A DNA stretch of 64,000 bases from the NCBI RefSeq assembly GCF_014235875.1, contig NZ_JACJUK010000001.1:434001-498000 (forward strand). Reading direction: 5' to 3'. A program made the translations under genes and the position numbers. Positions within the stretch are counted from its first letter, which is position 1. Each line of letters begins with the position of its first letter. Source of the DNA: Croceivirga lutea (GTDB lineage Bacteria; Bacteroidota; Bacteroidia; Flavobacteriales; Flavobacteriaceae). This document shows positions 1 to 64,000 of this stretch, piece by piece. The notes beneath the pieces are model-generated. The model ran no database searches. It was not told where the DNA came from and worked only from the letters and a program-made list of their open reading frames with translations.

Positions 1-377
1 TTAGTATCTTTGGCAGCTAGTGCTTCGTTTTTAGCAATACGTTTTAGCGCGAGCATTTTTTCTGCTAGAGCCATACGCCATTTTAATTGTTCTTTTTGAA
101 TAGCTTCTTCTGATTGGTATTTATTTTGATAAGCTTCTAAGGCTTTACTGTATTCCTCACCATCTACCAACATTTGATCAATAGTATTAAGCTCACCGGC
201 CTCAGTCATTGCTGTTAAAGCAACTTTATTAGCCATTTCTTTTTCTGCTAGCGTAGTTTCTAATTTTTTTACCTGTAAATGGTTGTAAGTGCCATAGGCA
301 ATGGCCCCTACGAGTAAAATGGTAGTAACAATAGAAAATGCTTTTCTGCTCATTGGTGGTTTTTCTGGTGTTCTCAT
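1..377 (-). CDS. Membrane-anchored coiled-coil protein, 3' end outside window
   Basis: This partial gene reads leftward off the window edge; about 125 residues are visible with no stop codon. A short cytoplasmic N-terminus is followed by one membrane segment near residues 12-28 (FSIVTTILLVGAIAYG), then a long charged helical region with heptad-like Leu/Ala spacing and an acidic stretch that could form a TPR-like helix pair. The start at 377 lies 13 bp after the stop of the DUF2490 gene, so it is probably the third gene of the operon that begins at 3156. The family is not recognised. It may tether a partner to the inner membrane. Confidence 0.7.
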   Translation of the reverse strand, partial: MRTPEKPPMSRKAFSIVTTILLVGAIAYGTYNHLQVKKLETTLAEKEMANKVALTAMTEAGELNTIDQMLVDGEEYSKALEAYQNKYQSEEAIQKEQLKWRMALAEKMLALKRIAKNEALAAKDT

Positions 378-390
378 TTACATATACGCG

Positions 391-1215
391 TTAATCGTCG
401 AAATGGATGGCAGGTAACTTATTTTTAACTTTTCTAAAGTCTGGGGAGTAATACATATGAAAACGCAGGGTCCAGTTTTGTTTATAAAACCCACCGTTAG
501 CTAAATCTTGTCCTTGCGAATACATAGCACCCGCAGCAAAGGTTAAGCGTGGTGTTAGAATGTATCCTATGGTAGTGGTTAAACGTAAATCTTCCATTGG
601 ACTAGCAACTACAGCCTTACCGCTTTGCATAATCAATTCTGCTTCTGGGGAAACGTAGAAGGTTTTAGGTTCTAATTTGTGACCCGTTAACGGAATTTTA
701 GCTCTAAACATATACCGCCAACGATTTCTGAAGATGTATTCGCTATTTTCTGCAAAACCTTGTGTCCATCGGTGTTCAATACGAATACGATGGTAAATCA
801 TAGCCGTATAAACAGGCTGTGCAAACTGGTATTGATGCCAAATACGCCATTCGGGCACCACGTTTCTATCAGTTGAACTTTCGTCTGTATTGAAGTTAAT
901 ACGAACTACCCCACCAGCTCTGAAACTAACTTTTTTAGAGTAGATATAGCCAATTGCATGGCGATTATATATTTGTCCTACTTGACCTAAAAACGGGGTG
1001 TTTTTAGTTTCTTCAAAGCGAAAATGGGTTTGTGCATCCCAAAAAAGGCGTTTAGAGATACGAATATTACCGTAGGTATTTAACCAAACTTTCGTTTTTG
1101 GGTCTTTATATACTGCTTCTTCTGGAAGCTCAGTTTTATCTTGTGCGTATGTGGTTAAAATGTTAGTAAAAACCAACAACAATAGACATCCAAAGGTTTT
1201 AAAAATACTATTCAT
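391..1215 (-). CDS. DUF2490 family outer-membrane protein
   Basis: The 274-aa product has a cleavable signal peptide (residues 1-24, ending TTYAQ) and then alternating aromatic/polar strands typical of a small beta-barrel. The layout matches DUF2490: early W-x-N-x-Y-G-N-I strand, central RIRIEHRW strand and late GAMYSQGQD strand. Family members are predicted outer-membrane barrels of unknown substrate. The start is 3 bp downstream of the stop of the preceding 645-aa gene, so the two are translationally linked. A second, diverged DUF2490 gene occurs at 37091. Localisation is confident; function is not known. Confidence 0.8.
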   Translation of the reverse strand: MNSIFKTFGCLLLLVFTNILTTYAQDKTELPEEAVYKDPKTKVWLNTYGNIRISKRLFWDAQTHFRFEETKNTPFLGQVGQIYNRHAIGYIYSKKVSFRAGGVVRINFNTDESSTDRNVVPEWRIWHQYQFAQPVYTAMIYHRIRIEHRWTQGFAENSEYIFRNRWRYMFRAKIPLTGHKLEPKTFYVSPEAELIMQSGKAVVASPMEDLRLTTTIGYILTPRLTFAAGAMYSQGQDLANGGFYKQNWTLRFHMYYSPDFRKVKNKLPAIHFDD

Positions 1216-1218
1216 GGC

Positions 1219-3156
1219 TTACTCTGCGTTGTTTTCAAGGTTAAACAATTGCAGTACCACCTTTGGGTCTTTTTCTCTTTTTAATTTACGTTCCAGTTTA
1301 CGCGTATCTTCTTTTCTCAGACGTTTTAACGCTACTATTGAACCTTTGAATTGCGAGAGCAAATTTTCAGTTTTAGAACAATCTAAATTCGTAGTTATAG
1401 TTTCAAAAAAATACGGCCTAAGTACACTCTCATAAGCCCCGGTTAATCTTTTTTTCACCGTTTCATCCATGATGATATACATAAACGGATTCCACACCTG
1501 GTCTGTATACAGTTGTTGCACTTCGGCATAGCTAGCAGGTTCATCAGCAATGTATTCTGCAAGCTGGTCAAGTTGTGCTAAACACTGTTCTAATTGTTGA
1601 CCAAACCTAAGTTTATTACCACCCTCGGGCATTGCAGCATAAATACTAAGTTCTTTTTCTGCAAAATCTTTTAAGGCTTGTATGGCCTTAGTGTGCGTTT
1701 CAGGTAATTCTCCTTCTGTTGCTTTTAATACCTGTTCAATTACATTGGTTCTAGAAAGTAATTTTTCTTCTAGCGCTGCTAAACTTGCTAATTGCTCACC
1801 TTGCTTAATATCTTGCGCTAATTCATCGTAGATAGCTTGTAGCGCTTTTAATGTATATTCTGAATAGTTAGCAACCGTTTGTAAATCACCACCCGTAAAA
1901 TCTAGCATATCCGTATTTGGTGCAGAAAACGTTTCGGTACTACCAGAAATAGTTGTAGTTATGGTTTTTGTTGGCGGGTTCACCCAATAGGTAGCAACTA
2001 AATTCTTTCGATTTACATAAGGTAAGAGTTCGTTCTGTTCTAACTGTACTACTTGTGCTAACGGTTGTAGGAACGTACTCTTTAATTGTTCTACTACTGC
2101 ATACAAAAACTGTACTCTTGAATTGGAACGCTTTACAATGTTTAAATGCGAATTGGTTACAATGCTGGATGTTAATGAATCTGCCTTTTGATATGTTTTC
2201 GTAATTGATGCTGCTAACCTTGTTTCTACAGTATCTATAGGGTAGTAAGGAACTTTTATTTTGAAATTGGGTTGAAATTCAGCAGTACCCAGAGCGGTAA
2301 AGATGTTTTCTACTTCCTTATAATACGTGCTATTTTTAATTAAAACCGAAGTAATTGCACTACTACTTCCTTGTTTTTTAGCAATTAATCCAGAAACAAA
2401 CGCTAAGAAGGGTTTATTGAGTTTGGATTCTACCAATTCATTTTCACTGGTTGAAAACAGTGGAGTGGACACAGTTTCGGAATTATTTAAAACAGATACC
2501 TTAACTAAAGTTCCATTTTCAAAGGTCCAAGTTTCTTGTGGATCAATAGCATCGTTGGCAAAAAGGGTCCACTCATCATGGGCTAGGCCGTTACGAAGCA
2601 CTCGGCCAATAAGCGTGTAGTTTTCATTTTCTAATTTGAAATTACTTACCGGTTTTCCTTCGCTAAACTCTATTTGACTTTTAAAAAGATTGGTCTTAAC
2701 CTTAGAATTTTCAATGGAATCAACAGTTATAATCCACTCGCCATCAGGTTTACCAGCAATCATAGTACCGGAGGCTAAATTTTGAACTCCGTTTAAATTT
2801 AGTTGGTATTGGTAATCTACCACCTGACCTCCATTACCCGATTGGTAACTGCCAGACTGCAATTTCCAGAATCCAGTAGGTTTACCTTTAGTAAAATTAC
2901 CAACAAAAGAAAAGGAATCATCACCATCAGCCAACAAGGCTTTAGCACTGGACTTTTGCATTAAAAACGACCCTTCTAAAATGGAATCGTTTTCTTGAAT
3001 GGTAAATGTAAAATCGGCTTCTCCCTTGTATTTTCCAATTTGGTAAGGCCCAGAAAAATGCTGCTTTTCTTGTGCTGATAGCGTAAGTAAACCTACTACA
3101 CTCCACAATAGCAAAGCAGAAAGGGTAATTTTTAGTGTTCTTTTTGGTTGTGGCAT
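1219..3156 (-). CDS. Secreted MORN-repeat-like protein
   Basis: The 645-aa product has a signal peptide (residues 1-29, ending LTLSAQ). Residues about 30-215 hold several short repeats of the GKPTGFW / GKPDGEW / NGLAHDEW type, which resemble MORN or YwqK-like repeats that form extended beta-sheets. The rest (about 230-645) is largely helical with a basic, coiled C-terminus (KRLRKEDTRKLERKLKR). It is the first gene of a three-gene operon with the DUF2490 protein and the membrane-anchored coiled coil, behind a clear promoter at 3185-3217. A role as a periplasmic or surface scaffold is inference; the family could not be named. Confidence 0.75.
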   Translation of the reverse strand: MPQPKRTLKITLSALLLWSVVGLLTLSAQEKQHFSGPYQIGKYKGEADFTFTIQENDSILEGSFLMQKSSAKALLADGDDSFSFVGNFTKGKPTGFWKLQSGSYQSGNGGQVVDYQYQLNLNGVQNLASGTMIAGKPDGEWIITVDSIENSKVKTNLFKSQIEFSEGKPVSNFKLENENYTLIGRVLRNGLAHDEWTLFANDAIDPQETWTFENGTLVKVSVLNNSETVSTPLFSTSENELVESKLNKPFLAFVSGLIAKKQGSSSAITSVLIKNSTYYKEVENIFTALGTAEFQPNFKIKVPYYPIDTVETRLAASITKTYQKADSLTSSIVTNSHLNIVKRSNSRVQFLYAVVEQLKSTFLQPLAQVVQLEQNELLPYVNRKNLVATYWVNPPTKTITTTISGSTETFSAPNTDMLDFTGGDLQTVANYSEYTLKALQAIYDELAQDIKQGEQLASLAALEEKLLSRTNVIEQVLKATEGELPETHTKAIQALKDFAEKELSIYAAMPEGGNKLRFGQQLEQCLAQLDQLAEYIADEPASYAEVQQLYTDQVWNPFMYIIMDETVKKRLTGAYESVLRPYFFETITTNLDCSKTENLLSQFKGSIVALKRLRKEDTRKLERKLKREKDPKVVLQLFNLENNAE

Positions 3157-3184
3157 AACGCCTTTTTATAGTTCTGCAAGGCTG

Positions 3185-3217
3185 CAAACTTAACAGATAT
3201 TTAGCCGAACACACAAA
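3185..3217 (-). promoter_or_regulatory. Bacteroidota-type promoter of the 3156-to-1 operon
   Basis: Read on the minus strand, a TTTG (-33 element, 3214-3217) is followed after 21 bp by TAAGTTTG (-7 element, 3185-3192), an exact match to the TTTG-N19-21-TAnnTTTG promoter described for Bacteroidota primary sigma factors. Transcription would start near 3179, giving a leader of roughly 23 nt before the ATG at 3156. Confidence 0.7.
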
Positions 3218-3290
3218 CTAATTTATACCAATTGAAGATATAAGTGTTTGTATGTTAACTACTAAGAATTTTATAAAATATTATGAAAAT

Positions 3291-4478
3291 TTATGCAGGA
3301 TTCTCATAGGTAACTCTATAAATGGCATCACCAAAATCATCAGAAATTAACATAGAACCATCTTTTAAAAACAAAATATCTACAGGTCTACCCCAACGCT
3401 CTTGAGTTCTATCGTCTAACCAACCATCTAAAAACGTTTTATACGCTACTGCTTTATTATCTTTTAATTCTACCAACATAATACGGTAGCCTATTTTTTG
3501 TGTGCGATTCCATGACCCGTGTTCAGCAATAAAAGCGTAGTTTTTATAGGCATCCGGAAACATATCGCCCGTATAAAATTTTACTGCCAAGGGAGCAGAA
3601 TGTGGTGCTAATTGTTGTACAGGTGCTATAAATTCATCACAAGAACGTTGGTCGCCAAATTCTGGGTCAGCAATTAAACCTGCATGACAAAAGGGATACC
3701 CAAAATGTTGATCCATTTCTTCAACACGATTAAGCTCACAAGGTGGAATGTTATCGCCAAGCATATCACGCCCATTGTCTGTAAACCAGAGTTCCTTACT
3801 ATCAGGGTGCCAATCAAAACCTACTGTATTGCGAACACCGTGAGCATAAATTTCTCTATCGCTTCCGTCAGCATTCATTCGGGTTATTGAAGCATAACGT
3901 TTATCAACTACAGCACTATCGCAAATATTACAAGGAGCTCCAACAGGAACGTAAAGTTTTTCATCAGGTCCAAAAGCAATGTATTTCCACCCGTGGTGAA
4001 ATTCTTCTGGGTAATCGTCATAGATAACTTTAGGTTCTGGTAAATTGTCAATGGCATTTTCAACATCATCATAACGTAATAATCTGTTTACCTCTGCCAC
4101 GTACAACGAACCATTTTTAAAAGCTACTCCATTAGGTACATTTAAACTGGTATCTAATACAACAATACGGTCTGCTTTAAAGTCGCCATTTTTATCTTCA
4201 ACAGCGTACAAGGTGTTTTCGGTACGAGTACCTACGAATAAAGTTCCATTATCACCCATGGCCATAGAACGTGCGCCATCAATGCCTTTAGCAAAAAGTG
4301 AAATTTTGAATCCTTCTGGTAATTTTAGTTTCTCTAGTGGTAAAAGCGAATCTTTTTCAATAGTAGAGGCTGCCTGAGCAGTCTCTGTATTAGAATCTGT
4401 AGCATTTTTACAGCTAGTAAAAGCTAATGTTAAGGTTAGTGCGATTAAAAAAAGTGACTTTTTGTACATTTTGCCCAT
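3291..4478 (-). CDS. PQQ-dependent sugar dehydrogenase-like lipoprotein (sorbosone dehydrogenase family)
   Basis: The 395-aa product has a lipoprotein signal (FTSC, Cys near residue 23) and then a beta-propeller of the soluble glucose/L-sorbosone dehydrogenase type. Recognisable segments include LPEGFKISLFAKGIDGARSM, GVAFKNGSLYVAE, the ligand-region HGWKYIAFGPDEKLYVPVGAP, HGVRNTVGFDWHP, WFTDNGRD and the late AEHGSWNR. Such enzymes oxidise sugars or aldoses in the periplasm with PQQ. A CxxC (CNIC) follows the GAP motif and may hold a structural metal or disulfide. It appears monocistronic. Substrate cannot be told; no PQQ synthesis genes are in the window. A second in-frame ATG at 4469 is an alternative start. 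Confidence 0.85.
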   Translation of the reverse strand: MGKMYKKSLFLIALTLTLAFTSCKNATDSNTETAQAASTIEKDSLLPLEKLKLPEGFKISLFAKGIDGARSMAMGDNGTLFVGTRTENTLYAVEDKNGDFKADRIVVLDTSLNVPNGVAFKNGSLYVAEVNRLLRYDDVENAIDNLPEPKVIYDDYPEEFHHGWKYIAFGPDEKLYVPVGAPCNICDSAVVDKRYASITRMNADGSDREIYAHGVRNTVGFDWHPDSKELWFTDNGRDMLGDNIPPCELNRVEEMDQHFGYPFCHAGLIADPEFGDQRSCDEFIAPVQQLAPHSAPLAVKFYTGDMFPDAYKNYAFIAEHGSWNRTQKIGYRIMLVELKDNKAVAYKTFLDGWLDDRTQERWGRPVDILFLKDGSMLISDDFGDAIYRVTYENPA

Positions 4479-4529
4479 AGATTTATGATGAACGTAAAAA
4501 TACGATATTAGTAAAGAGTTCTAAAGCAT

Positions 4530-4562
4530 AAAAAAAGCCCAAACAATTGTTTGGGCTTTTTA
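4530..4562 (-). terminator. Intrinsic terminator after the 4579-5370 lipoprotein gene
   Basis: A perfect inverted repeat, AAGCCCAAACAA / TTGTTTGGGCTT, with T-tracts on both sides lies between the stop at 4579 and the start at 4478. It should end transcription of the upstream lipoprotein gene on the minus strand. Confidence 0.8.
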
Positions 4563-4578
4563 AAATATCATAAGATTT

Positions 4579-5370
4579 TTATATGTCTATTTCTTGTGTA
4601 GCCCCATTAGGATAAATTATGGTAGCCTTATTGTCACAAGAACCATCTCCAAAGTCTAAGTCTACTGCTAAACCATTTTTAGAAAGGTTTAGAACACCTG
4701 AGCTCCAATACTCACAGTTTAATTGTTTGTAAATGTTACCCGATAATACGTAAGTATCACCGCCTTCAACAATTGTCCATGTTCCAGATAAGTGGAAAAG
4801 GGTATCTTCACCATCTTCAAATACCAAGGCTAAGGTTTTGGTACCCGTTTCTGAAATTACCTCACCATCTTCAAACTCCACACTTATATCACTAGTTACT
4901 GTGTATGAAATTCCCATTTCAGATTCCTCAATATCTAAAACAAAAGTTCGAGTACCATTAACTTTAATGGTACCTATATAAAAATCGGTATAACTTGCGC
5001 TGTATGATGCACCGGTTGCAGACTCGTTATAAGTTACAACAACAGTACCGTTAATATTATCAGTGCCATTAAGTTGGCAATTATTAAACGTTGCTGTAAA
5101 ACCAGTATCAGTGTATTCTGCAGTATAACAATCGTTTTTACTGTTAGTAGCTTTTAACGAATTTGTTTCGCTATTAAATAACTCTGCTAACGCAACATCG
5201 ACTGTCGAATTAAGGTCTTCAACTTCTAGTACGGTTTGTACTTCTGTTTGAGATAATTGGGCATCTTCTGGTATTTGGGGGTCATCTGACTCATCTGAGC
5301 AAGAAAATACAGTGAAACCAACTATTGCTATCAAAACATATCTGAAAGCAAAATGTTTAAAAGTTTTCAT
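4579..5370 (-). CDS. Hypothetical lipoprotein
   Basis: The 263-aa product has a lipoprotein signal (VGFTVFSCSDESDD, Cys near residue 24) followed by an acidic linker, as in many exported flavobacterial lipoproteins. The mature part is Thr/Asn/Gly-rich and strand-forming (NINGTVVVTYN, TGTKTLALVFEDGED), with Cys residues in NDCYTAEY, NNCQLNG, LNCEYWSSG and GSCDNKA that could pair as disulfides. No named family was recognised. It is monocistronic with its own terminator. A surface-exposed beta-sandwich is the likeliest fold. Confidence 0.75.
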   Translation of the reverse strand: MKTFKHFAFRYVLIAIVGFTVFSCSDESDDPQIPEDAQLSQTEVQTVLEVEDLNSTVDVALAELFNSETNSLKATNSKNDCYTAEYTDTGFTATFNNCQLNGTDNINGTVVVTYNESATGASYSASYTDFYIGTIKVNGTRTFVLDIEESEMGISYTVTSDISVEFEDGEVISETGTKTLALVFEDGEDTLFHLSGTWTIVEGGDTYVLSGNIYKQLNCEYWSSGVLNLSKNGLAVDLDFGDGSCDNKATIIYPNGATQEIDI

Positions 5371-5462
5371 GTAATAGTATTTATTAGTTTATGCTTGCAT
5401 AACGTGTATTGTAGAGGCGTAGTACTTAAATTCGTTGAACTGCATAGAAATTAACAAATAGT

Positions 5463-5999
5463 CTATTCTATGTTCCCCTGATAGCTAATACGTCTACGAT
5501 GCGTGCTAAAAACATGTAACATAGCTCTCTTATTCGGAAATAGTTCAAGGTCAATTTGGAAATTCTCAGTAGCGTTATTTATATCAAAAGTGACAAGTAC
5601 CATTCCTTTATCTAAATTTTGATTCACTTTAAAATTATTTGGCACTCCATTAAATTGGATTCCGGCGTTGGATGGATTAGTCGTGGTAACAATTTGGCGT
5701 TCTCCATAATACGGTAAATGTGCCTCAACGGAATCTTTTGAGATTACCATTGTTGCATTTGAACCATTTAAAGAAATTCTACTGGCATTACTACCATACG
5801 GAAAAAGTTGTGCGTTGCCCAGCTGAGCCATGCTAGTAGTAACTAAGGGTAAGGCAAAATCAAATTCAATTTTTAATGGGTTGGATTCTAAAGAATTTGC
5901 AAGTGCCTGTACTTGCTCTGGGTCTACCGTTCTGGAATTAGTTTTGCATCCTAAACCAATTAGTATAGAAAAAAATAGTAACGGAAATAACTTTTTCAT
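5463..5999 (-). CDS. DUF4251 family lipoprotein
   Basis: The 178-aa product begins with a lipoprotein signal (SILIGLGC, Cys near residue 18). The mature part carries DUF4251 features: a substrate-like strand region SRISLNGSNATMVISKDSVEAHLPYYGER, a central QFNGVPNNFKV, and a C-terminal FSTHRRRISYQGNI segment. DUF4251 proteins are small periplasmic or surface proteins of Bacteroidota with no assigned function. It is the last gene of a probable EamA-cyclase-DUF4251 run on the minus strand, with a 43-bp gap to the cyclase. Confidence 0.8.
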   Translation of the reverse strand: MKKLFPLLFFSILIGLGCKTNSRTVDPEQVQALANSLESNPLKIEFDFALPLVTTSMAQLGNAQLFPYGSNASRISLNGSNATMVISKDSVEAHLPYYGERQIVTTTNPSNAGIQFNGVPNNFKVNQNLDKGMVLVTFDINNATENFQIDLELFPNKRAMLHVFSTHRRRISYQGNIE

Positions 6000-6042
6000 A
6001 GCGGTAACTTTTCCTTAAAGTACCAAAAAGTATACCATATTC

Positions 6043-7137
6043 CTAAGGTTTTAGCGAAACCTTAAAAATTTTAGTTTGTGTCTGCTTTCCTTTTAGAAAT
6101 ACCCCGCTAACCTCTTTAAAATAGAAGTTTTTTAAATTTCGTATACGATTTACCACGTCTTCAGAAAGCAAAAAATCAGTTTGATTTTCATTACATAATC
6201 CTTGAATACGGGCAGTTACATTTAACACATCGCCGGTGTAAACAATTTCTTTTTTTAAAGCCCCTAATTCTCCTGTTGTAACTTGCCCTAAATGCAAACC
6301 TGCTTTAAAATCGGGTACGATACCAAACGTTTTATTAAAATAGTTTTTTTTAATCTGAAGCGCTTTTTTCATTTCAAAAAAACATTGAACACAGTTTGAA
6401 AGATTAAGGTTTTTTGTTTTCCAGGTAATTACAATTTCATCACCAATATATTGATAGACCTCTCCTTTATGATTGACAATGGATTTTGAAAAAGTATTGT
6501 AATAGTCTTGTAATAACTTAAAATAATCAACATGACCTAGTTGTTCAGCTATAGTTGTAGAAGCTTTCATATCTACGAACATAAATACTCGCTCTTCTTG
6601 CATAGGTCGATGATAAGCGCCAGTAAAAAAGTTTTTAAGCACTTTATGACCTAAATTTTCACTAACAGCAGAATAAAATAAAGACAGCATCAAGGAAAAT
6701 GAGAGCTGAATAGCGGTTCCTAAAAACGCAGTATCACCCCAAAATTTCCAAAACTTTGTCCATACCGCTTGGTCTGTAATTGGTTTTTGTAGTTCTAGAC
6801 TAGCAGCTATTGGGTAAGATATAAACATGATAACCACAAAAAAACAAGCGTAAAAAATGATTTTATAAACTACAGATTTCCATAAAACTAGTTTAGAGAA
6901 TAATTTGCTTACCAAGGTTATTTCTAATAGACCTACAATAAATCCGACCAAAAATATCAACAGGCTTGCAAAGAGCATAACTTGTGGATTTAGAACTATA
7001 GTACCTTCAGAAACTTTGCTATTGCCAATGGCTAAACTATCAGAAATCATAAAAACCAAACCTGTTATCAGCCATATAAAGGCATGCGGTAAGGTTCTAG
7101 CTAAAAGTCTTTTTGCACTAGGTGATAAGGTTGGCAT
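6043..7137 (-). CDS. Membrane-bound class III adenylate/guanylate cyclase
   Basis: The 364-aa product has four hydrophobic segments in residues about 13-165, then a class III nucleotidyl cyclase domain (about 180-350). Visible catalytic-region motifs are VFMFVDMKAST with the first metal-binding Asp, the YQYIGDEIVITW loop with the second Asp, and GLHLGQVTTGELG through YTGDVLNVTARIQ in the substrate/transition-state region. It should make cAMP or cGMP at the inner membrane. The window encodes two Crp/Fnr-type regulators (24470, 44848), but whether they bind a cyclic nucleotide is not evident. It lies 23 bp after the EamA stop and is likely co-transcribed. Confidence 0.85.
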   Translation of the reverse strand: MPTLSPSAKRLLARTLPHAFIWLITGLVFMISDSLAIGNSKVSEGTIVLNPQVMLFASLLIFLVGFIVGLLEITLVSKLFSKLVLWKSVVYKIIFYACFFVVIMFISYPIAASLELQKPITDQAVWTKFWKFWGDTAFLGTAIQLSFSLMLSLFYSAVSENLGHKVLKNFFTGAYHRPMQEERVFMFVDMKASTTIAEQLGHVDYFKLLQDYYNTFSKSIVNHKGEVYQYIGDEIVITWKTKNLNLSNCVQCFFEMKKALQIKKNYFNKTFGIVPDFKAGLHLGQVTTGELGALKKEIVYTGDVLNVTARIQGLCNENQTDFLLSEDVVNRIRNLKNFYFKEVSGVFLKGKQTQTKIFKVSLKP

Positions 7138-7160
7138 GCTTAAAATTAATCGTTTTCTAT

Positions 7161-8084
7161 TTAAACTCGTTTTCTAAATCGAGCGAGTAGCACTATTCTC
7201 TTTTTAGAATTGATAAAATATACACCGGTAAGTAAAATAACAGCAGCAATAATAGCTTGGGGTTTTATATTTTCATCTAAAAAGTACCAACCCAGAAACA
7301 TGGCAACTATAGGATTAACGTAGGTGTTGGTAGCAACCTTTTCTGGAGACACCTTTTTTAGCAAAAAATTGAACGATGTAAATGCCACAATGCTTCCAAA
7401 GATTATTAGCAGCACCATTGATATTTGTACTTCTGAAGACCATGAAGTAATCCAAGACCATTGTTCACCAAAAAGTAAACTCATTAGCATCAATAACACG
7501 CCGCCTGTGAGCATTTGATAACCTGTATTTACAAAATAATTTTTGGGCAAATCGGCACTTCCAATAAAAAGGCTACCGTAAGCCCAAGCTAACATGGCAC
7601 CAAAAATCATAAGAATACCCACAAATGCATTTTCTTGATCCAAAATGTTTTTTTGACTCACCAATAAGTAAATACCTAACATTCCAAGCGCAATACCCAG
7701 CATAGACATAGGTTGAATTTTCTTGCCTTGTAGAATCCACATTAATAGCAGTATAACCAAAGGTTGTGCAGATATTTCTAAAGCAGCAAAATTGCTATCT
7801 ACATATTTTAAGGCCCAAACCGCTAAACCATTGCCAACAGTTAAAAAAAGAAAACCCGCTAGCGTTGTATTTTTTAGTTGTTTGAAGGTTATCTTAATGT
7901 TTTTACCTGTAGCAACTGCAATTACGAAGATTAATATACTAGCCGTTATAAAACGAATACCTGCTAAAAAGAAGGGAGATATCTCACCAACCGCAATTTT
8001 ATTCAGCAAATAAGTAGAGCCCCAAATCACGTAAATGGAAAAGAAAGCAAGAAGTATTAACCAAGCGGAATCTTTTTTACTCAT
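7161..8084 (-). CDS. EamA/DMT-family exporter
   Basis: The 307-aa product has ten hydrophobic helices in the two EamA halves of the drug/metabolite transporter superfamily. Hallmarks are the first-helix IYVIWGSTYLLNKIAVGEI and the second-half SIVAFTSFNFLLKKVSPEKVATNTYVNPIVAMFLGWYFLDE. Members export small metabolites or amino acids. An upstream in-frame ATG at 8120 exists, but the residues between (GNKIQPKKPN) are not membrane-like, so the start MSKKDSAW at 8084 was chosen. It is likely first in a three-gene run with the cyclase and the DUF4251 protein. Substrate unknown. Confidence 0.85.
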   Translation of the reverse strand: MSKKDSAWLILLAFFSIYVIWGSTYLLNKIAVGEISPFFLAGIRFITASILIFVIAVATGKNIKITFKQLKNTTLAGFLFLTVGNGLAVWALKYVDSNFAALEISAQPLVILLLMWILQGKKIQPMSMLGIALGMLGIYLLVSQKNILDQENAFVGILMIFGAMLAWAYGSLFIGSADLPKNYFVNTGYQMLTGGVLLMLMSLLFGEQWSWITSWSSEVQISMVLLIIFGSIVAFTSFNFLLKKVSPEKVATNTYVNPIVAMFLGWYFLDENIKPQAIIAAVILLTGVYFINSKKRIVLLARFRKRV

Positions 8085-8314
8085 GTTTGGTTTTTTTGGT
8101 TGGATTTTATTTCCAAACAAACTTCTGAATTTAATTATGAACCACTACTATAAATAACAGTAAAAATAAATAAAGGTAACCCAAGCTTTAATGGGGTTAT
8201 AGAAATAGGTTTTTTCTAGAAAACTATCGTATTTATCGATAAAGGGCTTGGAATCATTTGTTTTAAAGAGGATTTCTAGGTATTCACCGAATAGCACAAT
8301 AAAGTGTTATATTT

Positions 8315-8326
8315 ATCGTATACGAT
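8315..8326. promoter_or_regulatory. Palindromic operator upstream of the GntR gene
   Basis: ATCGTATACGAT is a perfect 12-bp palindrome ending 15 bp before the GntR ATG. Palindromes of the form T-C/T-GTATAC-A/G-A are common operators of GntR regulators of the FCD subgroup. A degenerate second copy (ATCGTATTTATCGAT) lies around 8225-8240. A -7-like TAGGTTTG at 8330-8337 follows it, so binding would cover the promoter spacer and give autorepression (inference). Confidence 0.5.
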
Positions 8327-8341
8327 TTGTAGGTTTGTTTT

Positions 8342-9025
8342 ATGGCGAAAAAAATTGCTTTAAGAGATAAGGTTCGAATGCATTTAATGCAGCAATTACA
8401 GAACGGACATTTAAAATTAGATAAGACTATAAATCTAGCACGTTTGTCTAGAGAATTAGGTATTAGCGTAACACCCATTAGAGAAGCGCTAACTCAGTTG
8501 GAACATGTTGGTATAATTAAAGCTGAAATTAATCGAGGTTTTGTAATTGCCAAATTAACATTAGCCGAAGCCCGACATCTTTATCAAACTATAGCAGAAT
8601 TAGAGGCATTAGCATTAAGTAAATCTGAATTTAATACCGATGATTATAATTTATTGCGCACACAATTGACTGCTTTAGTGAATACACATACCATAAATTT
8701 TAGAATCAAAGAACATTTTGAATTTCATCGGTTACTAACTCATAAAGCGAATCCGATTTTGTTAGATATTTTAAATAATCTACGAACACGTATGTTGTTT
8801 TATGAGCAGCATTACATCCGCAAAAGTGCTTTTTATGAAAATGTAGATAATCAGAACGAAGCTATCATTCAAGCCATAGAAGAAGATAACTTACCTACAG
8901 CTGAATTAATTCTAAAAATGAATTGGATGCAGATTTTAGACCATTTGAGTATAGAAATGGCTAAAAACAACCCTGTTATTGATGCTGAGGAAGTTACAGC
9001 TACACCAGAACATACAATAGTATAG
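8342..9025 (+). CDS. GntR-family regulator, FCD (FadR-like) subgroup
   Basis: The 227-aa product has an N-terminal winged helix-turn-helix (about residues 8-72, including LARLSRELGISVTPIREALTQLEHVGII) and an all-helical FCD ligand domain (about 78-205). FCD regulators bind small carboxylates or metal-carboxylate complexes and usually control a neighbouring catabolic operon. The gene is divergent from the EamA gene and converges on the molybdenum-cofactor operon. A palindrome directly upstream suggests autoregulation. The effector and target operon cannot be read from sequence; regulation of molybdenum-enzyme catabolism such as purines is only a possibility. Confidence 0.85.
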   Translation: MAKKIALRDKVRMHLMQQLQNGHLKLDKTINLARLSRELGISVTPIREALTQLEHVGIIKAEINRGFVIAKLTLAEARHLYQTIAELEALALSKSEFNTDDYNLLRTQLTALVNTHTINFRIKEHFEFHRLLTHKANPILLDILNNLRTRMLFYEQHYIRKSAFYENVDNQNEAIIQAIEEDNLPTAELILKMNWMQILDHLSIEMAKNNPVIDAEEVTATPEHTIV

Positions 9026-9047
9026 ACCAAAATACGTTTGTAATGAC

Positions 9048-9188
9048 ATGAAACATTTGAATCCTCAAATTGCGCGTTTGGCTAAGCAAAAGAAAAAGAC
9101 GTTGGTTAAAAAGCAGATTGCTTGCGGTATCTTTCAAGATTTAGAACCCAACAAAACCCAAGTCTCTAAAGAAACTTATTTGCCATAA
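9048..9188 (+). CDS. Possible 46-aa small basic protein
   Basis: A 46-codon ORF opens 22 bp after the GntR stop (MKHLNPQIARLAKQKKKTL...). It is rich in Lys/Gln and ends in KETYLP, overlapping the 3' end of the convergent mocA-like gene by 13 bp. No family was recognised and there is no strong ribosome-binding site. It could be a genuine small protein co-transcribed with the regulator, or chance. Confidence 0.35.
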   Translation: MKHLNPQIARLAKQKKKTLVKKQIACGIFQDLEPNKTQVSKETYLP

Positions 9189-9757
9189 GTATCAAAATAA
9201 TTAGCGTAGTTTTCTGGGGTATCTAAGTCTACTGCTTTTCCATTAGCTTCTAGAATTAATAGCTGGTCTTTAAACTTTTCTAAGAGGTGTCTAGCCCCAT
9301 GGTCCGCAGATAAGTTTTTTAATTCTTTAAAAACTGTTCTAGGGAATAAAACAGGAACCCCTACTCTATTCCCATATTTAGTAGCTACTATTTTGTTTGA
9401 ATTTTGCCGTAAAAGCTTTTTTAAATATGCTTCATCTATCAATGGTTGGTCTATCAATAAAACCAAAAGTTGCTCAGGTTGAAATTTTTCTTCGATTTGT
9501 TGTACTCCAAAAGCTATTGAGGTTCCCATACCATTTTTCCAGCCAATATTAATTGCGGTTTCTACAGAACTTGGCAAAACATCTGAAATTATAGTTGCAT
9601 TAGCCCCTAAAACTACCAACACATCTGCTGTAATTGCTTTTGCGGTTTTAATACAATTACCAATTAAAGTTGTGTTTTTCCAGGGTAGTAACTGTTTGGG
9701 CCTCCCCATACGTGTGGAAGCCCCTGCTGCAAGAATTAAGATTGCAGTTTTAGGCAT
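9176..9757 (-). CDS. mocA: MobA-like nucleotidyltransferase, probably molybdenum cofactor cytidylyltransferase (MocA type)
   Basis: The 193-aa product opens with the nucleotide-binding signature LAAGASTRMGRPKQLLPW and has later LIDQPLID and GNRVGVPVLFPR segments of the MobA-like NTP-transferase family. Members of the MocA branch add CMP to Mo-molybdopterin to give the cytosine dinucleotide cofactor of xanthine-dehydrogenase-type enzymes. Placement directly behind xdhC (8-bp overlap) supports this over the guanylyl branch, since a separate MobA gene lies at 13780. An upstream ATG at 9814 would overlap xdhC heavily; the start at 9757 has AAGGAAAAA before it and was chosen. Confidence 0.8.
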   Translation of the reverse strand: MPKTAILILAAGASTRMGRPKQLLPWKNTTLIGNCIKTAKAITADVLVVLGANATIISDVLPSSVETAINIGWKNGMGTSIAFGVQQIEEKFQPEQLLVLLIDQPLIDEAYLKKLLRQNSNKIVATKYGNRVGVPVLFPRTVFKELKNLSADHGARHLLEKFKDQLLILEANGKAVDLDTPENYANYFDTYGK

Positions 9758-10757
9758 GAATTTTTCCTTCTTTGTTTTTAAGTGAATTGACAGTTTTTTG
9801 ATTCCGCAGTGCAATAATTTCAGCTAAAATAGCAATGGCAATTTCTTGGGAAGTTTCAGCACCAATATCTAAACCCGCCGGACCATTAATATTTTCAATA
9901 AACTCGTATGCTATATCACTATCTAACGCTAACAATTCGTTAAATAGCTGTTCTCTGCGTCTTGCGGGTCCTAATAAACCTAAGTAACCGGGTTGGTATT
10001 TTTTTAATCCCAATAGATATTTTAAGTCTTTAGCATAGCTATGCGTCATTACTACAACGGCAGTTTGAGCATCTATTGGTAAGTCAAGCCCATCACCATC
10101 ACTTGCTACCAGTTTTGAAGCACCAATAAAATAGGAAAGTGTTTTTTCTTCCCTTGGATTAACAACCACAGTAACATCCCAGCCTGTTTGTGAAGCCATA
10201 GCTGCTAACTGAACAGCATCATGCTCGGCACCAATAATGATTAAACTATAGCAAGGGCTAAATTCTTGCTCAAAAACAGGCTTTTTGGTATCTAATTGAA
10301 AAAAAGTATTAACAGGATATGTTTGACCGTCAATAGTTAGTATACTTCCAAAATGAACACTTTCTCCTTCAGCTTGTTCATAATAACTCGCCATTTGAAA
10401 TGATTGTCTTTTTTGAAAAGCCGTTTTAAGCGCTTTAATAACTTTAGACTCTAATTGAAGGGGTTCTAAAAGAATGTACAAAATACCTTCGCATCCTAAG
10501 CGATATCGACCGTCATAGGTTATCATTTTAGGATTAGTAGTTTTAAATACGGTTTCCGCTTGGCGAAACACCTCTTTTTCAACACAGCCGCCACTAACGG
10601 CGCCAACCATGGTGCCATTTTCTAATACTAACATTTGAACTCCTGGTCTTCGATAAGATGACCCGTCTAAGGCAACCACAGTAGCTAGAACAGTTTTAAT
10701 TCCGCTTTGCGCTGCCTGTTCATAACCAGTTATAATTTTCTTTAGTTCATGTGTCAT
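9750..10757 (-). CDS. xdhC: XdhC/CoxI-family molybdoenzyme maturation factor
   Basis: The 335-aa product has the XdhC N-terminal region (VLATVVALDGSSYRRPGVQMLV, AVSGGCVEKEVF) and a C-terminal Rossmann-type domain (LIIIGAEHDAVQLAAMA, VVVMTHSYAKDLKYL, YLGLLGPARRREQL). XdhC proteins receive the molybdenum cytosine dinucleotide cofactor and deliver it, sulfurated, to xanthine dehydrogenase-type enzymes. The start abuts the moeA stop and the end overlaps the mocA-like gene. It implies that the genome encodes a member of the xanthine oxidase family, but none is inside the window. Confidence 0.88.
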   Translation of the reverse strand: MTHELKKIITGYEQAAQSGIKTVLATVVALDGSSYRRPGVQMLVLENGTMVGAVSGGCVEKEVFRQAETVFKTTNPKMITYDGRYRLGCEGILYILLEPLQLESKVIKALKTAFQKRQSFQMASYYEQAEGESVHFGSILTIDGQTYPVNTFFQLDTKKPVFEQEFSPCYSLIIIGAEHDAVQLAAMASQTGWDVTVVVNPREEKTLSYFIGASKLVASDGDGLDLPIDAQTAVVVMTHSYAKDLKYLLGLKKYQPGYLGLLGPARRREQLFNELLALDSDIAYEFIENINGPAGLDIGAETSQEIAIAILAEIIALRNQKTVNSLKNKEGKIHA

Positions 10758-11954
10758 TTATACAATGTTTTTAACTGGATAAAATGAAACCATCTCTCCT
10801 GCATATACTATAACTTTTGGTAGAATTTTCACAAATCCATTACACCTAACTAAACTGGTTAAATCTCCAGAACCGTTACCCTTAACAAATGTTGCTGTTA
10901 AGTTTGCCCCTTCAACAACAATAGCAACTTGTACAAAAAGAGTCAAATCGGTTTTATTTTCAAAGTCTTCTTTTAAAGTTACCAAATTCTCAGGAAATGG
11001 TAACCCTATAGATTTATAAAACCAACTTAAAACGTAAATATGGAAATTCACAAAAGTAGATACTGGATTTCCTGGTAACGCAAACACCGTACATTTTAAG
11101 TTGTAATGCCTACCAAACCAAAAAGGTTTTCCTGGTCGTTGTTTTACTTTATGAAAAAGCTTTTCCACACCCAATTCCTCCAACGCTTTTGGTAAGTAAT
11201 CGAATTTTCCTTTAGACACGCCACCACTTAGCAAAACAACATCATAGGTAATTAACGCATCTTCTAAACCTTGTTTGACCTCAGAAAACACATCTTGAAA
11301 ATGTAATAAATTAGATGATATCCCTAAAGTTTGTAATGCCGATTGTAAGGAAAACGAATTGGATTTTCGAATTTGATGAGGCTCCGGTTTTTGGTGAATA
11401 TCAACCAATTCATCTCCTGTTGAGATAATGGCAATTTTAGGATGTTTTTTAACTACGATTTCTTCTTTCCCTACCGAAGCTAATACTCCAATTTCAGCAG
11501 CGGTAATAATTCTACCGGCAGAAACTAATAAAGCTCCTTGTTTTTCATCTGAACCTTTAGTATGAATTTCTTGATTAGGTTTTGGTGGAATTTCAATTTT
11601 AGCATACCCTTCTAAAATGGTTAACTGTTCATACATTACCACGGTATCTGTTCCTTTGGGTAAAATGACCCCCGTCATTACCTCAAAACAATGAGAAGAG
11701 TTTTCTAACGTTTTCTGAGGGTCGCCAGCGGCTGCTACACCTTCAATTTTTAATGGCTGTTGTTGTTTTTGGTAGCCTTCATAATTTATGGCGATACCAT
11801 CTTTTACTACCCTATTGAAAGGTGGAAAATCAGTATCAGCAAAAATGTCCTCAGCCAAACACCTCCCCGTAGCTTGCTGAATAGCAACTTTTTCTACGCC
11901 AAATTCCGTAGTGTTATTAAGAACTAATTGTAAAGCTTCTTCAAAATCAATCAT
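10758..11954 (-). CDS. moeA: Molybdopterin molybdotransferase MoeA
   Basis: The 398-aa product is full length for MoeA. Typical segments are FADTDFPPFNRVVKDGIAI near the N-terminus, the VMTGVILPKGTDTVVMYE strand, IISTGDEL, the adenylyl-molybdopterin site SGGVSKGKFDYLP, and FALPGNPVSTFV. It inserts molybdate into adenylated molybdopterin in the cytoplasm. The start overlaps the end of the tauE-like gene by 4 bp and its stop directly abuts xdhC. One small departure is a Lys-Asp-Gly where MoeA usually has Met/Ser-Asp-Gly in the N-terminal loop. Confidence 0.92.
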   Translation of the reverse strand: MIDFEEALQLVLNNTTEFGVEKVAIQQATGRCLAEDIFADTDFPPFNRVVKDGIAINYEGYQKQQQPLKIEGVAAAGDPQKTLENSSHCFEVMTGVILPKGTDTVVMYEQLTILEGYAKIEIPPKPNQEIHTKGSDEKQGALLVSAGRIITAAEIGVLASVGKEEIVVKKHPKIAIISTGDELVDIHQKPEPHQIRKSNSFSLQSALQTLGISSNLLHFQDVFSEVKQGLEDALITYDVVLLSGGVSKGKFDYLPKALEELGVEKLFHKVKQRPGKPFWFGRHYNLKCTVFALPGNPVSTFVNFHIYVLSWFYKSIGLPFPENLVTLKEDFENKTDLTLFVQVAIVVEGANLTATFVKGNGSGDLTSLVRCNGFVKILPKVIVYAGEMVSFYPVKNIV

Positions 11955-12724
11955 ACAAAAAATGAAATTTGTAATCCGTTAGTTAGTAGTACTTTAAAGC
12001 CTACAACAAAAACCAATACTGCGGTAACATATCTTATGGTTTTACCTGTTAATTTTCCAAGACTTAACCTTACTCCAATCTGTCCACCCAACAAAACTGC
12101 AGCAATTAAGATAAACAGTTCTGGCAAGGGTACTTCAAAAGTTCCAGCGGTTAACAAGCCAACAGTACCCGAAACAGAGTTTACTAAGATAAAAAAGCTA
12201 GCTAAAGCGGCAATTACAATTGGTTTTTCCCATTTTAAATGATTTAAAATTGGTGCAAGAAATATACCACCACCGATACCTACTAAACCAGAAAGTAAGC
12301 CAATTGCTCCCCCTAAAACATAAGGTAGATAGTTAGGATACTTTTTAATCTGAATTTCAGATTTCAGCTGCAACGTTTGTATAATTAGTGCAATTGCTGA
12401 ACAAATAAGGGATGTGCCTAGCAGTATAAAAAATACTTTTTCATTTAATCGAAAAGTGGCTCCAACAAATGCTAGTGGAATACTAGTAATCAAAAAAGGT
12501 AAGAATTTCTTGAGCTTTAGATGTCCTTTTCTGTAATACAAAAAACTACTGCCAGAAACCACTACTAAATTGCATAACAAGGCGGAGCTTCTAATCACAA
12601 AAAACGAAGTAAAGACTAATGTTAATAAAGCTAAATAGCTTGAACCCCCACCAAAACCTACACTAGAATACAGCAAGGCAATTAAGAAAAATGCTAAGGC
12701 TAAGCCAAATAGTTCAACTTGCAA
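11951..12724 (-). CDS. TauE/SafE-family sulfite/anion permease
   Basis: The 257-aa product has about eight hydrophobic helices with TauE/SafE signatures: an N-terminal GLALAFFLIALLYSSVGFGGGS and the mid-protein repeat IGLLSGLVGIGGGIFLAPIL. The family exports sulfite, sulfonates or related anions. Its position between moeB and moeA, with overlaps on both sides, suggests it handles an anion relevant to molybdenum or sulfur metabolism, such as sulfite exit or oxyanion movement. That assignment is inference; homologues occur in the same position in other flavobacterial cofactor operons as far as I recall. Confidence 0.82.
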   Translation of the reverse strand: MQVELFGLALAFFLIALLYSSVGFGGGSSYLALLTLVFTSFFVIRSSALLCNLVVVSGSSFLYYRKGHLKLKKFLPFLITSIPLAFVGATFRLNEKVFFILLGTSLICSAIALIIQTLQLKSEIQIKKYPNYLPYVLGGAIGLLSGLVGIGGGIFLAPILNHLKWEKPIVIAALASFFILVNSVSGTVGLLTAGTFEVPLPELFILIAAVLLGGQIGVRLSLGKLTGKTIRYVTAVLVFVVGFKVLLTNGLQISFFV

Positions 12725-13787
12725 AAATGTGTAGATTTAGTTGATTGAGTCCACCATTTATATTCCAAAGCTCAGCTTCTGGATATAGCTCGCTTAATTG
12801 ATTATAGGCCGAAATACTACGTTTACCTGATTGACAAAGTAAATATACTGGTGCTAAGAAATCTATTTTATTCAAATTATTTGAGATTTCAGCCAATGGA
12901 ATATTTATAGAACGGTCTAAATGATCTTCTTTAAATTCTGAGGTTGTACGAACATCAATTATTTGAGGTTGTTTTTCACGTAAAAGTGCTAAAAATTCTT
13001 CTGATGCAATACTATTCAACGTATTACATCCTCCATCTTGATAGCTAATTAGCAATTTTTGAATTTCAAGGTTTTCAGGTTTTACTTGAAAACCAATCTT
13101 TTGTGTGGACTGACTTAATCCATCATATAGTAATAGTTTACCAGAGAGTACCTCACCTACTCCGGTTACTAATTTTACTACTTCTAGTGCCTGCAAAGAG
13201 CCCACAATACTGGGTAAAATACCCAAAACGCCATTTTCGTTACAGCTAGGAATTTCTTCTTGCTTGGGTTGACTTGGAAACAAACAACGTAATGTTGGTC
13301 CGTTCTTATAATTGAAAACCGTTAATTGCCCTTCAAAACCGTGTAAGGCGCCATAAACAAGTGGTTTTTTTGCAATAACACAGGCATCATTAAGTAAATA
13401 ACGAGTAGCAAAATTGTCTGTAGCATCCACAATAAGGTCAAATTGAGAAATGATTTCTATGGCATTAGTCACCGAAATAAAGGTTGCAAAAGGAACTAGT
13501 TTACTTTCACTATTTTGAGCCTTTAGCTTTTCTATGGCAACTGTTAATTTTTGTTTTCCTACATCGGTTTCTGCATACAAAACTTGTCGTTGTAAATTAT
13601 GTAGCGCTATAACATCATTTTCAACTAAACCCAAGGTGCCTACCCCCATAGCGTTTAAATAGGTTGCCACCGGAATACCAAGACCACCTAAACCCACCAC
13701 CAGCACTTTTGCTGATTTTAGTTTTTGTTGCCCTTCTTTGCCAAATTGAGGTAAAGTAGTCTGCCGTATGTACCTATTTTCAGCCAT
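12714..13787 (-). CDS. moeB: MoeB-type MoaD adenylyltransferase with C-terminal rhodanese domain
   Basis: The 357-aa product has an E1-like ThiF/MoeB fold (about residues 1-235: RYIRQTTLPQFGKEGQQKL, VVGLGGLGIPVATYL, LIVDATDNFATRYLLND) and a rhodanese domain (about 258-355) with the active loop CQSGKRS. The enzyme adenylates the MoaD C-terminal Gly-Gly; the rhodanese cysteine can pass sulfur to make the thiocarboxylate, as in MOCS3-type fusions. Only single cysteines are seen where two CxxC zinc pairs are common (LRCLFP, SCNENG), so the zinc site may be lost. It overlaps mobA by 8 bp and tauE by 11 bp. Confidence 0.9.
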   Translation of the reverse strand: MAENRYIRQTTLPQFGKEGQQKLKSAKVLVVGLGGLGIPVATYLNAMGVGTLGLVENDVIALHNLQRQVLYAETDVGKQKLTVAIEKLKAQNSESKLVPFATFISVTNAIEIISQFDLIVDATDNFATRYLLNDACVIAKKPLVYGALHGFEGQLTVFNYKNGPTLRCLFPSQPKQEEIPSCNENGVLGILPSIVGSLQALEVVKLVTGVGEVLSGKLLLYDGLSQSTQKIGFQVKPENLEIQKLLISYQDGGCNTLNSIASEEFLALLREKQPQIIDVRTTSEFKEDHLDRSINIPLAEISNNLNKIDFLAPVYLLCQSGKRSISAYNQLSELYPEAELWNINGGLNQLNLHIFAS

Positions 13788-14370
13788 TGTTCAATAGCTT
13801 TTTGGCGTAATTATATTCTTCGAGCGAATTTGCATTGTAAAGTACCGTATCCTCTTTAGGAAAGACTAATTTAATTTCTGAATTCAATAAGAATTTTCTG
13901 GGACAAGAACTTTCGGCTGTTTGCATGTATTCGTAGGCTTTTGCTAATCCGTTTGGTTCCCATATTGTAATTAAAGGCTCAGGTAGTTTTGTTTTATTGG
14001 TAGCAAATGATGTGGCATTTTTTGTGGTGTCTCGCTCTTTTATCAATTGCGAAATAGTTAGCTTATCTATAAGCGGTAAATCACAAGCCAATACTAACCA
14101 AGCAGCATCTTTATGTTTTTTATGTGCACTCAACATACCGTTAAACGGGCCTCGAAACTCATTTTGGTCTACAATTGTAGGCTTATTTGCAAAAGCCTTT
14201 TCTTGCGATTCTTGAATACTATAATAAACACCATCACACAATTGCTCACAAAGTTCAAACAAATAATCACGTTGAGGTTTACCATGGTATTCTAACATGC
14301 CTTTATCTGAACCCATACGGGTACTTTTACCGCCAGAAAGTATTAAACCATAAAGCTTAGGATGTAACAT
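13780..14370 (-). CDS. mobA: Molybdenum cofactor guanylyltransferase MobA
   Basis: The 196-aa product begins with LILSGGKSTRMGSDKGML, the GTP-binding signature of MobA, followed by VDQNEFRGPFNGMLSA and the metal-binding VLACDLPLID. It attaches GMP to Mo-molybdopterin to form the guanine dinucleotide cofactor used by DMSO-reductase-family enzymes such as nitrate reductase or formate dehydrogenase. The presence of both this gene and a mocA-like gene suggests the cell makes both dinucleotide forms. It lies 24 bp after moaA and overlaps moeB by 8 bp. Confidence 0.9.
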   Translation of the reverse strand: MLHPKLYGLILSGGKSTRMGSDKGMLEYHGKPQRDYLFELCEQLCDGVYYSIQESQEKAFANKPTIVDQNEFRGPFNGMLSAHKKHKDAAWLVLACDLPLIDKLTISQLIKERDTTKNATSFATNKTKLPEPLITIWEPNGLAKAYEYMQTAESSCPRKFLLNSEIKLVFPKEDTVLYNANSLEEYNYAKKLLNNG

Positions 14371-14394
14371 AAGTTCTATTCGTATTTCAAAACA

Positions 14395-15381
14395 TTAACC
14401 GCCAATAGACGTCATGCTGTTATCAAAAATAGTTTCTTGGTGTTCGCTTTGCGCCTCAAATCCGGTTTTAGCGCGTGTTGAAATAGCTTCCATAATAGCC
14501 TCTTTAAAGGCAATATCAGTTGTTGCTGTGCGTAATAGCGTTCTTATATTTGTTTTAGGTTTACCGTATAAACATGTTATAACATCACCTTTTGCTGTGA
14601 TACGTAAACGATTACAAGAACCACAAAATGTTCTACTAAAAGAAGGTATAATACCAAATGTACTTAGATGCCCTTCAATTTTATAATTCATTGAAGTTGA
14701 TGTGGCAGGTGAATCTAGTTTTTGATATTTTGGATACGTTTTAGAAATGTATTCCAAAATGGCCTTATGATGCCATTTAATACTGCCAAAACTTTTGGAA
14801 CCACCATTAAAAGGCATTTCCTCTAAGAATCGAACCCCAACCTTATAATTTTTCATTTCCTCTAAAAGCGGAATAATATCTGTTTCATTTTGACCCTCTA
14901 ACACAATAAAATTAATACGAACATTAAAATCTTCTTCAAGTAATCTATTTAGATTTTCACGAACAATATCATACGTCTTTCTGCGGGTAATTTTCTCAAA
15001 TGTTTCTTTTTTAATAGCATCTAGACTAACATTAATGTTTTGAATGCCAAGCTCTTTGAGTTCATTGATATGTTTACCAATAAGCGTGGCATTGGTAGTA
15101 ATTGAAATGTCTTGCAAACCCTTTAAATCTGACAAATGCCTGAGTAAAAGCATCACATCTTTTCGAACAAAAGGTTCACCACCCGTCAAGCGAATTTTAT
15201 TTACACCCAATTCAACCATACTTGTGGCAACACGCTTTAACTCTTCTGTTGATAACAATTGCGTAGGCTTCGCAAAATTTATGCCTTCTGCTGGCATACA
15301 ATAATTACAACGTAAATTACATCGGTCTGTAACTGCGAGTCGTAAGTAATCTATTTTTCTACCGTGATTATCTATCAACAT
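14395..15381 (-). CDS. moaA: GTP 3',8-cyclase MoaA
   Basis: The 328-aa product is a radical-SAM enzyme with the N-terminal CNLRCNYCMP cluster motif (about residues 21-30), RLTGGEPFVRKD, and the second, C-terminal cluster motif FCGSCNRLRITAKGDVITCLYG. It ends in SIGG, the conserved Gly-Gly tail needed for activity in MoaA. It performs the first step of molybdopterin synthesis, converting GTP to the cyclopropyl intermediate. MoaC, which normally acts next, is not in the window. The gap to the preceding transglutaminase-like gene is 9 bp. Confidence 0.94.
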   Translation of the reverse strand: MLIDNHGRKIDYLRLAVTDRCNLRCNYCMPAEGINFAKPTQLLSTEELKRVATSMVELGVNKIRLTGGEPFVRKDVMLLLRHLSDLKGLQDISITTNATLIGKHINELKELGIQNINVSLDAIKKETFEKITRRKTYDIVRENLNRLLEEDFNVRINFIVLEGQNETDIIPLLEEMKNYKVGVRFLEEMPFNGGSKSFGSIKWHHKAILEYISKTYPKYQKLDSPATSTSMNYKIEGHLSTFGIIPSFSRTFCGSCNRLRITAKGDVITCLYGKPKTNIRTLLRTATTDIAFKEAIMEAISTRAKTGFEAQSEHQETIFDNSMTSIGG

Positions 15382-15390
15382 AGCTCTAAG

Positions 15391-16029
15391 TTAAAAACGA
15401 TAATCGAGAATACCATCATCTTCTTTAAAAATTGTGGGATAGTGCTCTTGAATATTCATTTTCATAAAGTCTAAAGGTACATCAGCAAAATGACCATAGT
15501 CCTCTAAATATTCCATAAATCGATGGCCATCTGAATTAAATTCCTGAAAAACAGAATCGTTTTCACCATCAAATGTTAAGGGCTCAACATTAGTTAGTTC
15601 ACAAAGCTCCTTGTTAAAAGCAGGTGTGGCTTTAACCCATTTGCCTTTGAGATGAACATCAACCATACCGTGTGGTGTTAAAACGTTAGTTCCAAAACGC
15701 TCCGTTAAACGTTCCACGGCAATATGATTGGTAACTTTTGCTAAACGCAAACGCGCAGGTATACCTAACGCCCGTAGACCTGCAATTAAAAGTATTGCTT
15801 TTTCTATGCAATGCCCATCTATTTTTAGGAATAAGGTACTAGCAACAAAATTTTTAGGGTCAACACTTATGTGGTAAGGGTTGTAACGCCAGCCATCTCT
15901 AACTTTTATATATAAACCTTGCGCTTTTTCAATAGCAGTTAGTTTCTTGGTATTAAAAGGTGTAATTAAATCTTGAATTTCAATTGAATTGTAGTCAATA
16001 AAGGGTGTAGGTTCTAAATATTCTTTCAT
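15391..16029 (-). CDS. Transglutaminase-like protein inside the molybdopterin operon
   Basis: The 212-aa product is cytoplasmic with a transglutaminase-like core. The catalytic-type Cys is in GHCIEKAILLIAGLRALGIPAR (Cys74) and a His is in VDVHLKGKW (His126); the usual Asp of WvpvDpt is replaced by WVKATPAF. Members of this superfamily are proteases, amidases or transferases. It starts 2 bp after moaD and ends 9 bp before moaA, so it is co-transcribed and probably co-translated with them. No role for such a protein in cofactor synthesis is known to me; processing of a MoaD-linked intermediate is one guess. Confidence 0.75.
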   Translation of the reverse strand: MKEYLEPTPFIDYNSIEIQDLITPFNTKKLTAIEKAQGLYIKVRDGWRYNPYHISVDPKNFVASTLFLKIDGHCIEKAILLIAGLRALGIPARLRLAKVTNHIAVERLTERFGTNVLTPHGMVDVHLKGKWVKATPAFNKELCELTNVEPLTFDGENDSVFQEFNSDGHRFMEYLEDYGHFADVPLDFMKMNIQEHYPTIFKEDDGILDYRF

Positions 16030-16031
16030 AA

Positions 16032-16286
16032 TTATCCTCCACTTACCGGTGGAATTAACGCAATTTCGTCAAACGAATTTATAGGTTTGGTATCCTCAGC
16101 GTAGTTGTTATTAACAGCAATAGCTAAAGATGATAATTTTTTTAATTCTGGATAGGCGTTCTGCAAAAAAGAACGCAAATCACCTACAGTTTTTGGAGAC
16201 TCTTTGCCCGTAAAGGTACTTGTAGGTATAGATAGTTGTGGGGTACCTATAATATCCTTGGTAACACCAAAAAGTAATATAGTCAT
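16032..16286 (-). CDS. moaD: MoaD/ThiS-family sulfur carrier
   Basis: The 84-aa product is a ubiquitin-like MoaD: MTILLFGVTKDIIG at the start, LPELKKL-type helix in the middle, NNNYAEDTKPINSFDEIALIPPVSGG at the end. The C-terminal Gly-Gly is present and needs no trimming; it is thiocarboxylated and inserts sulfur into the molybdopterin dithiolene together with MoaE. It is the first gene of the nine-gene operon, divergent from the vWA lipoprotein gene. MoaE is not found in the window. Confidence 0.9.
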   Translation of the reverse strand: MTILLFGVTKDIIGTPQLSIPTSTFTGKESPKTVGDLRSFLQNAYPELKKLSSLAIAVNNNYAEDTKPINSFDEIALIPPVSGG

Positions 16287-16453
16287 GAGAAAAATTCTAA
16301 TTTTTTGAGCAATGAAATTACTTAAATAGAATGGAGTTTTCTAGAATTTAACCATTCTTAGAAGGGCTTTAACCAAATTTTATGGGAAATTTTTAAGATT
16401 ACGTTTATACTACATTTTGCAAATTTGCGTTGCTAATGCAGAACCTATAAAAA

Positions 16454-17566
16454 TTGAAAATGAAAAACGTTTTAAGGATAGTTCCTATTATCATTGCATT
16501 AGTATTACTACCAACTTCTTGTGGTAATTCAGATGATGACGTAAATTTTAATCTTGGAAATGGTGGTAATACTGATGGCGGCGGATTAGGTAGTGGGTCA
16601 GAACCAGATGACTGCCTTGGTTTTGATGAAAACGATTTAATTCTTTCTATACAATCACAAAAAGCCGAAGCACCGGCAAAAATCTCTATTCTTTTTAAAG
16701 TAACAGATGATTTAGGTAATCCGGTAGCGGGTCTAACTGCAGACCAGTTTACGATTTACGAACAAGGACGAAATGATGATTGTTTCAATGTAATATCTTC
16801 ATCAGAATCACAAGCACGTATATCACCAAATGCTCAAGTATTTAATAACAATGCACTATTGGTGTTAGATTTAAGTAATTCTGTACTAGAAAGTAGTTTA
16901 GAAGAACTTAAAACAGCGGCGGTAAGTTTTGTAAATAATGTTATGCCAGCTAATGAAACCGATTCGTTTCAAATGGCTATATATTGGTTTGATGGTGAAG
17001 ACGAACTCCACTTATTAAATCCGTTAACTTCTTCAATTGCTGAATTATCTGGAGCTATAGAGGGTATTACTGCAGATATCAGTAATGACCCTTCTACAGA
17101 TTTGTATGGTGCGGTTATTAAATCAACAGAGATTGCTAACAACTTAATTAAAGAAACAGACAACACTATTATTGGAGCAACATCTGTTACCATTTTTACA
17201 GATGGTACAGACCAAGCCTCTCGTTATACTGAAAGTAGCGCTTTAAACGCAGTGGATAATGCCGACCCTAACGTATCTTTATTCACTATTGGTTTAGGTG
17301 CAGAAATTGACCAAGAAGTATTAAGAGAAATAGGTAAAACAGCTAGTGTTGTTGCCGCAAATAAAGAAGAATTAGAAACCACTTTCAATCAAATCTCAGC
17401 ACGGGTAACAGAACAAGCAAATAGCTTTTATCTTTTTGAATACTGTACGCCAAAAAGAGATGGTAGTGGTGAAAATAATTTAGTTATTCAATTAACTGAT
17501 GGTGCGCAACAAGGTGCGGTTCAAACAAAATTTAGTGCTAACGGTTTTACCGGTGGTTGTGAATAA
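16454..17566 (+). CDS. von Willebrand factor A-domain lipoprotein
   Basis: The 370-aa product has a lipoprotein signal (LLPTSC, Cys23) followed by an acidic Gly/Asn/Asp linker. A short beta domain (about 60-115, VFKVTDDLGNPVAGLTADQFTIYEQG type) precedes a vWA domain (about 133-340) with an intact MIDAS start DLSNS (139-143) and a later IFTDGTDQ strand. vWA domains bind ligands through a divalent metal. This lipoprotein is likely displayed on the outer membrane. It is followed by its own terminator. Ligand unknown. Confidence 0.85.
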   Translation: MKMKNVLRIVPIIIALVLLPTSCGNSDDDVNFNLGNGGNTDGGGLGSGSEPDDCLGFDENDLILSIQSQKAEAPAKISILFKVTDDLGNPVAGLTADQFTIYEQGRNDDCFNVISSSESQARISPNAQVFNNNALLVLDLSNSVLESSLEELKTAAVSFVNNVMPANETDSFQMAIYWFDGEDELHLLNPLTSSIAELSGAIEGITADISNDPSTDLYGAVIKSTEIANNLIKETDNTIIGATSVTIFTDGTDQASRYTESSALNAVDNADPNVSLFTIGLGAEIDQEVLREIGKTASVVAANKEELETTFNQISARVTEQANSFYLFEYCTPKRDGSGENNLVIQLTDGAQQGAVQTKFSANGFTGGCE

Positions 17567-17591
17567 TACATATCAGAGAAATAAGATTTTA

Positions 17592-17618
17592 AAAGGATTC
17601 CTAACGGAGTCCTTTTTT
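17592..17618 (+). terminator. Intrinsic terminator after the vWA gene
   Basis: AAAGGATTC pairs with GAGTCCTTT across a 5-nt loop (one G-T pair), followed by a run of seven T. It sits 25 bp after the vWA stop. Confidence 0.8.
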
Positions 17619-17703
17619 TATGCCTAAAAATTATAAAACATCTAATACACCAAAACCAAACGTACATAAAACCGAATACTATTTAGAACACAAAATTAGA
17701 AGA

Positions 17704-18540
17704 ATGAAAAAAGTTATTTTAACAGGTGTTGCCGCAACGCTATTGTTGTCCGCTTGTGTATCAAAGAAGAAGTATGTAGCCTTAGAGGAGAACTTAGCGC
17801 AAACACAATCACAATTATCTAAGACGCAAGTTGAAAAAGAAGAACTAGAAACTAAACTTTCTAAAATAGAAGCTCGTGTTGCTGAATACAATGCTAAAAT
17901 TAATTCGTTAAAAGAAATTAGTGATAGCCAATATACCATAGAAAATGGTCAGGTAATGAGCAACGATACCAAAGCGAAGCTAGAAAACACTTTAAAAGAA
18001 ATTGACCCAGCAAAAGTTGCTGAAGCCAAAACAATGGAAGATAAAGTGAATTTAGCCATATCTCATAACCTTAAGAAATCTATTTCTGGTGAAGATGCTG
18101 ATGATATAGATGTATTTGTTGATAAAACTGTAGTAATGATTAATATTTCTGATAATCTTTTATTCAGAACAGGAAGCTACAGCATTAATAAAAAAGCTGA
18201 CGGTATTTTGGGTAAGTTGGCAGAAGTAATCAACTCTGAACCAAGTATGGAGGTAATGGTTGAAGGGCATACAGATGACCGCTCAATCAGCACTCCTATG
18301 TTAGAAGACAACTGGGATTTAAGTGTAAAGCGTGCTACCTCAGTAGTGAGAAAATTACAGAAAGATTTTAACGTGGACCCTACCCAATTAATTGCTGCCG
18401 GTAGAAGTGAGTATCAGCCTTTGGTTGAGAATACTGACAAAGACAGTATGGCAAAAAACAGAAGAACTAGAATTGTTATAATTCCAGATTTAGACAAGTT
18501 CTTTGCGCTTTTAGATTCAGAAGCAGAAACACAGCCTTAA
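17704..18540 (+). CDS. OmpA-family peptidoglycan-binding lipoprotein
   Basis: The 278-aa product starts MKKVILTGVAATLLLSAC with a lipobox (Cys18). A coiled coil (about 25-75, LEENLAQTQSQLSKTQVEKEELETKL) leads to an OmpA C-terminal domain (about 145-265) with LLFRTGSYSINKKADGILGKLAEVI, VEGHTDDRSI and NRRTRIVIIP. The domain binds diaminopimelate in peptidoglycan and ties the outer membrane to the wall. An upstream in-frame ATG at 17620 would destroy the lipoprotein signal and sits in the previous terminator, so 17704 was chosen. Confidence 0.9.
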   Translation: MKKVILTGVAATLLLSACVSKKKYVALEENLAQTQSQLSKTQVEKEELETKLSKIEARVAEYNAKINSLKEISDSQYTIENGQVMSNDTKAKLENTLKEIDPAKVAEAKTMEDKVNLAISHNLKKSISGEDADDIDVFVDKTVVMINISDNLLFRTGSYSINKKADGILGKLAEVINSEPSMEVMVEGHTDDRSISTPMLEDNWDLSVKRATSVVRKLQKDFNVDPTQLIAAGRSEYQPLVENTDKDSMAKNRRTRIVIIPDLDKFFALLDSEAETQP

Positions 18541-18560
18541 AAAGTAACCATATTAAATAG

Positions 18561-18595
18561 AAAAGGGACGCACAATAAGGCGTCCCTTTTTTTTT
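18561..18595. terminator. Bidirectional intrinsic terminator between the OmpA and M14 genes
   Basis: AAAAGGGACGC pairs perfectly with GCGTCCCTTTT over an 8-nt loop and is followed by a long T run. The reverse orientation also ends in a T stretch, so it can serve both convergent genes. Confidence 0.85.
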
Positions 18596-18609
18596 AAATT
18601 GGTTGGTTT

Positions 18610-20079
18610 CTATTTGTAAATCAAAGCGTTACCAAACTCTTGCGCGTCTAAAGGTTTACTCAAGTCTAAAAGAAAACCGTTTAGTACTGCATGGGTATAT
18701 TTTCCATCCTTTTTTAAGAAGAAATTTGGTGTAATTCCTGGTCGTAGATTAAACTCAGGTAATTCAAACTCCTCTGGCACCAGATTAATTCGTGCCTTTT
18801 GAAAGGGTTTTACCTCTTCCATACCTTTGGCTCGTAAATAGGCAAAACCAGAAGTAACAAAGTCTTCATAGTCTGTCACCATTTCAAAATTCACTGGAAG
18901 TTCAATAATTTGTTCAGTTACTTTTGGGGCTACTAAGGTATATCCAGTAGCATCAAATGTTTCATAACCGTAGTAGGTAGATAAATCGCCTTGGTCAGCA
19001 ATGATACTTTCATAGTGGAATTTATCATGATTTCTATCATCAACTTCATTTCTATAAATTCCCAAATCCAATTGATACGGTATACTATCTATATGGTAGG
19101 TTACATTAGTCAATTTTAAATCAAACATTTTACGGTCGTTATGGGGAATTTTCTCGTAATCTTCTATAGGGATATCTTTATAAGTGTTTTTTCCAATAGT
19201 GTATAAAGCAGACAAAATAGAAACATAGTTTAGTTTTCGAATTTCTTGCTTTTCTCTATCATTCTGGTATCCTCCAGACTCAATTAAAATTACCCCTGTT
19301 CCCCATTTAGTGAGGTTATCACCAAAGGCTCTAGGTTCAAAATCGTCAGAATAGCGGCCAACCTGGCCTGGCGCATATTTTTGAATGATGTTATTCATAA
19401 ATACAATGACCTTCATGGCATCTCCTCTAATTGTATTGATGTCTTTTTCATAATTAAAAGGAGGAGCTAGATATGAAATCGTTGCTGGTTTAGCTGTACG
19501 TTCTGCATTGTAGTAGCGACTTTGATCGTGAAGATTAAACCCAAATTTTGGATTTAAACTATCTCTAACCTTTTTAAGTGTTCTACCTTCAGGAGATTGT
19601 AAGCGAAGCGCATCTCTATTAATATCAATACCTAAAGCATTTCTACGAGTAAATAGTTGCGCCCCATCTGGATTCAGCATTGGTAGAAAATGAAGCTTAA
19701 CACGAGCTAAAATTTCTCTTTTTTCTTTAACAAAATCGTCTGAATTTAAAAAATTGAAAATATCAAAAATTGCCTGTGTTGCTGTGGGTTCGTCACCATG
19801 CATCTGAGACCATAAAAACACATCAATAGAACCTTTACCAATACTTATTAGATTTAAGTCTCTACCCTGTATAGACTCACCAACTTTAGTTACCGTAAAC
19901 TTTTTGTTCTTTTTAAGTTCATTAACTAATAATTGAACTTGATACGGTTTTATTCTACGCTTATCTAACGCATCTTCTTTATACTTATCATAAGTTTCAT
20001 AAAGTTGAGAGGTTAAATCTTCTTGCGCAGTATTACTTATAAAAAGCAACAGAAAAAAAGATAACAGACAGTATTTCAT
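18610..20079 (-). CDS. M14-family zinc carboxypeptidase
   Basis: The 489-aa product has a signal peptide (residues 1-18, ending SNTAQ) and an M14 peptidase domain. The zinc ligands begin in SQMHGDEPTATQ (His94, Glu97), followed by the substrate-binding MLNPDGAQLFTRRNALGIDINRD, the third ligand region GFNLHDQ and the catalytic LIESGGY. M14 enzymes remove C-terminal residues from peptides or peptidoglycan stem peptides. The start at 20079, 5 bp after the amidase stop, gives a clean signal peptide; an earlier ATG at 20127 lies inside the amidase gene. Co-transcription with the amidase suggests cell-wall or murein-peptide turnover. Confidence 0.87.
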   Translation of the reverse strand: MKYCLLSFFLLLFISNTAQEDLTSQLYETYDKYKEDALDKRRIKPYQVQLLVNELKKNKKFTVTKVGESIQGRDLNLISIGKGSIDVFLWSQMHGDEPTATQAIFDIFNFLNSDDFVKEKREILARVKLHFLPMLNPDGAQLFTRRNALGIDINRDALRLQSPEGRTLKKVRDSLNPKFGFNLHDQSRYYNAERTAKPATISYLAPPFNYEKDINTIRGDAMKVIVFMNNIIQKYAPGQVGRYSDDFEPRAFGDNLTKWGTGVILIESGGYQNDREKQEIRKLNYVSILSALYTIGKNTYKDIPIEDYEKIPHNDRKMFDLKLTNVTYHIDSIPYQLDLGIYRNEVDDRNHDKFHYESIIADQGDLSTYYGYETFDATGYTLVAPKVTEQIIELPVNFEMVTDYEDFVTSGFAYLRAKGMEEVKPFQKARINLVPEEFELPEFNLRPGITPNFFLKKDGKYTHAVLNGFLLDLSKPLDAQEFGNALIYK

Positions 20080-20083
20080 TGGT

Positions 20084-20740
20084 CTAGTTTTTAGGAACGG
20101 CCTCAAAATTAAAATTTTTAGTGGCATTACGAACTACATTTAAAAATTCCTCACTCGGGTCATCTTTTTCGGTACGGTATCCTTCATCCACTTCTAACCA
20201 CAGTTTATGACCTTCAAACTGGGTATATTCGCTATGTCCAATCAAATAACGAATAGGATATTTTTTAGCAAGATATTTTACCAATTTAATATTAGCTTTT
20301 TCTTGAGCCTTGGTTAATGGTAAGTCTGGCGTTCCACCCACATTTTCAATACCTATGGCACAGTGGTTTAACCCAATAACATGTCTTGCCATAAAGTTTT
20401 CTGGCATTAAACGGTATACAGTACCATCTCTATCAACCACAAATTGTGAGGAAACATTTAATCCACTAACATTTTGTAAATCTGGGCGCCAGCCTGGTAG
20501 CGTAGCTGGGTTAAAAGCAGCAAATGTTTCATTATAGGTTGGTAAAACAGTATGGTGTAATACAATCATTTTTGGTGTAATGGTAATACTATCACGTTTT
20601 AAATCATAGCGGGTTTCTAGGTATTCTTGAGTCAAGGTTGTACGTTGCTTATTAAAAACAATAGGGTCATCTACTATTCTTTTTTCTATAGAACAAGACC
20701 AAAACAGTATGGTCATAAGTAAAAAAAGTAACTTTTTCAT
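20084..20740 (-). CDS. N-acetylmuramoyl-L-alanine amidase (Amidase_2), lipoprotein
   Basis: The 218-aa product has a lipoprotein signal (ILFWSC, Cys16) and an Amidase_2/PGRP-like domain with MIVLHHTVLP (first zinc His), SSQFVVDRDGTVYRLMPEN, CAIGIENVGGTP and LIGHSEYTQFEGHKLW. These enzymes cut the amide bond between muramic acid and the stem peptide. It is followed directly by the M14 peptidase gene, consistent with stepwise recycling of wall fragments outside the cytoplasm. It is divergent from the serine hydrolase at 20794. Confidence 0.9.
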   Translation of the reverse strand: MKKLLFLLMTILFWSCSIEKRIVDDPIVFNKQRTTLTQEYLETRYDLKRDSITITPKMIVLHHTVLPTYNETFAAFNPATLPGWRPDLQNVSGLNVSSQFVVDRDGTVYRLMPENFMARHVIGLNHCAIGIENVGGTPDLPLTKAQEKANIKLVKYLAKKYPIRYLIGHSEYTQFEGHKLWLEVDEGYRTEKDDPSEEFLNVVRNATKNFNFEAVPKN

Positions 20741-20793
20741 TCGTAATAATTGGTATAACTTAGAGCGTTTAAGTTACTATAAAACCAACGTTA

Positions 20794-22128
20794 ATGAAAT
20801 GGATTAAGAGAATTCTACTGCTTTTAGTAGTAATTGTGGGAGTCCTATTATACTTCAACTACCCTAAACTCAATATTATATCTGGTTATGCCTCAAAATA
20901 TATGGCCTCTAGTGTTTTAATTGCTGGTCATCAACCCGGTTATGTAAATCAAACCGATTTGCAAATGCCGCTTATAGAATTGGCCACAACTAGCTATGAT
21001 AAAACCGTGCAACAAGCGTCTGCTGATGTATACGGCTTGCTCGAACGAAAAGCAATAGACAGACAGGGCTTAGGTGCAGTTTTGGTGAGTGATGATTATA
21101 AAGAAGAAAAGAATTTTTTACAACCACAACGCAACCAAAAATTTGATTCTCTTCCCTACCCTTTTGGGCATTTACCGGCTAAAGATTCCATTTTTCCCGA
21201 AATAGACCAAGCAGCATTTAACAGAGCTGTTGCTTTGCCCTTTGCTAATAATGAAATTCAAAAAACAAGAACACTTTTAATACTATATAAAGGCCACCTA
21301 GTTCATGAGAATTATGTAGATGATTTTACCAAAGACACACCGGTTTTAGGTTGGTCTATGACCAAAAGTGTTCTTGCTACTTGTTTTGGAATTCTGCAAC
21401 ATCAAGGAAAAATAGACGTGAACTGGCCGGCTCCAATAACGGAATGGGAAAATGATGACCGCAAAAACATAACTATTAACCATTTACTACGTATGCAGAG
21501 TGGTTTAGCTTGGGAAGAAGATTACAGCGCTATTTCTGACGTTACTAAAATGCTGTTTTTAGATGATGATATGACGTTAGCTCAAAAACAAAAAGAAGCA
21601 ATTGCTAATCCAACAGAAATTTGGAATTATTCTTCGGGGACAACCAATTTATTGTCAGGAATTTTACGCCAACAATTTAGAACACATCAAGAATATTTAG
21701 ATTATCCATACGCTAATCTACTCGACAAAATAGGTGCACACAGTTTTTTAATTGAAGCTGATTATGCAGGTAATTATGTGGGCTCCTCTTATGGTTGGGC
21801 CTCTACTAGAGATTGGGCAAGACTAGGACAATTGTATTTAAATAAAGGTAATTGGAATGGAGAACAGCTATTTGACACCAATTGGGTAGATTATATTACC
21901 ACACCTACAGCAAATAGTAATGGAACTTACGGCGGTCAATTTTGGTTAAATGCCGAAGGGGTATATCCAGATGTTCCAAAAGACTTATATAGCATGAATG
22001 GGTTTCAAGGACAGTTTGTGTTTATAATACCGTCTAAAGACTTGGTGGTTGTTAGAACTGGTCTTGCTGAGAATCCAATTTTTGATGTTAATGCCTTTTT
22101 AAGCGCTTTAGTAGCAGCAATCAATTAG
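20794..22128 (+). CDS. Beta-lactamase-family (class C-like) serine hydrolase
   Basis: The 444-aa product has an N-terminal membrane segment (residues 5-22) that may be an uncleaved anchor. The serine beta-lactamase/transpeptidase-like domain (about 155-440) shows SMTK (Ser188, Lys191) as the SxxK nucleophile motif, NYSSGTTNLLS as the YxS/N element, and a late NGFQGQFVFIIPSKDLVVVRTG strand. Family members are esterases, D-aminopeptidases or penicillin-binding proteins; actual beta-lactam resistance is unlikely to be their role. It is followed by the tandem hairpin array. Confidence 0.85.
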   Translation: MKWIKRILLLLVVIVGVLLYFNYPKLNIISGYASKYMASSVLIAGHQPGYVNQTDLQMPLIELATTSYDKTVQQASADVYGLLERKAIDRQGLGAVLVSDDYKEEKNFLQPQRNQKFDSLPYPFGHLPAKDSIFPEIDQAAFNRAVALPFANNEIQKTRTLLILYKGHLVHENYVDDFTKDTPVLGWSMTKSVLATCFGILQHQGKIDVNWPAPITEWENDDRKNITINHLLRMQSGLAWEEDYSAISDVTKMLFLDDDMTLAQKQKEAIANPTEIWNYSSGTTNLLSGILRQQFRTHQEYLDYPYANLLDKIGAHSFLIEADYAGNYVGSSYGWASTRDWARLGQLYLNKGNWNGEQLFDTNWVDYITTPTANSNGTYGGQFWLNAEGVYPDVPKDLYSMNGFQGQFVFIIPSKDLVVVRTGLAENPIFDVNAFLSALVAAIN

Positions 22129-22267
22129 GAAATAACAATTTGATAGGGCCAAACCACAATCTCTTCTTACTACGCAACAATATTTTTCTTTGCGAGAACA
22201 CCTAATATAGATTTACACTGTAATAATAACGAAAGTAAATTTTTTCATTTTCATATAGTGTTCTCGT

Positions 22268-22302
22268 AAAAGGGCTTTGATCGCAAGACAAGGCTCTTTT
22301 TT
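22268..22302 (+). terminator. Array hairpin 1 (terminator-like)
   Basis: AAAGGGCTTTG pairs with CAAGGCTCTTT over a 9-nt loop with two G-T pairs and is followed by T residues. It is repeated with compensating changes at 22513 and 22759. Confidence 0.6.
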
Positions 22303-22512
22303 GTTTCTACCCATTACGTGTACTTCACTATGCATTTGCAAATAGTTATAAAGATTCTGGTAATAACCTAAATCGTAATTACAGTTTAACAGTGCAAAAC
22401 CACAAGCTACGCTAGCTACACAACAATAATTTCTATTGCAATAACACCCAACCTACATTTACCATGTAATAATAACGAAAGTAAATTTTTCATTTTCATA
22501 TAGTGTTCTCGT

Positions 22513-22547
22513 AAAAGGGCTTTGATCGCAAGACAAAGCTCTTTTTT
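22513..22547 (+). terminator. Array hairpin 2 (terminator-like)
   Basis: AAAGGGCTTTG pairs with CAAAGCTCTTT. The T-G wobble of hairpin 1 is here a T-A pair, and a T run follows. Confidence 0.6.
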
Positions 22548-22758
22548 GTTTCTATTCCTTACGTATACTTCACTACATATTGCCAAATAGTCATAAAGAT
22601 TAAGGCATAAGAAAAAATCATAATTACAATTTAACAGCGCCAAACCACAAGGTCTACTAGCTACACAACAATAATTTCTCTTGCCATAACACCCAACGTA
22701 CATTTACCATGTAATAATTCAGAAAGTAAATTTTTTCATTTTCATATAGTGTTCTCGT

Positions 22759-22791
22759 AAAAGGGCCTTGATCGTAAGACAAGGCTCTTTT
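22759..22791 (+). terminator. Array hairpin 3 (terminator-like)
   Basis: AAAGGGCCTTG pairs with CAAGGCTCTTT. The T-G wobble of hairpin 1 is here a C-G pair. Homology with the other units stops shortly after this hairpin. Confidence 0.6.
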
Positions 22792-23079
22792 CTATTTAGA
22801 ACAGTACTATGGTTAATGACTTAAATGAGAAAATCTTATAATACTTAGTAAGGATTTTCAAGCGCTATAAAATCATTTTGTTGTGGTATGCTTTTCTTTT
22901 TTAAATTGTTTACTTCTTTTACCTTCCTTAATTACACGTTATTTTTTTTACTACTGAATTTCAATTTTGTTGGTACTACCGTGCTATGTCAATATTTTTT
23001 GCTACATGAAATTCTTCTTGTTATTTACAAAAGATGTGACTTTTTCATAGTTTGGTGTCTTATAGATAAAATAAGAACC

Positions 23080-23481
23080 ATGAAGAAAATTGTTTTACTG
23101 CTTGCCTTTATTGTTGCACCACTTGTAGTTGCTCAAGCTCAGGAAGTTGAAAACACTGAAGATGTTGAAGAAATTAGTGTTGAAACTACCGAAGTTGATA
23201 GAAAAAAGTCGGATAAGCAACTTAAAATTGAAGAAAAAGAGGCTAAGAAAACAATAAAAACGCTCAAAAAACAAAACAAACTAGAACGTTCAATTCTAGG
23301 TTTAGAAAATACTATTAAAACAGATGGTATTAAACTAGAAAAATTAAGGGAGCGTCATTCTAGCACAAATAACAAACTGTCAGATGTACAACGAGAAAAG
23401 CTTGAACTTAAAATTGCCAAGCTTGAGATGAAGACAGCAAAGAACAAAGCAAAGCTTAAGAAGCTTCGTAAGAAACTATAG
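23080..23481 (+). CDS. Small secreted coiled-coil protein
   Basis: The 133-aa product has a signal peptide (residues 1-21, ending VAQAQ), a short acidic segment, and then a Lys/Glu/Leu-rich helical region (about 45-133) with heptad-like periodicity and a strongly basic C-terminus (KNKAKLKKLRKKL). No family was recognised; it is likely a periplasmic coiled coil. The reading frame stays open back to 22888, but that extension is unlike protein-coding sequence and hides the signal peptide, so the ATG at 23080 was chosen. A bidirectional terminator separates it from menB. Confidence 0.75.
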   Translation: MKKIVLLLAFIVAPLVVAQAQEVENTEDVEEISVETTEVDRKKSDKQLKIEEKEAKKTIKTLKKQNKLERSILGLENTIKTDGIKLEKLRERHSSTNNKLSDVQREKLELKIAKLEMKTAKNKAKLKKLRKKL

Positions 23482-23512
23482 ATTAGTATATTTTTTGGTT
23501 GATTGATTGATA

Positions 23513-23545
23513 AAATGGATTCCTTTTTGTTAAGGAATCCATTTA
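23513..23545. terminator. Bidirectional terminator overlapping the menB stop
   Basis: AAATGGATTCCTT pairs perfectly with AAGGAATCCATTT around a short T-rich loop. One stem arm contains the last codons and stop of menB (stop at 23530-23532), so terminator and coding end share sequence. It serves the convergent gene at 23080 as well. Confidence 0.75.
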
Positions 23546-24372
23546 TTTTTTCCAAAATCTGGCTTTCGCTTTTCTAAGAACGCATTTCTACCTTCAATAG
23601 CTTCCTCTGTCATATAAGCTAAACGTGTGGCTTCACCTGCAAATACTTGTTGACCCACCATACCATCATCAGTAAGATTCATAGCAAATTTTAGCATTTT
23701 AATTGAAGTAGGTGATTTTTCTAATACCTCTTGGGCCCACTCATAAGCGGTTTGTTCCAACTCATTATGTGGAATTACAGCATTCACCATTCCCATTTCA
23801 TAAGCCTCTTGAGCAGAATAATTTCTACCCAAAAAGAAAATCTCACGAGCTTTTTTCTGCCCTACCATTTTTGCCAAATACGCAGAACCATATCCACCGT
23901 CAAAACTGGTTACATCAGCATCTGTTTGCTTAAAAATTGCGTGTTCTTTACTCGCCAATGTCATATCACAAACAACATGTAAACTATGGCCACCACCCAC
24001 AGCCCAACCAGGCACCACAGCAATAACTACCTTAGGCATAAAACGAATTAAGCGTTGAACTTCTAAAATATTTAAACGGTGATATCCATCTTCGCCTACA
24101 TAGCCTTTATGACCACGCGCTTTTTGGTCGCCCCCACTACAAAATGCCCATTTACCATCTTTACTAGAGGGACCTTCTCCAGAAAGTAGAACAACACCAA
24201 TGCTAGTATCTTCTTGAGCATCATAAAATGCTTTGTACAATTCGCTTGTAGTTTTAGGTCGAAAAGCATTACGTACATCAGGTCTATTAAATGCTATTCG
24301 TGCAACGCCGTTACATTTCTTATAGGTAATATCTTCAAATTCAATGGCTGTTTGCCAATTTGGTTCTTGCAT
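23530..24372 (-). CDS. menB: 1,4-dihydroxy-2-naphthoyl-CoA synthase MenB
   Basis: The 280-aa crotonase-family product shows MenB-specific segments: NRPDVRNAFRPKT near the N-terminus, SSKDGKWAFCSGGDQKARG (oxyanion/active loop), VPGWAVGGGHSLHVVCDMTLAS, and TDADVTSFDGGYGSAYLA with the MenB-typical Asp/Ser/Tyr positions. It closes the second ring in menaquinone synthesis from O-succinylbenzoyl-CoA. The gene stands alone here with its own promoter-like element and terminator; other men genes are outside the window. Confidence 0.95.
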   Translation of the reverse strand: MQEPNWQTAIEFEDITYKKCNGVARIAFNRPDVRNAFRPKTTSELYKAFYDAQEDTSIGVVLLSGEGPSSKDGKWAFCSGGDQKARGHKGYVGEDGYHRLNILEVQRLIRFMPKVVIAVVPGWAVGGGHSLHVVCDMTLASKEHAIFKQTDADVTSFDGGYGSAYLAKMVGQKKAREIFFLGRNYSAQEAYEMGMVNAVIPHNELEQTAYEWAQEVLEKSPTSIKMLKFAMNLTDDGMVGQQVFAGEATRLAYMTEEAIEGRNAFLEKRKPDFGKNKWIP

Positions 24373-24389
24373 GCTAAAAATTTTAGTTT

Positions 24390-24417
24390 CAAAGATACTT
24401 AGAAAGTAAAATTCAAA
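24390..24417 (-). promoter_or_regulatory. Candidate menB promoter
   Basis: On the minus strand TATCTTTG (24390-24397) matches the Bacteroidota -7 box TAnnTTTG exactly. A TTTG lies 16 bp upstream (24414-24417), shorter than the usual 19-21 bp spacing, though a TTTT at 19 bp is an alternative. The start would be about 12 nt before the ATG. Confidence 0.4.
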
Positions 24418-24469
24418 AAACTTAGGGTCAATTTGCTATCTTACCAAATATCTTATAGGTACTCATTCA

Positions 24470-25054
24470 ATGCAGCCTTCGCCAGCCGAAATAAAACAAG
24501 TTTTTAATACCGTAAGTCTACCTGCAACTGCGGTTGAACACATTGGCAGTAAGTTTGCTAAAATTGAATTGGTAAAAGATGATGTTCTGATAACGGCGAA
24601 TGATATAGTTACCACACAATACTATGTACTAACAGGTTGTTTACGAACGTTTTATTTGGCACCTAACGGAAAAGAACACACCTTACAGTTTGCCATTAAC
24701 GATTGGTGGATAAGCGATTATACGGCTTATTTTGAAGGTTCTAGAGCAATAATGACTATTGAGGTAATTGAAGCTTGTACCTTACTTAAAATTACGAAAG
24801 CAAATCTGGATAGGCTTTATGAAGAATTTCCTGTATTAGAGGCCTTTTTCAGAAAGAAATTAGAAAAGGCTTTCGCTAGTTTTCAAAAGCGAATTTTAGC
24901 CAATTTAGCTTTACCTGCCAAAGAAAGATATCTTCAGTTTATGCATACCTATCCCAATATAGAGCAGCATGTAAAAAATTACCACATTGCCTCATATTTG
25001 GGTATCACTACAGAAAGTTTAAGTAGAATTCGAAAAGAATTGGCTAATACATAG
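24470..25054 (+). CDS. Crp/Fnr-family transcriptional regulator
   Basis: The 194-aa product has a cyclic-nucleotide-binding-like jelly roll (about 20-115: LVKDDVLITANDIVTTQYYVLTGCLRTFY, HTLQFAINDWWISDY) and a helix-turn-helix (about 165-192: YHIASYLGITTESLSRIRKEL). The phosphate-binding cassette typical of cAMP binders is not evident, as in many short flavobacterial members, so it may sense something else. It precedes the DJ-1/PfpI gene by 74 bp in the same orientation and could regulate it (inference). Confidence 0.85.
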   Translation: MQPSPAEIKQVFNTVSLPATAVEHIGSKFAKIELVKDDVLITANDIVTTQYYVLTGCLRTFYLAPNGKEHTLQFAINDWWISDYTAYFEGSRAIMTIEVIEACTLLKITKANLDRLYEEFPVLEAFFRKKLEKAFASFQKRILANLALPAKERYLQFMHTYPNIEQHVKNYHIASYLGITTESLSRIRKELANT

Positions 25055-25095
25055 CTTTCTTATCATACATCAATTTTTACCTAAGCTGTGTCTCA

Positions 25096-25103
25096 TAATT
25101 TTG
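25096..25103 (+). promoter_or_regulatory. -7 promoter element of the DJ-1/PfpI gene
   Basis: TAATTTTG is an exact TAnnTTTG match located 25 bp before the ATG at 25129. The -33 position holds only a T-rich stretch. Confidence 0.4.
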
Positions 25104-25128
25104 TAGCTCAAAACAAAAAAACACAGCG

Positions 25129-25809
25129 ATGAAAACTATAGTATTTGTACTTACAAGTCACGAAGAGTTAGGAAATACGGGCGAAAAAACAGGTTTTTGG
25201 GTAGAAGAATTTGCAGCACCATATTACCTTTTAAAAGATAAGGGAGTAAACATCACACTGGCTTCACCTAAAGGCGGACAACCACCAATCGACCCCAAAA
25301 GTGAAATGGAAGACTTTCAAACACCAGCCACAGAACGTTTTAATCAAGACAAAGAAACGCAAGAGAAATTAGCGAATACTATAAAGCTAGAAAACGTGAA
25401 TCAAGAAGATTTTGATGCTGTTTTTTATCCTGGTGGCCACGGTCCGTTATGGGATTTAGCAACGGATAAAAATTCGATTAAACTTATAGAAGATTTTTAC
25501 AGAAACAGTAAGCCTGTAGCTGCTGTATGCCATGCTCCAGCAGTGTTCAAAAACACTAAGAACACTGACGGTAGCTTTTTAGTGAAAGGTAAAAAGGTAA
25601 CCGGTTTTACCAATACCGAAGAAGAAGCCGTACAATTAACAAATGTGGTTCCGTTCTTAGTTGAAGATATGCTTAAAGAAAATGGAGGTATTTATTTCAA
25701 AAAAGAAGATTGGAGTGCCCACGCTATAGCAGATGGTTTATTGATTACGGGTCAAAACCCAGCATCATCAGAAAAAGTTGCAGAACTTTTATGGCATCAG
25801 TTAAATTAA
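25129..25809 (+). CDS. DJ-1/PfpI-family class I glutamine amidotransferase-like protein (Hsp31 type)
   Basis: The 226-aa product has the DJ-1/PfpI fold of the Hsp31-like clade: GFWVEEFAAPY with an active-site Glu (residue 26 or 27), FYPGGHGPLWDL, and the nucleophile elbow AAVCHAPAVF (Cys134, His135). Such proteins act as glyoxalase III or chaperones against reactive aldehydes. It likely forms a stress-response pair with the Crp-like regulator upstream. Two hairpins follow the stop. Confidence 0.88.
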   Translation: MKTIVFVLTSHEELGNTGEKTGFWVEEFAAPYYLLKDKGVNITLASPKGGQPPIDPKSEMEDFQTPATERFNQDKETQEKLANTIKLENVNQEDFDAVFYPGGHGPLWDLATDKNSIKLIEDFYRNSKPVAAVCHAPAVFKNTKNTDGSFLVKGKKVTGFTNTEEEAVQLTNVVPFLVEDMLKENGGIYFKKEDWSAHAIADGLLITGQNPASSEKVAELLWHQLN

Positions 25810-25841
25810 AAGTTTACCTCCCCCCTATTTTGGTAAACTTT
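25809..25841 (+). other. Perfect inverted repeat directly after the DJ-1/PfpI stop
   Basis: AAAGTTTACC and GGTAAACTTT form a perfect 10-bp stem around a 13-nt C/T-rich loop. It starts at the last base of the stop codon and has no long T run, so it may protect the mRNA end or bind a protein. The terminator proper follows at 25844. Confidence 0.5.
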
Positions 25842-25843
25842 AG

Positions 25844-25878
25844 AAACGGTTTGAAAATTTTTCAGGCCGTTTTTTTTG
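25844..25878 (+). terminator. Intrinsic terminator after the DJ-1/PfpI gene
   Basis: AAACGGTTTGA pairs with TCAGGCCGTTT (two G-T pairs) and is followed by a run of T. A closely related hairpin with the same flank occurs at 32784. Confidence 0.7.
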
Positions 25879-25977
25879 TGTTAATATCTCAAGAAAAACG
25901 ATTGCTGTTGCATACCCGCTAGCAGGTATTGTTTTACAGCATTTTTTACGATAGCTTTAAGTGCTAAAAAACTGCGC

Positions 25978-27375
25978 ATGAAAAAGTTAAGCTATTTACT
26001 TATTGTAATACTACTCTTTTGGGGTTGTAGTAGTGATTCAGAAATAACTGATGATGAAATTAGTACCGAACAACCCAATAGCGAATCCAGTGCTAAAGAA
26101 CTCATTTCGTTTTCTTTTAGTTCCAATACCAATTCCATTCCTGTAAATTCAGAAGCAACACTATCATCTAATAGCGCGAGCCTATTTTTACCTGTAAATA
26201 CAGAACTTTCCAGCCTTATTCCAAATTTCTCCATTTCTAGTAAGGCAAGCCTTTATTTAGGGTCTCAAGAACTTGTAAGTGGTGAAACCAGTATCGATTT
26301 AACAGCACCAGCAACCTTAAAAGTTGTTGCCGAAGATGGTTCCTCTAAAAATTATGAGGTAACTGTTACTACTGCTATTACTTCTTTGACAGAAAAGATG
26401 AATGTGCTTATGGATACCTATGACATTCCGGGTATACAATTGGCCATAGTTAAGAATGAAAAATTAGTTTATCAACATAGTTTTGGTTTAGCAGACCCTG
26501 CTAATAACACTGCGGTAACAAACGAATCCTTATTTAGAATTGCAAGCATTTCAAAACCAATTACGGCCATTGGTATTTTAAAACTGGTAGATGACACCAG
26601 TTTAAGTTTAAACCAGCGGGTTTTTGGTACAGGTGGTGTTTTAGGAACTGATTACGGTACACCGCCTTATGCTGCCGGCATTGAACAGATTACCGTTAGG
26701 CATTTGCTTGAACATACTTCGGGTTGGACCAATAATCCGTTTGACCCCATGTTTGCAAATATTGATTTTTCGCAAAGCGAAGTTATTGATGATATGTTAG
26801 ACAATAGACCCTTAGAAACTACCCCAGGCTCCACCTATTACTATTCTAATTTTGGGTATTCCGTTTTAGGGCGAATTATAGAAAAAGTAACGGGTCAATC
26901 GTATGAAGCTTTTATCAAATCTGCTGTATTGAGTCCTGCCGGAATTTCTAAAATGGAATTGGGTGGCAACACTTTAGAGGAGCAATATGCAAATGAAGTA
27001 GTGTATTTAGACCAAGAAGGATTTAGTCCGTACGGAACCATGAACATCACCCGTATGGATTCCCACGGCGGATGGCTTGCTTCGGCAACCGATTTAGCCC
27101 GATTTATTACTGTTGTAGACCGGAACTCAAGTAGGCCTGACATTGTTAGTGCTGGGGGATTACAAGAGTTGTATTTTGGTTTCCAAAACTGGGTGTTCTA
27201 CGGGTCATTACCCGGTACGTCAACCGCAATCTCTAGAGTTGATGATGAATACAGTTACGTAATTTTAGCCAATACCAGAACAATACCCATAAAATCCATT
27301 CTCGATAATTTCAATAACATTCTCAGAGAAGAAATACTAGCCCGCAACAATTGGCCTAGTTATGATTTGTTTTAA
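25978..27375 (+). CDS. Beta-lactamase-family serine hydrolase lipoprotein
   Basis: The 465-aa product has a lipoprotein signal (LLFWGC, Cys17), an acidic/Ser-rich linker, then a small beta domain (about 40-135, ending KVVAEDGSSKNYEVTV) like those found at the start of many Bacteroidota surface lipoproteins. The serine hydrolase domain (about 140-460) has SISK (Ser190, Lys193), YYYSNFGYSVLG and HGGWLAS motifs. It probably hydrolyses an ester, amide or D-amino peptide at the cell surface. It abuts the GNAT gene with no spacer. Confidence 0.87.
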   Translation: MKKLSYLLIVILLFWGCSSDSEITDDEISTEQPNSESSAKELISFSFSSNTNSIPVNSEATLSSNSASLFLPVNTELSSLIPNFSISSKASLYLGSQELVSGETSIDLTAPATLKVVAEDGSSKNYEVTVTTAITSLTEKMNVLMDTYDIPGIQLAIVKNEKLVYQHSFGLADPANNTAVTNESLFRIASISKPITAIGILKLVDDTSLSLNQRVFGTGGVLGTDYGTPPYAAGIEQITVRHLLEHTSGWTNNPFDPMFANIDFSQSEVIDDMLDNRPLETTPGSTYYYSNFGYSVLGRIIEKVTGQSYEAFIKSAVLSPAGISKMELGGNTLEEQYANEVVYLDQEGFSPYGTMNITRMDSHGGWLASATDLARFITVVDRNSSRPDIVSAGGLQELYFGFQNWVFYGSLPGTSTAISRVDDEYSYVILANTRTIPIKSILDNFNNILREEILARNNWPSYDLF

Positions 27376-27867
27376 ATGCACGCAATTCTTGAAACAGAGC
27401 GACTCCTATTAAGACCTTTGCAACTAGAGGACGCAATTTTTATTGTTGAATTATTCAATTCACCCGGATGGTTAAAATACATTGGTGATAGAAAAATTAC
27501 CCATAAAGTTACCGCCCAAAAGTATATCAATTCGCTTTTAGAAAATCCGGCTATTAATTACACGGTCTTTATATTAAAAACAACAAAAAAACCCATAGGA
27601 ATTGTTTCTTTAATTCAAAGAAAAGAAGAGTCGCATCCTGACATAGGTTTTTCTATACTTCCACAATTTTCTGGCAAGGGTTATACCTTTGAAGCAAGCC
27701 AAGCATTTCTTAAAGCGCATTGTAACAAAGAGAAACATGAGAACATAATTGCATTTACGAAACCAACAAACGCAAAGTCAATTCAATTGTTAAAAAAGCT
27801 CGGTTTACAATACACTGGCAACTTTCAAAAAAATGATGAATTATTATCTTATTTTAGCTTAAAGTAG
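27376..27867 (+). CDS. GNAT-family N-acetyltransferase (RimJ-like)
   Basis: The 163-aa product begins LETERLLLRPLQLEDAIFI and contains the acetyl-CoA binding region KKPIGIVSLIQRK through ILPQFSGKGYTFEASQAFL and the late TKPTNAKSIQLLKKLGLQYTG, all typical of GNAT enzymes that acetylate amino groups of proteins, antibiotics or small molecules. The ATG directly follows the stop of the serine hydrolase gene, so translation is likely coupled. Substrate unknown. Confidence 0.88.
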   Translation: MHAILETERLLLRPLQLEDAIFIVELFNSPGWLKYIGDRKITHKVTAQKYINSLLENPAINYTVFILKTTKKPIGIVSLIQRKEESHPDIGFSILPQFSGKGYTFEASQAFLKAHCNKEKHENIIAFTKPTNAKSIQLLKKLGLQYTGNFQKNDELLSYFSLK

Positions 27868-27924
27868 TGCCACTTTTTAAATGTGCAAATGCGCATTCTA
27901 GTGCAATACCTGTAAACAAAAACA

Positions 27925-30192
27925 ATGAAAACGGTACTAGAAAATGAATTCGGTTTTCCTATTACATCGGTGGAACTCTTAAATGGTTATGACAATCAAA
28001 ATTACAAGGTGTCTACTGCCGATTCAGAATATATTTTTAAATCGTATCGCTACAATTCTGAACTTCATGCCATCATAAATGCAGAGAATTCCACTTTGCT
28101 ATATTTGGCTGATAAGTTAGCAGGTAAAATACCTAGAATCATTCCTTTTGCAGACCAACAAAATAGCAAACTTGTATCTGAAAATGGTACGCAAAAGATT
28201 TACCGAATGCTGTCTTATTTAGAGGGTGATTTTCTAGGAGATGTTGCACCTTCTAAAAAACTCATGCAATCTTTAGGTGCTTTTATGGCTCGTTTAGACC
28301 AAGAATTAAGCACGTTTTCAAATGACACCCTAAAAGCCCGACAATGGGAATGGGATTTACAGTATTTCGATTTAAACAAAAAGTACCTAAATGCCGTTAC
28401 CAATACTTTAGACAAAAAGGTTATTGAATACTTTTTTCTTCAGTTCGAAGAAAATGTACGTCATGTTATGCCTTACTTACGAAAACAAGTTATTCATAAC
28501 GATGCAAACGAATGGAATATTCTAGTTAAGAATGAAGAAGTAATAGGTATTATCGATTTTGGCGACTTAGCCCATTCTTTTCTGATTAATGAATTAGCTA
28601 TTGCCATTACTTACGCCTGTTACGATAAAGAAGACCCCCTACCTTGGGCAACTATACTTATAGAATCGTATCACAAAATACTTCCTTTAGAAGAAATAGA
28701 ATTGCAGGTATTGTACTATTTAATAGCAGCAAGATTGTGTACAAGCTTATGTAATTCTGCCTACGCCAAAAAAATAGACCCTGCGAACAGTTATGCTTCA
28801 ATTAGTGAGGTAAATGCCCGACAAATGCTTCATAAATGGCTAGCTATTAATCCTATAAAAGCGGAAAATACATTTAGAAAAGCTGCTGGTTTTACAGCAA
28901 TTACCACTCCAGCTATTGAAACTATTATCCAAAGAAGACATCAATATGTAAGTAATAGTCTATCGCTGAGTTACGAGCATCCCATTCACATGTCTCGTTC
29001 TGCTTTTCAATATATGTATGATACTGCTGGTAACACTTTTTTAGATGCCTACAATAACATTCCCCACGTAGGACATTCGCATCCTAAAGTAGTTAAAGCG
29101 GGTCAACAGCAATTGGCTAAACTAAACACCAATACGCGTTATTTGTATGACCAATTAGCGGACTATGCCGAAAAGCTACGTTCCTATTTTCCAGATTCAT
29201 TAAACAAGGTATTTTTTGTGAACTCTGGTAGTGCAGCAAGCGATTTAGCCATACGTATGGCCTTATACCATACCAAAGCCAAACAACTAATGGTTATGGA
29301 ATCTGGTTACCATGGTAATACACAAACCGCGATTGAAATAAGCGATTATAAGTTTAATAATCCCAAAGGCGAAGGTCAGAAAAATCACATCTTAAAAACG
29401 CCTTTACCCAATACCTATCAAGGTAAATATGCAGAAGTAAAAAATGCAGGAGAATTGTATGGTAAAGATGCTGTACAGCAAATTAGCAAAGCCTCAGAAC
29501 CTATTGCTGCATTTATCTGTGAGCCTGTTGTGGGTTGTGCTGGCCAAATACCCTTAGCTGAAGGATATTTAAAGGAAGTCTATCCTGCCATACGTTCGCA
29601 AGGTGGAGTTTGTATTAGTGATGAAGTGCAAACAGGTTTTGGTCGTTTGGGTGATTATTTCTGGGGTTATGAAGCGCAAGGTGTTATACCAGATATGGTT
29701 ATTCTTGGCAAACCTATAGCCAATGGTCATCCAATGGGCGCTGTGGTATGTACCCAAGAAATAGCCAATTCTTTTGAAAAAGGCGTTGAGTTTTTTAGTT
29801 CGTTTGGTGGTAACCCAGTGTCTTGTGCAATAGCTACCGCAGTATTAGAAGTTATCGAAGAAGAAAACCTGCAACAAAATGCCAAAAAAGTAGGTGAATA
29901 CTACCAAAATCAATTAAAACAATTGGCAAAAAAACACAAATGCCTTGGTGATGTTAGAGGTTACGGCTTGTTTATTGGTATTGAAATTGTTCAAATAGGT
30001 ACTAAAAATCCGGATACCGCTTTAGCCAAACACCTTAAAAACCAAATGCGCAAAAGCCATATTTTACTCAGTACAGATGGGCCTTTTGATAATGTGATTA
30101 AAAGCAAACCACCACTGTGTTTTAGTAAAGAAAACGTTGATACCGTAGTTTCTAATCTAGAACGTATTTTAGAAGCTTTACCTTCAACCTAA
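27925..30192 (+). CDS. Fused APH-type phosphotransferase and class III aminotransferase-fold enzyme
   Basis: The 755-aa product joins two enzymes. Residues about 10-300 form an aminoglycoside-phosphotransferase-like kinase with the catalytic loop VIHNDANEWN (His191, Asp193, Asn198) and the metal-binding GIIDFGDLAHS. Residues about 325-755 are a class III PLP enzyme with GHSHPKVVKAG, FVNSGSAASDLA, ISDEVQTGFGRLG and the PLP lysine in ILGKPIANGHPMGAV (near residue 596). The aminotransferase half resembles ethanolamine-phosphate/phosphohydroxylysine phospho-lyases, so a kinase that phosphorylates an amino alcohol followed by PLP-dependent phosphate elimination is a coherent reading. The M23 peptidase segment found between the two in some longer relatives is absent. 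Confidence 0.87.
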   Translation: MKTVLENEFGFPITSVELLNGYDNQNYKVSTADSEYIFKSYRYNSELHAIINAENSTLLYLADKLAGKIPRIIPFADQQNSKLVSENGTQKIYRMLSYLEGDFLGDVAPSKKLMQSLGAFMARLDQELSTFSNDTLKARQWEWDLQYFDLNKKYLNAVTNTLDKKVIEYFFLQFEENVRHVMPYLRKQVIHNDANEWNILVKNEEVIGIIDFGDLAHSFLINELAIAITYACYDKEDPLPWATILIESYHKILPLEEIELQVLYYLIAARLCTSLCNSAYAKKIDPANSYASISEVNARQMLHKWLAINPIKAENTFRKAAGFTAITTPAIETIIQRRHQYVSNSLSLSYEHPIHMSRSAFQYMYDTAGNTFLDAYNNIPHVGHSHPKVVKAGQQQLAKLNTNTRYLYDQLADYAEKLRSYFPDSLNKVFFVNSGSAASDLAIRMALYHTKAKQLMVMESGYHGNTQTAIEISDYKFNNPKGEGQKNHILKTPLPNTYQGKYAEVKNAGELYGKDAVQQISKASEPIAAFICEPVVGCAGQIPLAEGYLKEVYPAIRSQGGVCISDEVQTGFGRLGDYFWGYEAQGVIPDMVILGKPIANGHPMGAVVCTQEIANSFEKGVEFFSSFGGNPVSCAIATAVLEVIEEENLQQNAKKVGEYYQNQLKQLAKKHKCLGDVRGYGLFIGIEIVQIGTKNPDTALAKHLKNQMRKSHILLSTDGPFDNVIKSKPPLCFSKENVDTVVSNLERILEALPST

Positions 30193-30213
30193 CTAGTCAA
30201 AAAAATAATTAAA

Positions 30214-30696
30214 ATGAAATTCTCTACAGCTACAAAAAGCCTTATCATAATAGCATTCTTCTTAATGAGCGGTATTGTTTTCTGTCAAAACGAAAAAATG
30301 GAACAGCTCAATTTTATGGTTGGGGAATGGATTGGCACCACTAAAAGCTACGAAAATGGCAAAGTCACCAAAGAAGGAGCTGCTTTTCAACGTATACAGT
30401 ACGATTTGGAAAAATCGATTTTAGTTATTGAATTGAATACCGAATTTTTACTACTCCACACCATTATATACTACGATGCCAAAGACGAAACCTACTATTA
30501 CTATCCTTTCTCTAAGAATGGTGTTTCGCGTTATCCTGCAAGTTTTATAGATGGCAAACTGGTTGTACAACCTAATGATGCTAGACGTTTCACTTTTAGC
30601 CAAACCACTGATGGCGGATTTCGAGAACACGGAGAACAACTAGTTGATGGTGAATGGATTACCTATTTTGAAGATACTTTCACTAACTCTAAATAG
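30214..30696 (+). CDS. Secreted lipocalin-like protein
   Basis: The 160-aa product has a signal peptide (residues 1-24, ending GIVFCQ) and a compact beta-rich domain starting MEQLNFMVGEWIGTTKSYENGK, the pattern of DUF1579-like/lipocalin-like small barrels, ending GGFREHGEQLVDGEWITYFEDTF. It starts 21 bp after the fused enzyme and may be co-transcribed with it. It could bind a small hydrophobic ligand; function unknown. Confidence 0.75.
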   Translation: MKFSTATKSLIIIAFFLMSGIVFCQNEKMEQLNFMVGEWIGTTKSYENGKVTKEGAAFQRIQYDLEKSILVIELNTEFLLLHTIIYYDAKDETYYYYPFSKNGVSRYPASFIDGKLVVQPNDARRFTFSQTTDGGFREHGEQLVDGEWITYFEDTFTNSK

Positions 30697-30868
30697 CCTT
30701 GTCTTTTTAAAAGGATAACTCTTGTAAATTTCAATGGCGTAATACATAGTTAATTCGCATTTTTTTTACAACCTAAATATGCATAACAGGTGAAATTCTA
30801 ACTATTGTAACCTCGTCATGTAACATTTTTAGATTTCTGCATCTAAAGCAAAAATTAACACAGAAATC

Positions 30869-31720
30869 ATGAAAACGTACTTTGTATTTGTAACACTTTT
30901 AGTGACTATTGCTTTGCAATCACAAAAAACGCCTCAACCTATTCACGTTAGCGTATCCGGAGAAGGTAATGCAAACTCCATTTTATTTATTCCCGGTTTC
31001 ACCGTTCCCGGAGAAAGTTGGGAAGCCACAGTAAAACAATTAGAAAAATCCTACGAATGTCATGTAGTTACCTTAGCAGGATTCGGTGGTGAGGCGCCTA
31101 TTGGTTTTCCTTGGTTACCTAAAGTGAATGATGCTCTTAATACCTACATTCACGAGAACCAACTAACGAACTTAACCGTTATTGGCCATAGTTTGGGTGG
31201 CACCATAGCTACTTGGCTGGCTAGTAGAGAAAACAATACCATTTCAAAGCTTATTTTAATAGATGCCTTACCGGCTGCGGGCGACTTAATGTTCCCTAAT
31301 TTTAATCCAGAAGATTTGGCGTATGATAGTCCGTTTAACCAACAACAATTGGCAATGAGTTCCACCCAATTTGAACAAATGGCTGGTGGCATGGCGTTAG
31401 GTATGAGTAGCCATAAAGAAGCACAACAAAAAATTAAGGAGTGGATGCTTGCCGCAGACCGTGAAACCTATGTGTATGGGTATACAGACTATTTAAAGCT
31501 AGATATGAGAGCAGACCTCAATAAAATTTCGATACCGGTAACCATTCTGGCGGCCGATAAACCTTTTGGAAAAGAAATGGTGCAGCAAACGTATAGCAAA
31601 CAGTACCAAAATTTAGAAAATTACGAGCTACGTATTGCTGAAAATTCGGCTCACTTTGTAATGTTCGACCAGCCAGAATGGTTTTCAACACAACTCCTAG
31701 AACTCTTAGCAACTAACTAA
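30869..31720 (+). CDS. Secreted alpha/beta hydrolase
   Basis: The 283-aa product has a short signal peptide (ending IALQSQ) and an alpha/beta-hydrolase fold: LFIPGFTVPGESWEATV (oxyanion loop), nucleophile elbow VIGHSLGGTIA (Ser108), IDALPA acid-region strand and catalytic His in ENSAHFVMFDQPEWF (near 262). It probably hydrolyses esters or lactones in the periplasm. Its stop is immediately followed by the start of the ECF sigma gene. Confidence 0.88.
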   Translation: MKTYFVFVTLLVTIALQSQKTPQPIHVSVSGEGNANSILFIPGFTVPGESWEATVKQLEKSYECHVVTLAGFGGEAPIGFPWLPKVNDALNTYIHENQLTNLTVIGHSLGGTIATWLASRENNTISKLILIDALPAAGDLMFPNFNPEDLAYDSPFNQQQLAMSSTQFEQMAGGMALGMSSHKEAQQKIKEWMLAADRETYVYGYTDYLKLDMRADLNKISIPVTILAADKPFGKEMVQQTYSKQYQNLENYELRIAENSAHFVMFDQPEWFSTQLLELLATN

Positions 31721-32209
31721 ATGAATATAGAAAAGGAGTTTACACAGCTGTACAATACTCATGCACCAAAAGTATATCGTCTTTGCTTGGGGTATGCTGC
31801 TGGTGATGAAGACCTTGCTAAAGAATGGCAGCAGCAGACTTTTATAAAAGTTTGGAAACACCGAAAGTCTTTTCAAGAAAAGTCTGCTATCAGCACATGG
31901 ATTTACAGAATAGCCGTAAACACTTGTCTAGGCGATTTACGAAAGGCTAAGAAACAAGTGCCTTTAAATGAAACTTATTTAGCAGCAACTGAATCTTCAG
32001 AATCTCAAAACACAAACGCGCAAATTCAGAAAATGTATAGCTGTATTGAACAATTAACCGCAAACAACAAGACCATTATTTTGATGGAATTGGAAGATAT
32101 ACCCCAAGCTACTATTGCAGAAACCCTTGGGATGGCTCACGGTTCTTTACGAACCCGCCTAACCCGTATTCGTCAATCACTTTTAAAATGTATCCAAAAT
32201 GGAAAATGA
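31721..32209 (+). CDS. ECF RNA polymerase sigma factor
   Basis: The 162-aa product has sigma region 2 (residues about 10-80: FTQLYNTHAPKVYRLCLGYAAGDEDLAKEWQQQTFIKVW, STWIYRIAVNTCL) and region 4 (about 105-160: LTANNKTIILMELEDIPQATIAETLGMAHGSLRTRLTRIRQSL). It starts directly after the hydrolase stop and overlaps the next membrane protein by 11 bp, a layout expected for a sigma factor and its membrane regulator. Its regulon is unknown. Confidence 0.92.
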   Translation: MNIEKEFTQLYNTHAPKVYRLCLGYAAGDEDLAKEWQQQTFIKVWKHRKSFQEKSAISTWIYRIAVNTCLGDLRKAKKQVPLNETYLAATESSESQNTNAQIQKMYSCIEQLTANNKTIILMELEDIPQATIAETLGMAHGSLRTRLTRIRQSLLKCIQNGK

Positions 32210-32750
32210 TAAATTAACAGAAACCTGGAAGCTACAACAGCAAAAACCATCGCTTTCTAATCCGGAAGAAATCATAAGTAAAGCCAAAAATCAACGTCGT
32301 AAACAGTTTATTGGTATTGTGGTAATGGCCGTAACAGCAGCCGTTCTTGTGTTTTACGCCTCGTATTTTTGGAGTACAGAATGGAATACTTTTAACTTAG
32401 GTTTATTGCTAATGATAGGCAGTTTAACCTTTAGAATTCTGTTAGAGTTTATTTCGCTCTACAAAAAAGAACAACAGTTGGTCACCTTAGCTAATAAGGC
32501 GTTTGCAACCTACCTTAAAAAACACCATAACAGAAGACGAATTATAAACTATACCATTACCCCGCTATGTTTTGGGTTATATTGTTATGGTTTCACTTTA
32601 CTACTACCCTATTTTAAGGCTGAATTTTCATCTGGTTTTTACACCTATCTTTTACTATCAGGCATCTTTTCTTTGGTAGTATTGGCTTTTATTATTGTTA
32701 AAGACATTCAAAGAGAAAATCGCATCATAAAACAATTAAAAGGCAGCTAA
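32199..32750 (+). CDS. Membrane protein, possible anti-sigma partner
   Basis: The 183-aa product begins with a polar, cytoplasmic segment (about 1-35, TETWKLQQQKPSLSNPEEIISKAKNQRR) and then has four hydrophobic helices in two pairs (about 38-90 and 115-170). The N-terminal polar part plus membrane domain and the 11-bp overlap with the ECF sigma gene suggest an anti-sigma factor, although no ZAS zinc motif (HxxxCxxC) is present. No family was recognised. Confidence 0.7.
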   Translation: MENDKLTETWKLQQQKPSLSNPEEIISKAKNQRRKQFIGIVVMAVTAAVLVFYASYFWSTEWNTFNLGLLLMIGSLTFRILLEFISLYKKEQQLVTLANKAFATYLKKHHNRRRIINYTITPLCFGLYCYGFTLLLPYFKAEFSSGFYTYLLLSGIFSLVVLAFIIVKDIQRENRIIKQLKGS

Positions 32751-32783
32751 ATGTAAAAATTAGGGTCGCTTAAAAAAAATTTC

Positions 32784-32818
32784 AAACGGTTTGGGTACGC
32801 TATTCCAAGCCGTTTTTT
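32784..32818 (+). terminator. Intrinsic terminator after the ECF sigma operon
   Basis: AAACGGTTTGG pairs with CCAAGCCGTTT (one G-T pair) over a loop of about 10 nt and is followed by T residues. Stem and downstream flank (TGTTAATA) resemble the terminator at 25844. Confidence 0.75.
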
Positions 32819-32926
32819 CTGTTAATAACTCCTGTACTAACAGTTGCAATTGCGATAGTATTTAAAATTCAATTCTTAGAACTTAGTAGGTGATAAAATG
32901 GTGACTACAATTTAAACTAGCTTCAA

Positions 32927-33676
32927 ATGTTTAGATTTTTTAGAAAAATTAGGCAAGAACAAATGGCAAAAGGTAAAATTGGGCAATATTTAAAATATGC
33001 TATAGGCGAAATTGTTTTGGTGGTAATAGGTATTTTAATTGCTTTACAGATTAACAATTGGAATCAGCAGCAACAGCTTAAAAAAGAGGAACTACAAACC
33101 TTAAAAAGCTTGCAAGAAGCTATCAGTATTAATAGTACAGAATTTGATTCTATTTTTAAAGCGCAATTGCAACGCAATCAAAGCTTGCAGTACGTGTTGT
33201 TTAGAGATGTATCTAGTCTTGAGCTTCCGCAATTAGATTCGTTAATTACAAAAAACGTGGATAACCATACTTTTGACCCATCTACAGGAATCTATAATTC
33301 CATTATCAATTCAGGTAAAATTGAATTAATTTCTAATGATAATTTAAAAAACAGAATATCTAGATTACTAGATAGAGTATCTGATTATCAAGAAAGTGAA
33401 GACGAGGTAACTGATTATACCAAACAACATTTAGAAACCTCATTTATCGAAAAATTTACCATCAATCCTATGGTTCTTGCGGGGCTTAGTGAACGTACAC
33501 CAGAAGAAAAGGTGAAAGACAAAGCTTTTTTTATTGAAAATTTCAGCCGCCAAAAGGCCAAGAATATGTACATTTTACTACTAAATAAAATGAATGTAAT
33601 AATCCTAAAAGGAAGTGAATTACAAAAAGAATATGCAGGCTTACTAAGCGATTTAGAAGCTGAAATTAACAAATAA
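32927..33676 (+). CDS. DUF6090 family membrane protein
   Basis: The 249-aa product starts with the DUF6090 N-terminal signature: a basic amphipathic stretch FRFFRKIRQEQ, then one transmembrane helix with YAIGEIVLVVIGILIALQINNWN (about 28-48), then a long helical region that resembles a periplasmic sensor or scaffold (about 55-249). DUF6090 is common in Flavobacteriia and often multicopy; function unknown. This copy is separate from the three tandem copies at 42390-44810 and more diverged after the membrane helix. Confidence 0.85.
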   Translation: MFRFFRKIRQEQMAKGKIGQYLKYAIGEIVLVVIGILIALQINNWNQQQQLKKEELQTLKSLQEAISINSTEFDSIFKAQLQRNQSLQYVLFRDVSSLELPQLDSLITKNVDNHTFDPSTGIYNSIINSGKIELISNDNLKNRISRLLDRVSDYQESEDEVTDYTKQHLETSFIEKFTINPMVLAGLSERTPEEKVKDKAFFIENFSRQKAKNMYILLLNKMNVIILKGSELQKEYAGLLSDLEAEINK

Positions 33677-33721
33677 GTTTTGAGTAACTAGACTAGAAAA
33701 GTTTATCTTGAAAACAAAAAA

Positions 33722-34150
33722 ATGAAACTAATGAAACACCTATTCCCCTTATTCTTAGCGCTAGTATGCAGTGTAACTTTTGCACAAACTATTGAAGGCC
33801 AATGGGAAACCATAGACGATACTACCAATGAAAAAAAGGCACTCATTGAAATTTATGAGACCAATGATAAATACTACGCAAAAATTGTAAAAAGCTATAT
33901 CAGCGATAAAGATGCTGTATGTTTAGAATGTAAAGGCGATAAAAAAAATGCACCGATTCCTGGTTTGGTAATTATCGAAGGGCTAGAAGAAGATGGTGAC
34001 GAATATAACGGCGGTACTATTCTAGACCCCGAAAATGGTAAAACCTATAAGTGCTACGTAGAATTAGCAAGTGACGATAAACTTAAGGTTCGTGGGTATT
34101 TAGGTTTTGCACTCATTGGTAGAACACAATATTGGGTACGTAAGAAGTAA
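33722..34150 (+). CDS. DUF2147 family secreted protein
   Basis: The 142-aa product has a signal peptide (residues 1-21, ending VTFAQ) and a complete DUF2147 domain: IEGQWETIDDTTNEKKALIEIYE, the CLECKGDKKNAPIPGL region, ILDPENGKTYKCYVEL and LKVRGYLGFALIGRTQYW. DUF2147 proteins are small periplasmic beta proteins with a lipocalin-like fold, without a defined substrate. It is 12 bp upstream of the YitT gene. Confidence 0.88.
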   Translation: MKLMKHLFPLFLALVCSVTFAQTIEGQWETIDDTTNEKKALIEIYETNDKYYAKIVKSYISDKDAVCLECKGDKKNAPIPGLVIIEGLEEDGDEYNGGTILDPENGKTYKCYVELASDDKLKVRGYLGFALIGRTQYWVRKK

Positions 34151-34162
34151 GCAAAACTAAAT

Positions 34163-35032
34163 ATGAGTAGAAACATAGTTAAAGAAACGCTTTCAGAAGG
34201 GCTGCAAATTGGTTTTGCAGTAATTCTAGCGAGCATAGGATTAAAAGCTTTTCTACTTCCAAACGGTTTTTTAGATGGCGGGGTCACTGGTATTGCTATT
34301 CTGCTTAGTGAATTATTTCATATTGATATTTCACTGGTCTTACCACTTGCTTCCATTCCGTTTTTTATCATTGGGTATTTTACCATTACCAAGCGTATTC
34401 TTTTCAAATCAGTGATTTCTATTATTTTGTTAGCACTGGTCATTCATTTTGAAAATTTTAGTTCCATAACAGATGACAAACTAATAATAGCAACGTTTGG
34501 CGGACTCTTTCTTGGTTGTGGAATTGGCATGGCCATTCGCGGTGGGTCGGTATTAGATGGTTCAGAAATTTTGGGTTTATACCTAAATGAACGTTACGGG
34601 TTTTCTATAGGTTCCATAATTCTGTTTTTCAATATAATTCTCTTCGGAATCACAGCCCTTATTCTTACGCCCGAAATTGCCATGTATTCTATTCTTACCT
34701 ATTTGGTAACCAGTAAAGCCATAGATTTTACTATTCAAGGTTTTGAGAATTATGTGGGATTAATGATTGTTTCTAAAAAGAGTGAAGCCATACAAGCAGC
34801 ATTTCTAGACAAAATTGGCCAGGGCATTACCATTTATCAAGGTGTGAAAGGTCACGGAAAATCGGGTGCTTCGGAGGTTACCGAAATCATTCATATTGTG
34901 GTCACTCGTATAGATACTCGTAGAATTCACCGTCTAATTGAAACCATAGATAAAGATGCTTTTATTACTGAATTTGATGTAAATCATATCAAAGGCGGAA
35001 AAATTCGTCGCTTTTTAGCTAAAACGAAGTAA
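34163..35032 (+). CDS. YitT-family membrane protein (DUF161/DUF2179)
   Basis: The 289-aa product has five or six hydrophobic helices (about 12-190), with the YitT hallmark FLLPNGFLDGGVTGIAILLSELF and GMAIRGGSVLDGSEILGLYLN, and a C-terminal DUF2179 domain (about 215-280) containing GITIYQGVKGHGKSGASEVTEIIHIVV. YitT proteins are widespread integral membrane proteins of unsettled transport function. It likely shares a transcript with the DUF2147 gene. Confidence 0.88.
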   Translation: MSRNIVKETLSEGLQIGFAVILASIGLKAFLLPNGFLDGGVTGIAILLSELFHIDISLVLPLASIPFFIIGYFTITKRILFKSVISIILLALVIHFENFSSITDDKLIIATFGGLFLGCGIGMAIRGGSVLDGSEILGLYLNERYGFSIGSIILFFNIILFGITALILTPEIAMYSILTYLVTSKAIDFTIQGFENYVGLMIVSKKSEAIQAAFLDKIGQGITIYQGVKGHGKSGASEVTEIIHIVVTRIDTRRIHRLIETIDKDAFITEFDVNHIKGGKIRRFLAKTK

Positions 35033-35181
35033 AAACACAACCCTAAGAATTCTATTTTTAGAATTGACAAAACATAAATGTTAGTATAATTAGTTTGAAT
35101 TAATAAAACAAAACATTTTTTACCAAATATCTTTTAATATAAAATATTATTACCATATTTGTATTATTATTTATTTTTTTT

Positions 35182-35538
35182 ATGGAAAAACTAGAAGAAA
35201 GAATTAAGGCGGTTATGAATCTACACAACTACAACAACAGGACACTAGCTAAAGATGTAGATTTCACTCCTGCTAGTATTGGGAACTATTTGTCTGGCAG
35301 AGTTATGCCGGGCTTTGATTTTATACAAAACCTAGTGACTAAGGTAGGAGGCTTTAATACCCATTGGTTAATTACAGGAAAAGGCTCTATGACTTCATCA
35401 AACTTTGATTTAGATATTGATGAAGTAGCTAGTTTTGTAGACCAGAATCATGAAAGACTAATAAAAGAAAGTGCGCTGTATAGACGCGTAATAGAATCCG
35501 AGGTAAAAGATGCCTTATTAAGGAAGCTGTCCAATTAA
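35182..35538 (+). CDS. Phage-repressor-like helix-turn-helix protein
   Basis: The 118-aa product has an N-terminal HTH (about 3-66: EERIKAVMNLHNYNNRTLAKDVDFTPASIGNYLSGR) and the phrase FNTHWLITGKGSM that closes the DNA-binding domain of many CI/XRE-type repressors of Bacteroidota phages. The peptidase/dimerisation domain of full phage repressors is missing; only a short helical tail remains. Both flanks are extremely A+T-rich (35033-35181 and 35539-35628), unlike neighbouring DNA, which points to foreign origin. No other phage genes are near. Confidence 0.8.
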   Translation: MEKLEERIKAVMNLHNYNNRTLAKDVDFTPASIGNYLSGRVMPGFDFIQNLVTKVGGFNTHWLITGKGSMTSSNFDLDIDEVASFVDQNHERLIKESALYRRVIESEVKDALLRKLSN

Positions 35539-35628
35539 GGGATGATTATAAAATTTATTTTATTAATTTCATTTAAATAAAATAATTATTAAGTATTATG
35601 TGTTTAACAATAATTATATATAACAAAC

Positions 35629-35865
35629 ATAGGGTCTTCTAATTTTGTAAACGGCATTTTGCCGGCATCAACAACAGAAAAGCCTTTTGGTATAGAGCTT
35701 GCCTTTGTAACGGAGACTATTGAAAGTGATTTTAAAAGGGCTTTAGAAAATGGCGCTACCCTCTTTGAACCGCTTACTAAGAAACCTTGGGGCCAACAAG
35801 CAGGTTATGTTAGAGACAACAATGGTTTTCTTATTGAAATTTGTACACCAATTAAAAGCGAATGA
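35629..35865 (+). pseudogene. 5'-truncated VOC (glyoxalase/bleomycin resistance) gene
   Basis: The frame reads SSNFVNGILPAST...EKPFGIELAFVTE, then FKRALENGATLFEPLTKKPWGQ and GYVRDNNGFLIEICTPI, which is the C-terminal half of a vicinal-oxygen-chelate domain including its last metal-region Glu. The N-terminal half is gone and replaced by A+T-rich sequence; no ATG exists, only a TTG at 35659. The stop overlaps the ATG of the next gene (ATGA), a sign that it once was a real gene in an operon. Confidence 0.7.
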
Positions 35866-36446
35866 AAAAGTCAATTTTAGAATACCTTAAGCAGCTAGTT
35901 CTCATTGTCTTTAGTGTGGTTTTAGGTATTTTACTCAGCGAAAAAATACAAGAACGCAAGAACCAAAAAGAGGCTGACCTTTTACTTTCGAAGCTTAAAT
36001 CGGAACTAACTAGTAACAAAAAATTGTTAGACCATTATGTGCCTTATCATGCTAAGGTGGTAAAAAATTTAGATAGTTCACTGTCGGATGATAGTTTTGT
36101 GGAAGAATTTAAAGCTGACCAATCGGTATTGTTTAAAGCCGTAATTACACAAGGTAATTTAATGTCTGACTCCCCTACAAGTAATGCTTGGGAGATAGCT
36201 AAAAATCATCCGCTTATTGTACATTTTGATTATGAAGATGTATTGCTTCTTTCCAAGATTTACAACCAACAAGAACTAACCTACCAACCGGTTAATAAAA
36301 TTATAGATTTGCTATTAGCGTCTGATTTTAATGCACCTGATAAAGCCAAAACCAATTTGGTAGCTTTTAAAAATCAAATGCGGGAGGTAGTTACTAGAGA
36401 AGCACAATTACTCGAATATATCAATCTAGCTGAAAAATCGCTATAA
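35862..36446 (+). CDS. Membrane-anchored protein related in layout to DUF6090
   Basis: The 194-aa product has a short cytoplasmic start (MKKSILEYLKQ), one membrane helix (about 12-27, VLIVFSVVLGILLSEK) and a long helical extracytoplasmic region (about 28-194). Order and helix placement mirror the DUF6090 proteins of this window, but the amphipathic FRKIRQ lead and the IALQINNWN motif are absent. The ATG overlaps the stop of the VOC remnant by 4 bp. Function unknown. Confidence 0.72.
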   Translation: MKKSILEYLKQLVLIVFSVVLGILLSEKIQERKNQKEADLLLSKLKSELTSNKKLLDHYVPYHAKVVKNLDSSLSDDSFVEEFKADQSVLFKAVITQGNLMSDSPTSNAWEIAKNHPLIVHFDYEDVLLLSKIYNQQELTYQPVNKIIDLLLASDFNAPDKAKTNLVAFKNQMREVVTREAQLLEYINLAEKSL

Positions 36447-36516
36447 ATTAGGTGGTAGTCGTTAAATCAAAAACATTTTTTACGGCGCTTACGTATATGC
36501 TATTAAAACGTTTCTA

Positions 36517-37101
36517 ATGTTTAAAAATAAGTTCAGTAAACTAGTATGGGTGCTTTTGTGCACTTTTGCGTTACCTGCTTCAGCACAATTAAAATATGAA
36601 AAAGAAAGTCGCCTAGCGGTTGAAGAGGTGCCAGAACAAGCACGGAATTTTATAAAGGCTATCACTACCAGCAAAAAGGTAAAATGGTATTTAGAAGAAG
36701 GTTTAGACCGTAGTAGTATAGAAGCTAAATTTGAGTATAAAGACCATAACTACAGTATAGAATTTGATTCTATTGGCACTTTAGAAGATGTGGAAGTCCA
36801 ATTAAAATGGTCAGAAATTGCACCAACCACTCGTGAGGGCATTACCCAGTATTTAGCTAACGAATGCAAAAAACACAAGGTGCGTAGAATACAAGTGCAA
36901 TACACGGGGGAGCCTTCTACCCTACTCCAGAAAATAGTTATGGGTACCACCACATTCAAGTATACCACACGCTTTGAGCTGGTAGTTAAATGCCGTACAT
37001 CAGAAAACGTTGCCTTGTTTGAATACTTATTTAACGATCAAGGTCAAAAGCTATCCGCTTCTAAAATTGTGTTTAAAAATTCGAGTCATCTTGAGTACTA
37101 A
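36517..37101 (+). CDS. Secreted PepSY-like protein
   Basis: The 194-aa product has a signal peptide (residues 1-23, ending PASAQ) and a beta/alpha region starting LAVEEVPEQARNFIKAI, followed by KKVKWYLEEG, which resembles the PepSY-like fold of secreted inhibitors or metal-responsive proteins of Bacteroidota. The C-terminal half (about 100-194) is basic and beta-rich. It overlaps the next gene, which begins before its stop, suggesting a co-translated pair with the DUF2490 protein. Confidence 0.7.
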   Translation: MFKNKFSKLVWVLLCTFALPASAQLKYEKESRLAVEEVPEQARNFIKAITTSKKVKWYLEEGLDRSSIEAKFEYKDHNYSIEFDSIGTLEDVEVQLKWSEIAPTTREGITQYLANECKKHKVRRIQVQYTGEPSTLLQKIVMGTTTFKYTTRFELVVKCRTSENVALFEYLFNDQGQKLSASKIVFKNSSHLEY

Positions 37102-37783
37102 GCATAGTTTTTGGGTTGTTTTTGGTGTAGTACTACTGTTTCCGTTAGTGCTTCTTGCACAAAGTAGCTATCGATTCGGCGCATTACCCTCGGTAAACCT
37201 AAATGTAAAACTCAAAAACGACTGGTCTACCAACTTTAAAATAGAATCGCGTCAGCAATTTCAAGAAGGTAATTTTGGTGCTGAAAAAGCATCGGGCTAT
37301 AGCTATGTATTAACCGATTATTCTGCTATAGTTGCTAAAAAAACCGGACTCAACAGTAAATTATCGGGCGGGTATTTATTACGCTTTCGAGATAACCAAA
37401 TGGTACACCGATTAATTCAACAATACACCATCACGCAACGCTTACCCAGCTTAAGGCTAGCGCATAGGGTGGTAACCGACCAAACCCTGTCTCCGAAGGA
37501 GAAAACCGAATTCCGTTTACGCTATCGCTTGGCTACAGAAATACCTCTTAATGGACAATCTGCAGATGTAAACGAATTGTACCTAAAACTCAGTAATGAG
37601 TATTTAAATAGTCTACAAGATGCCGTATACGATTTAGAGGTACGTTTAGTACCCTTATTAGGATTTACCGCCAGTGAAAGTCAACGCGTTGAAATGGGAC
37701 TCAACTATCGATTAAATTCTTTTGTTAGCGGCAGTCCATCTCATAGTTTTTGGTTAAGTATCAACTGGTATATTGTAATTTAA
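37091..37783 (+). CDS. DUF2490-like outer-membrane protein
   Basis: With a TTG start at 37091 the product has 230 aa with a good signal peptide (STKHSFWVVFGVVLLFPLVLLAQ) followed by beta-barrel strands (FKIESRQQFQEG, LSGGYLLRFRD, FRLRYRLATEIPL) and a terminal FWLSINWYIVI strand, as in DUF2490 barrels. No ATG fits: the in-frame ATG at 37010 lies within the upstream gene and adds non-signal residues. The start overlaps the previous stop by about 11 bp. Short remnants of the same C-terminal strand occur at 40221 and 42145. Confidence 0.75.
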   Translation: MSTKHSFWVVFGVVLLFPLVLLAQSSYRFGALPSVNLNVKLKNDWSTNFKIESRQQFQEGNFGAEKASGYSYVLTDYSAIVAKKTGLNSKLSGGYLLRFRDNQMVHRLIQQYTITQRLPSLRLAHRVVTDQTLSPKEKTEFRLRYRLATEIPLNGQSADVNELYLKLSNEYLNSLQDAVYDLEVRLVPLLGFTASESQRVEMGLNYRLNSFVSGSPSHSFWLSINWYIVI

Positions 37784-38052
37784 AATAGTTTCATTTAGGG
37801 GTACAGATAATTTCAAGAAAGCTGAAAAATGCCGGTTTAGAATAATTTAGATAAAAAATTTACCGCTAATTAACTATGAGTAGTACCACATTGAATTAGA
37901 TTATATGTTTTAGTCATCTAATCGATGAAATGTATCCAAATTATTTAGCCAATATAAGTTGGTTGATAGTTTTTAAAAATTGGAAGTGCTTTATCATTGT
38001 GACCATATTTAATTTTTTGTTTCCAAACTATAGATCATCAATACATATTTAT

Positions 38053-38259
38053 ATGAAAACCAAAACAATTTTAGCATTTGTTCTCTTAGGCACCATTTTT
38101 ATGGTTGCTTGTAAGGACACCACAAAAGAAGAAGAGGAGCTCAATCAAAAACTTAAAGAGATTGAGACCGTTGAACAGACCATTGATTCAACTGTAAATG
38201 ATGTTCATCAAAAGGCAGAATCGGTTGAAGATTTAATCAAAGAGTTGGATAGTATTTAA
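38053..38259 (+). CDS. Small helical lipoprotein
   Basis: The 68-aa product starts MKTKTILAFVLLGTIFMVAC (lipobox Cys20) and continues as a Glu/Lys-rich helix (EEEELNQKLKEIETVEQTI) about 48 residues long. It is a Lpp-like small helical lipoprotein. The frame is open from 37930, but that extension buries the lipoprotein signal, so 38053 was chosen. It lies 10 bp before the coiled-coil gene at 38270 and should be co-transcribed. Confidence 0.75.
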   Translation: MKTKTILAFVLLGTIFMVACKDTTKEEEELNQKLKEIETVEQTIDSTVNDVHQKAESVEDLIKELDSI

Positions 38260-38269
38260 ATTTTAAAAA

Positions 38270-38974
38270 ATGAAAAAACTAGTAGTAGTAATGTTAGTGT
38301 CATTTGCTTTTACAGTAGTTGGCAACGCTCAAGAAAAAACAAAGGTCAAAGCTAAAGGAAAGGCCAATGAAATGAAGCAGAAAGGCCAATCTAAGGTAAA
38401 AAAGACTCAGGATGATGCAGAGGTTGAGCTTGAAGAAGCCCAGAAAGAATTGGAGAAAGTAAAGGGCAATGGTAAAGCTAAGGCTGAAGAAATGAAGCAA
38501 AAAGGAAAAGAAAAATCCAAAGAAGCCAAAAACAAGATAGCAGGTGATGAAGAAGCTGAATATGAAGATGATGATAACCAAATGGAAAGTGGTGGATTAA
38601 TAAACGAAATGGAAGATAAGGGTAATGCTTATGGTAAATACAAAGGTGACTTAAAGGGAAAAGAATTTGGCCAATATCGTGCAGCCCAAGCAAAAGAAAA
38701 ACTAGAATCTTCCAACGAAACGCTAGAAAATGATGAAAAAACCTTGGAACGAGGTAGACGCGCAGTTTTAGAGGCCAAGAAACGTGTAGAAGATGCCAAG
38801 AAAAACGGCGAGAACCCCAAAGTGGTAGCCCAAAAGGAAGAAAAAATCAAAGAAGTTGAAGAGCGCTTAAATGATTTAGAGGTTTCTATTAAAAAAGGAA
38901 AGGAAAAACTACGAGAAAAAGCTAAAGATCTTGAAAAGGTTTCCCCCAAAGTTCAATATTCTTTAAAATTTTAA
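38270..38974 (+). CDS. Secreted Lys/Glu-rich coiled-coil protein
   Basis: The 234-aa product has a signal peptide (residues 1-20, ending VVGNAQ) and an almost wholly helical, highly charged mature part. An EMKQKG-x-(S/E)K motif occurs twice (residues about 34 and 74), followed by an acidic patch (EEAEYEDDDN), a Gly/Tyr turn (GNAYGKYKGDLKG), and a C-terminal coiled coil. Composition resembles LEA-type hydrophilins. With the small lipoprotein upstream it may act in envelope or desiccation/osmotic stress (inference). Confidence 0.75.
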   Translation: MKKLVVVMLVSFAFTVVGNAQEKTKVKAKGKANEMKQKGQSKVKKTQDDAEVELEEAQKELEKVKGNGKAKAEEMKQKGKEKSKEAKNKIAGDEEAEYEDDDNQMESGGLINEMEDKGNAYGKYKGDLKGKEFGQYRAAQAKEKLESSNETLENDEKTLERGRRAVLEAKKRVEDAKKNGENPKVVAQKEEKIKEVEERLNDLEVSIKKGKEKLREKAKDLEKVSPKVQYSLKF

Positions 38975-38987
38975 GCTTTAGCTTTAT

Positions 38988-39019
38988 AAGCTGTGTCATA
39001 GCTATTGGCACAGCTTTTT
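38988..39019 (+). terminator. Intrinsic terminator after the coiled-coil gene
   Basis: AAGCTGTG pairs with CACAGCTT around a 15-nt loop and is followed by five T residues, 14 bp after the stop. Confidence 0.7.
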
Positions 39020-39146
39020 CATTGCATTTTAAAAAAAGGGTGTATTTAATCGAAAAAATGAATTTTAAAGTAGGGTTTTCAAATTAATAATTGTTTTTAG
39101 ACTTGATATTATAATTAATAGAATAGTCAAAAATTTTAAATAACAC

Positions 39147-40031
39147 ATGATGAAAAATTCATACGTAGTAACATTCTTTATTATCATTACCTTATTATTA
39201 ATTGGATGTTCTGAAGATGGCAACACCTCCACAGATGAAAACGGCAAATTGACCTTAAGACTCACCGATGCTCCTTTTCCTTATGATTTAGTAAGAGAGG
39301 CTAATGTGACAATTTTTAAAGTTGAAGCAAGAAGAGCAGAAGATGATATGGAAACTAACGAAATGGACGAAGGGTCTCCGTTTATTACGCTTATGGAAAC
39401 CGATATTGATGTCAACCTTTTGGAATTGACTAACGGTACAACCGAAATGCTTGCTGATGCAGAGGTGCCAGCGGGTACTTATGATTTATTTAGAGTATAT
39501 GTTAAAGGAGTCAATGTGGTACTTACTGATGAACGTGTTTTTGATTTAAAAGTTCCAAGCGGACAACAAACTGGAATCAAATTATTCATTAAGCCTGCTA
39601 TAACGGTCGTTGGTGGTTTATCCTCAGATTTATTGTTGGATTTCGATGTAAGCCGATCTTTTGTGGCCAAGGGAAATATTAACCGTGTCGAAAACATCAA
39701 CGGTTTTAATTTCAAGCCAGTAATCAAAGTGAGTAATATGTCTACTACGGGAACATTAATGGGAAATGTAAGTAGTATGGAAGACGATATGGCAGTTGTA
39801 CTAGAAGGAGCTCAAATTTCTATTTTTGCTGCAGACACCTTAAATACCACAGCCTTTTCTGATGGTGATGGTAACTATGCTATTATGGGACTTGATTCAG
39901 GCACCTATAAAGTTTTTGCAGAACGTGAAGGTTATGCTTCTAGCGATACCTTAGAGGTAACTATTAGTGCGGCAAATAATTCGATACAAGATTTTGTTTT
40001 AGAGGCTACTACCACTGAAAGCGGAGATTAG
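39147..40031 (+). CDS. DUF4382 lipoprotein with C-terminal carboxypeptidase-regulatory-like domain
   Basis: The 294-aa product has a lipobox (LLLIGC, Cys21). Residues about 30-190 form a DUF4382 domain (GKLTLRLTDAPFPYDLVREANVTIFKVEARR, GTYDLFRVYVKGVNVVL, DFDVSRSFVAKG). The C-terminus (about 200-285, GTLMGNVSSMEDD, DGDGNYAIMGLDSGTYKVFAEREGY) is a CarboxypepD_reg-like/Dockerin-like beta sandwich. Such proteins sit at the cell surface and may bind carbohydrate; no ligand is known. Confidence 0.87.
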   Translation: MMKNSYVVTFFIIITLLLIGCSEDGNTSTDENGKLTLRLTDAPFPYDLVREANVTIFKVEARRAEDDMETNEMDEGSPFITLMETDIDVNLLELTNGTTEMLADAEVPAGTYDLFRVYVKGVNVVLTDERVFDLKVPSGQQTGIKLFIKPAITVVGGLSSDLLLDFDVSRSFVAKGNINRVENINGFNFKPVIKVSNMSTTGTLMGNVSSMEDDMAVVLEGAQISIFAADTLNTTAFSDGDGNYAIMGLDSGTYKVFAEREGYASSDTLEVTISAANNSIQDFVLEATTTESGD

Positions 40032-40062
40032 GTATTTATAAAAAATAATAGTTCTGTCGATA

Positions 40063-40093
40063 AAAGGTCTTCAATACCATTGAAGACCTTTTT
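40063..40093 (+). terminator. Intrinsic terminator after the DUF4382 gene
   Basis: AAAGGTCTTCA pairs perfectly with TGAAGACCTTT over a 7-nt loop, then T residues. Confidence 0.85.
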
Positions 40094-40220
40094 ATTTAAA
40101 AGATATTAGAGATGTAATATTAATTGTATCCTCGACAAAACTTTTTTGATTAACATAGTATAATAATCTATGTTGGAAATCATAAGAATTTTTAAGAATT
40201 TCCAAACTTGAAAAATTAAA

Positions 40221-40304
40221 CTTTACTATAGTGTAAATTCCTTTGTTAGCAACAGTCCTTCCCATCGTTTTTGGCTAAGTATGAACTGGTACATCGTGCT
40301 TTAA
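40221..40304 (+). pseudogene. Remnant of a DUF2490 C-terminus
   Basis: In frame, 40233-40304 reads VNSFVSNSPSHRFWLSMNWYIVL and stop. This matches the last residues of the intact protein ending at 37783 (LNSFVSGSPSHSFWLSINWYIVI). The rest of the gene is absent. The remaining 40094-40220 and 40305-40518 hold no gene that I can see. Confidence 0.75.
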
Positions 40305-40382
40305 ATGATATTCTTATCCTCTAAAATCCAACACATGGATTAAAACCCTAGATTATGCAGATATTTTGTGTTTACAATTGGT

Positions 40383-40450
40383 TGTTGATAATTCATTTAA
40401 AGTTAAGTAGACACAGCTATAGTATTTTATATCAAAATCAACAAAATTCG
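40383..40450 (+). repeat. Degenerate intergenic repeat, copy 1
   Basis: GTTGATAATTCATTTAAAGT and the following A+T-rich stretch recur, diverged, at 42255-42330, in both cases downstream of a DUF2490 C-terminal remnant. Confidence 0.5.
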
Positions 40451-40491
40451 ATTCAAATCGTTAAAACTATTAAGATATATTCAGTGCTATT

Positions 40492-40499
40492 TAAGTTTG
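40492..40499 (+). promoter_or_regulatory. -7 promoter element before the TraB/GumN-like gene
   Basis: TAAGTTTG exactly matches TAnnTTTG and ends 20 bp before the ATG at 40519. No TTTG is found at the -33 position. Confidence 0.35.
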
Positions 40500-40518
40500 G
40501 TAATTTGAGTAAACGTAT

Positions 40519-41457
40519 ATGAAGAACTTTCTTTTTTTTATTAATATTATTTTTTATTCAATTGTATTAGGACAACAAAAGGAAATTGTTTTAGTTGGGA
40601 CAATGCATGTAGTTCCAAAAATTTTAAAAAACAGCTACAAGCCGATATATAAGAAAGCATTAGTTTACCAACCAGATGCTATTTTTGTTGAAACCGCTAT
40701 GCCTAACGACTCTTTAAGTTGGAAGTATTTGAAAAATGGTTACAATAAAAACCTTCAAGAGTTCTACAACTATTCTTTAAAAATTAAAGAAGAATTTACA
40801 TTCAATAAAGATTCATTAGATTATCTATTAAGCAAAGATTTTAATGATTTGACCAAAGAAGATTTTAAAAAAATCAAGCTTTCATTTGCCTATCAACTTG
40901 ACGTTCCAAATTATTATTATTACCAATACATTCAAGATTATTTTCCTGATGGACATAAAAAATCTAAAAGGCACGAAAACTTTGAGTTGTCTAGAAAGTT
41001 AGCACTTAGGCTACGTCATAAAAAAATATTTGCAGCTGATGACCAACAAACCAACGGAGAATTTCACAAACATTGGACGGCTTGTGACAACGCTATGGAC
41101 ACTACATCAGTTAAAAGAATAGAAAAAAAATTAATTCGAAAAATGATACTTCGAGAAATTTTTCCTTCTATTGTTGGGAGATATGGAATTGTAAATAATA
41201 AAATAAAACACCTTCAACTATTAGATAGCTTAAGTGGACTTAAATTCACAAATAAACAAAACCTCGATTGTGCTAAGGCAGTTGATTATTTTAATCAAAG
41301 AAATGAACGTTTTGCTTATAACCTTGGTAAACAAATCAATGAAAATGATTTTAAAAAGAGTATTCTATTTGTTGGGGCTGCTCATATTATAGGTTTAAAA
41401 AAAGAATTAAGCACTCATTTTCCCGATATTAAAGTTATTTTATTTGATGAATTATAA
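40519..41457 (+). CDS. TraB/GumN-like (DUF5694-like) secreted protein
   Basis: The 312-aa product has a signal peptide (residues 1-18, ending VLGQQ). It shows the scattered motif set of the TraB/GumN/Tiki superfamily: VLVGTMHVV near the N-terminus, IFVETAM about 30 residues later, and FVGAAHIIGL near the C-terminus. Animal Tiki relatives are metalloproteases; bacterial members are poorly studied. The gene is A+T-rich and Lys/Asn-rich compared with its neighbours and is bracketed by degenerate repeats, which suggests insertion into this region. Confidence 0.72.
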   Translation: MKNFLFFINIIFYSIVLGQQKEIVLVGTMHVVPKILKNSYKPIYKKALVYQPDAIFVETAMPNDSLSWKYLKNGYNKNLQEFYNYSLKIKEEFTFNKDSLDYLLSKDFNDLTKEDFKKIKLSFAYQLDVPNYYYYQYIQDYFPDGHKKSKRHENFELSRKLALRLRHKKIFAADDQQTNGEFHKHWTACDNAMDTTSVKRIEKKLIRKMILREIFPSIVGRYGIVNNKIKHLQLLDSLSGLKFTNKQNLDCAKAVDYFNQRNERFAYNLGKQINENDFKKSILFVGAAHIIGLKKELSTHFPDIKVILFDEL

Positions 41458-41644
41458 AATTACTTCTTGTGAATACGCTTAATATATTAACTAATGAATG
41501 TAGGAGCCGTTATTGAATGCTACATGTAAATCAGCGAAATTCGTGAAACACCCATAGTTTGCATAACAATGAATTTATAAGTAATGGTTAGTAACAAGCA
41601 ATCGAAGAAAGCAGATAGTATTAACCAAAAAAGAAAATGAATCC

Positions 41645-42112
41645 ATGATACTAATTATACATACCATCTTTTCAATTTTTGCCCTTTTAGCCGGAATTAT
41701 TTTTCTGATTCCTAAAGGGACAAAAAGACATAAACAACTTGGTTATGTATATGTTTTTAGTATGGTAGTATGCTTAATTACTTCTTTTGGACTTTTTAAT
41801 CTATGGAATAAATTTGGCGTATACCATGCCCTATCGATTGTGAGTTTCTTGACCTTGGCAATGGCCTTGTACTTTCCAATTGCAGGAAAAAATATAAAAA
41901 AATGGGCCGAATATCATTTATTATGGATGGGGTATAGTTATGTAGGATTAGTAATGGCGGCAGGTTCCCATTTATTTGCTGTTTTTCCAGAATGGTCAAG
42001 TTGGCTAAGAATAACGTTGTTTTGGGTTTTTCCTTATGTTTTAGGAACGGTAATTATTATTAGAAATAAAGTTTCTACAGCTAAAAAAGCAATACAAAAT
42101 AGTACCAAATAG
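41645..42112 (+). CDS. DUF2306 membrane protein
   Basis: The 155-aa product has four hydrophobic helices (about 2-22, 38-55, 62-80, 96-140) with the DUF2306 pattern: HTIFSIFALLAGIIFLIPKGTKRHKQLGYVYVFSM, and conserved His in AEYHLLWMGYSYVGL and AAGSHLF. His residues in helices could bind heme or metal. It stands alone between A+T-rich gaps. Confidence 0.85.
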   Translation: MILIIHTIFSIFALLAGIIFLIPKGTKRHKQLGYVYVFSMVVCLITSFGLFNLWNKFGVYHALSIVSFLTLAMALYFPIAGKNIKKWAEYHLLWMGYSYVGLVMAAGSHLFAVFPEWSSWLRITLFWVFPYVLGTVIIIRNKVSTAKKAIQNSTK

Positions 42113-42144
42113 AACCGTTATACATTTAGCGCTACTGTAATCTC

Positions 42145-42183
42145 CAATTTTGGTTCAGTTTTAACCCGTATATTGTGTTCTAA
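42145..42183 (+). pseudogene. Second, shorter DUF2490 C-terminal remnant
   Basis: The frame 42145-42183 reads QFWFSFNPYIVF and stop, matching the end of the intact protein at 37783 (FWLSINWYIVI). No upstream homology is left. The copy-2 intergenic repeat follows at 42255. Confidence 0.5.
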
Positions 42184-42254
42184 ACAATACACTTCCCCCA
42201 CAAGACCCAATTTCAAAGTTTAAAAAGTTGGTGTTGGGTTGTTTTTTCAAAATG

Positions 42255-42350
42255 CTGTTGACAATTCATTTAAAGTTAAATGGTTGCCTATATGGCATTT
42301 TAAATCAATTTCAGCGAAATTCATAAAGAACTAATAGTTAGCCTTAAATC
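42255..42350 (+). repeat. Degenerate intergenic repeat, copy 2
   Basis: GTTGACAATTCATTTAAAGT at 42255 matches the copy at 40382. Further on, TCAGCGAAATTCATAAA resembles TCAGCGAAATTCGTGAA at 41532, so pieces of one repeat are present on both sides of the DUF2306 gene. Confidence 0.5.
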
Positions 42351-42389
42351 AGCTGTATAACTAATCGATAGCTTTCAGTTTGACCAACC

Positions 42390-43169
42390 TTGAAACCAAT
42401 GATAAAATTCTTTCGTAAAATTCGTCAACGTCTTTTGGCTGAAAACCGTTTTAGTAAATATGTATTGTATGCCATAGGCGAAATTATCCTTGTGGTTATT
42501 GGAATACTGATTGCCCTTCAGATTAATAACTGGAATGAAAAGCAAAAGGATATAGAAAAGGAACAACAAATTCTTTTGAGTTTAAGGGAAGAATTCAAGC
42601 AAAATATACAAGAACTCGAATTTGACCATGCTTTAAATGAAGGGAGTGTAAATGCCATTGTAACGCTAATGAACTTTGACCACACAAACGCATTTAATAC
42701 CAAAACAATTGATAGTTTAATAGGCCAAATGTATAATTATGCCACATTTGATCCTCGTTTAGGCGTTATGAACGACATTATATCTTCTGGTAATCTAGAA
42801 CTTATAAGAGATGCAAAATTAAAATATGCCTTAAACCAGTGGACAGGTGAACTCGATGATTACAAAGAAGACATTATAGTTAGAAGAGAATATTGGGTAA
42901 ACAATTTACCCAGAATATTGTACAAGTATATCCCATTACGAAATGTAGATGCATCAATGAACAGATCTGATTATAAACGTAATATTAGTATTCAACCTAT
43001 GGAAGTTCCTAAAGAGAATTACGTGGCTTTACTGTCAGATTTAGAAGTAAATAATATGATGTTTGATTACTATATGAATCAATCTTATGTTACCATAAAT
43101 GAAAATGTTATTATGGATTTTTTAAAAGAAACATTAAGTTTAATAGAAGCCAACATTACCAATGATTAA
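42390..43169 (+). CDS. DUF6090 family membrane protein, tandem copy 1
   Basis: The 259-aa product has the full DUF6090 lead: FFRKIRQRLLAENRFSKY, then the membrane helix YAIGEIILVVIGILIALQINNWNE (about 27-49) and a long helical domain (about 55-259). The first 48 residues are nearly identical to the next two genes, while the rest diverges strongly. It overlaps the next copy by 8 bp (stop TAA inside the next gene's first codons). An initiator choice 6 nt downstream (MIKFF) would align it exactly with the other copies. Confidence 0.87.
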   Translation: MKPMIKFFRKIRQRLLAENRFSKYVLYAIGEIILVVIGILIALQINNWNEKQKDIEKEQQILLSLREEFKQNIQELEFDHALNEGSVNAIVTLMNFDHTNAFNTKTIDSLIGQMYNYATFDPRLGVMNDIISSGNLELIRDAKLKYALNQWTGELDDYKEDIIVRREYWVNNLPRILYKYIPLRNVDASMNRSDYKRNISIQPMEVPKENYVALLSDLEVNNMMFDYYMNQSYVTINENVIMDFLKETLSLIEANITND

Positions 43170-43929
43170 ATTCTTTCGTAAAATTCGTCAACGTCTATTG
43201 GCTGAAAACCGTTTTAGTAAATATGTACTCTATGCCTTTGGCGAAATCATCCTAGTTGTCATAGGAATCCTGATTGCACTGCAGATTAACAATTGGAATG
43301 AAAACCGAAAAAACAGGGCTGCTGAAGCAGAATATTACTGTAGAATTTTAGAAGACTTGGTACTAACCGAAAGGTTGATAGACAAATCACTAGAAGAAAT
43401 AACAACACGGATTGAAATCAGTAAAAAAATTATAATTGATTTAAATACCACCCCTAACAAAAAAGGTGAAATTCTAAACAATTTTTTAAACACCTTACGG
43501 CAAGATGTTTTTGTACCCAGCACCATTGCTTTTGAAGACCTCATAGCATCGGGTAATTTAAAATTACTTACCGACATGCAATTGAAAAATGAACTTATAC
43601 AATACAACACTGCTTTAAAGAATACATTGGGGTTATTACAAGAAAATAGAGACGAAATCAATAAACGAATGGTGAATTATGAGTCAACAACAGCAGTTGG
43701 GATGCAAGAATTTGACTATTTAAAAAAAGAGCTTGGTAAAGAAATTGTTCAATTATTACCAAGTAGCGATTGGACCAATACTAAAAATGACGAAACATTT
43801 TTAAAATTTCAGGATAATATGGTGTTTCTAGTTGCCATGTATATAAGACAAAAACACCATTTAGCAAATCTAAAAACGCAACTACAAGAACCGTTACAAC
43901 TGCTACAAAACAAAAATTGTAATAACTAA
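43162..43929 (+). CDS. DUF6090 family membrane protein, tandem copy 2
   Basis: The 255-aa product starts MIKFFRKIRQRLLAENRFSK and keeps the YAFGEIILVVIGILIALQ membrane helix. The C-terminal region (about 52-255) is helical, with FVPSTIAFEDLIASGNLKLLTDMQLKNELIQYN in the position where copies 1 and 3 have similar 'SSG-LEL-(R/K)-x-x-LK' segments. That shared segment suggests the extracytoplasmic domain has one common fold despite low identity. Confidence 0.87.
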   Translation: MIKFFRKIRQRLLAENRFSKYVLYAFGEIILVVIGILIALQINNWNENRKNRAAEAEYYCRILEDLVLTERLIDKSLEEITTRIEISKKIIIDLNTTPNKKGEILNNFLNTLRQDVFVPSTIAFEDLIASGNLKLLTDMQLKNELIQYNTALKNTLGLLQENRDEINKRMVNYESTTAVGMQEFDYLKKELGKEIVQLLPSSDWTNTKNDETFLKFQDNMVFLVAMYIRQKHHLANLKTQLQEPLQLLQNKNCNN

Positions 43930-44027
43930 AGTGTTATATTGGCTATAGGTAGTTGCTACTAATCCCCTTCCCCCGCGCAATTACCAAAACCCAGCACCTT
44001 GGGCAGTACTTTTAAAACGACCAAGCC

Positions 44028-44810
44028 ATGATAAAATTTTTTAGAAAAATACGCCAAAGCTTACTATCAGAAAATAGGTTTTCTAAGTACTTACTTTACG
44101 CAATCGGCGAAATTATTCTTGTGGTAATAGGTATTCTCATAGCACTTCAAATAAATAACTGGAATGAGCAACGTAAAGAAAATATAAAGGAACAAGCCCT
44201 TCTAAAAAGGCTAGAAAAAGAATTTGTTTCCAATAGAGAACAACTACTAACTAAGATTCAACTACGAAATAATTTAATAGAAAATTGCAGGCAATTGTTA
44301 GTATACTTTGATAATCCAGAAAGTGCTTCACGAGATAGTATTCTGGTGTATTTAAGTACTGTTCAACCACCAACGTTCGACCCAATTCAAAACGACTTAG
44401 TGAGTTCTGGAACTATTGAAATTTTAAAGAATGAAGAATTAAAGCAACTACTCGTTAATTGGAGTACCGATGTGATTCAACTACAAGAAGTAGAGCAAAT
44501 ATTTATGAGGTTTTGTGACCAAGAATTTTATCCTCATTTAAATAAAATAGATATACAACGTGATATGGTTTATACCTATTGGAAAGACGCCCCTAAAAAC
44601 TTATTAGAATCTAAACAAGTTGAAAACCTTATACCTGGAAAATCAAAACTCATTACAAGAACTACAACTGAAATTTTAAGCGATTCAAAATTAGAAGGTA
44701 ACATTGCTTGGTCATTAACGCTAAACTTGTTTAACAATCAAGAATCAGAAACTTTAAAGAACAGAATAGATTATATTTTGGAAATCGTAAACTCAGAGAT
44801 TAAAGAATGA
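44028..44810 (+). CDS. DUF6090 family membrane protein, tandem copy 3
   Basis: The 260-aa product has MIKFFRKIRQSLLSENRFSK and YAIGEIILVVIGILIALQINNWNE, then a helical domain with FDPIQNDLVSSGTIEILKNEELKQLLVNW. It is separated from copy 2 by 98 bp without a terminator. The Crp-like gene follows 37 bp downstream. Role unknown; a membrane-anchored sensor or partner-binding protein is one possibility. Confidence 0.87.
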   Translation: MIKFFRKIRQSLLSENRFSKYLLYAIGEIILVVIGILIALQINNWNEQRKENIKEQALLKRLEKEFVSNREQLLTKIQLRNNLIENCRQLLVYFDNPESASRDSILVYLSTVQPPTFDPIQNDLVSSGTIEILKNEELKQLLVNWSTDVIQLQEVEQIFMRFCDQEFYPHLNKIDIQRDMVYTYWKDAPKNLLESKQVENLIPGKSKLITRTTTEILSDSKLEGNIAWSLTLNLFNNQESETLKNRIDYILEIVNSEIKE

Positions 44811-44847
44811 CGAAAGTACAACAACAACTAATCTAAAGCGCGCAAAA

Positions 44848-45450
44848 TTGAAGGAAAATCCAGCACATACTTTAATTCTTAAAAATATTAGCCGCTATAT
44901 TGATTTAACCCCTTTAGAAGAACAGAAATACCTATCGTTACTCACCTCCATTACCGTTAAAAATCGTAGGTTTTTATTAAAAGCTGGAGACCAAACCAGC
45001 TATGAATATTTTGTTACTAAAGGCTGCTTAAAAGTATACACCTTAGATGAAAATGGCGCAGCACATATTTCTATGTTTGCTGTTGAAGACTATTGGACAG
45101 GTGATATGGCTAGTTTTTTAAGCAAAGAGCCTACCTCCTATTTTATTCAGGCTACAGAAGATGCTACCTTGTTAGGCATTTCTAGAACTAATTACGAGTT
45201 ACTCTTTAAAGAAATCCCCAAATTTGAACGCTTCTACCGCCTACTCTACCAAAAGTCGCTGGTAAATTACATACGGCGCTCCAATAACAGCATATCCTTA
45301 ACTGCCGAAGAACGCTATTTAGCCTTTAAAAAGAAGTACCCAAAAGTAGTCAACCGCATAACCCAAAAAGACTTGGCCGGTTATATTGGTATTACTCCCG
45401 AGTTTATGAGTAAAATCATCACCAAAGTCAATAAAAGCGAAAAGTCTTAA
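44848..45450 (+). CDS. Crp/Fnr-family transcriptional regulator with TTG start
   Basis: The 200-aa product has a cNMP-binding-like domain (about 25-125: FLLKAGDQTSYEYFVTKGCLKVYTLDENGAAHISMFAVEDYWTGDM) and a C-terminal HTH (about 165-195: ITQKDLAGYIGITPEFMSKIITKV). The best start is TTG at 44848; no suitable ATG precedes it. The phosphate-binding cassette of cAMP binders is not obvious. It is adjacent to a secreted barrel-like protein and an FMN reductase, which may be its targets (inference). Confidence 0.85.
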   Translation: MKENPAHTLILKNISRYIDLTPLEEQKYLSLLTSITVKNRRFLLKAGDQTSYEYFVTKGCLKVYTLDENGAAHISMFAVEDYWTGDMASFLSKEPTSYFIQATEDATLLGISRTNYELLFKEIPKFERFYRLLYQKSLVNYIRRSNNSISLTAEERYLAFKKKYPKVVNRITQKDLAGYIGITPEFMSKIITKVNKSEKS

Positions 45451-45494
45451 ACTAGTTCATTTTTTTTCAGGTTTCACTAGCGGAATTTTGAAGC

Positions 45495-46136
45495 ATGAAA
45501 AAAATAGTTTTCATCCTCATAAGTGCAACTACTTTAGTATTCTGTACTGTACAAGCGCAGTTTACCCAAGTAGAACTGTTTGCGGGCTATGCTAAAACAG
45601 ACATTACCCTACTCTCTAATCAACCACTCAATACCACCCAAACCTTAAGCCTAACCACCATGGCTTTCTTTCAAAAGTTCAATGAAGAAAACCAACAGTT
45701 TAACGAGATTGGCGTACAACCTACACTGTATTACAATTTGAATACGCATGTTGCGGTAGGCTCTTCGCTGTATTACAACAGTTTTGGTGGCTTTTCGGAG
45801 CGGTTATCTGTAAAATATGTGCAGCAAAATTCTAGGCTAACCCTAGTGCTTATTCCCTCTATAGCCTATTCCGAACAAAAGAAAGCCAGCTATACCGAAC
45901 TTTTTACGCAGTTCCATTACACTATTCCAATTAGTGCTAAAGTGTCGCTTCAGCTAAACGCCCAATTACTATCAGTATGGGATAAGTTCACTACCCACTC
46001 CAGAAGTTTTCAGCAAGTACGTGGCGGTATAGCCCTTAACGGTCACCAATTAGGCTTGGGAATTGACTTAGACCAATTTGGACCCAAACCGATAACCAAG
46101 GCCACCATTGGCCTGTATTACCGAAAAAATTTATAA
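45495..46136 (+). CDS. Secreted beta-barrel-like protein
   Basis: The 213-aa product has a signal peptide (residues 1-21, ending TVQAQ) and alternating strands with aromatic girdles (VAVGSSLYYNSFGGFSERLSVKYV, LVLIPSIAYSEQKKASYTELFTQFHY), ending in ATIGLYYRKNL, a terminal aromatic strand typical of outer-membrane barrels. No family was recognised. It is 17 bp upstream of the FMN reductase gene and likely co-transcribed. Confidence 0.72.
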   Translation: MKKIVFILISATTLVFCTVQAQFTQVELFAGYAKTDITLLSNQPLNTTQTLSLTTMAFFQKFNEENQQFNEIGVQPTLYYNLNTHVAVGSSLYYNSFGGFSERLSVKYVQQNSRLTLVLIPSIAYSEQKKASYTELFTQFHYTIPISAKVSLQLNAQLLSVWDKFTTHSRSFQQVRGGIALNGHQLGLGIDLDQFGPKPITKATIGLYYRKNL

Positions 46137-46153
46137 ACCATAATTACATCATC

Positions 46154-46717
46154 ATGAAAAAAATTATCACGCTAGCCGCTAGCAACAGTCAACAATCTAT
46201 AAATCAACAGCTTATTTCTTACACCAGCAGATGGCTTACCCAAACCGAAACTCTTGCGGTGGATTTGAACGATTATGTATTACCCATTTACGGGGTAGAT
46301 TTTGAAGCCGAAAACGGTATTCCCACAGCCGTAAAAAAACTCGATGCGCTTATGGCAACAGCCGATGGGTTTATTATCTCCCTTGCCGAACACAATGGGT
46401 CATATACGGCGGTATTTAAAAATGTGCTGGACTGGCTATCTCGCGTACAGTTTGAAGTTTGGCGAAACAAACCCATGCTATTACTAGCCACCTCACCAGG
46501 TGGACGTGGTGGAGCTACAGTTTTAGAAAATGCCAATAATTATTTTCCGTTTATGGGAGCACAGATTACTGGCACCTTTGCCCTACCCAATTTCTATGAC
46601 CATTATAACAATGGACAGCTTTCTGATACAAAATTGGCGAATGAATTGCACCAAAAGACCCAATCTTTTGAAGCTCAGGTACTTACCCAAAATACTACTA
46701 CAACAGCAACCCTTTAA
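46154..46717 (+). CDS. NADPH-dependent FMN reductase-family protein
   Basis: The 187-aa flavodoxin-like product has ITLAASNSQQSINQQLISY (phosphate-binding loop), ADGFIISLAEHNGSYTAVFKNVLDWLSR and PMLLLATSPGGRGGATVLENA, which match NADPH-dependent FMN reductases (quinone or azo reductases). It transfers electrons from NAD(P)H through FMN, likely as protection against quinones or oxidative stress. The Crp-like gene at 44848 may regulate it. Confidence 0.88.
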   Translation: MKKIITLAASNSQQSINQQLISYTSRWLTQTETLAVDLNDYVLPIYGVDFEAENGIPTAVKKLDALMATADGFIISLAEHNGSYTAVFKNVLDWLSRVQFEVWRNKPMLLLATSPGGRGGATVLENANNYFPFMGAQITGTFALPNFYDHYNNGQLSDTKLANELHQKTQSFEAQVLTQNTTTTATL

Positions 46718-46728
46718 ATGTAAACGTT

Positions 46729-46779
46729 ATGCTCACCTTAGTAAAATTTCTACTGCTATTGTGGTTACAACTCTTGTAA
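46729..46779 (+). other. Possible 16-aa hydrophobic peptide
   Basis: The 16-codon ORF MLTLVKFLLLLWLQLL opens 12 bp after the FMN reductase stop. It is almost pure Leu with one Lys and Trp, like very small membrane peptides, but its length is too short to exclude chance. Confidence 0.2.
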
Positions 46780-46830
46780 CTAATTAGACGCGCAAAATAT
46801 TTTGTAGCCAACTACCTACATTTTTGCACC

Positions 46831-46856
46831 AAAACCCCAGTAAAATTGGGGTTTTT
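46831..46856 (+). terminator. Intrinsic terminator after the FMN reductase gene
   Basis: AAAACCCCA pairs with TGGGGTTTT over a 7-nt loop and is followed by T. The rest of the gap to 47116 is A+T-rich with a weak GGGGG...CCCCC inverted repeat (about 46906-46965) and no gene that I can see. Confidence 0.8.
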
Positions 46857-47116
46857 CTGGTTTTTTAGGGTATTGTTGATAACTCCGTTGAAACCTCTTA
46901 TATATTTGGTTTTTTGGGGGTGTTAACTTCTATTATTTTTGAGCTACTCCCCCTAAAAATTAGTAAAACGGATTGAAAATTAATCGTTGTGCACAAGCTA
47001 TGAAAAGCCAACTGGATAAACAGCTTATTTGGTTTTGATGATGCAAAAGCCAACGTTTAAAAACCCTAAGAGCTGTTTATTGCTAATTCTAAATAAGCGC
47101 CATAAAAGAAAAGTAA

Positions 47117-48388
47117 ATGACAAAATCTGAATTATATTTTTACAAAGGAGATGAAGAAGTTCTACAAAAGATTAAAGACAAATCTAACGAAAAGACTGAA
47201 ACAGCTCTTTTGAATAAAATTCAAGATTCATTTAACAAAGTTCTTGACGGAAAGAATTTGTCATTTCTTCTAGGTTCTGGATGTTCCTCCTATTACATTG
47301 AAAATGAACAAAAAGAATGGGAAGAAATAGGCATACCAACAATGGCACCTCTTGCTAAAGATTTTTATGCCAACATACTAACAGAAGATGACCGAAATTG
47401 GCTAAAAGACGATGTAAAACTTGATATTACGTCAACAACATTCCAAAACAATTTAGAAACTTTTTTAGGCACACTTCACAGTCTTATATATTTCTATGAA
47501 ACTACCAATCAAAACGGAACAGAAGAATTTAAAAAGGTCAAAGGCATCATAGATAAAGCAAGAAACTTCCTTTTAGAACAATGTCTGAATGAGACTAAAC
47601 GTAGTAACGAAGATGACATAGATTTGGTAAATCTTTATAAAATGTTTTATCGCAAACTTTTATACAGAAATGCAAATCTTCCAAAACCTAGCATTTTCAC
47701 AACGAATTACGATTTGTATTCTGAAATCGCACTTGACAGTTTGGGAATACATTACGTAAATGGATTTTCAGGTGGTATAAAAAAATATTTTAATCCAACC
47801 ATTTTTAATTATGCACTAGCTGAAAAAATGGACTTATCACAAGGTAAATGGAGTGTAATCGATAATTTCATTTACTTATACAAAATACACGGTTCTATAA
47901 ACTGGATTCAGGACGAAGAACAGACAAAACTTTTTAGAGTAAGAGAAATTCAAGAAACAAGTTTAGAAAACCTCAAAAAAAAGGATGTTATAATGATTCA
48001 TCCTACACCTCTAAAACAAAACGCAAGTATGGGAAGTCCATATTCAGATTTGTTTAGAGAGTTTCAAAAAAGACTAATGAGAAATAATAACATACTTATT
48101 TCTCTTGGTTACAGTTTTAGTGACGAGCATATAAACAATCTTATTTATCAAGCATTTACAATACCGTCTTTCCGATTAATCGTATTTGGAGATTTTGCGA
48201 AAAGTGATGAAATTAAAAAGCTAAAATCCCTAAATGACCCAAGAATTTGGATTGTAGGTGGTAAATTAGAAAATGGAGAAAGCCTACATTATTTTAAAGG
48301 TTTCATTGAGCAAATTTTACCAGACTTAAGCAATGACGAAATTGATGACAAAATCGACAACGCCATAAAAACTCTATTTCCAAGATAA
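47117..48388 (+). CDS. SIR2-family NADase-like defence protein (SIR2-HerA system)
   Basis: The 423-aa product is a SIR2-like protein. Residues 50-58 (FLLGSGCSS) form the NAD-binding GxGxS-type start, TTNYD (195-199) is the Asn/Asp motif, KIHGS (256-260) carries the likely catalytic His258, and ISLGYSFSDEHINNLIYQAF is the late strand. Proteins of this kind degrade NAD+ when phage is sensed. The gene overlaps the start of the HerA gene by 1 bp (TAATG). Codon choice is A+T-biased, unlike the glycosyltransferase downstream, consistent with acquired defence DNA. Confidence 0.88.
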   Translation: MTKSELYFYKGDEEVLQKIKDKSNEKTETALLNKIQDSFNKVLDGKNLSFLLGSGCSSYYIENEQKEWEEIGIPTMAPLAKDFYANILTEDDRNWLKDDVKLDITSTTFQNNLETFLGTLHSLIYFYETTNQNGTEEFKKVKGIIDKARNFLLEQCLNETKRSNEDDIDLVNLYKMFYRKLLYRNANLPKPSIFTTNYDLYSEIALDSLGIHYVNGFSGGIKKYFNPTIFNYALAEKMDLSQGKWSVIDNFIYLYKIHGSINWIQDEEQTKLFRVREIQETSLENLKKKDVIMIHPTPLKQNASMGSPYSDLFREFQKRLMRNNNILISLGYSFSDEHINNLIYQAFTIPSFRLIVFGDFAKSDEIKKLKSLNDPRIWIVGGKLENGESLHYFKGFIEQILPDLSNDEIDDKIDNAIKTLFPR

Positions 48389-50457
48389 TGAATAGAGAAG
48401 ATAAACAAAGAGTCATTGGTAAAGTAGTAGCAATTAATTCAGATAGATTTACTGTCGAATTATTAAGTGGAATTGACAATTTTAATATAAGTGGATTTGA
48501 TGACATACATTATTTTGCTCAACTAAATAGCTACGTTGTTCTACCCTATCAAAATTACTTTATTGTATCGGAAGTATCTGGAGTCAGAGAAAAAGAGCTA
48601 AATGTACCTTTCAGTAATCCTAAAGAACAAATTTTAAGTAAAAGTACAACTGGTAAGTATTTAGAAATACTTCCTATCGGTACTCTCAAACCAGTTGATG
48701 AAAATCCTGATTATTATAAATTTGAATTCGGAGTTAGCGTCTATCCTGCGTTATATACAGACGTTCTTTACATAAAAGAAAAAGAACTTGATGCGATTTT
48801 TAATGTTAAAGAACAAATTGAAATAGTATGTGAAAAACCTAGCGAACACAAAGAAAAATGTGATTGTGAAAAAAGACGATATAAAACGCTTTCAATTGGT
48901 ACATCTACAATATTTCCAGATTATGAAGTTAAAATTGATATAGATAAATTCTTTGCTGGTCATTCTGCTGTATTAGGAAATACAGGAAGTGGTAAATCTT
49001 GTACAATTTCTTCAATTCTTCAATCTATTTATAAGTTATCAAATCATAGTGCTGTTGGAAGTACGTTTGTTATTTTTGATGTAAATGGAGAATACAACCA
49101 AGCATTTAGTGAAGTATCTCAAAACACTGATATTGAAGTACAAAATTTCTGTATTGAGAGTTCTAACAAAGACATAAAGAAATTCACACTACCTCATTGG
49201 TTTTTGTCTATTGATGAATGGGCTCTACTTCTTCAGGCAACAGAAAAAACTCAAATACCAATATTAAGAAATGCACTAGGTTTAGCGTCAATATTTTCAA
49301 TTGGAGAAAATGTAAATGAAATCAAAAATCATATTCTAGCAACCTGTATTAGCGAGATTTTAAGGGATGAAACTAGCAGTCCGTCAAAGTCTGACAGAAT
49401 ATTATCATTACTTCAAAAATTTAATACAGCCGAAATATCATTAACAACAGAATTCACTTTTACTGACCAAAAAGGTAGAAAACACAACACTTTATATATC
49501 GGGAATCAGTCCAATACATTAAATATAAGAAATTGCTTATTTGTGCATTATGGAAATATAGTTGGTACAGAGCAACTGCATCACTTTCTAGAGCAAACTA
49601 ATGAGGACGGATTATCAGTTTTTATTCAAGAAAAATTTCAAATGCCCTCTTATCAAAAATATCAAAAATTCAATTTTGACATCATAGAAAATGCTCTCGA
49701 TTTAGCTCTTTTATATGAAGAAGCACACGGAAATAAACATATTAGAGACTACTGTTCTTCTTTAATCACTAGAGTAAAAAGTATTAAAGACAGAAAGGAT
49801 TTTAATTTTTTGAAAAAAGATGATGGTAATATAAGTGAGTATAAAAACACCTTGATTGGACTAAATGAAGTAGAAGCTCAAAAATCAAAAACTAGTCAAA
49901 TAATCATTATTGATATAAGTGCAGTAGAAGATGAAATTGTGGAAGTAATATCTTGTGTTATTTCTCGTATTATTTATGAAAGTGTTAAGGATATAAACCC
50001 AAGAAATTCATATCCAGTAAATCTAATTTTGGAAGAAGCACATAGATATATTTCAAGAAACCCCATGGGCACATTCCTTAAAGCGAATAAAATTTTTGAT
50101 TCAATAGCAAAAGAAGGTAGAAAATTTGGATTATTACTTTTAGTTTCATCACAAAGACCAAGTGAATTATCTAAAACAGTATTATCCCAATGCAGTAATT
50201 TCATCGTCCACAGAATACAAAATCCCGAAGACCTTTCACACATTCGACAAATTACGCCACACATTTCCGAAACAATTTTGAGAAGAATGCCTTCTATTCC
50301 AACTCAACACGCTTTGATTTTTGGTCATTCAGTAAATCTTCCGACAACTTTTAAGGTTCACGAAGCAAAGCCATTACCGAAAAGTGACAACAATAGAATA
50401 AGTGAAAATTGGTTTAGGCAAAAAGGATTTTCATTAACAGCAAATACAGATGGGTAA
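48388..50457 (+). CDS. HerA-like ATPase (SIR2-HerA system)
   Basis: The 689-aa product has an N-terminal HAS-barrel-like region (about 1-170) and a HerA/FtsK-type RecA fold with Walker A GNTGSGKS (197-204), DVNGEY, a Walker B-like LILEEAHRYISRN (near 548), and the arginine/sensor region VSSQRPSELSKTVLSQCSNFIVHRIQNPEDL. HerA forms hexamers that bind and move DNA, and with the SIR2 protein assembles a large complex that depletes NAD+ or cuts DNA on infection. A KCDCEKRR sequence (157-164) may bind metal. Confidence 0.9.
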   Translation: MNREDKQRVIGKVVAINSDRFTVELLSGIDNFNISGFDDIHYFAQLNSYVVLPYQNYFIVSEVSGVREKELNVPFSNPKEQILSKSTTGKYLEILPIGTLKPVDENPDYYKFEFGVSVYPALYTDVLYIKEKELDAIFNVKEQIEIVCEKPSEHKEKCDCEKRRYKTLSIGTSTIFPDYEVKIDIDKFFAGHSAVLGNTGSGKSCTISSILQSIYKLSNHSAVGSTFVIFDVNGEYNQAFSEVSQNTDIEVQNFCIESSNKDIKKFTLPHWFLSIDEWALLLQATEKTQIPILRNALGLASIFSIGENVNEIKNHILATCISEILRDETSSPSKSDRILSLLQKFNTAEISLTTEFTFTDQKGRKHNTLYIGNQSNTLNIRNCLFVHYGNIVGTEQLHHFLEQTNEDGLSVFIQEKFQMPSYQKYQKFNFDIIENALDLALLYEEAHGNKHIRDYCSSLITRVKSIKDRKDFNFLKKDDGNISEYKNTLIGLNEVEAQKSKTSQIIIIDISAVEDEIVEVISCVISRIIYESVKDINPRNSYPVNLILEEAHRYISRNPMGTFLKANKIFDSIAKEGRKFGLLLLVSSQRPSELSKTVLSQCSNFIVHRIQNPEDLSHIRQITPHISETILRRMPSIPTQHALIFGHSVNLPTTFKVHEAKPLPKSDNNRISENWFRQKGFSLTANTDG

Positions 50458-50558
50458 GAGTTATAATACAGGGAATAATCTTCATATAAAAAATCAATAC
50501 AAATACCCCATTTAAAACTACGTTTACTTACTACCCTAAACAGTTAGTATTTAAAGCA

Positions 50559-51440
50559 ATGCAGTTACCTTACCCCAGCAGTTTTGCTAAATTTGTTACT
50601 GCTATGAAAGAAAACCAAGAAGAAATTGATAAAAAGATTGCGGAAGTCCATAACCAATCTGATAATGGCGCCGTAAAATCAGATGAAGACATCTTAGTAG
50701 ACCAACTGTGTGAGGGTTTAGAAACCTACCAACACAAAAAAACCAACGTGTTTTTAAGCGCCCTAATTGCTGGTTTAGAAATTGGCTTTAGTTTTTTACT
50801 ATTGGGTATGCTGCATCACATTCTAAAAGACCGTGTGGGTAAAGATGTGTTGTATCCGTTATTGGCTTTTGCCTATCCCATTGGTTTTATAATTGTGGTG
50901 CTAGGGCGTTCCATTTTATTTACAGAACAAACCTCTTTACTTACCTTGCCGGTACTACATAAAAGACGTTCTGTACTAGAGTTGGCGCAATTGTGGGGCA
51001 TTGTTATTTTAGGAAATATCATTGGAGGCTATGTATTCACCCTATTTGCTGGTAATATGGCCTTAGCACTAGACTTATTTACCAGGGATACCATGGCAGA
51101 AATTGCGCATCATGTTACCAAAGCAAATAGTTGGTTAATTTTAGGAAGCGCGGTGTTGGCCGGTTGGCTTATGGCCGTATTGTCATGGTTGTTAAGCTCC
51201 TCTAGAGATACTATAAGTCGCATTTTAATTGTCTACATTATAACCTTTACGGTGGGCTTTGCCGGATTTCACCACAGTATTGTAGGTAATATTGAGGTAT
51301 TTGCCGGCTTGGTGTTTACTGATAAAATTTCGATGGGCGATTACCTTAATTTTCAGGCCATTGCCCTTTTAGGTAATGCTATCGGCGGGGTGGTTTTTGT
51401 AGCGGGACTGCGCTACCGAGCCTTTGCTTCTAATTTTTAG
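50559..51440 (+). CDS. Formate/nitrite transporter family channel
   Basis: The 293-aa product has a hydrophilic N-terminal extension (about 1-65) and six membrane helices with the FNT signatures LLLGMLHHILKD, YPIGFIIVVLGRSILFTEQTSLLTLPVL, NIIGGYVFTLFAGNM and a final GLVFTDKISMGDYLNFQAIALLGNAIGG. FNT channels pass formate, nitrite or related monovalent anions. It follows the SIR2-HerA genes and converges on the glycosyltransferase gene 15 bp away, with no obvious terminator between. Confidence 0.88.
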   Translation: MQLPYPSSFAKFVTAMKENQEEIDKKIAEVHNQSDNGAVKSDEDILVDQLCEGLETYQHKKTNVFLSALIAGLEIGFSFLLLGMLHHILKDRVGKDVLYPLLAFAYPIGFIIVVLGRSILFTEQTSLLTLPVLHKRRSVLELAQLWGIVILGNIIGGYVFTLFAGNMALALDLFTRDTMAEIAHHVTKANSWLILGSAVLAGWLMAVLSWLLSSSRDTISRILIVYIITFTVGFAGFHHSIVGNIEVFAGLVFTDKISMGDYLNFQAIALLGNAIGGVVFVAGLRYRAFASNF

Positions 51441-51455
51441 TAGAGGTAAATCGTT

Positions 51456-52691
51456 TTAAGGTAAGGTATTCTTAGCTTCAATCCATTTGCCCATAAACTT
51501 GGTGGCGGCCAAACTCTGGTGTTGTAACAACTGTCCCACCAAATTCTGCGTACGATGCGTTGGTAACTCATGTTGAAGTGTTGTCAATTTTTCTAAGAAA
51601 AGTGCCTGCAAAATACCTTTGTTATAGTGTTGATGAATCAGCTCAATTCCCCGTTGTTGGGCTACTAGCCAGCTATTTTGGTGGGTATACAAATGCACAG
51701 CACTTTTAGCTAAATCTTCTGGGCTATTCGCCAAATTACCCGCCCACGGTAAAACCGCAAACATACCCTCAGCACCTAATGGTGTAGTTACTGATGGCGT
51801 GCCCGCTTGCATAGCCAAGGTGAGTTTACCTTTAATACCCGCTCCAAAGCGCAATGGGGCAAGCACTACCCTAGCCTGTTGTACGTTACTTTTAAGGTCT
51901 TTTACCCAACCTTTTACGAGAAAACCGTTAGTAGGCTTATGCATTTCTACAACTTGTTGTGGTAGGTAAGCCCCGTAAATATGTAGCTCCGCCGTGGGTA
52001 AGTGTTGACGGATTAACGGCCAGATATGGGTTTTTAAATAGTTGTACGCATCTACATTAGGCTGATGTTTACCATTGCCATAGCAAATAAAATGTTGCCG
52101 CTGTTCAAAACTGGGCCATTGGTGTTGGGTTGTTTCGGTAATTTCTGGTAATAAAAAAGGTAAATGGTACAGTAGGTTTTTGGGTATACCCACACGAGTA
52201 AGCAATTCAATTTCAAAAGTGGAGACTAATAGGGTAAGGTCGCATCTAAAAATACTGGTCAGTTCACGTTTGGTTTTATCTTGTTGTAGCCAATCGCTTT
52301 GCGTAAAATCAATTTGCTTTTTAAAACAATGTGCCCGGTAATCGCGCAGCGAATGTAAGTCCTCCGTATTTAAAAGTGTTAGTGCTTGCGGACAGACTTC
52401 GGTAACCCGCCAACCAAATTGCTCTTCGACCATAAAACGGTCGTATACCACCACATGGGGTTGTAAATCGGCTACAAAAGCGTTAAAACTAGCATCGTTT
52501 AGCAGAATAGGCTGTTCTGAAATACCCAGCTTGGTTAAGTCTTCAGAATACGCTGTTTTAGCTGCGGTAGATGCAAAGGTAATGTGATACCCGTGTGCCA
52601 GAAATAGTTCTAACAATTGCAGCATACGGTTGCCTGCCGCTGTGGTGCTGGGCTCAGGCCACACAAAACCGATGACCAATAGTTTGTTCAT
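51456..52691 (-). CDS. GT4-like glycosyltransferase
   Basis: The 411-aa product has a GT-B fold: N-terminal LLVIGFVWPEPSTTAAGNRML, mid-region FICYGNGKHQPNVDAYNYL, LHIYGAYLP and the nucleotide-sugar region VVLAPLRFGAGIKGKLTLAMQAGTPSVTTPLGAEGM with the family Glu. It transfers a sugar from a nucleotide donor to an unknown acceptor in the cytoplasm. The start at 52691 lies 1 bp beyond the helicase stop; an ATG at 52709 would lie inside the helicase gene. The gene is richer in Gln/His/Leu and G+C than the SIR2-HerA pair. Confidence 0.85.
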   Translation of the reverse strand: MNKLLVIGFVWPEPSTTAAGNRMLQLLELFLAHGYHITFASTAAKTAYSEDLTKLGISEQPILLNDASFNAFVADLQPHVVVYDRFMVEEQFGWRVTEVCPQALTLLNTEDLHSLRDYRAHCFKKQIDFTQSDWLQQDKTKRELTSIFRCDLTLLVSTFEIELLTRVGIPKNLLYHLPFLLPEITETTQHQWPSFEQRQHFICYGNGKHQPNVDAYNYLKTHIWPLIRQHLPTAELHIYGAYLPQQVVEMHKPTNGFLVKGWVKDLKSNVQQARVVLAPLRFGAGIKGKLTLAMQAGTPSVTTPLGAEGMFAVLPWAGNLANSPEDLAKSAVHLYTHQNSWLVAQQRGIELIHQHYNKGILQALFLEKLTTLQHELPTHRTQNLVGQLLQHQSLAATKFMGKWIEAKNTLP

Positions 52692-52692
52692 A

Positions 52693-54210
52693 CTACATAC
52701 GGGCTGCAAACATCTTTGAAATATGAGAGCGCAATTTACGCTCGTAGTCTTCCTCTAACCACTCTTTGTAGTTTTTGGTATTGTTCATAATACAGTACGA
52801 GTATTGGCGAACCCTAAACTGTATTTCATCTTTTAGTTCTTTGGCCAAAATACGGGCATCAAAAACATCTTCACTATTTTCTACGCAGATTTGAGCGTGT
52901 TGTGCAATGCTTCGTTCTAGCACTATTTTTGATTTTCCGCCTTCGGCAAAAACTTTTTTGTATTCCGCCTTAATATCAAAATGAATGTTTTCAGATTTGG
53001 AAAACTTCGCTTTTAAGTCCTCAGGCATTTCATAAACAAAGTCGCGCTCAATATCCTCGTCATTTTTAATATTCTCTAAGTAAAAGTCAGGAAAGTGAAA
53101 AATTTCTTGCCAGTCTACAGCCTCATCCCAGGGGCCAAAACGAGCAATGTTATTACCCATGTCAATAACATTAAAATCCTTTTTATTCTCCATTACCCGA
53201 GAACCCCTACCAATCATTTGAAAATATAGGGTTAGAGAGCGCGTAGCTCTATTCAGAATTATTGATTTTACTGAGGGTTCATCAAAACCAGTAGTTAAAA
53301 TACTTACCGATGATAAAATAGCATCGGGCGTATTGGCAAACCATTCTAGAATTTCTTTACGTTCGGCTGCTGTGTTCTTATTATCTAGATGTCTAACGTT
53401 GTAGCCCGCTTTCTTAAAGGTTTCATACACATAGTAAGATGTGCTAATACCGTTATTAAAAATAAGGGTTTTGGTGCCTTTTGCCACTTCTTCATAAGCC
53501 GTTACCAACTTACCTAGCATGGATTGATTGCTATACAGTTCATCTGAAGATTTTACGGTATAATCGCCATGCATACCCAATTTTAAACCCCGTAAACTCA
53601 CATCAAAATTATACAGGTTTGCTTTGGCTAAAAAGCCACGTTTGATAAGTGATTTTATAGACTCTCCAATAATCAACTTTTTATAGTTGTCTTTCATGGG
53701 AAGCTTAATGTTGGAACTTAAGGGGGTTGCTGTAACGCCTAAAATATTGGCCTTTTCAAAAAACTTAAACAGTTTACGAAACGAGTTGTAGTGCGCTTCA
53801 TCTATAATTACCAAGCCTACATTATTCAACACTACCTTCTCTTCTTGCAATCGATTATTCAGTGTTTCTACCATGGCAACAAAGCACTGAAACTCATCTT
53901 GGTCTATATGTTCTTTAACATCACTATTAATGACCTTATTAGGTACCCCAAAACCATGAAGCATTTTAGAAGTTTGACCACTAAGCTCAATACGGTGCGT
54001 TAGTACCACCACCTTTTTACCAGTTTGTTCAATATAGCGCCTAGTAATCTCTGAGAAGATAACCGTTTTACCACCACCCGTAGGTAGTTGGTACAATAAG
54101 TTACCCCCTTCTGGGAGTTTGTCGATTTCTTTGAAAATTCGGTTTAAATCTTCAAGTTGATAATCGTATAAGTTCTTTTTTTTGGTTTCTTTTTGAACTT
54201 GCAAAAACAA
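52693..54210 (-). CDS. DEAD/DEAH-box SF2 helicase
   Basis: The 505-aa product has Walker A QLPTGGGKT (41-49), motif II IDEAH, motif III GVTATPLS, a C-terminal RecA domain with TTGFDEPSVKSIILNRATRSL (motif V) and MIGRGSR (motif VI). It resembles the SSL2/UvrB-like helicases related to the type I/III restriction motor, but no nuclease or methyltransferase gene neighbours it. It is divergent from rpoD. Likely a DNA or RNA repair/processing motor; exact substrate unknown. Confidence 0.88.
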   Translation of the reverse strand: MFLQVQKETKKKNLYDYQLEDLNRIFKEIDKLPEGGNLLYQLPTGGGKTVIFSEITRRYIEQTGKKVVVLTHRIELSGQTSKMLHGFGVPNKVINSDVKEHIDQDEFQCFVAMVETLNNRLQEEKVVLNNVGLVIIDEAHYNSFRKLFKFFEKANILGVTATPLSSNIKLPMKDNYKKLIIGESIKSLIKRGFLAKANLYNFDVSLRGLKLGMHGDYTVKSSDELYSNQSMLGKLVTAYEEVAKGTKTLIFNNGISTSYYVYETFKKAGYNVRHLDNKNTAAERKEILEWFANTPDAILSSVSILTTGFDEPSVKSIILNRATRSLTLYFQMIGRGSRVMENKKDFNVIDMGNNIARFGPWDEAVDWQEIFHFPDFYLENIKNDEDIERDFVYEMPEDLKAKFSKSENIHFDIKAEYKKVFAEGGKSKIVLERSIAQHAQICVENSEDVFDARILAKELKDEIQFRVRQYSYCIMNNTKNYKEWLEEDYERKLRSHISKMFAARM

Positions 54211-54448
54211 TTTTTTTATGGGTTAAGTTTTTCTGAAAAAACCCTACAAATTTAGTGGATTTATTCGCTCCATAACGTTATAAGAATTTTAATTACTAAA
54301 AATTTATTGTGAATAACAGTTGTTAATCCCTCTTACCTTTTTGTAGGAATTATTCATAAAGTTTTGATAAGTTAAGTACAAACCATTTGGATTTTGGCAT
54401 AATTAAATGTATAATGTATGCTAGTACAATAATTAAATTTCACCCTGA

Positions 54449-55312
54449 ATGAGGCAGCTTAAAATCGTAAAACAGGTTACCAACCGAGAGTCCAAATCTT
54501 TAGACAAATACCTACAAGACATTAGTAAAATTGAGTTAATTACCGCACAAGAAGAGGTGGAATTAGCGCAGCGTATTAGAGAAGGTGATCAAGTGGCCTT
54601 AGAGCGATTGACGAACGCAAACTTAAGGTTTGTGGTTTCTGTAGCTAAGCAATATCAAAATCAAGGTTTAAAACTTTCTGATTTAATTAATGAAGGTAAT
54701 GTGGGGCTGGTAAAAGCCGCCAAACGTTTTGATGAAACGCGAGGATTTAAATTTATTTCTTATGCCGTATGGTGGATTAGACAATCTATCTTACAAGCTT
54801 TAGCAGAACATTCTAGAGTTGTACGACTACCTTTAAATAAGATTGGTTCTATTAATAAGATTAAAAAGACATTTTCGTATTTAGAGCAAGCGCATGAGAG
54901 ACCACCTTCAGCAGAAGAAATTGCTAAAGAATTGGATATGACGGTTAGCGAAGTAAAATTATCACTTAAAAACTCTGGTAGACATGTATCTATGGATGCG
55001 CCGTTAAAAGAGGGTGAAGATTCTAATTTATATGATGTATTACGTTCTGGAGAATCACCTAAACCAGACAACGAATTAATGCATCAATCGTTAACAACAG
55101 AAATAAATAGGGCTTTAGATACGCTATCACCTAGAGAAGCAGATGTAGTACGTTTGTATTATGGTATTGGCGAATACCCTTCTATGACCTTAGAAGAAAT
55201 AGGAAGCACTTTTGATTTAACCCGAGAACGGGTACGACAGATTAGAGAAAAGGCTATTCGAAAGCTACGCCACAGCTCTAAAAGCAAAATCTTAAAAATG
55301 TACTTAGGTTAA
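54449..55312 (+). CDS. rpoD: Primary RNA polymerase sigma factor RpoD/SigA
   Basis: The 287-aa product is the short sigma-70 typical of Bacteroidota. Region 1.2 ([27 protein letters not shown]), region 2 ([57 protein letters not shown]), region 3 and region 4 ([31 protein letters not shown]) are complete, without the long N-terminal region 1.1 of proteobacterial homologues. It recognises the TTTG/TAnnTTTG promoters seen elsewhere in this window. A strong terminator follows. Confidence 0.95.
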
Positions 55313-55317
55313 AAAAT

Positions 55318-55350
55318 AAAAGGGGGAGCTTTGTTCAAGTTCCCCCTTTT
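55318..55350 (+). terminator. Intrinsic terminator after rpoD
   Basis: AAAGGGGGA pairs with TCCCCCTTT around a 15-nt loop, followed by T residues, directly after the rpoD stop. Confidence 0.85.
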
Positions 55351-55368
55351 ACTTAATAACACTTAAAC

Positions 55369-55476
55369 TTAAGAACAATTCAACTGGGTAATATTGTAAT
55401 TTACTAAAATTTGGTTCAGATTCTGAACAAAATTTAAGTAGGCTGTATTTTCGTTTTTTGGGAACTCCATAAGCAT
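55369..55476 (-). CDS. Candidate 35-aa micro-protein, paralogue of the next
   Basis: The 35-codon ORF opens at ATG 55476 (an in-frame ATG at 55470 is an alternative) and its core reads AYLNFVQNLNQILVNYNITQL. This aligns with EYLAFLQDLNEILSLNQLAEL in the adjacent ORF at 55487-55585: the shared pattern is Y-L-x-F-(L/V)-Q-(D/N)-L-N-(E/Q)-I-L. The two are separated by 10 bp and lie in one transcript. Such similarity between neighbouring tiny ORFs argues for coding. No family was recognised. Confidence 0.55.
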   Translation of the reverse strand: MLMEFPKNENTAYLNFVQNLNQILVNYNITQLNCS

Positions 55477-55486
55477 AGGTTTTAGG

Positions 55487-55585
55487 TTATAGGTAATCTA
55501 ATTCTGCTAGTTGATTTAAGCTTAAAATCTCGTTTAGGTCTTGCAAAAAGGCTAAATATTCTTCGCCGTAAGTATCGTATAACAT
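55487..55585 (-). CDS. Candidate 32-aa micro-protein
   Basis: The 32-codon ORF (MLYDTYGEEYLAFLQDLNEI...) is acidic and amphipathic, ends in AELDYL, and is preceded by a promoter-like element at 55639-55669 giving a leader of roughly 47 nt. It resembles the neighbouring 35-aa ORF over 21 residues. It could be a small regulatory or membrane-associated helix. Evidence is the paralogy and promoter; translation is unproven. Confidence 0.6.
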   Translation of the reverse strand: MLYDTYGEEYLAFLQDLNEILSLNQLAELDYL

Positions 55586-55638
55586 AATTAATTAGGTAGA
55601 TTAAGATTTATAAATTCGGGTATCTTAATAATACAACG

Positions 55639-55669
55639 TAAACATATTTTTTTAGTTGTATTATTTCAA
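55639..55669 (-). promoter_or_regulatory. Candidate promoter of the micro-ORF pair
   Basis: On the minus strand TTGA (55666-55669) is followed after 19-20 bp by TATGTTTA (55639-55646), a one-mismatch match to TAnnTTTG. The predicted start near 55632 reaches the first micro-ORF at 55585. Confidence 0.45.
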
Positions 55670-55726
55670 TAAAATGATGTCAACTCAGTAATTTTTGTTG
55701 TCAAAAAGCGAATTGCTAATACAAAG

Positions 55727-56941
55727 TTAAAATTGGAACTTATATTGTAGACCAACGGTAGCCGAAAAGACAAAATCGTTAGGCGAAAATGGCAATTCTT
55801 GCCGCGAAAGGTTGAGTGAAGTATTGATACTGTTGACCTTATCGACCAACGTAAACTGGTAGGCAAAACGAAGTCTTTGAGTACTTAAATAAGTAACCGA
55901 CTCTGCCAATAATTGTCCTCTAGCAAAAAACTGATTGTTATCAACATCTATACCATATGTAAAATTTACATCTAAGTAATTGTTAGCATCTTTAAAGTAT
56001 TTACGTGCTAGTAGACTGCCTGCAAAACCCACATCATCATTACCAAAAGAGACAAAAGGCCGCCCCGAAAAATACCAGTTACCAGTATACAAGCCATATG
56101 AACCCGTTATGATGGTGGTATTTACTTCATTAAACCGCAAATGGCGAAGACCTAACGATGCTTCTCTTGCTTTAGGTAACTCTGAATACAGCTCTGCTCC
56201 TATCCGATGTTTTGGAAAAATAATTTGGTCAGAAAAACCATAGTTTAGGTAACCATGTAGCTTTTTAGAGAAGGTAGGATACGCATCCACTTCAAATTGA
56301 TAGCCTTGAATATCAAAACGCTCCGCATAGGTGATTCTTGGTATTAGCACTCCCCATTTTGCTTTACGAGCATAGGCCACTTTCATTTCATAAAAAGGGT
56401 CAAAAGTCTTGTCAAATACCGTTGCTGTTGACGTTACTGAAAAGCTGTTTTTCTCGTCAGTTTCGGCATTCTCAGTTTTTAAGACCTCGTAAATCTCATA
56501 ATCCTTATAAATTTGACTAACGGAATTATGCTTTAACGAAGTTAATTCTGGGTCATTTTTAATATGTGTAAGGGCTTTATTGGCCAGCCCCAATGCAATT
56601 GCGTGATTTTCAGCATAGATTTCATTCTTAACGGCTGCCACCCATAATTCTTGTGACTTTTTTTCTTTAGACGTAAGCCTGTTAAAGTGTTTACGTGCTT
56701 GAGCATAGTCGCCATCCCAACTTAAGGTTTTAGCTAGTAAAAGTTCGGCATCTACGTATTCTGGATATACTTCTAACAACTTTTGAAGTGAATCTCTAGC
56801 TTCTACGCGCTGATTGTTAAATGCTAAACTTCTAGCCTTTAAAAACAAGGAATCGGCATTAAAAGCAACCGTTTCTTGTCCAAACGCATTGGAAAGAAAA
56901 AACAATGTTATTAAGATGAAAAAAAGTCTTTTCATTAGCAT
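55727..56941 (-). CDS. TPR plus YaiO-type outer-membrane beta-barrel
   Basis: The 404-aa product has a signal peptide (residues 1-22, ending SNAFGQ), TPR-like helices (about 25-140: SLFLKARSLAFNNQRVEARDSLQKLLEVYPEYVDAELLLAKTLSWDGDYAQARKHF) and a C-terminal barrel (about 165-404) of the YaiO family with a final aromatic strand GLQYKFQF. TPR plus barrel is the build of polysaccharide export porins such as PgaA and BcsC. It is the last gene of the locus, its start overlapping the phosphotransferase stop by 1 bp. Confidence 0.88.
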   Translation of the reverse strand: MLMKRLFFILITLFFLSNAFGQETVAFNADSLFLKARSLAFNNQRVEARDSLQKLLEVYPEYVDAELLLAKTLSWDGDYAQARKHFNRLTSKEKKSQELWVAAVKNEIYAENHAIALGLANKALTHIKNDPELTSLKHNSVSQIYKDYEIYEVLKTENAETDEKNSFSVTSTATVFDKTFDPFYEMKVAYARKAKWGVLIPRITYAERFDIQGYQFEVDAYPTFSKKLHGYLNYGFSDQIIFPKHRIGAELYSELPKAREASLGLRHLRFNEVNTTIITGSYGLYTGNWYFSGRPFVSFGNDDVGFAGSLLARKYFKDANNYLDVNFTYGIDVDNNQFFARGQLLAESVTYLSTQRLRFAYQFTLVDKVNSINTSLNLSRQELPFSPNDFVFSATVGLQYKFQF

Positions 56942-59262
56942 TAATCAATAAGTATTACTTCAGAAACCGTTTGCTGCCCCAGGCAACGATTTACTTTTTC
57001 ATCGAGTTCCACAGAACCCACTCCGTTCGATTTTAGTTTTTGATACAGCTCAGAAGCTAGGCCAACATCATTAGACCAATAACATACGTCTAATAACGCA
57101 GCGTAACAGTCTTGATATTTTGGATTTAGCCCAAGGGCCACCTCTAAAACATCTTTTGATTTCGCATATTGTTTATTCCAGCCGTAAATACGACCTTTTA
57201 ATATCATAGCATCTACATGGCCTGGCACATTATGTATTATATATTCAGAAAGCAGCAGGGCACGGCTGGTATTACCTTTGTGGGCTAGTTTAGTAGCCTC
57301 TCTAAACGCTTTATCATAATCTTCTCCATCAAAAACACTAGAGAGCCACACTAACTCTTCTTTCTTAAAATTGTAGCGGTCTACCGGAAAAATAGCAAGG
57401 CTATCAGGCATTAATTTATTTTTAGTTAAGGTATAATTCGCTATAGCCTTAAACTCTTGAAATTGTTTGTAAACCTTTTTTGTATTTGCTTCATTCTTAA
57501 CCAGCGCCATTTCGTTTTCAATGTTAAGCGTATACACCTTACCCCCATTAAAAAAAGATTCACCCGTAATTAACTCGGTAAAGCGGCCCTCTCGTTTTAA
57601 AAGCGGAATGGTTTTAGGGGTAGCAGTAAGCAGACCCTGCCCTAACCAACTGTTGTGTGTAATTGTAGTTTTCGGTTTTACGGTATTAACCAAACTTAAA
57701 ATAGAAGGTACAACATCAAAATGAGACGTTAAGTGCTTAAATTCTTTAGGCTCTTTTACTAACGGACTGTAGATAAACATTCCCGTTCTATAAAAACTAA
57801 GACTATTTGTTTTTTCAATAGCTGGTGCATTTTTAGAGCCCACAAAGACAAAAATGGTATTGTTGAATTCGTTGGTTTTTTTGTGTTTTTCTAAAAATCC
57901 TTTTATGGCGTTGTCTGTATACATTAAATTGGCAAAAAACGGAATGTTTTTATCCAATCTTCGTTTTAAACTAGGCTCATAACCCACCATTTTAATTTGC
58001 TTTTCTGCAGCAGTAACAAACTGTTCGGCAGGGTAATGCAAACTATTAGTTTCTGTACTAAGATTCAGAAAAACCTCGAATTTAGGTTTACCAGATGGCA
58101 GGTAAATTTCTTCCCATTTTTTAAATAGCTCTTCGTCAGGAAAACCTAAAATGGCACCAGATGCATCGGTTTCATAAGTTTTAAAATGGTCTCCAAAGTT
58201 AGACCTATCCACTACCATGTCTACCCGTTCATTAAACAAATAGCTGTCTAGCTTTGTTAAAGCCAAATTACCGCCATGGTAAAAGCCAGTTTTGTAACCT
58301 TGACTTTTGAGATAAGCAAAGAGACTGTTTTTATTCAGTTTACTAGAAAAATGCTCGTTTCCTTCCGAAGGAAAAGGAGTGCTAGATAGTAAAGCCGTTA
58401 AGGCGGTTGGTGTTTCTAAAGATGTACTAAGGTGATTTGTAAAAACTAAGGACTGCTCTGATAATTCACTTAAAAACGGTGTAAACTCCTTAAATTTAGC
58501 TGAAGACCCAATGAACTCATTACTTAAGCCATCTATCATCACAACTACAATATTGGGTTTTTGGTTTGTAAAATTGAAATAAGTTGCCCAGTCTGTCTCT
58601 ACAGTAGTAGGTTTCACTAAAGGATATTCCGCCTCACCGTCATATGTTGTTTTTTCAATTTTACCAGAGAATAATTCCGCTACCAAATACTGCGTTTTAT
58701 TAACGTTTATAGCGCGTTTATCTGTAAACAACATTCCAGCGAACAAGAGCGCGAGAATAATGGTAAAGGGATATAATTTTTGAATAAAATTGTACAGTTT
58801 TGTTCCTTTTTTAGATACAAAACGAAAAATTCCTAAACAGATAAGAAAACAAATTCCCGCATAAAAAAGCTCGGTAACCCTAAAGTTTACATGATTTAAA
58901 GTGGTTGCAATATCAGAGCCAATTAAGTCTAGGTGTTGCAAGAAATACTCAATAAGTACAAATTCAAGTGCTAACAACAGGGTTAGTAAAAAAGAGACTA
59001 TTTTTTTGCCGTGGCTAGGTTTGTTAGCTTCTAACCAACGGTATGGATAAACCAAAAGTAAACCTACAATAGCAGCATACCCAATCTGATTAATGAAAAG
59101 CATTAGCATACTCCATTCAAACACGCTATCTAGAATACCGTTTAAGTACAAACGAAAGTGCTGGTACAGCCCTAAAACAAGTAAGCTACATGCAAAAGCA
59201 ATAAGTAAGCCTGCATATTGCGGAAGTCCATACCGTTGTATTTGTTTTGCTGATGTTATCAT
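56941..59262 (-). CDS. LTA-synthase-like membrane phosphotransferase with C-terminal TPRs
   Basis: The 773-aa product has five hydrophobic helices (about 15-190), an alkaline-phosphatase/sulfatase-fold domain (about 235-560) with VVVMIDGLSNEFIGSS (first metal Asp) and the nucleophile region TSLETPTALTALLSS, then TPR-like repeats (about 650-750: NTSRALLLSEYIIHNVPGHVDAMILKGRIYGWNKQYAKSKDVLEVAL). The domain set resembles lipoteichoic-acid synthase or phosphoethanolamine/phosphoglycerol transferases. In this locus it would add a phosphoryl group to a surface glycan (inference). It overlaps the GT2 gene by 4 bp. Confidence 0.85.
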   Translation of the reverse strand: MITSAKQIQRYGLPQYAGLLIAFACSLLVLGLYQHFRLYLNGILDSVFEWSMLMLFINQIGYAAIVGLLLVYPYRWLEANKPSHGKKIVSFLLTLLLALEFVLIEYFLQHLDLIGSDIATTLNHVNFRVTELFYAGICFLICLGIFRFVSKKGTKLYNFIQKLYPFTIILALLFAGMLFTDKRAINVNKTQYLVAELFSGKIEKTTYDGEAEYPLVKPTTVETDWATYFNFTNQKPNIVVVMIDGLSNEFIGSSAKFKEFTPFLSELSEQSLVFTNHLSTSLETPTALTALLSSTPFPSEGNEHFSSKLNKNSLFAYLKSQGYKTGFYHGGNLALTKLDSYLFNERVDMVVDRSNFGDHFKTYETDASGAILGFPDEELFKKWEEIYLPSGKPKFEVFLNLSTETNSLHYPAEQFVTAAEKQIKMVGYEPSLKRRLDKNIPFFANLMYTDNAIKGFLEKHKKTNEFNNTIFVFVGSKNAPAIEKTNSLSFYRTGMFIYSPLVKEPKEFKHLTSHFDVVPSILSLVNTVKPKTTITHNSWLGQGLLTATPKTIPLLKREGRFTELITGESFFNGGKVYTLNIENEMALVKNEANTKKVYKQFQEFKAIANYTLTKNKLMPDSLAIFPVDRYNFKKEELVWLSSVFDGEDYDKAFREATKLAHKGNTSRALLLSEYIIHNVPGHVDAMILKGRIYGWNKQYAKSKDVLEVALGLNPKYQDCYAALLDVCYWSNDVGLASELYQKLKSNGVGSVELDEKVNRCLGQQTVSEVILID

Positions 59263-60692
59263 GCTGCTTTACTAAATCCTTTTCTGGTCATGGAGCCCCA
59301 ACCAGATTGTACTTTAAATAACTTTTTATAATTACCCTTAACCGAAGACCAAACCACAATAGGGTGAAAAACCACGGGTTCTATTAAGGCACAAAAAACT
59401 AGGGTTAAAATATCTTTAGGTTTGGTGTATTGCTTGTAAGACAGGGTATCCCATAAAATAGCATACAATGAAAACATAACGCTATACGTATACACGCACA
59501 TAGTTATGGCTAAAAAAAACTGCCAGTTTAATATTTCTAAGTACCAGAATAATAGAATAGAAAAGAAACCAAAAAACTCCAGTAGCGGCGCCATCCATTC
59601 ATAAAAAAACCAGTACGGGTAACTCAATAACCCTAACCTACCTAGTTTAGGATTTAAAAACATGTCTTTGTGTTTTTTTAAAGTCTCTATGTTACCTCTA
59701 GACCAACGGTCGCGCTGTTTAACAAATACATTTAAATCTTCTGGAACTTCTGTCCAGCAAAGCGGGTCTGGTATATACTCAACCGTATAGGGTAAGTTGC
59801 GTTCATGCATATAACGGCGCATTCTAAAGACGATTTCCATGTCTTCCCCTACTGTGCCGGTATCATAACCCCCAATTGCATTGGCAATTTCTCTATCAAA
59901 AAAGCCAAATGCTCCAGAAATGATTAACAAACTATCTATGCGCCCCCAAGCCATTCTGCCCAACAGAAAAGAACGTGTATATTCTAACAATTGAAATTTG
60001 GCTAACCAGTTTTTGGGCAGATTAATCTCTTCTAACTGTCCGCCAGAAATACGACAAGAATTTGCCACCCTGATTACCCCACCAACAGCAATTACCCGTT
60101 TTTCGGAGCGTTGTAAAAACGATTTAACTACGTGTAACAAAGCGTCTGGCAACAACAGACAATCCACATCTATACAACCAACATAACGCGCAGTAGATAA
60201 TTGCACGCCAGTATTTAAAGCATCTGATTTACCCCCGTTTTCTTTATCAATTACAGTAAGTTTATTGAAGGCGGCGATTTTAGATTTATACACACCTCTT
60301 ATCGGCTTACTTTTATGATTAGGAGCAACTTTAAAATTGATTTTTTCTAAATCGTACGCCTTAATCATTTTTTCTAGCGTATCGTCTTTACTACCATCAT
60401 TAACCACCATCACCTCATAATTTACATACCTAAGCGAAAGTAACGAGCGTATATTTTCAACTATGGTCATACCCTCATTGTAGGCAGGAGCAATAATGGT
60501 AATAGAAGGCGCTAAAGGTGATGCCATTACTTTTGAAAGGTCAACAAAGCTGTTTTTATTTTTATAGTGAATTGAATTTCTGGTGGATAAATACCCCATT
60601 AGGGTAAACATGGAGAATAATACCGTGGTAAACACCAAAAAAATGATGTTTATATAATCTAGAATACCATCAAAAGAAATTGCATTAAACAT
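59259..60692 (-). CDS. Processive family-2 glycosyltransferase (polysaccharide synthase type)
   Basis: The 477-aa product has an N-terminal membrane helix (about 8-32), a GT2 domain with IIAPAYNEGMTIVENI, VVNDGSKDDT, the DxD-type CIDVDCLLLPDAL, GEDMEIVFRMRRYM and the processive signature QRDRWSRGN, followed by three or four membrane helices (about 350-440). The four motifs D, DxD, ED and QxxRW are complete, as in cellulose, hyaluronan and PNAG synthases. It likely polymerises and translocates a polysaccharide across the inner membrane. It overlaps the HEAT gene by 8 bp. Confidence 0.9.
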   Translation of the reverse strand: MFNAISFDGILDYINIIFLVFTTVLFSMFTLMGYLSTRNSIHYKNKNSFVDLSKVMASPLAPSITIIAPAYNEGMTIVENIRSLLSLRYVNYEVMVVNDGSKDDTLEKMIKAYDLEKINFKVAPNHKSKPIRGVYKSKIAAFNKLTVIDKENGGKSDALNTGVQLSTARYVGCIDVDCLLLPDALLHVVKSFLQRSEKRVIAVGGVIRVANSCRISGGQLEEINLPKNWLAKFQLLEYTRSFLLGRMAWGRIDSLLIISGAFGFFDREIANAIGGYDTGTVGEDMEIVFRMRRYMHERNLPYTVEYIPDPLCWTEVPEDLNVFVKQRDRWSRGNIETLKKHKDMFLNPKLGRLGLLSYPYWFFYEWMAPLLEFFGFFSILLFWYLEILNWQFFLAITMCVYTYSVMFSLYAILWDTLSYKQYTKPKDILTLVFCALIEPVVFHPIVVWSSVKGNYKKLFKVQSGWGSMTRKGFSKAA

Positions 60693-62583
60693 CTTTTGGG
60701 TTTTTAGGTTCTATTCTTTCAGCTATTGTACCAGACAGTTCAAAATCGGGTTCAAAGTCAAGGGTATCTTGAGCGGGAGAAATCCCGATTTCTTCATACA
60801 AAGAGAACATTTCTAATGAAATGCGGTTTTCATTTGCAGACGGTTCTTTTGCTGGAGAATGTTCTTCTTCTATTTTGGGTTCATCCTTTTCATAATCAAG
60901 TCTTTTCTCAATTATACTTAGGGTTTCTTTTACAGTAGAATGCAGTGTTTTTGCTTCAGTACGTAATAATCGCTTTAAAAAAGGAATTTCCTTTTCATCA
61001 CCAACTGGTTGCATTTCTACCAGTAATATTTTTTTGGCATTATCATCTGCTGCTTTTTGGAACAAACGATAGAATATGCTGTGCATACTTTCATGCAAAA
61101 AGCCTTCTTCATTAGCATTGAATGATTCTTCCTCCTCTGAAGCTTTCTCTTCTACATCATTTGAATTGACACGATTTTTAAAATCTTGAAGCCTCTTAAG
61201 AATATGGAACGCTCTAAACCTAAGCTCGCTGTTTTCTTCTTTTTCAACAATAACCTCTAAATGTTCTTGCTCTCTTGAATCGCCAAAATCTTCAATCGAA
61301 TCCAACAGTTTTTCACGAGAATCTAAATCGAGATTGGAATAATTGTCTTCAAAACTTTTAGGCTGAACAGCTGTATTATCATTTTCTGAAGTGGAAACCA
61401 AACTTAAATGTTCATCAAGCGTATCTGATGTTTCTTTATCCAATTCGCTTACACTAGAAGCTATATCATCAGTAACATCTTCAGTTTCAATTGGGGTCTC
61501 TTTTGTGGGTGTTATAGATTTTGACCATTCTACAAAGTTGTATATTTCTTCATCGTCACCCTTTACAGTTACCTCTTCTAAATTTTTTGGTAGTTCTGAT
61601 TTAAATTTTTCAATATCGCTTGTTGGCAACTCTGAATCTGGTAGAATTAAATTAATAGTCGCCAATACCTTGCTATGAACAAAATACTCTTGTTCAATGC
61701 CTTTGATGTGATATAAAAAAGGTAAATCAGCATCTGTACCTAATTCGCCAAAAACGTTGAGCACTTCTATTTTAACACCATTGCTTAAGCCAGAAAAAAT
61801 TTGTTTTAACGAACTTAAACTTCTTGTGAACCCAAAGTATTTTATACATTCAAGAGCTTCTTTTTTAATGATATCCTCTTTATGTTTTACCAATTCAATA
61901 ATAGCTGTTTCAGCATCATTTTGATTGTAATGGCGCATTAGCCGTAACGCAAAGAGCACTACATCATTGTTTGGAGATAGCAACCACGATTTAAATCTTG
62001 GTGGCTCAAAATTTTCGATGGTTCCTAAAGCTTCAATAATTTTTAATTGTTGCCATTCACTTATAGGATATTTGGCAGTGTCTAAAATCTTATTAATTCC
62101 CTTTGGACTAAGCTTAACTGTGGCTAATTCTGCCTGGCGGCGAACAACAGCAAGACGGTGATTTATTTTTTTGGCAATTAGTAAGAAGGTTTCTTCCACC
62201 TCCATTTCAGTAAGTTCACGAATACCTTTGCTAACAACTTCCCATCGCCAACTGTTTAATCGCTCTAACGAATGGTGATGTAATTCTAACTCGCGATACA
62301 ATATTAATAAGCGTTCACGAACTTCACCAGAAACATCTTTTTGAAGGTCATACAGAATTTCACCCAAGGTTTTTCTAAACTCCGGGTAACGTAGTTTTTC
62401 TCTGATAGCAATCTTCAATTTAATATACTCCTTTTGTTCGTTTACCGGGTCTTCATTGGTATGAAAAAGAAAATTACTAATAACGGGAGCTAGCTCTTCT
62501 CTTAAGGCTTCTCTTTTCTTTTTAAGGTTCAAATAGAACTTTCGATACAGAAAAACCGAGATAAAATAAAGACCACCCAACAC
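60685..62583 (-). CDS. Membrane-anchored HEAT-repeat protein
   Basis: The 632-aa product has an N-terminal hydrophobic helix (truncated by the chosen GTG start), a basic helical stretch (YRKFYLNLKKKREALREEL), HEAT-like helical repeats (about 100-310) and, after an acidic low-complexity linker (about 355-400), another helical block (about 405-575) and an acidic tail. HEAT repeats scaffold protein complexes; here it probably ties the synthase to regulators. The frame remains open to 62643 and the upstream residues (IELPNPHIDLLWTLTYLFLV) would complete the membrane helix, but the only start there is an ATA codon at 62640; see findings. Confidence 0.8.
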   Translation of the reverse strand: MLGGLYFISVFLYRKFYLNLKKKREALREELAPVISNFLFHTNEDPVNEQKEYIKLKIAIREKLRYPEFRKTLGEILYDLQKDVSGEVRERLLILYRELELHHHSLERLNSWRWEVVSKGIRELTEMEVEETFLLIAKKINHRLAVVRRQAELATVKLSPKGINKILDTAKYPISEWQQLKIIEALGTIENFEPPRFKSWLLSPNNDVVLFALRLMRHYNQNDAETAIIELVKHKEDIIKKEALECIKYFGFTRSLSSLKQIFSGLSNGVKIEVLNVFGELGTDADLPFLYHIKGIEQEYFVHSKVLATINLILPDSELPTSDIEKFKSELPKNLEEVTVKGDDEEIYNFVEWSKSITPTKETPIETEDVTDDIASSVSELDKETSDTLDEHLSLVSTSENDNTAVQPKSFEDNYSNLDLDSREKLLDSIEDFGDSREQEHLEVIVEKEENSELRFRAFHILKRLQDFKNRVNSNDVEEKASEEEESFNANEEGFLHESMHSIFYRLFQKAADDNAKKILLVEMQPVGDEKEIPFLKRLLRTEAKTLHSTVKETLSIIEKRLDYEKDEPKIEEEHSPAKEPSANENRISLEMFSLYEEIGISPAQDTLDFEPDFELSGTIAERIEPKNPKDV

Positions 62584-62682
62584 TAAAAATAAATAGGTCA
62601 GGGTCCAAAGTAGGTCTATATGTGGATTTGGTAATTCTATGTTGTAGGTATATTAAAAAGGTTTTGGGACAATTAACTTATT

Positions 62683-63060
62683 TCATACGCTTACCCTACT
62701 TAATTCTTTAGCAAGCCGTATAGAAAGTTCGTTAGGGCTTATTGGTTTAGGTATAAAATCGTTAGCACCCATTTTAAAGGCGCTAAGAATATTCTCATCA
62801 TTAGAAGCTGCTGAAATTAGAATAATAGGCACATCTGATTTTAGCTCGTTTCTAACATAGTCGATAAGTTCAATACCCGAGAAATAGGGCATCATAACAT
62901 CGCAGACAATTGCGTCTGGAATACCTTGTTCAAGGGCTTCTTTAACAGCTTTGCCATCGTGAATTTGGTTTACCTGGTAGCCTTCTTTTCTAAGGCGATA
63001 AACCAATAATGAGGCTAACATTTGGTCATCCTCTGCGAATAAAATTTTCTTATTTTCCAC
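62683..63060 (-). CDS. Single-domain response regulator
   Basis: The 125-aa product is a lone receiver: ILFAEDDQML with the acidic pair (10-12), phospho-acceptor Asp54 in VCDVMMP, Ser/Thr in LISAAS, and Lys105 in FIPKPIS. No output domain is attached, so it acts through protein contacts or as a phosphate shuttle. It overlaps the hybrid kinase by 11 bp and precedes the HEAT-repeat gene by about 100 bp. Confidence 0.92.
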   Translation of the reverse strand: MENKKILFAEDDQMLASLLVYRLRKEGYQVNQIHDGKAVKEALEQGIPDAIVCDVMMPYFSGIELIDYVRNELKSDVPIILISAASNDENILSAFKMGANDFIPKPISPNELSIRLAKELSRVSV

Positions 63061-64000
63061 TTTTTGGGGGCTTTAGTAGGTTAAGATTTGTATTAATTTG
63101 ATGTTGAATTTGGGGATATTCATCTAAAAAAGCATGATATACTTTTTTTATAGTTTCAAATTTGTCTTTTGATTTTGCCAAGTTTTCCATTTCCACAGCA
63201 AGATCAAATAATCCGTCTGCATGAACTAGTTGTAAACTAGATTTTATTTTATGGGTGGCGAACTCAATTCCTTTATAGTTTTTTTCGTGGGTATGCACCC
63301 TAATGGCACCAATGAATTCAATTATATTCTGTTCAAAAATACCAAGGAATTCTCCCAGTAAGTCTGCATTTTCTAGACATTCTTTATACAAGGGCAAAAT
63401 ATTTACCGTAGCACCACTTACCAATTGGCTTTCAATAATTTTGGTGTTTGAAGTATTCGGTATATTATCGGTGGTTAAATCAACAATCTTTTGTTTAAGC
63501 TCATTGATTAAATAGGGTTTTAGCAAATAATCGTTAATACCAGCGTTTACACATTTTTCTTTATCGGTAACCGATATATCTGCAGAAACAGCTAACAAGG
63601 GTAGGTTTTTAATTACGGTATTCTTGTGACTACGAATCTTCTCTGCTATTTCAAAGCCATTTAAAATGGGTAAACGTAAATCTAGAAGTACCAAATCAAC
63701 TGGATTTTCCTCCAAAAATTTAAGTCCTTCTACCCCATTGCTTGCCACGGCAACATTACACGAATTAATTTCTAATTGTTGTTTGAATAACTTCTGATTC
63801 AGCAAGTTATCCTCGATAACTAAAATATTTTTTTGTGAAAGTTCAACGGCAGTTTTAGGTTCAAAATGATTGCGCACTTCGGCATCAGAAATCGTATCAT
63901 TATGTTCAAAGTCCAGTTCAAAAGTAAAAGTGGTGCCTCTTCCAAGAATGCTGGCTACTTTAATTAAGCCGCCCTGTTTTTCTATGATTTGTTTTACGAT
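63050..64000 (-). CDS. Hybrid sensor histidine kinase, C-terminal part (HATPase end, receiver, HPt)
   Basis: The frame stays open to the window edge. Upstream of the first Met-like codon the translation continues IVKQIIEKQGGLIKVASILGRGTTFTFELDF, which is the last part of a HATPase_c domain, so this is the C-terminus of a larger kinase. A receiver follows (ILVIEDNLLNQKLF, LVLLDLRLPILNGFE, DYLLKPY) and then an HPt domain with the phospho-His in ATHKIKSS. This is a His-Asp-His relay that could phosphorylate the separate receiver next to it. Sensor and kinase core lie outside the window. Confidence 0.9.
   Translation of the reverse strand: MVKQIIEKQGGLIKVASILGRGTTFTFELDFEHNDTISDAEVRNHFEPKTAVELSQKNILVIEDNLLNQKLFKQQLEINSCNVAVASNGVEGLKFLEENPVDLVLLDLRLPILNGFEIAEKIRSHKNTVIKNLPLLAVSADISVTDKEKCVNAGINDYLLKPYLINELKQKIVDLTTDNIPNTSNTKIIESQLVSGATVNILPLYKECLENADLLGEFLGIFEQNIIEFIGAIRVHTHEKNYKGIEFATHKIKSSLQLVHADGLFDLAVEMENLAKSKDKFETIKKVYHAFLDEYPQIQHQINTNLNLLKPPKSGK

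Follow-up and report, generated by a model that had tools for sequence, protein, structure and literature searches.

To our knowledge, few pairs of a small RNA (sRNA) and its target are known in the Bacteroidota; the sRNAs of Bacteroides thetaiotaomicron, such as GibS, are reportedly trans-acting. In type I toxin-antitoxin systems a small hydrophobic peptide is encoded by an mRNA that is complementary to an sRNA. Rfp18 of Flavobacterium psychrophilum is reported to be a trans-acting sRNA that is strongly folded and conserved beyond one species; its predicted mRNA targets include metalloproteases, and it uses the third of its stem-loops for pairing (PMC9723704).

The window (the whole 64-kb stretch of DNA analysed here) contains a tandem array, each repeat of which is probably a complete plus-strand gene for a trans-acting sRNA of ~83 nt that pairs with the mRNA of a DUF6747 protein, likely blocking its translation. 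The gene family, its promoter and terminator anatomy, its covariation, its complementarity to the mRNA, and the co-occurrence of the two genes can be read from the sequences themselves. Compared with Rfp18 by description, both would be trans-acting sRNAs of Flavobacteriaceae that extend beyond one species and have predicted mRNA targets; the array RNA differs in being multicopy, in having DUF6747 as its partner, and in pairing through an open stretch, with a predicted fold of one strong hairpin (the terminator) and one weak hairpin rather than several stem-loops of which the third pairs. It resembles the Bacteroides sRNAs such as GibS as a trans-acting sRNA of the Bacteroidota but differs in that the array matches no Rfam family at gathering score, the Bacteroides sRNA BTnc231 appearing as a sub-threshold match only. 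Across the whole window no Rfam 15 family reaches the gathering cut-off, and the ten matches found at 22000–22900 with E up to 10 all lie below it, in keeping with an earlier remark, made in a first-pass annotation of this DNA, that no known element matches. Judged from sequence, the RNA would be a new family, one without an Rfam match, of a known kind, the trans-acting sRNA. The array RNA was not described in the titles and abstract openings of literature on sRNAs of Flavobacteriaceae, Zobellia and Bacteroides, on base-pairing sRNAs of Bacteroidetes, and on two-site sRNA targets, and no paper on DUF6747 was found.

Tandem Repeats Finder reports one sole array in the window (22131–22791; period 245, 2.7 copies, 85% matches, score 902), which bears out the head-to-tail arrangement of ~245-bp units noticed in the first-pass annotation. 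The copies begin at 22131, 22377 and 22622, with spacings of 246 and 245, and each has, on the plus strand, a promoter box (TAnnTTTR) preceded by operator-like repeats and followed by a predicted start, then a near-invariant box of ~30 nt and a terminator hairpin. From repeat finding and alignment of the units, unit 1 (22131–22376) comprises operator, promoter, RNA, terminator and spacer, and thus a full transcription unit; unit 2 spans 22377–22621, and unit 3 (22622–22797) is without the trailing spacer. When the three units are aligned, conservation is highest between approximately the predicted start and the terminator. A fourth, solitary copy of the sRNA gene is present on the same contig ~170 kb from the array. 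The array looks to us like an old chromosomal gene that has multiplied locally. Plasmid and phage collections contain nothing similar, and a mobile element was rejected on that ground.

The promoter boxes are at 22208–22215, 22454–22461 and 22699–22706, and are supported by upstream conservation. The sequence TANNTTTR lies 28–60 nt before the near-invariant box in 148 of 192 distinct box-bearing copies (exactly 34 nt before it in 69) and is absent from that range in the other 44. According to a transcriptome study, the flavobacterial sigma-A box TAnnTTTG occupies −12 to −5 (PMC9723704), and this position, applied to the first promoter box and its counterparts, makes the G of GTAATAAT the predicted start (22220, 22466 and 22711). 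These are exactly the three positions that had been picked out earlier as markers of the repeat. The predicted RNAs, placed by the promoter-box start, the fold and matches to model R1, correspond to 22220–22302 (83 nt), 22466–22547 (82 nt) and 22711–22792 (82 nt). A scan of 22000–23000 for E. coli-type promoters gave four matches, which is not above shuffles (mean 4.8). Upstream of the promoter are ACMACA and CACAACAATA repeats 21 bp apart (in the form ACMACA-N15-ACAACAATA), with a weaker repeat another 21 bp up. In copy 1 these operator-like direct repeats are ACCACA followed 21 bp on by GCAACAATATTTT (22153–22186), a putative activator site; those of copies 2 (22399–22433) and 3 (22644–22678) are placed by upstream conservation and by a scan with the operator pattern.

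Downstream of the start, alignment places the near-invariant box at 22236–22266, 22482–22511 (with one T fewer) and 22727–22757. Across 36 copies 26 alignment columns, mainly TTTTCATTTTCATATAGTGTTC, are invariant; TTTTCATTTTCATATAGTGTTC was required by the selection script, yet none of the 40 BLAST matches failed this requirement. In a wider scan it is altered in a few copies, for example in genomes G168, G214, G268 and G090. The box is mostly unpaired in the predicted fold, and in copy 1 the 3′ half of it stays open and is complementary to the target sites described below.

The box is followed by the terminator hairpin, supported by covariation and fold, at 22268–22300 (and then a T run), 22513–22545 and 22759–22791. 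The stem pair T-G, T-A and C-G reported for copies 1, 2 and 3 is present as stated, and the covariation, which had been taken as the mark of a functional RNA, extends far beyond three copies: among 105 distinct copies, in an alignment that was fitted to the model and hence biased towards pairing, 98.7% of hairpin cells are paired and 10 of 12 pairs have two-sided changes. None of 500 shuffles reached any of five covariation measures, and slid controls were 38–75% paired. The terminator letters vary freely with the fold kept, and the single-stranded stretch is nearly constant. The three RNAs of 82–83 nt fold with z of −2.92, −2.93 and −3.98 against dinucleotide shuffles. A strict terminator scan of 22000–23000 found none, probably missing the hairpin since its stem is bulged.

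The strand asymmetry bears on an alternative without RNA–RNA pairing, in which a protein would bind an element shared by 3′UTRs and a minus-strand transcript of the repeat. The DUF6747 3′UTR loops described below do share their letters with the minus strand of the repeat. It is the plus strand, though, that has the promoter box and, behind the hairpin, the T run, and copy 1 read on the minus strand gives a weak fold (z −1.69, compared with −2.9 to −4.0). We regard this explanation as quite improbable. A protein-binding array built on the inverted pair GAGAACAC/GTGTTCTC, as proposed from the window by itself, is not supported. The pair is indeed present in copy 1 but is not kept across relatives, GAGAACAC occurring within 100 nt upstream in two of 195 copies.

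All ten same-genus genomes match the 85-nt core with E no higher than 1e-16, and the core has matches in several others in a set of 60 relatives; the overall tally there, 29 of 60, includes matches that are short and weak. Of 40 BLAST matches (E ≤ 1e-7), 36 went into a covariance model, near-duplicates being dropped, and the model was searched against 299 Flavobacteriaceae genomes, as the first-pass annotation had proposed. At E ≤ 0.01, 118 genomes pass. The scores show a gap between 49 genomes with a best E ≤ 5.8e-10 and the next genome at 3.4e-5, and only those 49 were counted as positive, the line being placed in the gap after it was seen. Homologous units are thus present in 49 of 299 genomes, with 140 matches at E ≤ 3e-9, 1–5 per genome (median 3); weaker model matches within these genomes were left out of the count. 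An exact 18-nt piece occurs in at least 120 stretches in named genomes. The 80 matches listed include Maribacter, Zobellia, Cellulophaga, Arenibacter, Allomuricauda/Flagellimonas, Robiginitalea and Eudoraea, all of which we take to be Flavobacteriaceae, and metagenome-assembled genomes labelled Flavobacteriaceae, Bacteroidia or Bacteroidetes. Copies lie near menB in 111 and near a serine hydrolase gene in 105 of 251 mutually overlapping loci, and the window has the same neighbors. The three repeats appear to be complete copies of a gene for a small RNA that occurs in many marine flavobacteria.

Of the three readings first offered for the array, that of a multicopy sRNA family with its own terminators gains from the homologues in many genera, the covarying terminator, the promoter box, and the want of a conserved minus-strand ORF. 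Two of the conditions named at the outset as refuting it do not hold, since related genomes do contain homologous units and the covariation is seen in many more copies than the three. The reading as repeated starts of a decayed minus-strand gene, or more generally as a functionless mobile repeat, draws on the tandem repetition and on the short minus-strand MKMKKFTFVIITV frame in copy 1. This frame is present there but is not kept across relatives, and is 13 aa long in only 44 of 195 places. The near-invariant box and compensatory changes across many genera, the recurrence of copies in one and the same neighborhood (menB, serine hydrolase gene), and the plasmid and phage collections devoid of matches all stand against such an origin, which is scarcely credible and, in our view, refuted by the covariation and box conservation.

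A search for partners showed that the box complement, outside of sRNA genes, recurs 11–24 nt past the stop of a gene whose 55-aa product corresponds to Pfam DUF6747. This protein is hydrophobic with one strong stretch (hydropathy 2.4 in a 19-aa window). A close orthologue (E ≤ 7e-12) is encoded in 48 of the 299 genomes, all 48 within the 49 sRNA-positive genomes, G216 being the only genome with the sRNA and no close orthologue. The co-occurrence is consistent with a functional tie but is not proof of one; both genes are markers of a single clade, so that neither their joint presence nor the sharing of sites counts as an independent event. The probable partner of this sRNA is unusually clear and conserved.

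A small hydrophobic peptide (55 aa, below about 60 aa) with an mRNA that complements an sRNA at the start codon and in the 3′UTR recalls type I toxin-antitoxin pairs, in which case overproduced DUF6747 would be a harmful membrane peptide that the RNA keeps off. The two genes differ from such pairs in being neither overlapping nor adjacent; they are unlinked, on different contigs or ~60 kb or more apart. Several genomes, including that of the window, keep DUF6747 without a 3′UTR site, and many have DUF6747 paralogues, two of three checked being without the site. We therefore consider a toxin-antitoxin-like pair unlikely.

The pairing of the sRNA with DUF6747 mRNA was evaluated with 57 orthologues (from the 48 genomes and nine same-genus genomes) and five controls, namely three paralogues and two relatives taken from sRNA-free genomes. 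A duplex of z < −3 between the opening 50 nt of the RNA from the window and the first 70 nt of the 3′UTR was obtained for 39 of 57 orthologues, 18 falling short, and for none of the controls. With 130 nt of 3′UTR these numbers are 28 of 57 and one of five, and this weaker outcome made us slightly less confident of the main reading, which we still hold to be probable. The one control is the G036 DUF6747 paralogue (L378), in which CACTATATGAAA, a 12-nt box complement, is located ~80 nt past the stop codon (z −4.9 with 130 nt of 3′UTR); the match may be due to chance, or the family may have a second target here.

The exact motif TTTTACNNGAACACTAT is present in 29 of 57 orthologues; this and the other site counts are of sequences that share ancestry and are not independent. 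The 3′UTR site is a hairpin loop (UUUUACnnGAACACUAU) just before the terminator of the DUF6747 gene, although in G083 it is 178 nt after the stop. For 39 of the 57 sequences, namely those with recognisable sites (one duplicate removed, and the 17-nt core held open), loop-spanning pairs average 7.5, whereas swapping the 3′ arms 200 times gives an average of 4.2 and never more than 5.9; 33 of 39 have at least five. The common loop has two central mismatches to the sRNA (CT or TT for GA). The form TTTTACYTGAACACTAT is present in 21 of the 49 sRNA-positive genomes and two of the 250 others (a reversed-pattern control gave none), and is absent from the sRNA genes, which have GA. At the other end of the mRNA, a start-codon match, ACTATA(A)TG (ACUAUAUG), is found in 38 of 57 orthologues, compared with four of 1419 other ORF starts in the loci analysed, taking the first ATG as the start. 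Exact start-codon matches of 13 nt are present in G159 and G168, the latter being without the 3′UTR site.

These observations suggest the following mechanism. The ~83-nt RNA would be made from the plus strand and ended by its intrinsic terminator, and its nearly letter-for-letter constant single-stranded stretch (AUAUAGUGUUCUCGU and flanks) would pair with mRNA. The conserved partner within the clade would be DUF6747 mRNA, at two sites, one across the start codon and the other in the 3′UTR loop. Pairing over the start codon would most likely block ribosomes and turn off DUF6747 translation, the 3′UTR loop serving as a ready first contact or as a second pairing site. Transcription of the repeats, pairing in the cell and repression are thus what we infer. 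With a conserved seed, a conserved partner, two sites, and natural losses and variants, the pairing is directly testable, and it opens a search for a first function of DUF6747.

In the window's own genome (G000), DUF6747 has neither site and four sRNA copies are kept. The sites have been lost there, and the RNA must then act on other mRNAs. Such cases bear on the main rival explanation, in which the DUF6747 3′UTR hairpin is a sponge, the 3′UTR, whole or in part, titrating the multicopy RNA, and the true targets are other mRNAs. Presentation of the site in a loop right before the terminator suits a sponge, as does the persistence of two to four RNA copies in genomes whose DUF6747 gene is without the 3′UTR site (G000, G028, G113, G235, G183, G168, G090 and G321), and exact sites are located 15 nt (G216), 23 nt (G010) and 26 nt (G036) ahead of other start codons. 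However, the DUF6747 start codons are also matched, which is needless for a pure sponge, and the other sites are without demonstrated conservation between genomes. We consider a sponge possible, with distinctly less than an even chance, and prefer repression of DUF6747.

Exact 14-nt sites outside sRNA genes number eight in 15 genomes: four in DUF6747 3′UTRs, two at lptC, and two that precede a start codon by 23 and 26 nt. Sites with one mismatch to CGAGAACACTATAT in the same number of genomes total 15 outside sRNA genes, compared with 12 matches to the reversed pattern; most are in coding sequence and one is in a DUF6747 3′UTR. In G000 one site is in the 3′UTR of a gene that we take to encode an L31-like ribosomal protein, and in G010 one follows a presumably ferredoxin-like gene, each being a single occurrence. 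As a conserved target lptC was rejected, the start site being present in just two of 30 genomes (G000 and G003). The lptC start and the 3′UTR of the L31-like gene are weak target candidates in the window's genome.

The operator pattern has 44 matches in 16 genomes, 17 of them away from sRNA genes, and the reversed pattern has three. Six of the 17 are followed by genes that resemble one another and encode secreted proteins of more than 600 aa (L411 in the window's genome, and L412, L413, L414, L420 and L422), with open frames that extend past the end of the analysed stretch; L411, the one tested, has Ig-like domains. Another of the 17 is inside a long frame (L419). We infer control by an activator at the upstream repeats, one that would be shared by the sRNA genes and the secreted-protein genes. 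No operator was found within 150 nt upstream of DUF6747 in any of the 57 orthologues at up to two mismatches. A broader and more tentative proposal is that a multicopy sRNA, induced along with large secreted surface proteins through shared operators of 21-bp spacing, holds one small mRNA by its start codon and by the loop presented in its 3′UTR, thereby clamping both ends, as a deeply conserved RNA module of marine Flavobacteriaceae.

Three further features were noted. A 5′UTR block near GATTTAACCCTTATAGCTTTGATT, ~50 nt before the DUF6747 start, appears by eye to be conserved over many genera (e.g. L331, L332 and L348). In G216, an exact 14-nt box complement lies 15 nt before the start of L281, a gene that in our judgement resembles yajC. 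In most of the 30 lptC starts compared (L429–L458), the start codon is directly followed, by eye, by a strong hairpin of varying letters and then by T residues, and the lipoprotein signal peptide is thereby encoded in what looks like a terminator.
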